Part shown: positions 1 to 38,668 of the stretch, piece by piece
How the letters are laid out: each line of letters opens with the position of its first letter
Position numbering within the stretch: position 1 is the stretch's first letter
Origin: a virus
IMG/VR virus record: IMGVR_UViG_3300032315_000218
Location: 1 to 38,668 of that record
Length of the DNA: 38,668 nt
Strand: one strand, 5' to 3'
The notes under the pieces: generated by a model
Database searches by the model: none
The model's input: the letters and a program-made list of their open reading frames with translations, nothing else
What the model was told of the DNA's origin: nothing
Program-made: the position numbers and the translations under genes

Positions 1-438
1 AAGTGGAAAGATGACATCCACAACCTAGTTACTACCGTAGGTAAGAACCTAACGATGGACACCATCCTTGGCAACTCTGCCGCTGGCGCTGTTGTTATGG
101 GTTTAAAAGGCGTTGGTACTGCTGCAGTGGGTGATACTCAAGCAAGCCACGCTACATGGAACGAAGTTGGTGGCACTAATGCCCCTACCTACACAGGCAA
201 CCGTCCGACTCCAGTATTCTCTGCTGCTTCTGGTGGTGCTAAGACTACTTCTAGCGCAGTTGTGTTTGCAATGACAGGCTCTGGCACAGTTGCTGGCTGC
301 TTTATTAACATTGGCGGCTCGGCTACTAAAGACTCTACTACTGGTACTTTGTTCTCTGCTGGTGACTTTACTGCCGGTTCCAAGACTGTAACTTCTGGCG
401 ACACATTATCTGTAACGTACACCGCAACAGCTGCTTAA
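1..438 (+). CDS. Virion protein, C-terminal part (cut by window edge)
   Basis: The frame is open from base 1, with KWKDDIHNLVTTVGKN preceding the first ATG at 55, so the true start lies left of the window. I recognise this pattern (a KW-D-HNLVTTVGKN segment followed by a small beta-rich Gly/Thr/Ala domain ending in SGDTLSVTYT) from proteins that recur in tailed phages near capsid or tail-fibre genes. No biochemical role is known to me. The composition fits a surface beta-sandwich decoration or fibre-associated protein. It precedes the fibre gene by 13 bases in the same orientation, so the two are probably co-transcribed. The virion role is inferred from family memory and context. Confidence 0.75.
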   Translation, partial: KWKDDIHNLVTTVGKNLTMDTILGNSAAGAVVMGLKGVGTAAVGDTQASHATWNEVGGTNAPTYTGNRPTPVFSAASGGAKTTSSAVVFAMTGSGTVAGCFINIGGSATKDSTTGTLFSAGDFTAGSKTVTSGDTLSVTYTATAA

Positions 439-451
439 TTAGGGGTTTACT

Positions 452-2995
452 ATGGCGCTAGTCATAAATGATCGGGTAAGAGAAACTACGACTGTCACCG
501 GTACTAACGATGCTACTTTACTAGGAGCTGTTACCGGCTTTCAGGCATTCTCTGTTATTGGTAACGGCAACACCACTTACTACACCATTTCAGATCAATC
601 TGGCGGTAACTGGGAAGTGGGAATTGGCACGTATAGTTCTATTGGTCCTACACTTGCTCGTACTACAGTTTTATCGTCTTCTGCTGGCGGTAGTAAAGTT
701 AGCTTTCCTGCTGGTACTAAAGATGTGTTTGTTACTTATCCATCTGAGAAGTCCGTTAATTTAGATGAGTCAGATTATGTAATTGCTGGTGGATCCTCTA
801 ATATTGGACTAAATGGCAATCTGACTTTTAACGGTTCTGCAAGACGAATTATTGGTGATTGGTCTAATGCTACCGTTACTAATAGACCTGCGTTTCAAAC
901 TAGCACGACAAATGGCGCAACTTCTATATTTGCACTTCCAAATGGAACAGGTGTTTTAAGCCAATGGATTGCTTCAAATAACTCCGACCCTACAAATGCT
1001 GGGGTTACACGACTTTATGTGAACAATACTGAAAGCCGTTTAGAAGCTGGAATTACAGGAACTGGTACTTATTTACCGCTTACATTTCACACAAATGGTA
1101 CAGAAAAACTGCGGATTGCTGCTGACGCAGCAGGCACTTATACTTTTGGCGGTACTGGCCCTAGAATTACTGGAGATTTTACTACTACAGCTCGTGTAAT
1201 TTTTCAAACAAATTCAACAAATGGCGGCACTACTTTATTAGCTATACCTAATGGTGCAAGCAATACAGCTCAGTTACAGGTTCAAAATAGCTCATCTGAT
1301 TTAGTAAATTATTCTTATGGTTTATTTCGAGTAGATGCTACTACAGTCCAAGTTCGCTCTGATATTGCTGGTACAGGAACATATTTGCCAACAACATTTT
1401 GGACAGGTGGCAGCGAGAGAATACGAATTAATACAAGCGGTGCTTTATTAATAGGAACAACAGTTTCTCCAGCAAGTGGCGCAGTAGAGCAAGTAATTAC
1501 AGGCGGAACATCTAATTACTTAGAATTTATTAGCACTAGTGGTGGCGGTGGAATAATCGGAAACCTTGGCTCAAGTCTAACTTTCTTTACTCTTACTGGT
1601 TCAATAGGCTCTGAAGTATATACAGAACGAATGCGCATTGACGGCAATGGTCTTGTTGGTATTGGTTTAAATCCATCAGGAACTACAGTAAGACTACAAG
1701 TATCTACAGATGCTCTTATTTCAGGCCTTACTGTCGGTAAAGGTGCTGCTGCTGTTGCTACAAATACGGCTTTTGGTGTTAGTGCTATGGCATCCGTAAC
1801 TACTTCGGCAACTAGTACAGCTATTGGCTATGAAGCCCTGTTTACGCAAAGCACTGGTAATCAAAACACGGCAGTTGGATTTTCTGCTTTAAGAGCTAAT
1901 ACGACTGGATTTAATACAGCAGTAGGTTCTCAAGCATTACGGGACAACACAACTGGTGGAAACAATACTGCCGTAGGAACAACTGCTTTAGCCACAAATA
2001 CAACTGGTGCAAGTAATACCGCGGTGGGATTTTCCGCTCTAACTGTAAACACCGCATCTAATAACACTGCTTTGGGCGCTTCTGCTTTAGCGGCAAATAC
2101 AACTGGCACAACCAATACTGCCGTAGGTGCAGGTGCTTTAGCAACAAATATAACAGGTGCAAGTAATACCGCAGTGGGGTTTAACGCTCTAAATGCAAAC
2201 ACCGCAACTAATAACACTGCTTTTGGTGCTTCTGCTTTAGCGGCAAATACTTCAGGAGTAGACAACAACGCTTTTGGTGCTTCTTCTTTAGCAACAAATA
2301 CAACAGGTAGCTATAACGTTGCAATGGGTCAGGCAACCCTTACATCTTTAACTACCGCTGTAGGTAATGTAGCAATGGGCTATGCTACTATGAATGGCAT
2401 TACTACTGGAAACTATAATGTTGGTATTGGTTATGGTTGCTTAACTGGAATTACTAACACTTCTGGGAATATTGGTATTGGTCAAGGTGCTGGTGGTGGT
2501 CTAACTACAGGTAGTTTTAACATCTATATTGGTTACGGTTCTACAGCATCATCTTCTGCCGCTTCTCAAGAGTTGGTTCTTTCGCCTAATCCAAACATTA
2601 CTGGTAAGGGAAATAACACTGGATTTATTAACGTTGGCGCTGCTGGTTCAGTTTATCAGGGTAATAACAGCGCTTCTTGGGCTACTACTTCTGACATTCG
2701 TATTAAAGAAAATGTAACTGACGTTGCAAGTGGTCTAGATATTATTACAGCCCTGCGACCAGTACAGTTTGATTACATTTTGACTGGTCAGCACGATACT
2801 GGCTTTATTGCACAAGAGTATCAAAAAGTATTGCCAGATCAAGTAACTACCCATACAGCTACAGGAAAAGAAGTTGCCTTAACTGGTGGTGAAGACTTAT
2901 TGGCAATTAACCAAAATCTAGTACCATACTTGGTAAAAGCAATTCAAGAGTTAAAAGAAGAAGTAGATTCTCTTAAAAAACAACTAGGAAAATAA
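452..2995 (+). CDS. Tail fibre/tailspike with C-terminal S74 self-cleaving chaperone
   Basis: The 847-residue product is a trimeric receptor-binding fibre candidate. The N-terminus (about residues 1-105) resembles virion-anchoring domains of phage fibres. The middle is Gly/Thr/Ser/Asn-rich with many NTAVG-x-x-AL units (about residues 430-620), typical of beta-helical or head-domain-like trimeric shafts. The C-terminus carries the intramolecular chaperone (peptidase S74) signature SDIRIKEN starting at Ser747, followed by FDYILTG, a GFIAQE segment and a final predicted coiled coil (VKAIQELKEEVDSLKKQLGK). In this family the chaperone directs trimerisation and then cleaves itself off just before that Ser. 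The start at 452 has an AGGGG ribosome site. The S74 domain is clear; the receptor is unknown. Confidence 0.9.
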   Translation: MALVINDRVRETTTVTGTNDATLLGAVTGFQAFSVIGNGNTTYYTISDQSGGNWEVGIGTYSSIGPTLARTTVLSSSAGGSKVSFPAGTKDVFVTYPSEKSVNLDESDYVIAGGSSNIGLNGNLTFNGSARRIIGDWSNATVTNRPAFQTSTTNGATSIFALPNGTGVLSQWIASNNSDPTNAGVTRLYVNNTESRLEAGITGTGTYLPLTFHTNGTEKLRIAADAAGTYTFGGTGPRITGDFTTTARVIFQTNSTNGGTTLLAIPNGASNTAQLQVQNSSSDLVNYSYGLFRVDATTVQVRSDIAGTGTYLPTTFWTGGSERIRINTSGALLIGTTVSPASGAVEQVITGGTSNYLEFISTSGGGGIIGNLGSSLTFFTLTGSIGSEVYTERMRIDGNGLVGIGLNPSGTTVRLQVSTDALISGLTVGKGAAAVATNTAFGVSAMASVTTSATSTAIGYEALFTQSTGNQNTAVGFSALRANTTGFNTAVGSQALRDNTTGGNNTAVGTTALATNTTGASNTAVGFSALTVNTASNNTALGASALAANTTGTTNTAVGAGALATNITGASNTAVGFNALNANTATNNTAFGASALAANTSGVDNNAFGASSLATNTTGSYNVAMGQATLTSLTTAVGNVAMGYATMNGITTGNYNVGIGYGCLTGITNTSGNIGIGQGAGGGLTTGSFNIYIGYGSTASSSAASQELVLSPNPNITGKGNNTGFINVGAAGSVYQGNNSASWATTSDIRIKENVTDVASGLDIITALRPVQFDYILTGQHDTGFIAQEYQKVLPDQVTTHTATGKEVALTGGEDLLAINQNLVPYLVKAIQELKEEVDSLKKQLGK
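1981..2280 (+). repeat. Two 150-base imperfect tandem repeats inside the fibre gene
   Basis: Bases 1981-2130 and 2131-2280 align with an exact 150-base period (for example AAGTAATACCGC at 2011 and 2161, and GCTTCTGCTTTAGCGGCAAA at 2079 and 2229). A third copy decays after 2281. Each 150-base unit holds several NTAxGxxAL protein motifs, so the shaft has grown by duplicating a block of motifs, presumably changing fibre length. Confidence 0.8.
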
Positions 2996-2997
2996 TT

Positions 2998-3369
2998 ATG
3001 ACAACATATACATGGTCAGTAAACAATATGTTTACAGTTAACACACCAAACCCAGACTACGTAACAAATGTAATTTGGACTTTAACTGGAGTTGACGGAC
3101 AAGCTACTGCATATATTGGTGGCAATACTCGGTTTGATTCTTCTGTGCAACCCGCCAGCTTTATACCATACGACCAGCTTACACAAGAAATCGTACTAGG
3201 TTGGGTACAAGACGCACTGGGAGAGCAAGGCATCTCTAACTACCAGGATTGCGTACAAGGTCAAATTGACTCTATTTTAAACCCACCTGTTAGTCCACAG
3301 AACACACCACTGCCTTGGGCTACTTTAATTGCTCCAGCAGCGCCAATTATGAACGAACTGCAACCGTAA
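2998..3369 (+). CDS. Small tail-region protein, DUF7936-like
   Basis: The 123-residue product begins MTTYTWSVNNMFTVN and contains TLTGVDGQATAYIGG, a pattern I associate with a small family found next to phage fibre genes (DUF7936-like; the family name is from memory and not verified). Pro-rich C-terminus, no membrane segment. It starts two bases after the fibre stop codon, with a weak GGAAAA ribosome site, suggesting translational coupling. It may be a fibre accessory or assembly protein; that role is inferred only from position. Confidence 0.65.
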   Translation: MTTYTWSVNNMFTVNTPNPDYVTNVIWTLTGVDGQATAYIGGNTRFDSSVQPASFIPYDQLTQEIVLGWVQDALGEQGISNYQDCVQGQIDSILNPPVSPQNTPLPWATLIAPAAPIMNELQP

Positions 3370-3380
3370 GTTTAGGGTAA

Positions 3381-3402
3381 GCCGGCAGCCCCCTTTGCTG
3401 GC
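3381..3402 (+). other. Intergenic stem-loop
   Basis: GCCGGCA (3381-3387) pairs with TGCTGGC (3396-3402) over seven pairs including one G-T wobble, with an 8-base pyrimidine-rich loop. No T-run follows, so it is not a standard intrinsic terminator. It lies in the only sizeable gap of the fibre cluster and could limit read-through or protect an mRNA end. Confidence 0.4.
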
Positions 3403-3419
3403 GTATTTAGGAGAACGAC

Positions 3420-3650
3420 ATGGGCGAAAAACAAGCGAAACCCATTACGATTGATGGTATTGAGTATGATGCAAACGACTTTACAGAAGAGCAGACTTTG
3501 CTTACAAATCATTGTTTAGACCTTGACCGTAAACTTGCATCTACGCAGTTTCAAGCACAGCAGTTACAAGTAGGGAAAGACGCATTTTTAAAAATGCTGA
3601 AAGACTCCCTGGCTAAACCAAAAGCTGAAGTTGTAGAAACCGTGCAATAA
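3420..3650 (+). CDS. Small coiled-coil phage protein, DUF6447-like
   Basis: The 76-residue product has an N-terminal ITIDGIEYDANDFTEEQ strand-turn-helix and a following amphipathic helix (KLASTQFQAQQLQVGKDAF). The TIDG-x-EYD opening followed by a Gln-rich helix resembles the DUF6447 family common in phage tail regions (assignment from memory). A strong AGGAG precedes the start by five bases. Function unknown; an assembly or scaffolding partner for the neighbouring tail proteins is plausible. Confidence 0.7.
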   Translation: MGEKQAKPITIDGIEYDANDFTEEQTLLTNHCLDLDRKLASTQFQAQQLQVGKDAFLKMLKDSLAKPKAEVVETVQ

Positions 3651-4655
3651 ATGTTACTTGGATTCGATGCCTTTGCCCAAACTCCATTTGCAGCTTTAGG
3701 GTATGCAGAAGGTGTCGTTTCCGAAACAATAGTACTAACAGAGTCGCAGAATGTTCAATTTGCTGCAGCTGTATCGCAAGTTGAAAGCCTAACTCTTACA
3801 GATACCCAGACTGTCACAGCGCAGTTCTCAGCAATCCAAGCTGAAAGTATGACCTTAACGGACGCCCAAACAGGCAACGTTAACTACTCTGTTGTTACCG
3901 AAGAGGACGTCACTTTAGTTGACAGTCAAAACGTCACAGCTCAATTCGTAAGCGCGCAGCAAGAGACATTAACCTTAACGGACGTACAAAACTCTCAATT
4001 TGCCTTTGTTGGTAATGTAGCTGAGACAATGACGCTGGTTGATGCCCAGACAGGTAATGTGGCGTTTCCGGTTGCTGTTCTTGAAAACCTGACTATAACC
4101 AGCACAGAAGCAGCAACTGCTCAGTTTTTGGGCAGTACCAGTGAAAGCATAACCCTTACCGACCTGCAGAATGTCACCGCTATTTTTGTTGGCGCTACTT
4201 CAGAGAGTATGACGCTAACTGACTCACAACAAGGATTCTTCCAGTTTTTTGGGGATGTTAGCGAGACTTTAACCGTCACCGACAGTCAAAACGTATTGGT
4301 AGCCTTTGTTGGTAATGTGGCTGAACAGATTTCTTTATTGGATTCCCAGGCTGCTCAGGCGGCATTTATTGGCTCGGTGCTGGAATTATTATCAATAACA
4401 GACTCCCAATGTCCGTTTGGTTGGTTTAAAATCAACGATAACCAAGTCCCAGACTGGGGCATAGTCACTATCAATGTTAATGAAGTAGCAGCATATGGCG
4501 CGTTTACATTTGGTGGTGTGCCGTTTGCTGGCAGTTTAAATGTATCTGGGCAAAGTAATAATACGTTGCCCGATTCGCAAACACCAAACTGGTCGGATGT
4601 TGATGATGCGACAAGTACAAGCTGGACCGATATTGACTCAAACCAAAATTGTTAA
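3651..4655 (+). CDS. Repeat-built virion protein (12 x 20 residues)
   Basis: The 334-residue product has a 24-residue lead, then twelve consecutive 20-residue units of the form E-[ST]-[LM]-T-L-T-D-x-Q-x-x-x-A-x-F-x-x-x-x-x (residues 25-264), then a distinct C-terminal domain with TFGGVPFAG and a Trp/Asp-rich tail. Alternating hydrophobic and Thr positions suggest one beta-strand pair per unit, as in a solenoid or shaft. The start codon directly follows the previous stop (TAAATG) and has no Shine-Dalgarno of its own, so translation is probably coupled. A fibre shaft or host-adhesion protein is inferred from repeats and position; no enzymatic motif is visible. Confidence 0.75.
   Translation: MLLGFDAFAQTPFAALGYAEGVVSETIVLTESQNVQFAAAVSQVESLTLTDTQTVTAQFSAIQAESMTLTDAQTGNVNYSVVTEEDVTLVDSQNVTAQFVSAQQETLTLTDVQNSQFAFVGNVAETMTLVDAQTGNVAFPVAVLENLTITSTEAATAQFLGSTSESITLTDLQNVTAIFVGATSESMTLTDSQQGFFQFFGDVSETLTVTDSQNVLVAFVGNVAEQISLLDSQAAQAAFIGSVLELLSITDSQCPFGWFKINDNQVPDWGIVTINVNEVAAYGAFTFGGVPFAGSLNVSGQSNNTLPDSQTPNWSDVDDATSTSWTDIDSNQNC
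3723..4442 (+). repeat. Twelve 60-base coding repeats
   Basis: The region encodes twelve 20-residue units without insertions or deletions. The units have diverged at DNA level but keep the E-x-x-T-L-T-D-x-Q core. This is a candidate region for copy-number change by slippage or recombination. Confidence 0.8.
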
Positions 4656-4664
4656 GGAATAACC

Positions 4665-6074
4665 ATGGCAAGTACATTTTCCCCAACCCTACGCTTAGAG
4701 TTAATCGGCGATGGAGACCAGTCCGGTATCTGGGGCCAGACTACCAATAACAACCTTGGCGGCCTATTAGAGCAGGCAATAACAGGTGTTATTACAATTA
4801 GCATGGTAGATGCGAACTACACCATGTCCAACTTTAACGGTGTGGTAGACGAGGCTCGGAACCAAGTTTTAGTCCTAACCGGCGCCCTATCTCAGCAGCG
4901 CAACCTGATTGCCCCCTTAGTTGAAAAGACCTATACCATTCGTAACACGACTACTGGCGGCTTTGGTGTGCAGATTATTGGCTCATCGGGTACTGGCGTG
5001 GTAATCCCAAATGGCACAACAGCTTCTGTTTTTTGTGATGGCACTAACTTTTTTCCATCTACAACAGGATCCCTTGGCAATCAAGTTATCAACGGAAATC
5101 TATCTGTTACTGGAACAACATCTTTAACAGGTGCTTTAACTGCTTCTACCGCTACATTCTCTGGTTCTATTTCTTCTGTAAGCCCAACCTTTACAGGCAC
5201 ACCGACAGCGCCGACAGCTGTTGCCGGAACTAACACAACTCAGATTGCAACCACGGCTTTTGTACAGGGCATAGCGGGTACTTTGGGTACGATGTCTACT
5301 CAGAACGCTAACGCCGTAGCTATTACGGGCGGTTCAATAAACGGTACAACAATTGGAGCGAGTACAGCGGCAAGCATAGCTGGAACAACAGGTAACTTTA
5401 GTGGTAACTTAGCTTCACTAGGTAGCGTATCAGGCGCTACAGGTATCTTTGGTGCGGTATCAGGCACAACTATTACAGCGTCTACTCAGTTTACCGGCCC
5501 TGGTACTGGACTTACTGGTACTGCAGCCTCCTTAACTGTTGGCGCTGCTACTAGTGCTACTAGTGCTACTACGGTAACAACCACAGTCGCAAGCGGCGCA
5601 ACAGGAACAACGCAAGCAGTTGGAACAAATAACACGACTATTGCTACTACAGCTTTTGTCCGGTCAATTATTCCTGCTGGCGTAATATTAATGTGGTCAG
5701 GCTCGATTGCCTCAATTCCAAGTGGATGGGTCTTGTGTGATGGCGGCAGCGGCACTCCCGATTTACGTAATCGGTTTATTGTAGGTGCTGGGTCAACTTA
5801 TGCAGTAAATGCAACTGGCGGTACCGCGGATGCTATTGTTGTTAGCCACACCCATACTGCTACTTCTACTGTTACTGATCCAGGACACTTTCACGCAGAT
5901 GGTTTTATTTTTGGCAGCACTGCTTTTTCTGGCCCAGGTATTAATGCCCCAGGAAATACATCAACTGCTTTTACAGGTATTACTGTTGGAACTACTGTGG
6001 ACGCTACTGGATCATCTGGTACAAACGCCAATCTGCCACCGTACTATGCGCTTGCGTACATTATGAAGACGTAA
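4665..6074 (+). CDS. Tail fibre with phage collar domain
   Basis: The 469-residue product opens with TLRLELIGDGDQSGIWGQTT, a common phage fibre N-terminus. The middle is Thr/Ala/Gly-rich with fibre units such as TFTGTPTAPTAV and TQIATTAFVQ (the latter occurs twice). The C-terminus (from about residue 335) is a tail-collar-type domain: PAGVILMWSG, IPSGWVLCDG, TPDLRNRFIVG, paired His-rich segment SHTHTATS, and NLPPYYALAYIMKT. Collar domains sit at fibre tips, often metal-bound, in receptor-binding proteins. Start chosen at 4665 with AAGGA upstream. It is a second fibre, distinct from the S74 fibre, so the phage appears to carry at least two receptor-binding modules. Confidence 0.9.
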   Translation: MASTFSPTLRLELIGDGDQSGIWGQTTNNNLGGLLEQAITGVITISMVDANYTMSNFNGVVDEARNQVLVLTGALSQQRNLIAPLVEKTYTIRNTTTGGFGVQIIGSSGTGVVIPNGTTASVFCDGTNFFPSTTGSLGNQVINGNLSVTGTTSLTGALTASTATFSGSISSVSPTFTGTPTAPTAVAGTNTTQIATTAFVQGIAGTLGTMSTQNANAVAITGGSINGTTIGASTAASIAGTTGNFSGNLASLGSVSGATGIFGAVSGTTITASTQFTGPGTGLTGTAASLTVGAATSATSATTVTTTVASGATGTTQAVGTNNTTIATTAFVRSIIPAGVILMWSGSIASIPSGWVLCDGGSGTPDLRNRFIVGAGSTYAVNATGGTADAIVVSHTHTATSTVTDPGHFHADGFIFGSTAFSGPGINAPGNTSTAFTGITVGTTVDATGSSGTNANLPPYYALAYIMKT

Positions 6075-6084
6075 GGAGAAAGTT

Positions 6085-6504
6085 ATGTTCGGTATAGATA
6101 CCATCCTAAATGTTGGAATGAAACTGGTTGATAAGTTCTTTCCAGACCCAGAGCAAAAGGCTAAGGCTCAGCTAGAGCTATTACAGATGCAACAAAATGG
6201 TGAGTTAGCCCAGATCAATGCCGATATTGCAGAGCAACAAGAACTGACTAAGCGCCAACAAGCGGATATGGCTAGTGATAGCTGGCTGTCTAAAAACATT
6301 CGCCCAATGACGTTGATTGCTATTTTGGCTGGGTATTTTACTTTTGCCATGATGTCTGCGTTTGATATGGATACTAATAAAGCCTATGTAGAGTTGCTTG
6401 GGCAGTGGGGTATGCTTATTATGAGTTTTTACTTTGGTGGTCGCACTTTAGAAAAAATTGTTGATATGCGCACTAAAGAAAAAGAATTTAAAGATGCAAA
6501 GTAA
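6085..6504 (+). CDS. Holin (3TM / GTA-type holin family)
   Basis: The 139-residue product has a charged, Gln-rich N-terminal helix (QLELLQMQQNGELAQINADI), then DSWLSKNIRPMT followed by hydrophobic segments at about 75-93 and 104-119, and a charged tail. This layout and the SKNIRP-x-T motif match the holin family also found in gene transfer agents. Holins open the inner membrane at the end of infection and let the endolysin reach peptidoglycan. The gene has a strong AAGGAG and overlaps the endolysin start by 11 bases, the usual lysis-cassette layout. Confidence 0.85.
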   Translation: MFGIDTILNVGMKLVDKFFPDPEQKAKAQLELLQMQQNGELAQINADIAEQQELTKRQQADMASDSWLSKNIRPMTLIAILAGYFTFAMMSAFDMDTNKAYVELLGQWGMLIMSFYFGGRTLEKIVDMRTKEKEFKDAK

Positions 6505-7012
6505 CTTTGAGAAGTGCCTAGCTAAGATGCTTGCTCACGAGGGAGGCTACGTTCACCACGAAAAAGATCCTGGAGGAATGACTAACCTTGGAGTAACTAA
6601 ACGGGTATGGGAAGAATGGGTAGGACACTTCGTATCTGAAAAAGAGATGCGTAAACTGACTCCCTTAATGGTTGCACCTTTGTACAAAAGGAAATATTGG
6701 GATGCTTGCAGAGCTGATGAGCTTTTATCTGGTGTTGACTATTGCGTTTTTGATGTCGCTGTTAACTCAGGTCCCGGGCGAGCCATTAAGTTTTTGCAGT
6801 CGTGTGTTGGCGCTACTCCTGATGGGGGTTTCGGTAGCATTACTCTTGCACTAGTTAAGAAAGCCGAGGAAGACCCAGTTAGACTAGTAGAACTGTATTG
6901 CGCTAAACGGCTAGAGTTCTTACAATCACTAAAGACCTTTGAAACCTTCGGTAAGGGCTGGTCTAGGCGTGTTGCCGAGGTCAAAGAAGAAGCACTAAAA
7001 ATGTTAGGGTAA
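6494..7012 (+). CDS. Endolysin, GH108 lysozyme-like muramidase
   Basis: The 172-residue product contains the glycoside hydrolase 108 signature LAHEGGYVHHEKDPGGMTNL near the N-terminus, with probable catalytic Glu16. The C-terminal half (KFLQSCVG, DGGFGS and later helices) matches the peptidoglycan-binding region normally fused in this family. It degrades cell-wall glycan at lysis. I chose ATG 6494: the in-frame ATG at 6458 would add 12 residues (MLICALKKKNLK) outside the family pattern, deep inside the holin gene. No signal peptide is visible, consistent with holin-dependent release. Confidence 0.9.
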   Translation: MQSNFEKCLAKMLAHEGGYVHHEKDPGGMTNLGVTKRVWEEWVGHFVSEKEMRKLTPLMVAPLYKRKYWDACRADELLSGVDYCVFDVAVNSGPGRAIKFLQSCVGATPDGGFGSITLALVKKAEEDPVRLVELYCAKRLEFLQSLKTFETFGKGWSRRVAEVKEEALKMLG

Positions 7013-7018
7013 ACCCGT

Positions 7019-9223
7019 ATGCCATTACAAAAGGTACAGTTTAGGCCAGGCCTTAACAGAGAAGGAACCGATTACAGTAACGAAGGTGGTTGGTTCGACT
7101 GTAACAAGGTGCGTTTTCGTTCTGGCTACCCTGAGAAGATTGGTGGCTGGATTCGCTTGTCTAATAGCACCTTTTTAGGTATAGCCCGTGCGCTGTGGAA
7201 CTGGGTTACTTTAAACGGCGCTAACTTACTTGGAGTAGGTACTAATCTTAAGTACTATATTGAGCAGGGGGGCGACTATAACGATATTACGCCTATTCGG
7301 GCTACGTTTACTTCTGCTTCTACGCCAACAACAAACAACATTATTAAGACGACTAACGGCTCAAATGTTATTACGATTGACTATGCTAACTACGGCGGCT
7401 TAACGGGTGACTTTGTAACAATCAGTGGCGCTACTGCAGTAGGTGGAATCCCTGCCACGGAGCTAAATGCAGAACATCAGATTACGTATGTAGACCTAGA
7501 TACCTTTACGTTTACCGTAGCCAGCAATGCAACCTCAACTGCCACTGGTGGCGGTACAGCTATTGTTATGGCTTTTCAGGTTAATACGGGGTTAGATGTT
7601 TTTATTACAGGTACAGGTTGGGGCGCAGGCACATGGCCTACTTATGTAAACAATACCTTAACAAACCCATTTACCGCTGCTGGTATTGGCGTCTCCGTCC
7701 TTACGGTGACTCAGGCTGCACATGGCTTAACTACTGGTGATTATGTTTACTTTGAAAGTATTTCTGCGGATCCATGTGGAATTAATAGATTAGTTCTCCA
7801 AAAGGCGTTTCCAGTTACCGTTACTAGCCCAAGCACCTACACAATATCTACTGTTATAGGTGGCAATACCTACCTAACTACCTCGACTGCGGCTTCTGGC
7901 GGTACTGTTGTGGTATCTATTCCTGTGGCTCCTGTGCGGGGTTGGGGCGCTTCAGCTGCTGTGGGTATTGGTCAGCAGTTACGCCTTTGGACAAACGATA
8001 ACTTTGGTGAAGACCTTCTTATTGCCCCTCGTGGCGGTTCTGTTTATTACTGGGATGCAAATACAGGCATTAGTGTACGGGCGCTTTTACTTAATACAGC
8101 CTCAACCAACGCTGGATTTGCTGGGCAGTTTGTACCGAACACAACCAACCAAATTATTGGCTCATCTATTCAGCGGTTTGCTGTTTGTTTTGGTGCCAAT
8201 CCTTATGATCCAATAAACGCTAATACTGTGTTTGACCCTCTTTTAGTTCGCTGGTCTGACCAAGAAAACCCATTTGACTGGGTACCTGCTGCAACAAACC
8301 AGTCTGGAGAGTACCGCTTAAATATCGGCTCGTTCATTATGTGCGCTAAATCTACCCGTCAAGAGATTCTGGTTTGGTCTGATGCGGCTATTTACTCCAT
8401 GCAGTATTTAGGGCCTCCTTATGTTTGGGGCTTCCAGTTATTGCAAGACAATATTACTATCATGTCGCCTAACGCCTCAGTTACAGTAAACAACGTGACT
8501 TACTGGATGGGCACAGATAAGTTCTTCTCGTACACAGGTCGTGTGGAAACCTTGCCTTGCTCACTCTGGCAGTTTGTCTTTGACGATATTAATAAAGATC
8601 AAGCGTTTCAAGTATTTGCTGGGTCAAATGAATCCTACAACGAGGTATGGTGGTTTTATTGCTCACAAGGCTCTAATACAGTCGACAAGTACATTATTTA
8701 CAACTACCTTGAGCGGGTATGGTCGTACGGCACAATGACTAGAACAGCTTGGCTGGACTCAGGTTTACGCCAGTTCCCAATGGCTGCCTATCCAGTAGGT
8801 AATAGGATTTTGTTCCACGAAGCCAACGTAGACGATGTATCAGGGTTAACCCCAGTACCAATTGAGGCGTATATCCAGTCTTCTGACTTTGACATTGGTG
8901 ATGGACATAACTTTGGTTTTGTATGGCGCATCCTGCCAGACATTACGTTTAACGGCTCGAATGTAAACCAGCCCTCAGTTACAATGACTTTGCGCCCACG
9001 GCAGAACTCAGGAACGCCTTACGGCACTGCAGACACCCCTCAAGTTCAAAGTGCGCAGAACTACACCAGCCGCAATACCTACGAGGTTCAAGAATTTGAT
9101 GGTCAGGTTTATACCCGCTTGCGGGCTCGTCAGATGAGCTTTCGGATTGCTTCTACTGGTTTAGGTGTAGCTTGGCAGCTAGGTAGCCCACGGATTGATA
9201 TTAGGCCAGACGGACGCAGATAA
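7019..9223 (+). CDS. Large virion protein (conserved podophage-type structural protein)
   Basis: The 734-residue product begins MPLQKVQFRPGLNREGTDYS followed by EGGWFDCNKVRFRSGYPEKI, a start I recognise from a conserved structural protein of environmental podophages. The rest is rich in beta-strand, Thr and aromatic residues, with WSDQENPFDWVPAATNQSG and QEILVWSDAAIYSMQYLG. The length and strand-rich content fit a tail-nozzle or packaged-DNA-stabilising protein forming part of the portal-proximal tail. Its exact position in the particle is not shown by sequence. It lies between the lysis genes and internal-protein genes and overlaps the next gene by one base (TAATG). Confidence 0.7.
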   Translation: MPLQKVQFRPGLNREGTDYSNEGGWFDCNKVRFRSGYPEKIGGWIRLSNSTFLGIARALWNWVTLNGANLLGVGTNLKYYIEQGGDYNDITPIRATFTSASTPTTNNIIKTTNGSNVITIDYANYGGLTGDFVTISGATAVGGIPATELNAEHQITYVDLDTFTFTVASNATSTATGGGTAIVMAFQVNTGLDVFITGTGWGAGTWPTYVNNTLTNPFTAAGIGVSVLTVTQAAHGLTTGDYVYFESISADPCGINRLVLQKAFPVTVTSPSTYTISTVIGGNTYLTTSTAASGGTVVVSIPVAPVRGWGASAAVGIGQQLRLWTNDNFGEDLLIAPRGGSVYYWDANTGISVRALLLNTASTNAGFAGQFVPNTTNQIIGSSIQRFAVCFGANPYDPINANTVFDPLLVRWSDQENPFDWVPAATNQSGEYRLNIGSFIMCAKSTRQEILVWSDAAIYSMQYLGPPYVWGFQLLQDNITIMSPNASVTVNNVTYWMGTDKFFSYTGRVETLPCSLWQFVFDDINKDQAFQVFAGSNESYNEVWWFYCSQGSNTVDKYIIYNYLERVWSYGTMTRTAWLDSGLRQFPMAAYPVGNRILFHEANVDDVSGLTPVPIEAYIQSSDFDIGDGHNFGFVWRILPDITFNGSNVNQPSVTMTLRPRQNSGTPYGTADTPQVQSAQNYTSRNTYEVQEFDGQVYTRLRARQMSFRIASTGLGVAWQLGSPRIDIRPDGRR

Positions 9224-10083
9224 TGGCTATTACCCCACTTCGCCCATCTAAAGCGCCTAACTTACTAGTTGCGCCTATTGTTTATGACCAGCGCTACATT
9301 GATCAGCTTAATAATGCACTACGCCTTTATTTCAACCAGATTGATAATGGCATGGCATCCTTGCTGTCTCCTGCTGGTGGGGGTCTTTTACAGTTCCCAA
9401 ATGGTGCATTTTCTCAAGACGGTTTTACAACCTTGACTAACGCCATACCAAACTCAAGTTCAACGGCGGCTATTGTTGTAGCCTCAACCGCTAACTTTGC
9501 ATCCGCTGGTACGATTCTGATTGGTAAAGAATTAATTAGTTATACAGGCAAAACTGCCACCTCATTTACAGGAATTACCCGTTCACAGTACGGTTCTAGT
9601 GGCGCTGCTCATTCTGCTGGAGTTTATGTAACTGAAGCCCAGGCAGTGCCATCTGCAACTACTGCTTTACAAGTCCCATTTGATACAACAGATGTCAGCA
9701 ATCAGATAGCTCTAGACCCCGCAGATAATACTAAAATTGTCTTTGCTGTAGCTGGTTATTACAACATACAGTTTAGCGCTCAGCTTCTAAACCCCAAGAG
9801 TTCAATAGATAACGTATCTTTTTGGTTTAGAAAAAATACAAATGACATACCAAATACAGCTGGTGTTTCTACGGTTCCAACAGGCCCTAGTGCTAATTTA
9901 GGCGCTACATTAACATCTTGGAACATAGTAATACCTGTAAATGCTGGGGATAACATTCAGTTAATGATGAGTTCAGTTTCTGGAGATACGGTAATTGGTA
10001 CATATCCCCCTGGCACAGCTCCAGTTAGCCCAGCTTCTCCAGCTGTAATTCTTACCGCAACGTTTGTTTCGGCGCTATATTGA
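9223..10083 (+). CDS. Virion protein with C1q/TNF-like jelly-roll C-terminus
   Basis: In the 286-residue product, residues 1-60 include YDQRYIDQLNNALRLYFNQI, a helical segment seen in small phage tail proteins. A middle part (TAAIVVASTANFASAGTILI ... GKELISYTG) forms a small beta domain frequent in phage fibres. The C-terminal 130 residues (VFAVAGYYNIQFSAQL, WFRKNTNDIPN, WNIVIPVNAGDNIQLMMSS) have the strand pattern of C1q/TNF-like trimeric jelly rolls. It is translationally coupled to the upstream gene through TAATG. A trimeric surface or tail-tip role is inferred. Confidence 0.7.
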   Translation: MAITPLRPSKAPNLLVAPIVYDQRYIDQLNNALRLYFNQIDNGMASLLSPAGGGLLQFPNGAFSQDGFTTLTNAIPNSSSTAAIVVASTANFASAGTILIGKELISYTGKTATSFTGITRSQYGSSGAAHSAGVYVTEAQAVPSATTALQVPFDTTDVSNQIALDPADNTKIVFAVAGYYNIQFSAQLLNPKSSIDNVSFWFRKNTNDIPNTAGVSTVPTGPSANLGATLTSWNIVIPVNAGDNIQLMMSSVSGDTVIGTYPPGTAPVSPASPAVILTATFVSALY

Positions 10084-10120
10084 TGATAAACTTGACACCA
10101 AATAACCCCAAGGTACGCTT

Positions 10121-11749
10121 ATGAGCCTACATACCGCAGCAAAATACCTAGAGTCCCGTGGTAGGGGCAACGACAAGATGCTCGTTCATATGACCCCTAG
10201 TGAAGTTAAGGGGTTACAAAGTTTGGCTATGGCTGCTGGGGGATCTCTTTCAATTAACCCAGAAACAGGTCTTGCAGAAGCAGGGTTTTTAGAATCTCTT
10301 CTTCCAATGCTAGCTGGCGCAGGTTTAATGATGATTCCAGGAGTTGGGCCTTTAGCCGCTGCTGGTATGGTTGGGGGCGTTACTGGTATTGCTACTGGAA
10401 GCCTAGAAAAAGGCTTAATGGCTGGCCTTGGCGCATATGGTGGCGCTGGTATAGCAGGTAGTTTATCTAGTGCTGGAGGTTCTGCGTTAGCTGAGGCGGG
10501 GGGTAAAGCTGCTACTGACTTAGGCGAACAAGCCCTTACAAATACAGCAACTCAAGCTTTACCTGCTGGGTACGATGTTGCTGGAAGTGCGTTCAGCCCA
10601 ACTGAAATGCTGTCTGGTTCTGTAAATCCAACCCAGTTTGCAGGGGCGCAAGCAAACGCAGCTCAAAGCGTACTAACCCCACAAAATTTTCCAGGCTTAG
10701 CACCAGGGCAGCTAAGTGGTATTCAGTCTGCAGTGCCAGGTATGGCCAATCCAATTGAAGGTGTACGCGCTGCTGGTATGGCTAATGCTACTACTGGGTT
10801 AACTCCAACAACGGCTATGGGTAAGGGTCTTAGTGCAATAACTAGCTCACCCAGTGCAGCGGGTAGCTTCCTTAAAGACAACATACTTAGTATAGGCGCT
10901 GCTGCAGTTCCAGTTTTAGCACAAGATACCCAAGATGCCCAAGGTTATCAGCCGATGACGGAAGAAGAGGAAAGCAACTTACAACGCATTTCTCCTAATT
11001 TTAAAGCTATGCGGCCCACCACTCCAAATCCTTACTATCGGGCCCAATATCCAACGTATGCTGCGGAAGGTGGCATTATGTCGTCGTATCAGTCTGGCGG
11101 TCCAGTTGAGCGCATGAGTCAGATGAACACAGCTTTAAACCCCCAAGGTGGTCTATATCCACAAGGTATGGTTGATAAGACTCAATATGCCGTACCAACA
11201 CAACGCCCTACTAGCATGGAAGTATTAGATGCAGGTGCCCAAAGAACGTTTGCTGCGGGTGGTATTGCCCGTTACGCTCCTGGTGGAGTTGCTCACTTAC
11301 CTGTAAAAGGTACATACCGTGATTCTGACTCAGCTACGGCAAACAAAGATGCCTACGAAGCTGCGATGATTCGCCTAAACAAAATTCGCAAAGGCGCTAA
11401 CTTATCTAGTGTTAGCATGCCTAAGTCTAATATTAAGGGTTTGGGTGACTTACCTGAACTTGCAGCGGGAGGTAGCCTAGGAGGATATTCAGATGGTGGT
11501 CGCATGCTTAAAGGGCTTGGTGATGGTATGTCTGACTCTATTCCTGCTACGATTGGTAACAAACAACCCGCTAGATTGGCTGATGGTGAATTTGTGGTTC
11601 CAGCCGATGTAGTTTCTCATTTAGGTAACGGCTCTACAGATGCGGGTGCTAAGAAGCTTTACAGCATGATGGACAAGATTCGTAAAGCTCGTACGGGGAC
11701 AAAGAAACAAGGTAAGAAAATTAACCCTAACAAATATTTACCTGCGTAG
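10121..11749 (+). CDS. Probable internal virion/ejection protein with DGEFVVPA motif
   Basis: The 542-residue product has an N-terminal helical part with a hydrophobic Gly/Ala segment (about residues 65-120, LLPMLAGAGLMMIPGVGPLA) that could insert in membrane. The C-terminal half has repeated AAGG-x-x-x-x-Y-x-x-GG units and then MSDSIPATIG ... LADGEFVVPADVVSHLGNG, followed by a basic tail (KARTGTKKQGKKINPNKYL). The DSIPA ... DGEFVV pattern also occurs near the end of tape-measure proteins in long-tailed phages. Position ahead of the giant ejection protein suggests it is packaged inside the head and delivered through the envelope. AAGG ribosome site. Confidence 0.65.
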   Translation: MSLHTAAKYLESRGRGNDKMLVHMTPSEVKGLQSLAMAAGGSLSINPETGLAEAGFLESLLPMLAGAGLMMIPGVGPLAAAGMVGGVTGIATGSLEKGLMAGLGAYGGAGIAGSLSSAGGSALAEAGGKAATDLGEQALTNTATQALPAGYDVAGSAFSPTEMLSGSVNPTQFAGAQANAAQSVLTPQNFPGLAPGQLSGIQSAVPGMANPIEGVRAAGMANATTGLTPTTAMGKGLSAITSSPSAAGSFLKDNILSIGAAAVPVLAQDTQDAQGYQPMTEEEESNLQRISPNFKAMRPTTPNPYYRAQYPTYAAEGGIMSSYQSGGPVERMSQMNTALNPQGGLYPQGMVDKTQYAVPTQRPTSMEVLDAGAQRTFAAGGIARYAPGGVAHLPVKGTYRDSDSATANKDAYEAAMIRLNKIRKGANLSSVSMPKSNIKGLGDLPELAAGGSLGGYSDGGRMLKGLGDGMSDSIPATIGNKQPARLADGEFVVPADVVSHLGNGSTDAGAKKLYSMMDKIRKARTGTKKQGKKINPNKYLPA

Positions 11750-11758
11750 GAGAACAGC

Positions 11759-12322
11759 ATGGGCGGAATGGTTTCTGGAGCAGCACAAAAAATAAGTTCA
11801 ACCCCCCCTAGTGGTGGTAAATCAAGCCCAGCTCCTCAAAATGCATATGGCTCATCTTATCAAGCCCCCGCGGCAAACGTATATCAACCTTCTTATCTCG
11901 CCCCTCAACAAGGTATGGGTGGTGGTAAATCTAGCGGTTTAGGTGTTGGTGGTTATGGTGCTGCCCCCGCATTTCAACAACAAATGATGCAACCTCAATT
12001 TAACCCGTACCAACAGCAACAATTTAACCCGTACCAACAACAGTTTGGCGGGTTCCAACAGCAACAAGGCGTTTCTGGACTGCAGGGTTTATACAACAAT
12101 ATGATGGGTCAACAACAGCAAATGCGGCAGCCAATGCAACGGCAGCCAATGCAACAGTATCAAGATCCAGCTTTACAATATAGACCTAACATGCAAAACG
12201 CACAGTCAGCTTTATCTAGAGTAAGACCTAGCGTACAAAGGCAAAACCAAGATGCGCAAGCTGCGCGTATTGCAGAATTAGAAGCTCAACTAGCAGGGTA
12301 CAACACACCATCAGGAGAGTAA
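11759..12322 (+). CDS. Gln-rich low-complexity virion protein
   Basis: The 187-residue product has about 120 residues of Gln, Pro, Gly, Tyr and Met (for example FNPYQQQQFNPYQQQFGGF and a repeated RQPMQ), ending in a short helix (AARIAELEAQLAGYN). No catalytic motif. A strong AGGAG lies seven bases before the ATG. The composition suggests an intrinsically disordered protein. Its place between internal-virion candidates suggests it is co-packaged or a linker/scaffold; this is inference. Confidence 0.65.
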   Translation: MGGMVSGAAQKISSTPPSGGKSSPAPQNAYGSSYQAPAANVYQPSYLAPQQGMGGGKSSGLGVGGYGAAPAFQQQMMQPQFNPYQQQQFNPYQQQFGGFQQQQGVSGLQGLYNNMMGQQQQMRQPMQRQPMQQYQDPALQYRPNMQNAQSALSRVRPSVQRQNQDAQAARIAELEAQLAGYNTPSGE

Positions 12323-12326
12323 TTAA

Positions 12327-12758
12327 ATGCTACAAAGCGCTCAATCGTTCGAGGCTAAAAAAGTTGCAGCAGAGATTTTATTAAAAGAAGTAGGTTTACA
12401 GCCATGCGGGGACTTAGAAGCCTTGTTTTGGACTGACGAAGAGAATAACATTGAGTGGGTGATAGGTTACACAGCATTTATTGGTAAAACCTGTCAGATG
12501 CATATGGTAAATCTAAAGGGTGGGTATACCCCTAAAGGTTTGTTATTTGGTGCTTTTGATTTCCCGTTTAATTATTGTGGGTTAGAAAAGACCTTTGGAA
12601 TTGTTAATAGTCTTAATGAAAAGGCTATGGAGTACGACCAGAAGTTAGGATTTAAAGAGGCTGTTCGCTTTCCCGGTATGCATGCAGACGGTGGCGATTT
12701 GGTGGTTTTTGAAATGGACAAAGCTGATTGCAGATGGATCAGGGAGCATAGAAAATGA
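12327..12758 (+). CDS. GNAT-fold protein (phage acetyltransferase-like)
   Basis: The 143-residue product ends with NEKAMEYDQKLGFKEAVRFP, then GMHADGGDLVVFEMDKADCRW. The NEKA-x-x-x-x-x-KLGF helix-turn is the C-terminal signature of GNAT acetyltransferases. The acetyl-CoA loop (R/Q-x-x-G-x-G/A) is not obvious, so activity is doubtful. In T7 the small internal-virion-related protein gp13 has a GNAT-like fold and is encoded just before the internal core genes, which is the position here; a similar assembly role is an analogy. SD AGGAG; it overlaps the next gene by four bases (ATGA). Confidence 0.7.
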   Translation: MLQSAQSFEAKKVAAEILLKEVGLQPCGDLEALFWTDEENNIEWVIGYTAFIGKTCQMHMVNLKGGYTPKGLLFGAFDFPFNYCGLEKTFGIVNSLNEKAMEYDQKLGFKEAVRFPGMHADGGDLVVFEMDKADCRWIREHRK

Positions 12759-15595
12759 ATTTACTCGGAATGAAACGGAAGCTGTTGCCACTTAGCGGAC
12801 CTATGGGCGGCGGTGGTAAAGGTGGCGGCGGTGGTGGTTCTCCTGGCCCTCAACAGGTTACTAGTACTACTACGTCTTCCAATATCCCTGAGTATGCACG
12901 TCCTTATGTAGAGAACATGCTTCAGTCTGCCCAAGCGCAGATTTATAACGATGACATGACGTCATTCCGCCCTTATGAGGCTTATAGTTCTGACCCTAAT
13001 AAATACTTTGCTGGTTTTTCTCCAATGCAACAAGAAGCACAGCAAGCTGCTTATAACTTGCAAACTCCAGGTCAATTTGGATTAGGTTCTGAATTAGCAG
13101 GGCAGGCTGGTATTCAGTCTTTGGGCGCGCAACAACAAGCAAATTTTTTAGGTAATCAAGCTTTAGGTTATGGGCAAGCTGGCTCTATGTATGGTGGTGC
13201 GGGTGCCGAACAAGCAATGCAAGCCGCTCAACGTGCGCAACAACAAGCTCAAATGTACGGACGCCAAGGTGCGGGTTATGGCGCTGCTGCTGCAGGGTTA
13301 TCCCCACAAGCGCAGATGTACGGTCAGCAAGCTGCTGATATTGGTATGGGTGGTTTAGGTTTTGGTGCTATGGGCGCTGGGTATGGTGGTCGCGGTGCGC
13401 AAGCTGCAGAACAAGGGTTTGGTGCAGGTGCACAGTTTGCACAACAAGCTACTGATCCAAGAGCTACCCAAGCATATATGTCTCCCTATATGCAAAATGT
13501 GGTGGATTATCAGAAATCTCAAGCTCTTCGTGACTTTGGTATTGGTCAAGGCATGCGCCAAGCTGGTGCTGTTGCTAAGGGTGCGTTTGGTGGAAGCCGT
13601 CAAGCAATTGAAAATGCTGAAGCACAACGCAATTTAAACTCTCAACTTCAAGGTATCGAAGCTACAGGCGCACAAAAAGCATTTGAAGATGCACAGCGTC
13701 AACAACAGTTTGGCGCTAACTTAGGACTCCAAGGATTACAAGCAGGTTATGGCGGTCTTGGCATTGGTATGCAAGGTGCTCAAACAGGGCTACAAGGGCT
13801 TGGTACTGCAATGCAAGGCCAACAAGCAGGGTTAGCTGGTTTAGGTCAAGCCGGTAGTTTGCTTGGTCAGGGTATGCAAGGTGCTGGTGTAGGTTTATCT
13901 GGCGTTGGGCAACAGTTAGGTGCTGGTCAGTTGGGGCTTCAAGGCACCGCACAGGGTATTCAAGGTGCTCAAGCTGGTCTCCAAGGTGTTCAAGGCGCTA
14001 CTCAAGCAGGGCAGTATGGCTTAGCGGGCTTAGGTCAAGGTATCCAAGCAGGGTCTGCATTAGGTAATTTAGGCGGTCAACAACTTGGTGCTCAACAAAA
14101 TATTATTAATACTCAAAGCACGCTAGGCGGACAGCAGCAGGCAATGGAACAGCAGAAGATTAATCAAGCTATCCAAGATTTTGCTACACAGCAGCAGTAT
14201 CCGTTCATGCAACTGGGTATGCTCAACAACTTACTCCGTGGCTTGCCAATGCAATCCATGAGCACTCAACAATATCAAGCTGCTCCTAGTATGCTAACCC
14301 AGGGTCTGGGCGCTGCAGGTACTTTAGCTGGCGCTTATAAAGCATTTGGTGCTAAAGAGGGTGGTGTTGTTAAAGGGCTAAAGGCTGGCGGGGCAGTAGC
14401 TAAATACGCCGCAGGAGGCAATACAAGCAGTGAGGTTGTTAATAGCGTTCGCGGCAAGTTAGCCCAAATGGATGAAGCTCAGCTACAACAAATAATGAAA
14501 ACATCATCAAGCCAAGAAGTTCGTGAAATGGCTGCTGAAGTGTTGATGGAAAAGAAAATGGCTATGCAGGCTGAACAACAAGCCCCGCAAGTACCAATGA
14601 GTGAAGGCATTGCAGCATTACCTGCTCCTACTATGGATCAAATGGCTGGTGGTGGCATTGTTGCCTTTGCTGAAGGTGATTTGGTTAACGAAGACGAAGA
14701 TTTAAAGTATCAAAACATGATACAACGCCAGCGTGAAGCTGCGGGTATTACAGGCCCAGCTAATACAAAATTTAAAGAGTTTTTGGCTTCCCAAGTAGGT
14801 GCTTTGCCCGGAATGAAAGAGCAAGCTAAGGGTCAGATGATGATGGACTACTTCTCTAACTTTGGTACACAGCCCGGCGGTGCACTCTTTGCTGGCCTTA
14901 AAGCAGCTAAAGAAGTTGGTCCACAATTTAAAGCAACTGCTGATAAGCTCAATAAAGCCGAAATGGACTTGATGAAAAGCCAAGCTGATCTTGAGCAGGC
15001 CGACCGCCTTGAGAAACTTGGTTTGGTTGATAAAGCAAATGCATTACGAGATAAATACGATGAGCGTGCAGCTGCTTACAAACGCACAATGGACGCTGCT
15101 AGGATTCAAGCTCAGGCATCTGCGGCTTCTGCTAACCGTGCTACTGACTTAGATAGAGATGCTGATGCGTACTTTAATCTGTTAGTTGGTGAAGGTATGG
15201 ATCCTAAAGATCCAAAAACCAAAGCACTTGCTCGCCAAAAAGCACGTGAAGGTGCGAACCCATACGCTCAAGGTAAACTTGACCTTCAAACCGAAGCCGC
15301 TATTACCAACCGTGAAAAAACAGATGACCAACTTGCAGCGTTGCGCACAAGACTTCTTATAGCGGACGAAAAAGACAAGCCGGGTATTTTGACTGATATG
15401 GAAACCCGTAGAAAAGAAATCCGTGCAGAAATTACCAAGGCACCTGTTCCTGGAACCCCTCCTCCCCCTGCTCCTGGTGCGCCTGCTCCTGTAACCCCTA
15501 TTACAAATGCCGACGGAACTATTACATACGAATCAGGACCTAAAAAAGGAACTTATAAGCCATTACCTGATGGTACATACCAAAAAATAAAGTAA
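12755..15595 (+). CDS. Large Gln/Gly/Ala-rich probable internal virion protein
   Basis: The 946-residue product has a glycine-run N-terminus (about residues 18-28), then a conserved stretch (NIPEYARPYVENMLQSAQAQ), then about 350 residues of repetitive GLQGLG/GAQ/QQ helical or collagen-like sequence. Next comes a segment with KAGGAVAKYAAGG and MAGGGIVAFAEGD motifs shared with the protein at 10121-11749. The C-terminus is a long charged helix region (about 715-890) and a Pro-rich tail. No catalytic motif. It is coupled by ATGA to the GNAT-like gene. A T7 gp15-like head-interior or ejection-channel component is the best contextual guess; homology is not visible. Confidence 0.65.
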   Translation: MNLLGMKRKLLPLSGPMGGGGKGGGGGGSPGPQQVTSTTTSSNIPEYARPYVENMLQSAQAQIYNDDMTSFRPYEAYSSDPNKYFAGFSPMQQEAQQAAYNLQTPGQFGLGSELAGQAGIQSLGAQQQANFLGNQALGYGQAGSMYGGAGAEQAMQAAQRAQQQAQMYGRQGAGYGAAAAGLSPQAQMYGQQAADIGMGGLGFGAMGAGYGGRGAQAAEQGFGAGAQFAQQATDPRATQAYMSPYMQNVVDYQKSQALRDFGIGQGMRQAGAVAKGAFGGSRQAIENAEAQRNLNSQLQGIEATGAQKAFEDAQRQQQFGANLGLQGLQAGYGGLGIGMQGAQTGLQGLGTAMQGQQAGLAGLGQAGSLLGQGMQGAGVGLSGVGQQLGAGQLGLQGTAQGIQGAQAGLQGVQGATQAGQYGLAGLGQGIQAGSALGNLGGQQLGAQQNIINTQSTLGGQQQAMEQQKINQAIQDFATQQQYPFMQLGMLNNLLRGLPMQSMSTQQYQAAPSMLTQGLGAAGTLAGAYKAFGAKEGGVVKGLKAGGAVAKYAAGGNTSSEVVNSVRGKLAQMDEAQLQQIMKTSSSQEVREMAAEVLMEKKMAMQAEQQAPQVPMSEGIAALPAPTMDQMAGGGIVAFAEGDLVNEDEDLKYQNMIQRQREAAGITGPANTKFKEFLASQVGALPGMKEQAKGQMMMDYFSNFGTQPGGALFAGLKAAKEVGPQFKATADKLNKAEMDLMKSQADLEQADRLEKLGLVDKANALRDKYDERAAAYKRTMDAARIQAQASAASANRATDLDRDADAYFNLLVGEGMDPKDPKTKALARQKAREGANPYAQGKLDLQTEAAITNREKTDDQLAALRTRLLIADEKDKPGILTDMETRRKEIRAEITKAPVPGTPPPPAPGAPAPVTPITNADGTITYESGPKKGTYKPLPDGTYQKIK

Positions 15596-15604
15596 GATAC
15601 TCTA

Positions 15605-18600
15605 ATGGCTAAAGACATCTTTACGGCAGAAGAGCTGGGGCTTGCTCCAGCACCAAAAACTATATTTACTGCTGAGGAGTTAGGGGTAACTGCGCCCAAA
15701 GAACAAAAAGATATTTTTACTTTTGAAGAATTATTTGGGGTGCCTTCACCTAAAATCTCTTCTCCTGAGTCTTCTGTAACCGTTGAGGGTGCACCTGATA
15801 TAAGAAAAGAAGTAGAAGTTAGCGGAGCTACAAGTAACCCGTTTAAAGGTTTAGGAGCCCGAGCTGTAACACTGCTTGGTTCTGGTATTGAAGGTGTTGC
15901 TCGTGTTGGTGAATCCTTTGGTGACTACCTAGAAGAAAAGATGCCAATATCTGGCCTTTCAAAAGAAGAAATACAAAACAAACGCCAATTAGAACCTTTG
16001 TTTAAGTGGGCAGATTCTTTAAGAGACTATGGTAAAGATATTAATTACCAGCCTAGTCAAAAACTAGGTGACATTGCTGATAATCCAGCAACTATTGTGC
16101 CGTTTATTGCGGAACGTATTGTTACTTCAACCCCCGATATGGCTGCGGCAGTTGTTGCTTTTCCAGCGTATATAGCTACACGAACAAACGAAATACTAAA
16201 CGAACGTCTTAAAAATGATGGCAAAGACATAAAAGATGCAACTGTAAGTGATGTAGCTATTTCCGCAGGGGCAGCAGTTATTGAAGGGACACTTGAGCGC
16301 TTTGCTACTAAAGGCTTATTAAAACCAACTGCAGCTAAAACAGGCACTGGGCGTGTTGGTAAAGAGACTGCAATCCAGTCAGGTACTGAGGCTCTTGAAG
16401 AAGGTGCTAGTTATTTAGGTGGCGCTGCTGGTACTGTAAAAGGTGTTGACTATAAAGAACTTGGGCAAGCTATGCTTGAGGGCGCAATCGTCGGTGGTGG
16501 TCTTGGTGCAACTGTTCAAGGTACTAAAGAAGGGTATGACAAATACCAAGAGCGTGCGCAGGATAATGACTATAAAGAAGCGATGGCAACCATCCTTCAG
16601 GACAAAGGGTTCAGCCTTGCACCAAAACCTGAGCAGGACGAAGTTGTGCAGTCTGTGCTCGAAACTTCTAAAGAGAAACTATCATCTCTTGTAGATGACG
16701 TAAAAGAAACATTAGCTAGCTATCTACCAAGCAAAACGCCTGAAGCCTATGGTGAGCCTGGAGAAGTTAGTATTGAGCAGTTAACCTCACGGTACAAGGG
16801 TCTTGGTTTAACTCAGGAACAAGCACAAGAATTAGCTGTTGCTGACTTTACCGAAGCTGGCTTACCTATAAATATTCCTACTACCCCAATGGAGGCCCCA
16901 AGTGATCGAATTGAACCTATCGCCGGAACAACTGAGCCTGGCATTCCAGCACCTCAAATTCAAACTGAACTACAACCAATTGCCCCCGGAACTCCTGGAA
17001 TTAAACCTGGAGAATTGGGTGGAGCTCTCCCACCTGCTGGACCTGTTGGAAGCGGAGAAGCAGCTCAGCCGAGTGCATTAAAACCTGTAGACAGCTTTTT
17101 TGCGGACGTAGATAAAAAGCGTAATGTTGATTACAAAAGTAAAAATAGGCTTGTTTCAATGCCAATTGACCAGTTTTTGACGTTAGCTGAGCGATTAGAT
17201 ACACCTACCGCAGATAAGCAAGAGCGTGTTTCAAAAAAAATAAAAGCTGATGAACAGTTTAGCGAAGCACCATATTTGTATTTTGGTACTTGGTCTAGTG
17301 ATATGCCTGAAGGGCAAGCAAAAGTTACTGGGCATGAAGGTAGGCATAGAGCTATGCAACTCAAAAAAATGGGATATACCCATATGCCAGTGGAACTAAG
17401 AGGTGATATTCGTTGGAGTGAGCAAAACGACCCTACAAAAAACGATTACGCTGAAGCGTACCCTACACAGATTATTGGTGAAAATGGCGATGTAATGTCG
17501 TTTCCAGTACCAAGGGAAATGTCGACCGCACCGTACACAGACGCTCAACAAGCTGTAACCCCAGAGGCTGCACCTACGCTAGAAGCAGAACCTAAGGTAG
17601 TTACTAAAGGTAAAGCAGGTCGCCCTAAAGCCGTGTTAACTCCTGAAGAAACAGCTGCTAAGAAACAAGCTAGGGCTACACAAGTTAAAGAGTGGAAAGC
17701 AACTAATAAAGAGTTGTTAGCTGCCAGAGATGTTCTTGACCTACCAGCGCCAACTAGAGATAACTTTGCTAGTCAGGATGCGTACCTTGATTCCAGCATG
17801 CAATTTAGGGCTAACCGCAACAAGGCTTTAGATTTATTAAACGGTTTGGCTACAGGTGCTCGTCGTGACACCGCTTTGGGTAAAACTGCCAAGGAGGGTT
17901 TAGCAAACCCATCTATTACGCCACAAGAACTTGCATCGGTAAAAGAACGTGAGGCATTACGTAAAGGTACAGCCCGTTCGGAAGAGTTGCTTGAGTCCAC
18001 CAATGGCGAAGACAATCAAGAATTTACTAAGTTTACTAACGCTAGCCAAGCAATTAGCTGGGTAGCCAAGAACGGTAATGCCTTTGAGAAGTTTTTAGCT
18101 AAGCGCCTGGAGCCATTTCTACGTAACGTTAAGCTAGTAGTCGTAACTGACCCTAACACCGATATGCCCGCATCTCGTAGACAAGACTTTGTAGGTGCTA
18201 ACGGCATGTACTTTGAGTCTAAGAAAGAACGGGTAATTTACCTCGATGCTCAAGGTGGAATTAATAACACAGTATTCTTACACGAAGCCCTACACGGTGC
18301 AACCCTTGCACGTATTAACCGATACTTAGATGACATTGCTGAAGGCCGTGAGCCTAACCCTAAACTAGCTGAAGCTGTAGAAGAACTCAATGCCATTATG
18401 AAACGGGCTGGTCGGTTCTACGAAGCACTTAAAGCAGCTAACCTTACTGATGCCCGCACGGATGAGTTTGCACGAGTTAATGCCTTTGGCGACTTAAAAG
18501 AATTTGTGGCTTACGGTATGAGCTCCCCTGCTCTCCAAGAGTTTTTAATGCAGCTTCCAGGTATGTACGCAGGTGCTACTACTCAAGCACCACAAGGCTT

Positions 18601-21600
18601 ATTTACACGTTTTGTTCAATCCATCCGCAAAATATTTAACATGGGTCCAGAGCATGATTCGTCCATGCAAGACCTCATTATTGTTACTGATAAGCTACTA
18701 CGTGCACCTGATGCACAGGTAGTAACCGCAGACTCCGCCGCTGCTAAGAAGGCTAAGAAAGCCGCAAAAAAGGTAGATAAGGATTTACAGTCTATTGAGG
18801 CTTCTAATGATGCATTCAAGGTTAACAATGCTTTAGGTAGCATGATTACAGAACGGGACTTTGGTAACTTTAAAGACCTACTTGATGCACGCTTTGCGGA
18901 TATGGGTAACGGCTTTATATCCAAGACGCTGTACACCATGCAGACCGTCGACATACTGCGCTGGAAGGGTGATGAGATTCCTGCTTTACTAGAGGTAGAT
19001 AAGCTGCAACAACAGATGTCAGCAATGCGTACCAATATGTTAGCCGCCTCTGCCGATAAAGCAGACCAGTTAGGCGCCTTTGTTCGTAAAAATGGTATGG
19101 AAACCCTTAGCGACGCTATGCACTTAGCCCGTATCAAGGAAGTAAGTCCAACCAAATACACAGATCGTGCCGATGCACTTAAAAACGACACTGACGTTAA
19201 GTTCTATGAAGCTAAAATTGCAGACCCCAATACAGCCCCTGCTAGCGTAGTAGGGTACAAAGGACAATTGACGCAGCGCAAAAAAGATATTGATGCTGTA
19301 TTTGCCGCTTGGGAAAAGCTAGGTAAGCAAAAGGGTGGGCATGACATTTATAAGATGGTTCGTCAGTTCTACATCGACAACTACAACCTGACCCGTAACC
19401 TATTAGATGAGCAGATCAATGAGCTACAAATTGACCCTGCTGCTAAAGCTAACTTAATGAAGTCTATCCGCCTAATGCATGAACAGGCGGCAGTTAGAGA
19501 CGACGCTACAGGTAAGAAAACCAAAGCCCTACCCGAAGAATACTTTCCATTAATGCGTGAGGGTAAATACTGGTTGCGCATCACAGGCGGCCCCAACGGG
19601 CGTGAGTTTTGGCTGTTTGAAAATGGCGTTGACCGTAACGTGTTTTTGCAAAAACGAGCCAAGAAACTAGGCTTAAGCGTTGATGATCCTAAAATTAGTG
19701 CAGGTGATGACGTTACTACCCTACGCAAAGACTACGCTGCTGGCAGTGAGTTACTTCAAGAGATGTTTGGCACGATTGATAGCTTGGCGGTAGACCCTAA
19801 GTTTGACCCCTCTAAGTTCCCCGATGCTGCAACCGCAAATCAAGCGTTTAAAGAAGAGCTTAAAGACCAGCTGTATCAGACCTATTTAATGACCATGCCG
19901 GAGCGTAGCTACCGTAAGCAGTTCTTGCACGCCGAGAAGGTTACTGGTTTTAGCGCAGATGTGTTCCGCAACTTTAAAACATCCGCCACTAAGATTGCAA
20001 ATCAAGCAGCAAAGCTAAAGTATTCAACCAAAATTTTGAATCAAGTAGATGCAGCTAGAAGTACCCTAGACGGCATGCCAGCTTTAGAGCGGGCTAAGAT
20101 GGAATTGTTTGTAAACGAGATTAGTAAGCGGGCGCAAGAAGAAATTAACCCACCTGAACAGGGTGCGTTTGTAACTGGGGTTAACCAGTTTGCGTTTATT
20201 ATGTTACTAACCAGCGCTGCTTCTGCCGCTACGCAGATGGCTTCCATTCCTATTATGGTTATGCCTAACTTACAGCAAAAGTACGGGTATAAAGACTCTT
20301 CCGTTAAGCTGGCTAAGTACATGAACTTCTTAAAGTCGATTGGGGTTACTAAGTTAGACCCTAACAACGGCGATGTAACGTATACCGCTCCTTCTATTGG
20401 CTCTTCTAGTTGGGTTAAGGCTAGCCCCATATTGCAAAGAGCATTCCAAGCAGGGCTTGAGCGAGAAGTAATGACTGGCACAAATACAGCCGTGCTTACC
20501 AACAAGAATAGAACGCCTGATAACTCTTACTCTAGCTTGCCAGGAGTAGCAGCAAGAACCTCATTTAACGCAATGAGTGCTATGTTTAACGGTGCAGAGC
20601 GTCTCACCCGTGAGATGACTTTTATGATGACTTTTGAGCTTGAGTACGCTAAGAGTAAAAACTTTGACGAGGCAGTGCAAAAAGCAACTGACACCACGCA
20701 CGAAACTTTAGGTAGGTATGACAGCTTCAATCGCCCACGCATTCTAAGAAACGCATTTGGTAAGACCGTTGGTCAGTTTAAGATGTACTCCGTTTATATG
20801 ACTTCGTTCTTCATGCGCAATTTCTACAACTCTATTCGTATTAGCATACCTTTAGCAGAAAGAGCAGCGGCTATGCAGCGTATGGCGGGGGTTTTAGTTA
20901 TGGGCGGTATGTTCCACGGCTTAGTAGGTATGCCTTTGTACGGAGTAATTACCGATACAGTTGATGCTATGTTGGACCAGTTTGGTGACGAAGAAGAGAA
21001 AAAGCAACGACGTGCTAAGAACCCACTGACTTCTGACAACTCTAATCTACGGTTCCGTTACGAGTTTTTACCTGAGAATTTTGGGCACATTGAAATAACT
21101 GGGTTAGATGGGCGTAAACATAGACTAAGTGAGTTACTTGAAAAAGGGCCTATTTCTGCGCTTACTGACATTAACATTGGTTCCCGTACCTCGTTTGATG
21201 GCATGTGGTTTAGAGACCCTAACCCCGGTAAAAATTGGACCGAAACAGCAATTAACATTGCAACCTCTAACTTGGGTCCGGGTGTGTCCACAGGTTTAAA
21301 TTTAGCCCGTGGTATTGATGATCTTAGCAAGGGTGAAATATTACGCGGGTTAGAAAAACTTGTGCCCGCACTTTTTAGAACTCCTATTACTGCATACCGT
21401 ATTGGTACTGAAGGCGCCGAAACTACCAAGGGTGCAGACATGTTATCTCGTGATGAGCTTAACAACCGCAACATAATTGCCCAGGCTATTGGTTTTCCTC
21501 CTACTAGATTAGCTCGTATTCAAGAGCAAAGTTTTGAGTCACAAAAAGAAGTAAGGAAAGCCCAAGACCGCCGAGCAAAAATATTGGATGGTTTGCATCG

Positions 21601-21835
21601 TGTTGCGTTTGACCCTGAGGGTAACAAGGCAGACTTGAAAGAAGTTTTTGAGGATATTAAAAACTACAACCGCAGATACCCAATTGATAAGTACTTAATT
21701 GACATCGACACAATCGAGCGTTCCTTAGAAACCTACGCCAACAAGCGTGGCATAACCTATCGTGGTCAGGTAATTGAGGAAAAACTTGCCCCATACTTAG
21801 GCCCACTTTACAGAGCTACGGTACCCCTAAAGTAA
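15605..21835 (+). CDS. Giant ejection polyprotein: ParB-like, metalloprotease and LPD38-like regions
   Basis: The product has 2076 residues. Residues 4-50 hold three copies of [DT]IFTxEEL. Residues 570-640 resemble a ParB/nuclease-like fold (GHEGRHRAM at 576-584). Residues 885-970 form a zinc-metalloprotease: HEALH at 893-897 with a possible third ligand Glu966 in LKEFVAYGM. Further on are long charged helices. From about 1510 to 1800 hydrophobic helices alternate with conserved motifs (AFIMLLTSAASAATQM, GKTVGQFKMYSVYMTSFFMR) like the LPD38 region of large polyvalent phage proteins. This fits a head-internal protein ejected with the DNA that crosses or digests the envelope, comparable in size to but not recognisably homologous with T7 gp16. 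It is the last late gene and abuts a terminator. Confidence 0.75.
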   Translation: MAKDIFTAEELGLAPAPKTIFTAEELGVTAPKEQKDIFTFEELFGVPSPKISSPESSVTVEGAPDIRKEVEVSGATSNPFKGLGARAVTLLGSGIEGVARVGESFGDYLEEKMPISGLSKEEIQNKRQLEPLFKWADSLRDYGKDINYQPSQKLGDIADNPATIVPFIAERIVTSTPDMAAAVVAFPAYIATRTNEILNERLKNDGKDIKDATVSDVAISAGAAVIEGTLERFATKGLLKPTAAKTGTGRVGKETAIQSGTEALEEGASYLGGAAGTVKGVDYKELGQAMLEGAIVGGGLGATVQGTKEGYDKYQERAQDNDYKEAMATILQDKGFSLAPKPEQDEVVQSVLETSKEKLSSLVDDVKETLASYLPSKTPEAYGEPGEVSIEQLTSRYKGLGLTQEQAQELAVADFTEAGLPINIPTTPMEAPSDRIEPIAGTTEPGIPAPQIQTELQPIAPGTPGIKPGELGGALPPAGPVGSGEAAQPSALKPVDSFFADVDKKRNVDYKSKNRLVSMPIDQFLTLAERLDTPTADKQERVSKKIKADEQFSEAPYLYFGTWSSDMPEGQAKVTGHEGRHRAMQLKKMGYTHMPVELRGDIRWSEQNDPTKNDYAEAYPTQIIGENGDVMSFPVPREMSTAPYTDAQQAVTPEAAPTLEAEPKVVTKGKAGRPKAVLTPEETAAKKQARATQVKEWKATNKELLAARDVLDLPAPTRDNFASQDAYLDSSMQFRANRNKALDLLNGLATGARRDTALGKTAKEGLANPSITPQELASVKEREALRKGTARSEELLESTNGEDNQEFTKFTNASQAISWVAKNGNAFEKFLAKRLEPFLRNVKLVVVTDPNTDMPASRRQDFVGANGMYFESKKERVIYLDAQGGINNTVFLHEALHGATLARINRYLDDIAEGREPNPKLAEAVEELNAIMKRAGRFYEALKAANLTDARTDEFARVNAFGDLKEFVAYGMSSPALQEFLMQLPGMYAGATTQAPQGLFTRFVQSIRKIFNMGPEHDSSMQDLIIVTDKLLRAPDAQVVTADSAAAKKAKKAAKKVDKDLQSIEASNDAFKVNNALGSMITERDFGNFKDLLDARFADMGNGFISKTLYTMQTVDILRWKGDEIPALLEVDKLQQQMSAMRTNMLAASADKADQLGAFVRKNGMETLSDAMHLARIKEVSPTKYTDRADALKNDTDVKFYEAKIADPNTAPASVVGYKGQLTQRKKDIDAVFAAWEKLGKQKGGHDIYKMVRQFYIDNYNLTRNLLDEQINELQIDPAAKANLMKSIRLMHEQAAVRDDATGKKTKALPEEYFPLMREGKYWLRITGGPNGREFWLFENGVDRNVFLQKRAKKLGLSVDDPKISAGDDVTTLRKDYAAGSELLQEMFGTIDSLAVDPKFDPSKFPDAATANQAFKEELKDQLYQTYLMTMPERSYRKQFLHAEKVTGFSADVFRNFKTSATKIANQAAKLKYSTKILNQVDAARSTLDGMPALERAKMELFVNEISKRAQEEINPPEQGAFVTGVNQFAFIMLLTSAASAATQMASIPIMVMPNLQQKYGYKDSSVKLAKYMNFLKSIGVTKLDPNNGDVTYTAPSIGSSSWVKASPILQRAFQAGLEREVMTGTNTAVLTNKNRTPDNSYSSLPGVAARTSFNAMSAMFNGAERLTREMTFMMTFELEYAKSKNFDEAVQKATDTTHETLGRYDSFNRPRILRNAFGKTVGQFKMYSVYMTSFFMRNFYNSIRISIPLAERAAAMQRMAGVLVMGGMFHGLVGMPLYGVITDTVDAMLDQFGDEEEKKQRRAKNPLTSDNSNLRFRYEFLPENFGHIEITGLDGRKHRLSELLEKGPISALTDINIGSRTSFDGMWFRDPNPGKNWTETAINIATSNLGPGVSTGLNLARGIDDLSKGEILRGLEKLVPALFRTPITAYRIGTEGAETTKGADMLSRDELNNRNIIAQAIGFPPTRLARIQEQSFESQKEVRKAQDRRAKILDGLHRVAFDPEGNKADLKEVFEDIKNYNRRYPIDKYLIDIDTIERSLETYANKRGITYRGQVIEEKLAPYLGPLYRATVPLK

Positions 21836-21858
21836 AAAATCCCCGCACTAGGCGGGGA
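21834..21858 (-). terminator. Intrinsic terminator of the leftward block
   Basis: TCCCCGC (21840-21846), loop ACTAG, then GCGGGGA (21852-21858). Read on the minus strand the hairpin is followed immediately by TTTTTT (plus-strand A run 21834-21839), a textbook rho-independent terminator for leftward transcripts. On the plus strand no T-run follows, so it works best for the early block. It overlaps the stop codon of the giant late gene. Confidence 0.85.
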
Positions 21859-21867
21859 CAAAGAGTT

Positions 21868-21908
21868 GGAAGGAGCTAACTTCCGAGAAAAGCAGATGAG
21901 ACGTCTGC
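21868..21908. other. Two further small stem-loops at the convergent junction
   Basis: GGAAG (21868-21872) pairs with CTTCC (21880-21884), and GCAGA (21892-21896) pairs with TCTGC (21904-21908), each around a 7-base loop. With the terminator this makes three hairpins in about 70 bases. They are short and may only help mRNA 3' end formation. Confidence 0.4.
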
Positions 21909-21924
21909 CTGCCCAAAGTATAAG

Positions 21925-22119
21925 TCATACCCGCCATACTCGCAAACCTTTAACACCTTCTTCAATAACTACCTTCATAAAGACCTCAATCTTTAGGCGA
22001 CTAGTAGTCTGAAGAATTTGCTTCTTAGCTGTGACAACATCAAGGCAGGGTACAAAAAACGAGTACCCATTTTTAAAGTTTTTCCAGTTGATGCTATAGC
22101 TGATCTGCTCTATCAACAC
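21925..22119 (-). CDS. Small conserved phage protein, unknown function
   Basis: The 64-residue product includes SINWKNFKNGYSFFVPCLDV and ends with a Lys-rich strand segment (KVVIEEGVKGLRVWRV), a compact alpha/beta pattern that reads as a real folded protein. The likely start is GTG at 22119, inside the end of the primase-helicase gene (26-base overlap); no good ribosome site is visible, so coupling is likely. It is the last gene before the junction terminator. I recognise the pattern from environmental phages but know no function. Confidence 0.65.
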   Translation of the reverse strand: MLIEQISYSINWKNFKNGYSFFVPCLDVVTAKKQILQTTSRLKIEVFMKVVIEEGVKGLRVWRV

Positions 22120-24946
22120 TATCTTTAGCCGCTTCTACAAAGGTTTCGATGTCAATAAAGTCAGGACTTGAGCAGTCAAAAACCAAAGAATGCACACCTG
22201 CTGAGGCCATTTTCATACCTTTAGTCATACGTTTATTCTCCGCCCCAAGGTAAATCCCTTTGGCTTTAAGCTGATTTAGGGTGTCCTTGTAGTGCACTTG
22301 GGTAGCTACGCAGTCGGTTCTAAAGTTTTTTGCCACAATAAACATCCTTTTGGTGTCTGGCTCAAACCGAATAACTAAGTCGCCTCTAGGTTCTTGTAGG
22401 GGTGCCGCCTGCATTTTAGTCCTGCTATCTGCTTCGTCGTTAACCACAAGAATGTTTTGAATATGACGGTTAATAAAGTCGCCGATAATAGCTGCAGCGT
22501 TATTTGCTGGGGGTTTAACATCCTCACGAATGCCTTTAAGCATTTGTTCGGTAGCCCACATATAAACAGCCTTCATATCGTAGTCAATAAGACCTAGGTT
22601 ACGGGCAATCAACCCCCCTGCAATGTTGCATGCAATAACGGCAGACCAAAAGCGCTCACGATTAGTTAAGCTCATCTCCTTATCAATCTTAGCTTGCACC
22701 GCTAACAACCCGCTTTTTACTTCTTCCAAGTTGTTAACAAGGTGCTCACAATAAATGTCACCTGCATGCCCGTAGTTCTCCTTAAGCTGATGATCAAACA
22801 TATCCTTGGCTACAGAGGGTGGGATGATATTGGTAGGGTGAATCTGATACTCTAATAGTCGCATCATCTCGCCGTCCGGGCTGTTCTTGTGCACCCCTAA
22901 CTTCTCGTAGAAACTAGCGTTTGAGCTGGCTAAAGATATGGTCTGCCACGTAGTGTTGTTTATACGCAACTCGTTCTTCTGAGACTGCGATCTATTTGCG
23001 CCCCGCCCTTGGGACATGCTGTACGCCAAGGTAGAAAAGTCTGCTGGGCTGGTATTGGTAATCTCATCTACGGTAAAGGGTAGGTTATTCATCACCCCCA
23101 AGTGAATCATTTTGGCAGCCAAAGTGTCTTTCCAAATAGCCGCTAGCTTGTCAGGATGCCCGTACACACTGTTACACATATACAAAGCTGTTGATTTACC
23201 TGTGCCTGAGTCCTTGTGGATAACGTTTATGATTGCGCCGTTATGTCCAGTGAACTTAAGAAGAGGGGCCCCAAACGCAGTAAGCGCAGCGAACGCATTA
23301 GCTTCTAAACCAGGAGCGCCATACATATTAAATACTTCTTTCCACTTCTCAAGCGTACCCCTTGCATTCATGTTTTCTGCAAACTGCTTGGTGTTGCCTG
23401 ACGGGGGGCTATGGAAAATACCGTCTTTGCTGATTTCACGATTACCGATAATAAACTTGCTATCCCTATCGGCCCATCCAAATTGAGTTCTCATAAGCTC
23501 TGCCTTTTTCTTGTACTGCAATTCTTTAATAGATAACATAACAAACGTAGTCAAAGCATCCATCTGTTTAGCAAGCCCAGCCACACCTTTCTTAGCTAGT
23601 GCTTCCCGTACTCGATCTTTTGATGCTACGCTGGATAACGGAATAGTAAACTCCCGAACTCCATCTTGTGGCAAGTGCAACCGTAAAAGTGCTAACTCAC
23701 CAATGTCAGGGTCTGGGTCTTCCATACGCTTGACTACATACAAATCGTGTTCATAAATGCATATGGGTTCTACTTCTCCTTCTTCACCACCTTGAGGAGT
23801 TACATAGATGCCACCGTTTTTACCCCTAAAATAAGGAAAAGGGTACGCAGGTATTTTATAAACTTCAACCTCATCACCTTCGGTTTCTTGAACGTCAGTC
23901 TCTTCTGCTCGTACTATTTCTTTACCCAGCACAATAGGTGACTTAATGCGACCTTTCCATGGGCAACCTTCACAACCACCGGGGTTATTCTTCTCAAACG
24001 TAGCGCAGCTATGGGCATGCTCAGTATGGCTTGCCTTGGACTCTGTATCCTGCGGGTCGTAGTCAGGGTACTTCTCAGACATCTTATGGATAGCTGTGGC
24101 TCGGTCAATACAACGGTGCGCAATGGATAAAGCGTTAAACCACCGTGGTTCAGTAATGGTGTCTTGGTTCTGAAAGCAGTCAAGCAGCTGGGCACAGCCC
24201 TCACCCTTGGCGCTACGCATCATAATCTTGCCAAACTTAAACGTGCTGTTTGACATCATTGCCTTAGCAAGTTCGCTTAGTTCCTGCGTGGGTCGCACGT
24301 GGGTTACTTCCTTGACCCCTAAAATATTCTTAAGGGTCTGATACTCTACGTCCGGTGCGTCAGCTATTACATCTACTGGCTTAGGTGGTTTGTCTTTAAA
24401 GTTAAATGTTCCTGGTACTCTAAGGATTCGGGCTGCCTCAAACACAGAAGCATCCACGTAAAATTTATGTATTACACATAGTTCGTTTAAACGAGCTGCA
24501 ACTGGCTCCCACTCCGCACGGCTAATAGCTTCTGTTAAAGGCCAGTAAACGTGAATGCCCCTACCCGAGTTAACAAGCAGTGGTCTTGGAAGTCCAATCG
24601 TGTGGCAAAACTTTTTAAGTTCCTCTAGCCCTGTTGCTTGATCGATGTATCCATCAGGGCGGTTAGTCTTTTCATTTGGTAAGGCTTTGGATTCACCACA
24701 GTCAATGTCCATCCAAAACGCTTTAATACTCTTTACATTGTCTTTGGTGCGGTTAACACCTGTCTCATATTTGGAGCAACCGAAATAAACTTCCCTTTGT
24801 TCTTCTAAAAATTTAGCTACGTATTTATCTAATTCAGCACGTGTCTCAACAAGCTCTTGTACTACATTCTTTTTTCCTTTAATACCAACCACAGCAAACC
24901 AGCCATCTTTGGCTAGTACTCTGTCTAGTAAGTCAATGTGTGTCAT
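22094..24946 (-). CDS. Replicative primase-helicase (AEP primase plus P-loop ATPase)
   Basis: The 950-residue product has an archaeo-eukaryotic-type primase N-terminus, with metal-binding Asp80/Asp82 in FWMDIDCGE and SGRGIHVYW at 127-135. A PriCT-like helical region and Cys cluster follow (C314, C325, C328, with GCPWKGRIKSP), possibly binding zinc or Fe-S. From about 480 a helicase ATPase of the DUF927 type begins: Walker A DSGTGKST with Lys584 and Walker B FTVDEIT with Asp627/Glu628. It would synthesise primers and unwind the fork for the phage polymerase. A strong terminator lies 22 bases upstream and no clear Shine-Dalgarno is seen, so its expression is probably specially controlled. Confidence 0.85.
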   Translation of the reverse strand: MTHIDLLDRVLAKDGWFAVVGIKGKKNVVQELVETRAELDKYVAKFLEEQREVYFGCSKYETGVNRTKDNVKSIKAFWMDIDCGESKALPNEKTNRPDGYIDQATGLEELKKFCHTIGLPRPLLVNSGRGIHVYWPLTEAISRAEWEPVAARLNELCVIHKFYVDASVFEAARILRVPGTFNFKDKPPKPVDVIADAPDVEYQTLKNILGVKEVTHVRPTQELSELAKAMMSNSTFKFGKIMMRSAKGEGCAQLLDCFQNQDTITEPRWFNALSIAHRCIDRATAIHKMSEKYPDYDPQDTESKASHTEHAHSCATFEKNNPGGCEGCPWKGRIKSPIVLGKEIVRAEETDVQETEGDEVEVYKIPAYPFPYFRGKNGGIYVTPQGGEEGEVEPICIYEHDLYVVKRMEDPDPDIGELALLRLHLPQDGVREFTIPLSSVASKDRVREALAKKGVAGLAKQMDALTTFVMLSIKELQYKKKAELMRTQFGWADRDSKFIIGNREISKDGIFHSPPSGNTKQFAENMNARGTLEKWKEVFNMYGAPGLEANAFAALTAFGAPLLKFTGHNGAIINVIHKDSGTGKSTALYMCNSVYGHPDKLAAIWKDTLAAKMIHLGVMNNLPFTVDEITNTSPADFSTLAYSMSQGRGANRSQSQKNELRINNTTWQTISLASSNASFYEKLGVHKNSPDGEMMRLLEYQIHPTNIIPPSVAKDMFDHQLKENYGHAGDIYCEHLVNNLEEVKSGLLAVQAKIDKEMSLTNRERFWSAVIACNIAGGLIARNLGLIDYDMKAVYMWATEQMLKGIREDVKPPANNAAAIIGDFINRHIQNILVVNDEADSRTKMQAAPLQEPRGDLVIRFEPDTKRMFIVAKNFRTDCVATQVHYKDTLNQLKAKGIYLGAENKRMTKGMKMASAGVHSLVFDCSSPDFIDIETFVEAAKDSVDRADQL

Positions 24947-24967
24947 ACGCGTCTCATTTTAAGGGGC

Positions 24968-24990
24968 AAAAAGAGGGGGCGAACCCCCTC
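24968..24990 (-). terminator. Intrinsic terminator or attenuator just before the primase gene
   Basis: GAGGGGG (24973-24979), loop CGAA, then CCCCCTC (24984-24990). On the minus strand this reads GAGGGGG-TTCG-CCCCCTC followed by TTTTT (plus A run 24968-24972). It is seven perfect pairs with a TTCG loop and a T-run, so strong by eye. It lies inside the leftward operon between the HTH gene and the primase gene. Confidence 0.85.
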
Positions 24991-25009
24991 CCCTTGTTAC
25001 TACGTCGTG

Positions 25010-25267
25010 TTACTTTAAGTTTGATTCTTTGATGTGCTTTACAAAGCTATCTAGCAATTTTGTTATTGCTTTGGTGTACCGCTCTTTAGGGTCATGTGTC
25101 CCTACAAACCAGTTATACACAGACTGCCGACTAACACCTATAGTGAGAGCTATATCAGCAACTGATATACCGAGTTTAATAGCCGCTTTACCAAGAGCAA
25201 CTCCAAGGCGGTTTTTGTCCGCCTCTTTATTTAGCCGAATAGTTTTTGCACTATAGCCGTAAGTCAT
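25010..25267 (-). CDS. Small helix-turn-helix (Cro/XRE-like) regulator
   Basis: The 85-residue product is almost all helical, with a classic HTH: SVADIALTIGVSRQSVYNWF at about residues 35-54. Cro/CI-type proteins of this size usually dimerise on palindromic operators. It sits two bases after the Cys4 protein gene, ahead of the internal terminator, and has no good ribosome site of its own. It is one of two candidates to bind the 13-base palindromes described here. It could equally be a replication-initiation HTH protein. Confidence 0.75.
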   Translation of the reverse strand: MTYGYSAKTIRLNKEADKNRLGVALGKAAIKLGISVADIALTIGVSRQSVYNWFVGTHDPKERYTKAITKLLDSFVKHIKESNLK

Positions 25268-25269
25268 TT

Positions 25270-26172
25270 TTAGTTATCACTCCATGCGCTAACAACGTCA
25301 GCTAAGTTTGCTTTAGCGGCAGCAGGTGGTACTTCTGCTTTCTTACTAGCACGCTTAACGGGTTCTTGAATTACTGGCTCGTCGTCTTCAACTGGCTCAG
25401 CTACAACTTTAGCTGCTGGCTTTGCACCGGCTGGCAACTGCTTAACTCCATCTTGCTGAGCAACAGTAAGTGCTACGGCATTCTTGCTTTCAGAAGTAGC
25501 TTGAGCAGCTGTAACTACATCCATCTCGTCGTCGCTTAAATGACGAACCGCAGTAAACTTAAGCACGTCGGCAGTCTCTTCTTCGTCGAAACGAATTTCT
25601 GTAACTACACGGTCAATGCTTTCGCCGTTTGCAGGGAGAAACTTAGAGTAGCTCTCGAATGGATGGGTGTTGCCTGAACCTTTACCAAACAAAGAAGCGG
25701 CAGGGATATTCATTTGGTACACATCACCACTCATGTCGTTCTCGAGTAGCAACGCTATACGGCGCTGAAACTTACATGCACGGCTCTTACCGTTTGCACT
25801 TGAACCCTCGATGTTCTGTGGGCAGCTTGCGCAATTAGCTGCTTGTGGGTTAGCCGCTTTAGGGTCAGGTACATCACCTAAGTTAGACCAGCAGTCAGGC
25901 AGGGTTGGGGTTGCATCAGGATCATAAGCCGCTGCATAGAACTGGCGAGATACTTTTGGTAGTGCGTTGATAATAATGACGTTGATAAAACCGTCTTTTA
26001 CTTTACCCGCTTCTTTGCCGTTTACCATGCGACGGAATACGCCTTTGTTCATGGTGATGCGACGGCTAGTGTTGCTGGAAGAACCAGCTAATGCTTTTGA
26101 TAACTCACTAACTTCGTGAGCACGGTTGCTTACTACTTTTACATCAGATTTAAAGATTGATAAGTTGCTCAT
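25270..26172 (-). CDS. Cys4 protein, candidate ssDNA-binding protein
   Basis: In the 300-residue product, the N-terminal 215 residues form a mixed alpha/beta domain interrupted by a four-cysteine loop (C94, C114, C117, C133; ANCASCPQN ... RACKF) that probably binds zinc. The last 80 residues are low-complexity Ala/Pro/Lys/Glu and end in an acidic, aromatic tip (VVSAWSDN). A basic/OB-sized core plus flexible acidic tail, high-expression-style placement after a promoter, and neighbours helicase and primase all fit an SSB-like replication protein. No OB-fold signature is recognised, so the role is inferred. It overlaps the upstream gene by ATGA. Confidence 0.55.
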   Translation of the reverse strand: MSNLSIFKSDVKVVSNRAHEVSELSKALAGSSSNTSRRITMNKGVFRRMVNGKEAGKVKDGFINVIIINALPKVSRQFYAAAYDPDATPTLPDCWSNLGDVPDPKAANPQAANCASCPQNIEGSSANGKSRACKFQRRIALLLENDMSGDVYQMNIPAASLFGKGSGNTHPFESYSKFLPANGESIDRVVTEIRFDEEETADVLKFTAVRHLSDDEMDVVTAAQATSESKNAVALTVAQQDGVKQLPAGAKPAAKVVAEPVEDDEPVIQEPVKRASKKAEVPPAAAKANLADVVSAWSDN

Positions 26173-26588
26173 TTTTTGCTCCTTCTAACGACCACGGTGT
26201 ATTTTCTGTCAGCTTGCAATCCAGCAGGTAACAGTTCGGGATTCTCTTCGAGAAACTGCTTAAGGTTAGTTTGATGTAACCTTCTCTCGAGCAGGGGGAA
26301 TGCATTATGTTCTTCAATGAACTCATACATAGAATCCCAATCAGTCGTCCAGTACCGTGTATCCACTTTACGAATGATTGTCCCTGCTGGGGTTCTGATA
26401 CTGTCGGCGTTATTCTCATAACAGACCTCTAGCATTTCTTCTGCTAATACTTCTTGTTGCTCTTTTAGTACTGCATCCTGCTTCTCAAACGCTTCCGCCA
26501 ATTCAGCTCGTTTGTCACGAATCTTAATGTAAATCTCAGCGAGTTTATCTGCAGGTATCTCGTGTAAATTATCTACCGCATCTTCCAT
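26169..26588 (-). CDS. Conserved phage replication-region protein, unknown function
   Basis: The 139-residue product has an N-terminal coiled coil (about 12-60, KIRDKRAELAEAFEKQDAVL) followed by an alpha/beta domain with GTIIRKVDTRYWTTDWDSMY and LHQTNLKQFLEENPELLPAG. I recognise this pattern as a widespread phage family but know no activity. First gene after the promoter at 26616-26643, with AAAGGAG seven bases before the ATG, so probably well expressed. A DNA-binding or nuclease-modulating role is possible but unsupported. Confidence 0.7.
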   Translation of the reverse strand: MEDAVDNLHEIPADKLAEIYIKIRDKRAELAEAFEKQDAVLKEQQEVLAEEMLEVCYENNADSIRTPAGTIIRKVDTRYWTTDWDSMYEFIEEHNAFPLLERRLHQTNLKQFLEENPELLPAGLQADRKYTVVVRRSKK

Positions 26589-26615
26589 TTTTAGCTCCTT
26601 TGTTACTACGACTAC

Positions 26616-26643
26616 ATACTACCACACTGTTTGACATTGTCAA
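26616..26643 (-). promoter_or_regulatory. Leftward sigma70-type promoter with palindromic -35 (P26.6)
   Basis: On the minus strand: TTGACA (plus 26638-26643), 16-base spacer, TAGTAT (plus 26616-26621). The -35 is half of a perfect 5-3-5 palindrome, TTGAC-AAT-GTCAA (26631-26643). Predicted transcript start is near 26609, giving a leader of about 20 bases to the 139-residue protein gene. The -35 overlaps the TGA stop of the helicase gene. A protein on the palindrome would block sigma from the -35. Confidence 0.7.
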
Positions 26644-28037
26644 GCTATATCAGTAATTATTTCTTGTCTGTATAGATCTATTATTTTTGTGTGATTATCA
26701 ATGTTGTTACTTAACATCCTGTACAACTTAGCTTCTACTTCACTGCCTCTGATATGCACAATAGTCATTGGGTTCTTTTGCCCGGGTCTGTTAATACGTG
26801 CATTTGCTTGGAGATATGTTTCAACGCTGGTCACAGGAGAATACCAAATGATTACGTTGGCAGCTGTTAGTGTTAACCCGTGAGATGCTGCTTGTGGTTG
26901 TATTACTAATACTCTAGTATTCTCAGTATCTTGAAAGTCCTGGATGATCTGATGCCGTCTGTTGACAGGTACTTGCCCATTAATAACGTTACACGTTATG
27001 CCAGCTTTGGTTAGGTAAGTATTAAGTAACTCAATGGTATGGGTAAAAGGCACAAACACCAACACTTTGTGTGACGCTTCTTCAATAACTTCTTTAATGA
27101 CTTGTAGTCGATTGGATACATCAAACTCAATGACTTCTCTAGTATCCGTATAAACCGCACCCCCAGATATTTGTAAGAGCTTGTTGATATTAGTAGCCGC
27201 ATTAACTGAGGTAACTTGCTCTCCATCTGCGTGAATCAGCATTTGCTTTTTAAGCATACGGTAATACTTGGTCTGCTGTGGGGTAAGGGGGGCATCACGC
27301 TCTACAAATGTTACGTCGGGCAAGTCTAAGCACTGGTCTTTTTCAAACCGAATAGCTGGTTGCAACACGTTGTGTACAATCTGTTGTGCCTGTGGCTTTG
27401 GTATCCAGCGGTATGTACCGACCTTAACCATAACTTGGTCTCTGAATTGGCCATAATATTTTGGGGTATTGTCGGGGTTGATAAGCCTAGCTAAACCAAA
27501 CGCATCTACTGGTGACTGGGCTGCTGGCGTACCTGTAAGCATCCACATACCCTTAACCGTTTTAGCTATCTCTCTAAGTGTCTTCCAGCGGGTTGTTTGC
27601 GCATTCTTATATGCACTAGCTTCGTCTACTACGATTAAATCAAAACCGCCATTAGTAATGTCGTCCTTGACGATCTCAACACCATCAAAGTTAATGATAA
27701 CAAACTCAGCACCTTGGTTAATTAGCTTGCGCCTTTGCTTTGCTTCTCCGTAGGCAACATCACAAGTTCTATGAATAGCAAACTTAAACAAGTCCTGTTG
27801 CCACGCCGATTTCATAATGGATAGGGGGCAGATAACCAATACACGCTTAATCACACCTAGGTTCATTAGGTAGTCACAAGCCCATATAACGCTGGCGGTT
27901 TTGCCCGTACCTTGCTCGTTAAAACAAAATGCCCTACGGTTTAAAGTAAGAAACTCTGCAGTCTGCTTTTGGTGGGCAAACGGTTTAAACTTCCCCGGCC
28001 AATCGTAATCTGTGGCAATGCTATTTTTTGCTGGCAT
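26640..28037 (-). CDS. SNF2-family DNA helicase/translocase
   Basis: The 465-residue product has superfamily 2 motifs in order: Q-like FKPFAHQKQ, Walker A EQGTGKT (Lys46), motif Ia VICPLSIMKSAW, motif II VVDEAS (Asp138/Glu139), motif III MLTGTP, and motif VI QANARINRPGQ (Arg414). Such phage SNF2 proteins act in replication or recombination by moving on duplex DNA. I chose ATG 28037: an in-frame ATG at 28187 would add 50 residues lying wholly inside the HNH gene and unlike the family. It overlaps the HNH stop by 17 bases. Its own stop codon is in the palindromic promoter of the next unit. Confidence 0.88.
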   Translation of the reverse strand: MPAKNSIATDYDWPGKFKPFAHQKQTAEFLTLNRRAFCFNEQGTGKTASVIWACDYLMNLGVIKRVLVICPLSIMKSAWQQDLFKFAIHRTCDVAYGEAKQRRKLINQGAEFVIINFDGVEIVKDDITNGGFDLIVVDEASAYKNAQTTRWKTLREIAKTVKGMWMLTGTPAAQSPVDAFGLARLINPDNTPKYYGQFRDQVMVKVGTYRWIPKPQAQQIVHNVLQPAIRFEKDQCLDLPDVTFVERDAPLTPQQTKYYRMLKKQMLIHADGEQVTSVNAATNINKLLQISGGAVYTDTREVIEFDVSNRLQVIKEVIEEASHKVLVFVPFTHTIELLNTYLTKAGITCNVINGQVPVNRRHQIIQDFQDTENTRVLVIQPQAASHGLTLTAANVIIWYSPVTSVETYLQANARINRPGQKNPMTIVHIRGSEVEAKLYRMLSNNIDNHTKIIDLYRQEIITDIA

Positions 28038-28305
28038 TCCGCTTGACTGAGTGATCTGCGTTACGGCTGAACGAACGGTTGTCACTAGCTGACTTAACCT
28101 TGAGATTGCTTTTGGTGCTTGTACCGCCCTTACTAAGGGGTTTGATATGGTCAACGTCTTTGCCATCTCCTTTTGATACTCTTCCATCTTTCATTAGCTC
28201 CGCACGGGCTTTATTACGTTCGCCACGCTTTTTAATTTGTTCGGGTTTGCCCTGATACTGTTCGTATTCTTTTTTGTAGGGTCTAGGTTTGTTTACGTAT
28301 GGCAT
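28021..28305 (-). CDS. HNH endonuclease-like protein
   Basis: The 94-residue basic product has the HNH core VDHIKPLSKGGTSTKSNLKV (Asp52-His53, Asn67) with a possible third motif SASDNRSF. It lacks the Cys-x-x-Cys zinc pairs of many HNH proteins. Neighbours are the Cas4-like nuclease and the SNF2 helicase, so a replication, recombination or packaging nuclease is likelier than a homing enzyme, which would normally interrupt or flank a conserved gene. AAGGAG ribosome site. Confidence 0.85.
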   Translation of the reverse strand: MPYVNKPRPYKKEYEQYQGKPEQIKKRGERNKARAELMKDGRVSKGDGKDVDHIKPLSKGGTSTKSNLKVKSASDNRSFSRNADHSVKRNASKK

Positions 28306-28326
28306 AGGGGTTCTCCTTAATCCTTA

Positions 28327-28998
28327 TCATTTTCGTCTTTCTCGGAAGTTTGGGCAAGTCTTTACAGGGCACCAACCGCATAAGGGGCCTGAGACTGCGT
28401 TCCATACCCCTGTTTTCATAGCCGTTTCAAGGCGCTCTAAATCAAACCGAACGTGCTCAAAATAGGCTAGTTTGTGGTGCGAACTGTGCTCTTTATTAAC
28501 AAATTCGTTACTAACTACGAATATCAAAGCAGACTTAAGACTTTTAAGGTCAGGGAAGTGTATAAATACCGCTGCCGCTAGTAAATCTAATTGTTTTAAG
28601 TCTGCATACTTGGCATTTTTACTACTTTTGTAGTCAACCAAATAGCCTTCGTCACCGTTAATTATAAGTAAATCCGCAATACCCCTATACCATGCATTTT
28701 TGTCATGAAATCCACAGGCACTAAGTTTTCCATCCTTTTTAATTACACCTAGTTCAATCTCAGTATGCTTCTCACCTGGGATGTTCTTAAGCGCATCTAC
28801 TGTTTTTTGGATGAATTTAAAACGTTCGGGTATGGGTGTGCCATCTTTGATGTAATCTTCTGCCACTTTGTGTAATTCTTTGCCATAGATAGTAGCTTCA
28901 CTGCCATCATCTTTTACATCCTTAGCAACCTTCAAGTGATAATACTTTTTAGGGCACTGCTGAAATGTTTTAAGACTACTATATGACCATGCGCTCAT
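28327..28998 (-). CDS. Cas4/RecB-like PD-(D/E)XK exonuclease with Fe-S cysteines
   Basis: The 223-residue product opens WSYSSLKTFQQCPKKYYHLK, typical of RecB-like nucleases. Catalytic residues in order: His43 (GKELHKVAE), Asp109 (GIADLL), Asp122 and Lys124 (VDYKSSK), Gln136. Four cysteines (C15, C207, C210, C215 in CGWCPVKTC) match the Fe-S-binding set of Cas4/AddB-type enzymes, which resect DNA ends. No cas genes or CRISPR arrays lie nearby, so a replication/recombination role is likely. It starts straight after the previous stop codon (TAAATG). Confidence 0.88.
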   Translation of the reverse strand: MSAWSYSSLKTFQQCPKKYYHLKVAKDVKDDGSEATIYGKELHKVAEDYIKDGTPIPERFKFIQKTVDALKNIPGEKHTEIELGVIKKDGKLSACGFHDKNAWYRGIADLLIINGDEGYLVDYKSSKNAKYADLKQLDLLAAAVFIHFPDLKSLKSALIFVVSNEFVNKEHSSHHKLAYFEHVRFDLERLETAMKTGVWNAVSGPLCGWCPVKTCPNFRERRK

Positions 28999-29280
28999 TT
29001 AATCTATACCCTTTAAAAGTATGACCATAGCAATGGCATCACTTACTTTTTGTCCTTCAGCAACAATAAAAAACTCATAAGTCCAATCGTCACTAAAAAG
29101 GTGGTGCTTAGTATTTTTGTTTAATACAGGGCTTGCAACTTCAAGCAACCGACCATTTAAGCCGTTAACCAACCCAATACGAATTGTTGGTACTGCCGTA
29201 CTGTTTGGGGAACGAGGCTCATCATCCATAGATAAACCCCAACGCATAAACTTATTAAGTATTTTTCGAATCATTGTCAT
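28999..29280 (-). CDS. Hypothetical phage protein
   Basis: The 93-residue product begins MTMIRKILNKFMRWGLSMDD, an amphipathic basic helix, followed by a strand-rich domain (TIRIGLVNGLNGRLLEV, WTYEFFIVAEG). The start overlaps the stop of the lipoprotein gene by four bases (ATGA), arguing that it is expressed. No known function recognised. Confidence 0.65.
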   Translation of the reverse strand: MTMIRKILNKFMRWGLSMDDEPRSPNSTAVPTIRIGLVNGLNGRLLEVASPVLNKNTKHHLFSDDWTYEFFIVAEGQKVSDAIAMVILLKGID

Positions 29281-29537
29281 CTACCGTATTTTGGTGAACA
29301 AGTTACATCAACTGGGACGTCTGACAAGTAGCCGTTTATCTTGCGTCTAGACATAACCATGACTGGTCTAAGCCCACTAGACTCGCACTCTTGAACCGCC
29401 ATTATTACCTGATTTCGGCTCATTTGTGTAAGTTCTTTATCTACTAGTAACGTAGTATCAGGTAGCTTAGAGTTGTCTATATAAGGGGATGACGAGCATG
29501 CCCCTAACAACCCTGTAATTAATAATATTTTTTTCAT
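29277..29537 (-). CDS. Small predicted lipoprotein
   Basis: The 86-residue product begins MKKILLITGLLGACSSSPYI: two Lys, a short hydrophobic core and LGAC, which fits a lipobox with lipidated Cys14. The mature part is only about 72 residues. Secreted to the envelope if signal peptidase II acts. Phage lipoproteins of this size include superinfection-exclusion proteins that hide or block receptors (for example T5 Llp), and Rz1-type spanins. It lies among early genes far from the lysis cassette, which favours exclusion over spanin, but this is inference. Excellent AAGGAG ribosome site. Confidence 0.7.
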   Translation of the reverse strand: MKKILLITGLLGACSSSPYIDNSKLPDTTLLVDKELTQMSRNQVIMAVQECESSGLRPVMVMSRRKINGYLSDVPVDVTCSPKYGR

Positions 29538-29644
29538 CCTTTTCTCCTTCGGGGTACTTTACCTATTGTGTAAGTTACATCTGCTATCCCATCAAACTTC
29601 GGCACTACATACTTCTGTACAAGTAACGGTAACACTTCATCCAT
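29534..29644 (-). CDS. Very small gene (36 residues) between coupled genes
   Basis: It encodes MDEVLPLLVQKYVVPKFDGI then ADVTYTIGKVPRRRKG. Its stop overlaps the lipoprotein start by four bases (ATGA), and its ATG lies five bases after the previous stop. It fills an otherwise empty 110-base gap in a genome with almost none. The Shine-Dalgarno is poor (GAGGTG touching the ATG), so it would rely on coupling. No function recognised. Confidence 0.5.
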   Translation of the reverse strand: MDEVLPLLVQKYVVPKFDGIADVTYTIGKVPRRRKG

Positions 29645-29648
29645 CACC

Positions 29649-29846
29649 TCATTTATAGTCAGCTTTGCGGGTGTATTGCCTTTTCGTTTTAACCGCTGCG
29701 ATTCCAAGTTTTTCTTCCTTATTTCTTGCTTCTAAAACTCTTTCCGCTATATCCCATGGGTCATTTGCTTCCCAGTCTGTGTTGCTAGACATTAAACCCA
29801 ACATAGCGAACATGGCAAAACAATCTCTCAAATCATTCTCGTTCAT
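29649..29846 (-). CDS. Small hypothetical phage protein
   Basis: The 65-residue product begins MNENDLRDCFAMFAMLGLMS, has WEANDPWDIAERVLEAR in the middle and a basic tail (KTKRQYTRKADYK). It resembles a short family of phage proteins starting with a DCFAMFA-type helix; function unknown. Located between the XRE-sigma4 gene (14-base gap) and a 36-residue gene in the same operon. Confidence 0.65.
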   Translation of the reverse strand: MNENDLRDCFAMFAMLGLMSSNTDWEANDPWDIAERVLEARNKEEKLGIAAVKTKRQYTRKADYK

Positions 29847-29860
29847 AATTTACTTTCTTG

Positions 29861-30460
29861 CTAATCTATAAATTGTTTTAAATCGTCTGATCTTGTTGGG
29901 TGTCTTAATTTACGTAATGCGTGGGCTTCAATGTGTCGAATAGCCTCTTTAGTAACTTTAAACATACTGCTAATTTCTTCTAGTGTGTGCGCTTGAACAC
30001 CATCAATTCCAAATCGCAAACGTAGTATTTTTGCTTCTCTAGGAGTAAGGCTATCTAGTTTGTCAGCCACCACTCTAGTCATATCCTCTTCTACCATTTC
30101 CTGTTCGGGATAATCGAGCCCAATAAGACTTCGTGCGCTAGATTGTAAGGTTATTTGCAGTGCCTCCTTACTCATTACTCTTTCAGTACGATTAGAATCC
30201 AGCCTTAAAGTTAACTGCTCGTCTGTCCATAATTCGCTAGGGCATACACCAAGAACCTCCATCAGCTCCTTAGCGGGTTTAATAAACTCACCTTTAGTAC
30301 CAATTGGAGGTTCCATAAGATTAACTAAGCTGTATATCCCAGTAACACCTATACCAGTAGCCTTAGCAAAATTATTAAGGTTGGTGTACCCAAAATCTTT
30401 AATAGCTTTAAGAATGAGATTGTTTCTAACAGTTACCTTGACGTTATATTCATCCATCAT
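29861..30460 (-). CDS. XRE-type HTH fused to sigma70 region 4
   Basis: In the 199-residue product, residues 10-78 form an XRE/Cro-like helical domain (FGYTNLNNFAKATGIGVTGI ... ELMEVLGVCPSELW). Residues 130-199 closely match the RpoD C-terminus: DSLTPREAKILRLRFGID (region 4.1) and TLEEISSMFKVTKEAIRHIE then ALRKLRHPTRS (region 4.2). Region 4 contacts the RNA polymerase beta-flap and the -35 element. Regions 1-3 are absent, so it cannot melt a -10 as a full sigma would. Probably a transcription modulator that redirects or competes with host sigma70. Start ATG 30460 follows the preceding stop by one base. Confidence 0.8.
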   Translation of the reverse strand: MMDEYNVKVTVRNNLILKAIKDFGYTNLNNFAKATGIGVTGIYSLVNLMEPPIGTKGEFIKPAKELMEVLGVCPSELWTDEQLTLRLDSNRTERVMSKEALQITLQSSARSLIGLDYPEQEMVEEDMTRVVADKLDSLTPREAKILRLRFGIDGVQAHTLEEISSMFKVTKEAIRHIEAHALRKLRHPTRSDDLKQFID

Positions 30461-30461
30461 A

Positions 30462-31202
30462 TTAATCTCTCGTTAATTGACCACTAAAGTTATACGTTCC
30501 GCTATGGGTTAAATTCGCCCAAGGTGCAGCATAGACTTTAAAGCCAGCCTGCCGTGCAATCTTGCAGAAATGGTAGTCCTCTGAAAGTAATCGGTTGGAT
30601 ACTTCGTCAATGCTAGTTGCAAAGAACTCGTGGATTATTTTCTTGACTGGGCTTTTGTCCACAATCAGAATCATATCGTTGGTATATGTTGGCACTTTGT
30701 CTTTGAGTACCTCAAATACATTACGCTTAATTAACATAAACCCCGTGCCGCCGTTATCAATCTCCATTGGCTCATTAACATCACCCGTAGCTTGTGCCAC
30801 ATCACCTACTAGGTTTACTACAAAAGAACCTGTATAGCTAGGCAGGTCTTGATACTCAACCCCAGACTTAACAGCTTCTGCTACCGTCTTCCAGTTAATC
30901 TCTTTCTTTGGGTACAAGCCACAAATAATGTCTTTGTCTGCATTAACCATGCTAACAATGTCTGCTGGGTTAAATGTAATATCAGCATCAATAAACATCA
31001 GGTGTGTAGCATCTGTACCTAAAAAGTCATAGGCTAGTGAGTTTCTAGCACGGGTAATCAAAGACTCATTCATCATGTGCGCATAGTACAGTTGCATCTC
31101 ATGACGCATAAACTCTTGTACCGAATTAAGCAGCCCCACGGTGTAACCGCCAACGCACAGCCCACCGTACATTGGTGTAGCTACAAATATTTTATGAGTC
31201 AT
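30462..31202 (-). CDS. GT-A-type glycosyltransferase
   Basis: The 246-residue product starts MTHKIFVATPMYGG, a nucleotide-sugar-binding first strand. A DxD motif is at Asp72-Ala-Asp74 (HLMFIDADITF), and RARNSLAYDFL and EDYHFCKIARQAGFKVYAAP fit the acceptor-side region of such enzymes. It transfers a sugar from a nucleotide donor to an unknown acceptor. I start at 31202 (ATGA overlap, GGAGAG upstream) rather than 31214. Part of a three-gene modification cassette with the next two genes upstream. Confidence 0.78.
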   Translation of the reverse strand: MTHKIFVATPMYGGLCVGGYTVGLLNSVQEFMRHEMQLYYAHMMNESLITRARNSLAYDFLGTDATHLMFIDADITFNPADIVSMVNADKDIICGLYPKKEINWKTVAEAVKSGVEYQDLPSYTGSFVVNLVGDVAQATGDVNEPMEIDNGGTGFMLIKRNVFEVLKDKVPTYTNDMILIVDKSPVKKIIHEFFATSIDEVSNRLLSEDYHFCKIARQAGFKVYAAPWANLTHSGTYNFSGQLTRD

Positions 31203-31936
31203 TTTGCTCTCCACGGGAAATTGCCGTTATAAAGTTGTTGCATATATTTGTTACCTTCTTTAAAAAATATTTCCGCATCGGGTCGAACTCGGTAGTTCAC
31301 TGTGTACAAGCCTGTACATCCGTAGCTGTAAAAGTCTTTAGCCGTAGATACTGCCATCCTATATAAAAAACGATCAGCCCAGTAATAATCTGTCTGTAGG
31401 GTAGAGTTGATCTTCATTAAAAACTCAGTCTTAAAACAGTAGCAGTTCATGTCCACCAAGTTAATGTTCTTCCAGCTTGCAAAGATTCCTAGGCTATCGC
31501 AGTCGTCATTGAATAAATAGTTGCCTTCCTGATCTACACACTTGCGTAGGCTATAACACCACTCATGCTCTCGGTTTGGCATCTTAAACATTTGCAACAT
31601 GGTTTCTACATGGTAAGGTTCAAACCAATTATCCTCATCCAAAAACAATACATGCTCGGCATTGATTAGGCTAGATATACCCGCATACACCCGATTGCCA
31701 AAGAACTTAACACCATCCTTCTTACTCCAATGATTGCTTGGTTTACCCGTGTTCTCAGGCAACAAGATTATTTTCTTATTGACGTAATTCCCAGTAGCCA
31801 GTATGTCGGCTACTTTTTGTGCATGTTCTGCACCGTCAATCACAATCCAATGTTCGCATGGTTGGTTATTGGTAGATTCCATCGCCTTAGCTAGGAATGG
31901 TAAGCCCGTTGTAGGGGTTATGACTACTGCGCTCAT
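31199..31936 (-). CDS. Family 2-like glycosyltransferase
   Basis: The 245-residue product begins MSAVVITPTTGLPFLAKAME, followed by EHWIVIDG and a DxD at Asp100-Glu-Asp102 (HVLFLDEDNWF), the GT-A fold pattern. The C-terminal half with DYYWADRFLYRM and NYRVRPDAEIFF is an acceptor domain candidate. Substrate unknown: phage DNA base, virion protein or host surface sugar. Overlaps neighbours on both sides by four bases (ATGA). Confidence 0.78.
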   Translation of the reverse strand: MSAVVITPTTGLPFLAKAMESTNNQPCEHWIVIDGAEHAQKVADILATGNYVNKKIILLPENTGKPSNHWSKKDGVKFFGNRVYAGISSLINAEHVLFLDEDNWFEPYHVETMLQMFKMPNREHEWCYSLRKCVDQEGNYLFNDDCDSLGIFASWKNINLVDMNCYCFKTEFLMKINSTLQTDYYWADRFLYRMAVSTAKDFYSYGCTGLYTVNYRVRPDAEIFFKEGNKYMQQLYNGNFPWRAK

Positions 31937-32502
31937 TTTTTCTTCACCGCCAGTTGGTAGTTTCTAAACAGAATCTCGTACTGACCAGCATACACACCTA
32001 AGAACGCTTCGATACCTAGTTTGGGATTAAGCACTAACTCGGGGTACTTGTTCCACTCATAGTCATCAAACAACATAACACCGCCTGACTTGAGCATCCC
32101 CCATGCCATACACGCATCGCTTAAAGTGTCATAGGCTGTGTGACTTCCGTCAATGTAGATAAAGTCAAACGGGTATCTATTCTTAATCAGTTCAGCCAGT
32201 GCATCGTATGACCGCTTTTTATACAACGATACCCTTTGTTCTAACTTCATAGCTTCCGATGTATTGCGAGAGAATCGTCTTTCTACTTCTTTAAAGTCAA
32301 CCCCATCGTGCTCTTGACCACCATTGAATGTATCTACACAAACCACAGTGCCGTTATCCGCTAACCCGTTTTCTAGTAACCAGCAAGTAGAGCGCCCCTC
32401 AAACACACCAATCTCAAGAAATAACTTCTTCTCGGGTATAGCTGACATGCACGCTTCAAAGTTAGGTATGTTGCTACTGAACCAATCTTCTGTAAAATTC
32501 AT
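31933..32502 (-). CDS. Class I SAM-dependent methyltransferase
   Basis: The 189-residue product has a SAM-binding motif I KKLFLEIGVFEGRST (residues 25-38), acidic Asp57 after the second strand, then FDFIYIDGSHTAYDTLSD and GGVMLFDDYEW, the layout of the Methyltransf_24 family often seen in sugar/O-antigen clusters. No DNA-methylase catalytic motif (DPPY or PC) is seen, so sugar or small-molecule methylation is more likely than base methylation. Starts directly after the polymerase stop (TAAATG) and overlaps the following glycosyltransferase. Confidence 0.82.
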   Translation of the reverse strand: MNFTEDWFSSNIPNFEACMSAIPEKKLFLEIGVFEGRSTCWLLENGLADNGTVVCVDTFNGGQEHDGVDFKEVERRFSRNTSEAMKLEQRVSLYKKRSYDALAELIKNRYPFDFIYIDGSHTAYDTLSDACMAWGMLKSGGVMLFDDYEWNKYPELVLNPKLGIEAFLGVYAGQYEILFRNYQLAVKKK

Positions 32503-34320
32503 TTAACACTCTCCATAAGAACTACCAACACCTGACTCACAACTTAGTGGCAAATCTAATGCCCACTTAGGTCGCATCTTCATGCACAACTCGACATACT
32601 CTTGAGCTGTCTGAGCTTCTGAATTAGGTACTACGCAAGCAATAGCATCATGCACAGTCATTACAACTTTGTATTTCTTAGCTACTTTTAGCATTTGCTC
32701 ACCAATAATAATTCGGGCTAAAGCCTGACACACATTCTCAATAACTTTACCGCCGTATATTCTGTTAGGTATAGTCGCCTTACCCTTTCTGGTGTCGTAT
32801 ACATACTCGGTCTTACCTTCTTCATTGATAATCTTGCGTAGGTTTGGATACTTCATGTACAAGCCGTTTGGTAAGCGGATACCTTTTGTACCCTCGACTG
32901 TCAGCACACCAGCCCGACCTAATGACATAGTCTGATTGTTAATGATGGCATCTAAAGCTAATCCTGCTTTTCTCCAAAGAGACGGTATCCAGTCATAAGT
33001 TTCCCGATATACTTGGATAATACGATTGGCTTCCCCATCCTCAATTTCCACATTGAAAGTCTTGAGTTGGATTTGGAATTTCTTACTGCCCATGCCGTAG
33101 CCACATCCCAATATCGTTGTCTTACCAACGAACCTTTCATCCTTGCTAATTTCTGCTTCCGCCTTGTTATATATAGACGAAGCCATGATCTTGTATACAT
33201 CCTCACCCCTTTCAAATGCATCAACTAAATCATTTTGCTCGGCCAGCCACGCTAATGTTCTTGCTTCTATTTGGCTAGAGTCAGAATCAATAATCTTGTA
33301 CCCAATAGGGGCACGGATTGCACTTTTTAAAGGGCTTTGTCTTGGTAAGTTTTGTAGGTTTACTTTGTCGTCACCGCCCCACCGCCCTGTATGAGCCGCA
33401 TAGTAGCGTAGTGGTATAGGTAATAAACCCCGATCCGAAATCCCAATAAAGCGTTGGGTTCTTGTTTCTTCTAGAGTAGACTTAACACCAAGACGAGCTG
33501 CCGCTAGAAGTTGCACATTTTCATTCTCGTGTTCTAGCAATGCTTTAAAGCCTTCGTCTGTTTTAGCAAATGCCCAGGTTTTCTTTCCTGTTGCTGGACT
33601 TATCTTAGTAGGCGGTTCTACACCCCGTTCAATTAATAACTCCGAAAACATATCGTTACTCATCAAATCTTCTCGAGCAAACTGTTGCAAAAATACTTCT
33701 TTTTTCTCTTGCACTTCTTTTAGGTGTACTTCCAACAAAGGCTTATCCAACACCAAGCTAGGCTCAGTAAACATACGAATGGTCAGATCAATCAACCTAA
33801 ACTCAACTAAAGGGTAATTTTCACCTAGTATTTGTAGTAACTGCATAGTAAGCGCAGTATCGTTCTTACAATACTCGCCATAGTTTGCTAACTCCTCAGG
33901 CGTAAAATCAATCCTGTGCTTGCCCAAGGCTTGCAATACTTCTGTGCCTTTAACACCAATAGCATGATATTCAGCCAATGCTTTTAAGCTACCGCCAACT
34001 TCAGTTCCGTATATTGCTCTTGCCATTGATAGAGTATCGGCAATAGCCTTAGGTCTTATATTAAATACAAAACTAAGGATAGCCATATCAAACATGGCAT
34101 TGTGGGCGCACAATAAATTATCTTGAAAATTAAATTGCTCGAGCCACTTTTTTGTAGATTCTTTAGTACCGCTAAACCATTGTGGTTCACCGTCTTTCTC
34201 TTGCACGGCAACACCAATTACTTCAAATTCCGCACCACGGATGTATTCTTCCGTAGTCAGCTTAGTTAGTGAATAAGTCTGAGAGTAGTAGGTCTCAAAG
34301 TCGATACAATATATTTTCAT
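32503..34320 (-). CDS. Family A DNA polymerase with 3'-5' exonuclease
   Basis: The 605-residue product has exonuclease motifs DFETYYS (Asp7, Glu9), CAHNAMFDM (Asn74, Asp78) and YCKND (Asp154). Polymerase motif A is DSSQIEA (Asp347), motif B is the O-helix RFVGKTTILGCGYG (Leu404 where E. coli Pol I has Phe762), and motif C is VHDAIA (Asp558). No 5' nuclease domain. It is the replicative polymerase. Motif C has Ala559 instead of the usual Glu. Leu at the 762 site is a known common variant in environmental phages. Overlaps the upstream gene by four bases (ATGA). Confidence 0.95.
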   Translation of the reverse strand: MKIYCIDFETYYSQTYSLTKLTTEEYIRGAEFEVIGVAVQEKDGEPQWFSGTKESTKKWLEQFNFQDNLLCAHNAMFDMAILSFVFNIRPKAIADTLSMARAIYGTEVGGSLKALAEYHAIGVKGTEVLQALGKHRIDFTPEELANYGEYCKNDTALTMQLLQILGENYPLVEFRLIDLTIRMFTEPSLVLDKPLLEVHLKEVQEKKEVFLQQFAREDLMSNDMFSELLIERGVEPPTKISPATGKKTWAFAKTDEGFKALLEHENENVQLLAAARLGVKSTLEETRTQRFIGISDRGLLPIPLRYYAAHTGRWGGDDKVNLQNLPRQSPLKSAIRAPIGYKIIDSDSSQIEARTLAWLAEQNDLVDAFERGEDVYKIMASSIYNKAEAEISKDERFVGKTTILGCGYGMGSKKFQIQLKTFNVEIEDGEANRIIQVYRETYDWIPSLWRKAGLALDAIINNQTMSLGRAGVLTVEGTKGIRLPNGLYMKYPNLRKIINEEGKTEYVYDTRKGKATIPNRIYGGKVIENVCQALARIIIGEQMLKVAKKYKVVMTVHDAIACVVPNSEAQTAQEYVELCMKMRPKWALDLPLSCESGVGSSYGEC

Positions 34321-34703
34321 GGGTAGCGTAGTCTTCCAGTAATTGTTCCTGAGACTGCGCCAGTATTTAAAAGCGTTATGGTGCTAGTCCCCCAATTTTT
34401 GCTAGCGTCGTTTGGTTCCCCAAAAGAACTTGATAGTTCCCCCGCATCCATTAGCAGAGTATTCATAACCTTTTTAGTAAACAGCTCGCCTTGCAGTTGT
34501 TGCATACTACCCCATAGGGCTTTTATTTCCTCGTCGCTTAGAAAAGGTAGCTGGTCTTGGTAGTCCTTGCCCCCCTCGGCTCGCATTTGAACGGCAAGTA
34601 AAATATCTTGCCATTTTTTAGGGTAGTACCCATGCACAGTCGGTATAAATTCGTCAGGGTTACTTCTCATACGCTCTAATAAAATCTGAACTCCTTGGTT
34701 CAT
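34317..34703 (-). CDS. Hypothetical phage protein upstream of polymerase
   Basis: The 128-residue product begins MNQGVQILLERMRSNPDEFI, with HGYYPKKWQDILLAV and a flexible Ser/Thr/Asn-rich C-terminus (GTSTITLLNTG). Overlaps both neighbours by four bases, so it is translated with the VRR-NUC nuclease and the polymerase. The helical first half may bind a replication protein; no motif proves this. Confidence 0.7.
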   Translation of the reverse strand: MNQGVQILLERMRSNPDEFIPTVHGYYPKKWQDILLAVQMRAEGGKDYQDQLPFLSDEEIKALWGSMQQLQGELFTKKVMNTLLMDAGELSSSFGEPNDASKNWGTSTITLLNTGAVSGTITGRLRYP

Positions 34704-34996
34704 GCGTTATCTCCTAGTATGTACTTTTCTAACATTGTTAGATTCGTCTCGTTAATAACAAAGGTCACTCCACCCGCTTTACGGATGTCTGCCATTTCTT
34801 TTTCTTGTAGTGCAGTAGGTGTATTGGTTCCAGCCTTGCACTCTATACCCATGAACAATGAGTTAAAGCAACACACAACATCAGGCACACCTGAGCGCCC
34901 AAAGCCATGCGTTGCGGGGAAGAAGTAATAGATACCATGTTGCTTTAGTATCTTTACAACTTTGTCTTTTACTTTTTTCTCGGGTGTTTGTGCCAT
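34700..34996 (-). CDS. VRR-NUC nuclease
   Basis: The 98-residue product begins MAQTPEKKVKDKVVKILKQH, followed by GVPDVV (Asp39) and IECKAG (Glu52, Lys54), the PD-(D/E)XK signature of stand-alone VRR-NUC proteins, which cut branched or junction DNA. It is the first gene after the promoter at 35003-35030; the predicted transcript start falls at or next to its ATG, so the mRNA may be leaderless. A 13-base palindrome (34729-34741) lies in its coding end. Confidence 0.88.
   Translation of the reverse strand: MAQTPEKKVKDKVVKILKQHGIYYFFPATHGFGRSGVPDVVCCFNSLFMGIECKAGTNTPTALQEKEMADIRKAGGVTFVINETNLTMLEKYILGDNA
34729..34741. repeat. 13-base palindrome copy 1 (CTAACATTGTTAG)
   Basis: Perfect 5-base arms with a 3-base centre. 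Lies in the VRR-NUC coding region, where the minus strand reads CTA ACA ATG TTA (Leu-Thr-Met-Leu). Identical to copies at 35990, 37299 and 38243, and the exact reverse complement of the copy at 38537. Confidence 0.85.
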
Positions 34997-35002
34997 GCCC
35001 TT

Positions 35003-35030
35003 ATGATAACATAGGGTTTGACTTTGTCAA
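35003..35030 (-). promoter_or_regulatory. Leftward sigma70-type promoter with palindromic -35 (P35.0)
   Basis: On the minus strand: TTGACA (plus 35025-35030), 16-base spacer, TATCAT (plus 35003-35008; 5 of 6 matches to TATAAT). The -35 is half of TTGAC-AAA-GTCAA (35018-35030), the same design and spacing as the promoter at 26616-26643; both continue AAC after the palindrome. Expected start near 34996. It should drive VRR-NUC, polymerase and downstream genes. Confidence 0.75.
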
Positions 35031-35195
35031 GGCAATAAGAATTTATTTGAAGTGAGGGGATATGTAGATTACCCGCCCCTCGTCGGGCTTCAAGGATTCG
35101 GTTAGCTAAAGTCTCTTGGGGGGAACTAACCGAAAGCTAATACATTCGCATCTACAAGGCTACTAGTAAGTAGCTAGTAAATCACCCCCCTAATA
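35031..35195. other. Non-coding gap with inverted repeats
   Basis: The largest non-coding stretch in the right block. It holds a perfect 9-base inverted repeat, TTCGGTTAG (35097-35105) and CTAACCGAA (35126-35134), around 20 bases; a small GCCC/GGGC hairpin at 35075-35088; and CTACT/AGTAG at 35160-35173. No ORF of sense, no T-run, no tRNA shape. It could be an origin, a leader or a small RNA; I cannot decide. Confidence 0.5.
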
Positions 35196-35582
35196 CTATT
35201 TCTCTAGCTGAGAAACCGCACGATTTAAATACCATTGTGCTTTCTTTAGGTTCTCTAACTTATCGTCTTTGTAGTCAGCACGACTAATGTATTTGATTAC
35301 ATTACCCAAATGATAGCCTAACTGCTTGGCTTCAATAAAGTCAATAGTCTCAATACCACCAACCTTATAATGGCTCGGGCTATTCACCTTATCGTCTGCA
35401 CTTAGAGACCTGATTCGCAACTTAACTACTTCTTTACCCGCTGCCGACTTTAGCTTAGCCTTACGCTGATATACAGATTGAATTGCTACCTTAAACAACT
35501 TGGCAATCGCACTAGCCTTTGCATCAGGGTTCTCTACTATGTAGTCATTTAACTTCTGTGATTTCTTGCTTACTGTTCTCAT
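35196..35582 (-). CDS. HTH plus DUF3310 protein
   Basis: In the 128-residue product, residues 1-48 look like a helix-turn-helix (DAKASAIAKLFKVAIQSVYQ). Residues 65-126 match DUF3310: NSPSHYKVGGIETIDFIEAK, GYHLGNVIKYISRAD and LKKAQWYLNRAV. DUF3310 is common in phage replication regions and sometimes annotated as nucleotide-kinase-like; its function is unsettled. It is the last gene before the 165-base gap. The start lies inside the upstream gene (38-base overlap). Confidence 0.82.
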   Translation of the reverse strand: MRTVSKKSQKLNDYIVENPDAKASAIAKLFKVAIQSVYQRKAKLKSAAGKEVVKLRIRSLSADDKVNSPSHYKVGGIETIDFIEAKQLGYHLGNVIKYISRADYKDDKLENLKKAQWYLNRAVSQLEK

Positions 35583-35754
35583 CTTTAATTACCTTTTCTT
35601 GTTGGATAAATTGCTCTAAAACTTCCCGAATCTTTTTACTTTTGTTGGGGTAAGTCTCAAAATACTCTGCTACTTCTACACTAACTCTAAGGGGAAAGTA
35701 AATCATTGCTGGTCTACTTGCTTTACCCCTAACTTTTTTAGTTACTTCATTCAT
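35545..35754 (-). CDS. Small basic protein, ribbon-helix-helix-like
   Basis: In the 69-residue product, a basic N-terminus is followed by RPAMIYFPLRVSVEVAEYFE and NKSKKIREVLEQFIQQ, a strand then two helices with the spacing of ribbon-helix-helix DNA-binding proteins. The assignment is by pattern only. Starts in an 8-base overlap with the upstream gene. A possible local regulator. Confidence 0.55.
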   Translation of the reverse strand: MNEVTKKVRGKASRPAMIYFPLRVSVEVAEYFETYPNKSKKIREVLEQFIQQEKVIKDENSKQEITEVK

Positions 35755-35980
35755 AACTCTCCTTTACTTGTAAGTCTTTCTCCCTATTTTTACCAAACTC
35801 ATAATCAGTTCGATATTCTGATGGTGGTACATATCCGTAACGCTTCCATATCTTTACGCAGTCTGCACCGCTTTGGTAAATAAATTTAGAGTTAATATCG
35901 GTAGCCATGACTGGTTTCCTTTCTTTTTTAGGTTGCTCTTTCTCATTTTTTACTACACTTAATTTCTTTTTAAATAACAT
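35747..35980 (-). CDS. Small hypothetical phage protein
   Basis: The 77-residue product has a basic N-terminus (MLFKKKLSVVKNEKEQPKKE), then DINSKFIYQSGADCVKIWKR and YGYVPPSEYRTDYEF. The ribosome site AGGAGG is very strong and directly follows a 13-base palindrome (35990-36002), so a protein bound there, or the RNA hairpin, could affect its translation. Function unknown. Confidence 0.65.
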   Translation of the reverse strand: MLFKKKLSVVKNEKEQPKKERKPVMATDINSKFIYQSGADCVKIWKRYGYVPPSEYRTDYEFGKNREKDLQVKESYE

Positions 35981-35989
35981 ACTGTCCTC

Positions 35990-36002
35990 CTAACATTGTT
36001 AG
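35990..36002. repeat. 13-base palindrome copy 2 (CTAACATTGTTAG)
   Basis: The only intergenic copy of this class. On the minus strand it contains the stop codon of the 289-residue gene and runs straight into the AGGAGG of the next gene (minus: CTAACAATGTTAGGAGG). Confidence 0.85.
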
Positions 36003-36868
36003 ATTTGTTGCAATACAACATAAGTGGTTGCATTAACACGACACCCAACACCGCTAACTATTTGGTTGTCCTCTACTAGCTTAAGCAAACCCACACTTCT
36101 GCGGATAAACTCAGGCAGTTCTTCGCTTACTTTAATTTGAGTAGGCTCATTCTTGCGGAATATAGCATAGTTTTGCCCATCAACATATACGAGGTAATGC
36201 TTATCTTCTCTAAGAGCATCACTAACTTGTTGACCCGCAATCTTTCTTTCAAACTTCTCAGGCATTTTATTCATATCTACTGTGTTATTAGGAATAACAT
36301 TATTCGCATACTCTACAAACTCTTCCCAATATCTGCCGACAATAAACTGCTTTGATGCCTCAGACAATCTGTTCCATTCCCAATCAAACTTTTGTCCTAA
36401 GTCACTAGATACACGATTCACGCAATGTTGCGCTTGATTCTTAGCATCCGCTAGTTTTTCGTCTAAGTTCTTTTTACCAAAGTATTTATCTATATGCTTG
36501 AGGGCTTTCTTTTCGTGGATTGTTTTCATGCCGTTGCCACGCTCACGCAACTGTTGCACTCGGAAGTTATCTACACAAAACTGTTGCCCATGATTAGAGT
36601 GGTAGCTTTGTGTATAGACTTGCCCTAACTCCTCACGCTTGTCCATTACCTTAAAGCATAGAGCCTGTAAGTCTGTCTTAATACTCTTACCAGTAGAGTT
36701 ATCCCACTTATAGTTAGTGTTATCTTCTTCAAATGTCCATTGTGGATACTTGAGTGCTAGCTTCTCAATAAAGGGTTGCAGGAAAGGGGTGATAATTGAT
36801 TGCACCTTGACCCCATCGCCCCTGTCTGTTGTTTTAAGTTTTACATTGTCATAAGTCATACTGTTCAT
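35999..36868 (-). CDS. Hypothetical phage protein, 289 residues
   Basis: Charged, mostly helical product, with SIITPFLQPFIEKLALKYPQ, LRERGNGMKTIHEKKALKHI and a strand-rich C-terminus (KHYLVYVDGQNYAIFRK). No catalytic motif recognised. Start at 36868 (GAGAGG very close) or the in-frame ATG at 36859 (better spacing); the difference is three residues. Overlaps the preceding gene by 20 bases. Basic composition fits nucleic-acid binding, unproven. Confidence 0.65.
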   Translation of the reverse strand: MNSMTYDNVKLKTTDRGDGVKVQSIITPFLQPFIEKLALKYPQWTFEEDNTNYKWDNSTGKSIKTDLQALCFKVMDKREELGQVYTQSYHSNHGQQFCVDNFRVQQLRERGNGMKTIHEKKALKHIDKYFGKKNLDEKLADAKNQAQHCVNRVSSDLGQKFDWEWNRLSEASKQFIVGRYWEEFVEYANNVIPNNTVDMNKMPEKFERKIAGQQVSDALREDKHYLVYVDGQNYAIFRKNEPTQIKVSEELPEFIRRSVGLLKLVEDNQIVSGVGCRVNATTYVVLQQI

Positions 36869-37097
36869 TTCCTCTCAATAATTTTAAAAACCCTTGTGCT
36901 TGTCCTAGCTTTAGCCAGCCCGTCTTATACTCTGTCGGTCTAGCGTAGCAGTCCTTAACCCTATACAACTTACCGCATTGTTCTAATATGTATCGCTCTT
37001 CTTTAAATACTTGTAATGAATGGTTTGAATACACCTCATCAAATATTTCTTGCATGCTCTTTCTTAATATGTCGGTTGTTAATGCAACATTAGCCAC
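36849..37097 (-). CDS. Small hypothetical protein, GTG start
   Basis: The 82-residue product begins MANVALTTDILRKSMQEIFD and contains YILEQCGKLYRVKDCYARPT. The start is GTG at 37097 with GGGGAG seven bases upstream; the overlapping ATG at 37099 is in a different frame and stops after six codons. One base separates it from the 32-residue membrane-protein gene. Function unknown. Confidence 0.65.
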   Translation of the reverse strand: MANVALTTDILRKSMQEIFDEVYSNHSLQVFKEERYILEQCGKLYRVKDCYARPTEYKTGWLKLGQAQGFLKLLRGNEQYDL

Positions 37098-37098
37098 A

Positions 37099-37197
37099 TT
37101 ATTTCTCCCCTAAGTAAATATTAACTAAAACATATAGGGCAAAAGCCCAAGTCACCGCCCCTGTTATTGAAAGTATTGTTACTAACACAGTAAACAT
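37099..37197 (-). CDS. 32-residue single-span membrane protein
   Basis: Encodes MFTVLVTILSITGAVTWAFA followed by LYVLVNIYLGEK: one continuous hydrophobic helix of about 25 residues with a short charged end. AGGGGG lies five bases before the ATG, and the frame fills the gap between two genes exactly. Tiny phage inner-membrane proteins can act in lysis timing, superinfection exclusion or host stress signalling; none can be chosen here. Confidence 0.65.
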   Translation of the reverse strand: MFTVLVTILSITGAVTWAFALYVLVNIYLGEK

Positions 37198-37206
37198 AAG
37201 TCCCCC

Positions 37207-38073
37207 TTACCAATTAAACTTGTTAAGAATGTCATCTACCTTAGACTTCACTTCTTTACGGCAGTCTGCGCTATCCTTGATATCTTCAATATCTAAACCT
37301 AACATTGTTAGTTCCAACTCCCGTCGTGCTTGTTCTAGCAATGGGTCTTTGGTTACATTCAAGTGGGTCAACAGACTGCACAACTCCTGATTGCTAGTGA
37401 TAAGGGTATCGTGGTAACGCTTAGCATTCTTACCATCCACCTGTTGATTCTCTTCGTCAGTCAGCTTGTCCGATAGATGGCTTAATGCTTTATGCAACTT
37501 CTCCCATGGCTCACGCATTGCATCTGCTAGCCTATCGTTAAATGCCAACTCATACTTGTCTTGCATCTCGACCATGTCCTGTTGCGGAATATCTAAGCGG
37601 AAGTCCCCACTCTCAGGCAATGGAGAGAACACCAATCGAAATCCAAACTTGCTACGCAATGTATCAATATCAGGATAGTCATAAGGATTAAACAAATCGC
37701 CCATGTGATGTTTAGATAACTCGATCAGGTCTGCATAGTTTGTATAGAAGTCTTTAATCATTACATTCATGTTCTTTTCATATACATTCATGTTCGACTT
37801 GTAGTCCATAAACAAACTAGTAGGTAAAAGCCTCGCACCTTTGTCCGACCAAGATAAGGTAGTCTGGTTGTGATAAAGCCTAGCCCTAGCAGCGTAGTCA
37901 GCTATCTTCTTACGCTTGTCCGTTCCCGCCATTAAGTTCTTACGCACTTGTGCAGAATCTTTACTCGCACTATTACTCGCAAGCACAGTATCGGTTGCAC
38001 CTTTGTCTAATTTGTTGGCAGTCCATACACTAATGTTTAGTTCTACCAATACCGCAGATGATGAAATACTCAT
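37207..38073 (-). CDS. DUF3150-like protein of a MoxR/VWA-type module
   Basis: The 288-residue product opens with LVELNISVWTANKLDKGATD, the pattern I associate with DUF3150 phage proteins. The rest is helical and charged, with FRLVFSPLPESGDFRLDIPQ in the middle. DUF3150 genes are often found near a CobS/MoxR-like AAA+ ATPase and a CobT/VWA-like protein; the VWA partner is just upstream here. A cofactor or substrate-adaptor role in that chaperone-like module is inferred. Contains palindrome copy 3. Confidence 0.65.
   Translation of the reverse strand: MSISSSAVLVELNISVWTANKLDKGATDTVLASNSASKDSAQVRKNLMAGTDKRKKIADYAARARLYHNQTTLSWSDKGARLLPTSLFMDYKSNMNVYEKNMNVMIKDFYTNYADLIELSKHHMGDLFNPYDYPDIDTLRSKFGFRLVFSPLPESGDFRLDIPQQDMVEMQDKYELAFNDRLADAMREPWEKLHKALSHLSDKLTDEENQQVDGKNAKRYHDTLITSNQELCSLLTHLNVTKDPLLEQARRELELTMLGLDIEDIKDSADCRKEVKSKVDDILNKFNW
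37299..37311. repeat. 13-base palindrome copy 3 (CTAACATTGTTAG)
   Basis: Inside the DUF3150-like gene near its 3' end; read on the minus strand as Leu-Thr-Met-Leu in ELTMLGL. Confidence 0.85.
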
Positions 38074-38075
38074 GA

Positions 38076-38318
38076 TTACTTCTCCTCAGGTTTGCCAGCT
38101 AACTTCGCTAGGTTGTAAAAGTTCTTACTCAATACACGCATGGTGCATATATCTCTATCTTGGGCATATATGTGGTAGTTAGTCCCACCATTTTCTGCCG
38201 AGCGATACTGTTCTTTATATATCTCTGCATCCTTTAGTAGGTCTAACATTGTTAGGGCTTTGTCTGCATCCATTACATACTCGTTACTCCACCCTAGGCT
38301 TACTATTACTTTGCTCAT
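38076..38318 (-). CDS. Small hypothetical protein between VWA and DUF3150 genes
   Basis: The 80-residue product begins MSKVIVSLGWSNEYVMDADK and contains YHIYAQDRDICTMRVLSKNF. I chose ATG 38318 because AAGGAG lies at the right distance; the longer frame from 38435 would run 113 bases into the VWA gene. The gene ends two bases before the DUF3150-like start. Function unknown; perhaps part of the same module. Carries palindrome copy 4. Confidence 0.65.
   Translation of the reverse strand: MSKVIVSLGWSNEYVMDADKALTMLDLLKDAEIYKEQYRSAENGGTNYHIYAQDRDICTMRVLSKNFYNLAKLAGKPEEK
38243..38255. repeat. 13-base palindrome copy 4 (CTAACATTGTTAG)
   Basis: Inside the 80-residue protein gene; read on the minus strand as Leu-Thr-Met-Leu in ALTMLDLL. 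Confidence 0.85.
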
Positions 38319-38322
38319 ACGA

Positions 38323-38668
38323 TTACTCCTTAATATGAATTGTTTTACCAACTGGGGCATAAGTCTTTGAATTTCTAACAATAGTCCATAGAATTGGCGC
38401 ATCCCATTCCTCTCCCCAATTACCGATATATCCATCCGTCAGCATGATGATTGCCTCAGGTCTAATTGCATTCTCTTTCAAGTAACGCATCACACAAGTC
38501 GGGTCTGTGCCACCACCACCTTTTGGTTTAGTAGAACTAACAATGTTAGTTACTGTGTTTCCGTCATATTCTTCATGACCCGCAACTGCGCCATCCCAAT
38601 AGATCAAATCGACCTTCTCGGGGTGAACTTCCTCGGCAATCCCTTGCACCTCAGAAAGAAACTCTGAT
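38323..38668 (-). CDS. VWA-like domain protein, C-terminal part (cut by right edge)
   Basis: The frame stays open to the window edge, with SEFLSEVQGIAEEVHPEKVD preceding any good start, so only the end is present. Visible motifs are VDLIYWDGAV, KPKGGGGTDPTCVM and EAIIMLTDGYIG, matching the von Willebrand A-like C-terminal domain of DUF2201 (metallopeptidase-like/VWA) proteins: a metal-site GGGGTD loop and a DG after the fourth strand. Such proteins pair with MoxR-type ATPases. Contains palindrome copy 5 in inverse orientation. Confidence 0.8.
   Translation of the reverse strand, partial: SEFLSEVQGIAEEVHPEKVDLIYWDGAVAGHEEYDGNTVTNIVSSTKPKGGGGTDPTCVMRYLKENAIRPEAIIMLTDGYIGNWGEEWDAPILWTIVRNSKTYAPVGKTIHIKE
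38537..38549. repeat. 13-base palindrome copy 5 (inverse, CTAACAATGTTAG)
   Basis: Exact reverse complement of the other four copies. Inside the VWA gene, in a different reading frame from the others (encodes Thr-Asn-Ile-Val), so it is not a shared protein motif. Confidence 0.85.

Follow-up and report, generated by a model that had tools for sequence, protein, structure and literature searches.

A mobile cassette of one methyltransferase and two glycosyltransferases behind a phage DNA polymerase probably acts on a target other than DNA

The DNA analysed here (hereafter the window) is a linear IMG/VR record, IMGVR_UViG_3300032315_000218, taken as the complete record of 38,668 bases and probably a genome fragment. 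It carries a methyltransferase gene (MT) and two glycosyltransferase genes (GT2 and GT1) that form a discrete cassette, moving as a unit among related phages. The likely product of the three genes is a short methylated sugar chain attached to a target other than DNA. Virion glycosylation, with a protein of the phage particle as the target, is the reading that we favour, at a likelihood just short of even. We infer the sugars, the order of the steps, the acceptor and the benefit alike.

Results

The preliminary description had reported three minus-strand genes joined by four-base overlaps directly behind the DNA polymerase, on the same early transcript. Their coordinates and the two ATGA overlaps were borne out (Table 1), and the genes do lie directly behind the polymerase, MT abutting it with zero overlap (polymerase end 32503, MT start 32502). 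If GT1 is started at GTG 31214, as in the list of open reading frames, instead of ATG 31202, the GT2/GT1 overlap becomes 16 bp. The gene of the sigma-70 region 4 protein begins 1 bp after GT1. It is plausible that MT, GT2, GT1 and the polymerase share one early transcript; a promoter-like site scoring 11/12 was found at 35030-35003, in a region with a total of 23 against a mean of 30.7 in shuffles. Putative catalytic residues were invariant in 42 (GT1), 33 (GT2) and 22 (MT) relatives, which argues that these are real genes. Records related to the window reached up to 67 kb, the largest with MT, GT2 and GT1 together being 60 kb (G001).

Table 1. Positions of the cassette genes and of the features discussed with them.
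Feature	Position	Strand	Basis or remark
MT, predicted class I SAM-dependent O-methyltransferase, 189 aa	31933-32502	minus	PF13578, PF01596
GT2, predicted GT2-like GT-A glycosyltransferase, 245 aa	31199-31936	minus	PF00535, fold model
GT1, predicted GT-A glycosyltransferase of phrog_1574, 246 aa	30462-31202	minus	PF03452 Anp1, phrog_1574, fold model
MT/GT2 4-bp ATGA overlap	31933-31936	minus	
GT2/GT1 4-bp ATGA overlap, GT1 starting at ATG 31202	31199-31202	minus	
Family A DNA polymerase, directly upstream of MT	32503-34320	minus	PF00476 1.5e-32
Sigma-70 region 4 protein, first gene past GT1	29861-30460	minus	PF04545 2.3e-15
Virion structural protein, phrog_3287 (head and packaging)	7019-9220	plus	form varies with GT2 subtype

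Analysis of the MT protein returned PF13578 (9.7e-22, 78.3 bits against a cut-off of 26.3) and PF01596 (8.4e-9, 35.5 bits against a cut-off of 22), a match of the Methyltransf_24/Methyltransf_3 type. Residues D118, H121, D146 and D147 were invariant in 22 sequences. Searched against the PDB, a profile of the 22 relatives found O-methyltransferases (14 distinct sequences at E <= 0.01, the best being 3dul at 2.3e-6) and, more weakly, a tRNA 5-hydroxyuridine methyltransferase (4.3e-4). Judged by its sequence, MT is a class I O-methyltransferase with the conserved acidic residues of the metal-dependent type. The label 'DNA methyltransferase' comes solely from its best PHROG family (3.2e-14); with no DNA-methylase motif IV, [DNS]PP[YFW], and no PP or PC anywhere in the protein, a DNA methyltransferase, the C5 type included, was rejected.

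GT2 passed the PF00535 cut-off narrowly (2.8e-5, 24.5 bits against 23.3), and its D100 and D102 were invariant in 33 sequences. The predicted model (pLDDT 85.0) had as its best VIA fold 6p61, a Leptospira glycosyltransferase (Z 20.9), followed by the WrtF fucosyltransferase (Z 19.6), with TarP, TarS, RmlT, K4CP and SpsA also among the top folds. The family match and the modelled fold both assign GT2 to glycosyltransferase family 2, with a predicted GT-A fold. WrtF, TarP, TarS, RmlT and K4CP have roles in surface polysaccharides, and SpsA also has a surface role.

GT1 matched PF03452 Anp1 (3.1e-8, 33.8 bits against a cut-off of 28.8) and belongs to phrog_1574 (2e-46), a family annotated as of unknown function. 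Three pairs of residues were invariant in 42 sequences, namely D72/D74 (in D72-A-D74), E208/D209 and H233/G235. The best solved fold for the predicted model (pLDDT 85.2; VIA) was A197 of the archaeal virus STIV (Z 18.4, rmsd 2.6 A, 166 aligned residues, 22% identity), followed by LH3 (Z 17.6), Mimivirus R699 (15.9), Mnn9 (15.9) and COLGALT1 (15.6), general GT-A enzymes appearing from about Z 14. These top matches include enzymes named as protein glycosyltransferases. Foldseek ranked Mnn9 first (3.3e-7), and when the GT1 profile was searched against the PDB to an E value of 0.1, it matched A197 alone (0.0037). Fold and motif together identify GT1 as a predicted GT-A glycosyltransferase with a DxD motif. 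Its relatives were found in at least 599 viral contig stretches, in 93 of 50,697 phage records and, among assemblies of bacteria and archaea, in at least 265 confirmed stretches; cultured phages with remote homologues include Sinorhizobium phage phiM12 and Caulobacter phage Cr30 (GT1 36-38% identical). The bacterial surroundings (33 proteins at three loci; 25 of 59 families) held mixed genes only, among them sulfotransferase, Bac_transf, TPR and housekeeping genes, and pointed to no clear role.

The borders of the cassette were apparent from comparisons with related loci. The nearest polymerase relative, L027 (87% amino acid identity, on a contig of 4 kb), was 83% identical in DNA to the window all along the part compared up to 32504, the polymerase stop, with no similarity beyond, which places the upstream border of the cassette there. 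In L027, the first gene after the polymerase is a sigma-like gene, 51% identical to the sigma-70 protein of the window in the matched part. The closest polymerase relatives showed no GT2 within the extent of their contigs, some of which are short: the remaining close ones (76-82%) had GT1 alone or none of the three genes, the contig of another, L024, terminates inside an MT, and L035 holds a GT1-like piece that was detected only when the family was used as query. Between L009 and the window, the polymerases were 63%, the helicases 66% and the primases 49% identical, whereas GT2 reached 90% and GT1 86%, in the same order; the cassette block was 80% identical in DNA across 1,742 bp, and MT only 53% identical in protein. 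In 11 of 79 loci with the polymerase of the window, a cassette-type gene followed the polymerase ahead of the next exonuclease or helicase, a count that omits loci whose cassette sits beyond the exonuclease.

Close GT2 proteins (78-86% identical) were also found without the polymerase, helicase and primase of the window, in the whole records G002 (= L008) and G025 (= L117) and in the 16.5 kb examined of L004. These records are not unrelated phages, since they have virion genes in common with the window; G002 and G025 thus share the cassette and virion genes with it and lack its replication genes. From their gene content, the window, G002 and G025 represent one virion family with two replication modules. 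A replication-linked role, as the position behind the polymerase might suggest, was not borne out for this lineage: the cassette is movable, also occurs with another replication module, and its GT2 was unseen in the nearest polymerase relatives over the length of their contigs. A function tied to the replication module of the window was rejected for the same close GT2 beside another module.

We then considered which genes accompany GT1. From the 113 loci with a GT1 match we removed eight second contig copies, the locus of the window itself, three loci from the phage collection and one whose GT1 call could not be used, which left 100 contigs. In the interval of -4.5/+1.5 kb around GT1, these contained GT2 (54 contigs), the polymerase (46), MT (24), FkbM-type methyltransferase families c11 (26) and c24 (18), a radical SAM protein (23) and a GT10 fucosyltransferase (19), the names of partner families resting on Pfam matches of one representative each. 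Such partners suit the assembly of a glycan. Neither GT2 nor MT was near GT1 in 41 of the 100 contigs. Conversely, among the 79 loci seeded with GT2 (from the best 80 of 486 confirmed relatives), GT1 lay at most 1.3 kb downstream in 73, was absent from four and fell on contigs too short to tell in two. The genes therefore occur in a nested manner, as GT1 alone, GT1 with GT2, and GT1 with GT2 and MT. GT2 being nearly always found with GT1 and GT1 often without GT2, GT1 looks like the core of the cassette and may act first, GT2 and MT elaborating its product.

Of 101 contigs, 98 had a replication or recombination (early) gene no more than 5 kb from GT1, and none had a structural gene at that distance, the structural queries being drawn from the virion family of the window only. 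The neighbouring replication module was of the polymerase type in 75 of these contigs, of the other type in 22 and untyped in 4, the other type being assigned from genes that look like ERF and exonuclease but have no family assignment. In the cyanophage ACG-2014f and the pelagiphage HTVC023P, the remote GT1 homologues have genes for tail-collar proteins, glycosyltransferases, epimerases or 2OG oxygenases as neighbours.

Evidence on the acceptor came from covariation of GT2 with a virion gene. The structural protein of Table 1 exists in two forms. One is matched along its whole length (end to end); in the other, the interrupted form, a segment of about residues 125-308 gives a weak match or none. 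GT2 was matched in 16 of 43 records searched. All three records with a close GT2 (78-88%) had the end-to-end form; of the 12 with a distant GT2 (44-49%), nine had the interrupted form, one (G015) a nearly end-to-end form and two lacked the gene. Leaving out G040 (a remote GT2 of 34%, with the end-to-end form) and counting the window, end-to-end and interrupted forms were distributed 4/0 for the close and 1/9 for the distant subtype (Fisher p 0.005, kinship ignored). The covariation spans both replication types. Six records above 40 kb (G013, G029, G030, G031, G032 and G037) had the end-to-end form and no GT2. Polymerase identity failed to separate the two GT2 groups (59% in G001, G008 and G014). 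On these sequence comparisons, the GT2 subtype appears to track the virion module more than the polymerase, despite the location of the cassette in the early block. With head and packaging as its PHROG category, the covarying protein has no evident link to receptor binding.

Related loci also offered a possible hydroxylase. L009, which has the closest cassette, carries a fourth gene (4822-5298, 4-bp overlap) with an HxD...H...R pattern, which we label a putative hydroxylase from its motif; neither Pfam nor PHROG assigned it to a family, and the PDB offered no convincing match. Of 22 loci seeded on this gene, 4 had GT1 as a neighbour, several of the loci beginning just upstream. A PF13759 oxygenase stood beside GT1 in L077 and L123, and G002, another close cassette, showed a split PF13759 match at 34237-34479, just past GT1. 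PF13759 exceeded its cut-off in 3 of 36 records; the window held neither such a match nor a run of six or more Gly-X-Y units, and hydroxylase-coupled, collagen-like glycosylation was kept only as a side possibility.

Discussion

Under the favoured reading, GT1 would draw on a nucleotide sugar of the host to attach a first sugar to a cytoplasmic acceptor, which is most likely a phage-particle protein; GT2 would add a second sugar, and MT would methylate a hydroxyl on the outer one. Virions bearing such a short O-methylated glycan may differ in recognition, adsorption or stability. A virion acceptor would agree with the covariation between GT2 subtype and virion module, as would one on the host surface provided that virion type and host go together; DNA agrees with it less well. 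The top fold of GT1, the possible capsid glycosylator A197, also counts for a virion acceptor. Further points for the favoured reading are the near-constant pairing of GT2 with GT1, the partners suited to glycan assembly, the likeness of MT to O-methyltransferases, the lack of PF00303 in the 28 records searched and the lack of a membrane segment, by hydropathy, in the three proteins. Several observations weigh against it: the covariation is equally compatible with shared hosts, the cassette sits in the early block and not beside structural genes, the GT1 homologue lies near the sliding clamp in all five T4-like phages examined, fold similarity of GT1 is not proof of a protein acceptor, and many top folds of GT2 are surface-polysaccharide enzymes.

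The last point leads to the strongest alternative, in which the cassette would remodel LPS or capsule precursors of the host early, on the cytoplasmic face, and so block superinfection by competing phages. We regard this as a possible but somewhat less probable explanation. The presence of WrtF, TarP and SpsA among the GT2 folds supports it, its early position would fit superinfection exclusion, the variable GT10, FkbM and radical-SAM partners of GT1 agree with it, and the covariation may reflect shared hosts; pelagiphage authors interpret phage glycosyltransferases as O-chain modifiers (PMC7029224). Against it, no membrane gene was recognised in the cassette, completion and export of the glycan would fall to host machinery, and the nearest GT1 folds point to protein acceptors. 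The maximal 19-residue hydropathy means of MT, GT2 and GT1 were 1.0-1.2, which by this crude test indicates no membrane segment, so an O-antigen conversion (gtr) cassette, with its membrane-spanning component, was rejected.

Glycosylation of the phage DNA against nucleases, on a base modified by an unrecognised enzyme, is unlikely. The preliminary description had seen neither a base hydroxymethylase nor a thymidylate-type enzyme, had leaned towards a surface or protein target and had proposed a look-up in the rest of the genome. This look-up extended the absence: PF00303, the family of thymidylate synthases and base hydroxymethylases, was absent from all 28 large records searched (the window and 27 further ones, at least 21 of the 28 carrying GT1), which are possibly incomplete; the search was positive in 9 of 14 control genomes. 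T4-type glycosylation of hydroxymethylated bases was rejected on this count. Tet_JBP was found in 0 of 28 records but equally in no control genome, so that this count weighs neither way. The C5-methylase family PF00145 was found in 3 of 28, the window not among them. G001, with the same triple in 60 kb, yielded 12 Pfam families, none of them base-modifying, from 52 scanned proteins (of 62 predicted proteins of at least 90 aa, omitting eight replication and cassette genes, an HNH gene and one long fragment). The missing motif IV of MT and the protein glycosyltransferases among the GT1 folds lend the lean away from DNA further support. In a 2,076-aa protein of the window, the C-terminal part matches the PHROG annotated as DarB-like antirestriction; this protein might protect the DNA by a route of its own.

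Other observations speak for DNA, starting with the replication and recombination genes near GT1 and the PHROG label of MT. The GT1 homologue is placed upstream of the sliding clamp, at a distance of 0 to 4 genes, in DLP6, phiM12, Cr30, vB_OspM_OC and RHph_I1_18, the last of which appears T4-like from a reading of its genes. PF00303 counts against DNA here too: it occurred in 3 of 10 named phage records with GT1 (phiM12, Cr30 and RHph_I1_18), whose proteins bear the synthase-type Asn, and was not found in DLP6, phage OC or HTVC023P. By the Asn/Asp rule, Asn marks a thymidylate synthase and not a hydroxymethylase. In favour of DNA, DLP6 is listed with restriction-resistant DNA in a table of PMC8228603; its own paper tabulates a divergent Td gene and gives, in section 13 on the digest, an ambiguous restriction result (PMC5349666). 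Pelagiphages of the HTVC023P type, one of which has a remote GT1 homologue, are described with DNA hypermodification genes (PMC9599517).

Two further proposals are quite improbable. A host protein or RNA, such as an RNA polymerase subunit or a tRNA, might be altered so as to redirect the cell, which the early position and the weak MT match to the tRNA methyltransferase would allow, but the stronger MT matches are other O-methyltransferases, and regulation through a methyl-capped sugar chain built in several steps would be out of the ordinary. A similarly doubtful proposal makes GT1 the centre of a so far unrecognised glycosylation system that several phage groups would link to replication or recombination; it would act on DNA or a replisome protein and need no hydroxymethylated base made by PF00303. 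If true, this would account both for the place of the GT1 homologues by the sliding clamp in T4-like phages and for the restriction resistance reported for DLP6, in which PF00303 was not found.

Virion glycosylation, the reading that we prefer, has parallels among known systems. STIV A197 (PDB 2c0n) is, like GT1, a virus-encoded GT-A enzyme and its best profile and fold match, but comes from an archaeal virus and is 22% identical in the aligned part; we know of no partner glycosyltransferase or methyltransferase of A197. The relation consists of a weak profile match together with the fold, and the A197 acceptor is itself unproven: A197 is described as essential and possibly glycosylating the glycosylated STIV capsid protein (PMC10551542). 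The A064R protein of chlorovirus PBCV-1 resembles the cassette, by description only, in combining two glycosyltransferases with a methyltransferase by which a capsid glycan is capped at its outer sugar (PMC7019647), but is a single three-domain protein of an algal virus. Capsid glycans are reported for the mycobacteriophages Che8 and Rita (PMC11256854), with glycosyltransferases away from structural genes in a relative; this likeness is also by description only, the hosts differ and the genes lie near the 3' end of the genome. The collagen-type enzymes LH3, COLGALT1 and R699 share the fold of GT1 (Z 15.6-17.6), but at 10-14% identity, and neither a PF13759 hydroxylase nor a run of six or more Gly-X-Y units was found in the window. 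The alpha- and beta-glucosyltransferases of T4, together with the base-J type, are like the cassette in that glycosyltransferase genes stand near phage replication genes, and unlike it in that no PF00303 partner was found. The T4 enzymes are of the GT-B type.

Glycosylation by phage glycosyltransferases and methyltransferases is known already; what is new here is a widespread version whose core family is annotated as of unknown function, and the titles and abstract openings of the open-licence papers surveyed contained no description of an MT-GT2-GT1 cassette. The nested occurrence of GT1, GT1 with GT2, and GT1 with GT2 and MT provides a testable stepwise hypothesis. Should virions be the target of GT1, phage particles coated with sugar would be common; should it be the host surface, GT1 would constitute a widespread barrier to superinfection; and should it be DNA, GT1 would represent a new modification chemistry.

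Further genes of the window and of related loci

Features in the window and in the closest related cassette
Feature	Coordinates	Remarks
Acyl-CoA N-acyltransferase-like gene	12327-12758	within virion module; phrog_4470, 2.6e-19
2,076-aa protein	15605-21835	adjoins virion genes
Sigma-70 region 4 protein	29861-30460	C-terminal region RpoD-like; PF04545, 2.3e-15
Fourth cassette gene of L009, the closest cassette	L009:4822-5298	overlaps GT1 by 4 bp

The sigma-like protein matched the NCBIfam RpoD model at 7.6e-30, under the cut-off of that model. We read its N-terminal part as HTH-like, and the remaining parts of a sigma factor were absent from the protein. It may act in promoter switching.

The family of the fourth L009 gene was found at 22 loci, for the most part within the same gene region and lacking the glycosyltransferase GT1. 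Its members carry an HxD...H...R pattern; for the L009 gene, Pfam and PHROGs gave no match, and the PDB yielded no convincing one. At five other related loci (L019-L023), a 255-aa gene (cluster c62) was located 5' of the methyltransferase (MT) gene; going by its motif, we take it to resemble polyphosphate kinase 2.

GT1 homologues were followed by a sliding clamp gene, 0 to 4 genes downstream, in all five T4-like phages examined (DLP6, phiM12, Cr30, vB_OspM_OC and RHph_I1_18), where they were annotated as hypothetical (4/5) or as a putative glycosyltransferase (1/5). A GT1 homologue with 52% identity was also encoded on a 737-kb contig of Mycobacterium fragae (L227), an unusual location among the bacterial matches listed.

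Virion genes and possible exchange of the replication block

Residues 1307-2058 of the 2,076-aa protein matched a PHROG family that carries the label DarB-like antirestriction (5.4e-51), and this protein may be an injected antirestriction protein. The acyltransferase-like gene was present in three of the ten compared genomes (G001, G002 and G025), the same three that have MT and a close relative of the second glycosyltransferase, GT2 (78-88% identity).

A single virion module was paired with two differing replication modules, one of the polymerase type and a second that we interpret as ERF/exonuclease, in large relatives including G001, G002, G008, G010 and G025. Because the same virion module occurs with both, the data suggest that the replication block has been exchanged among these phages.
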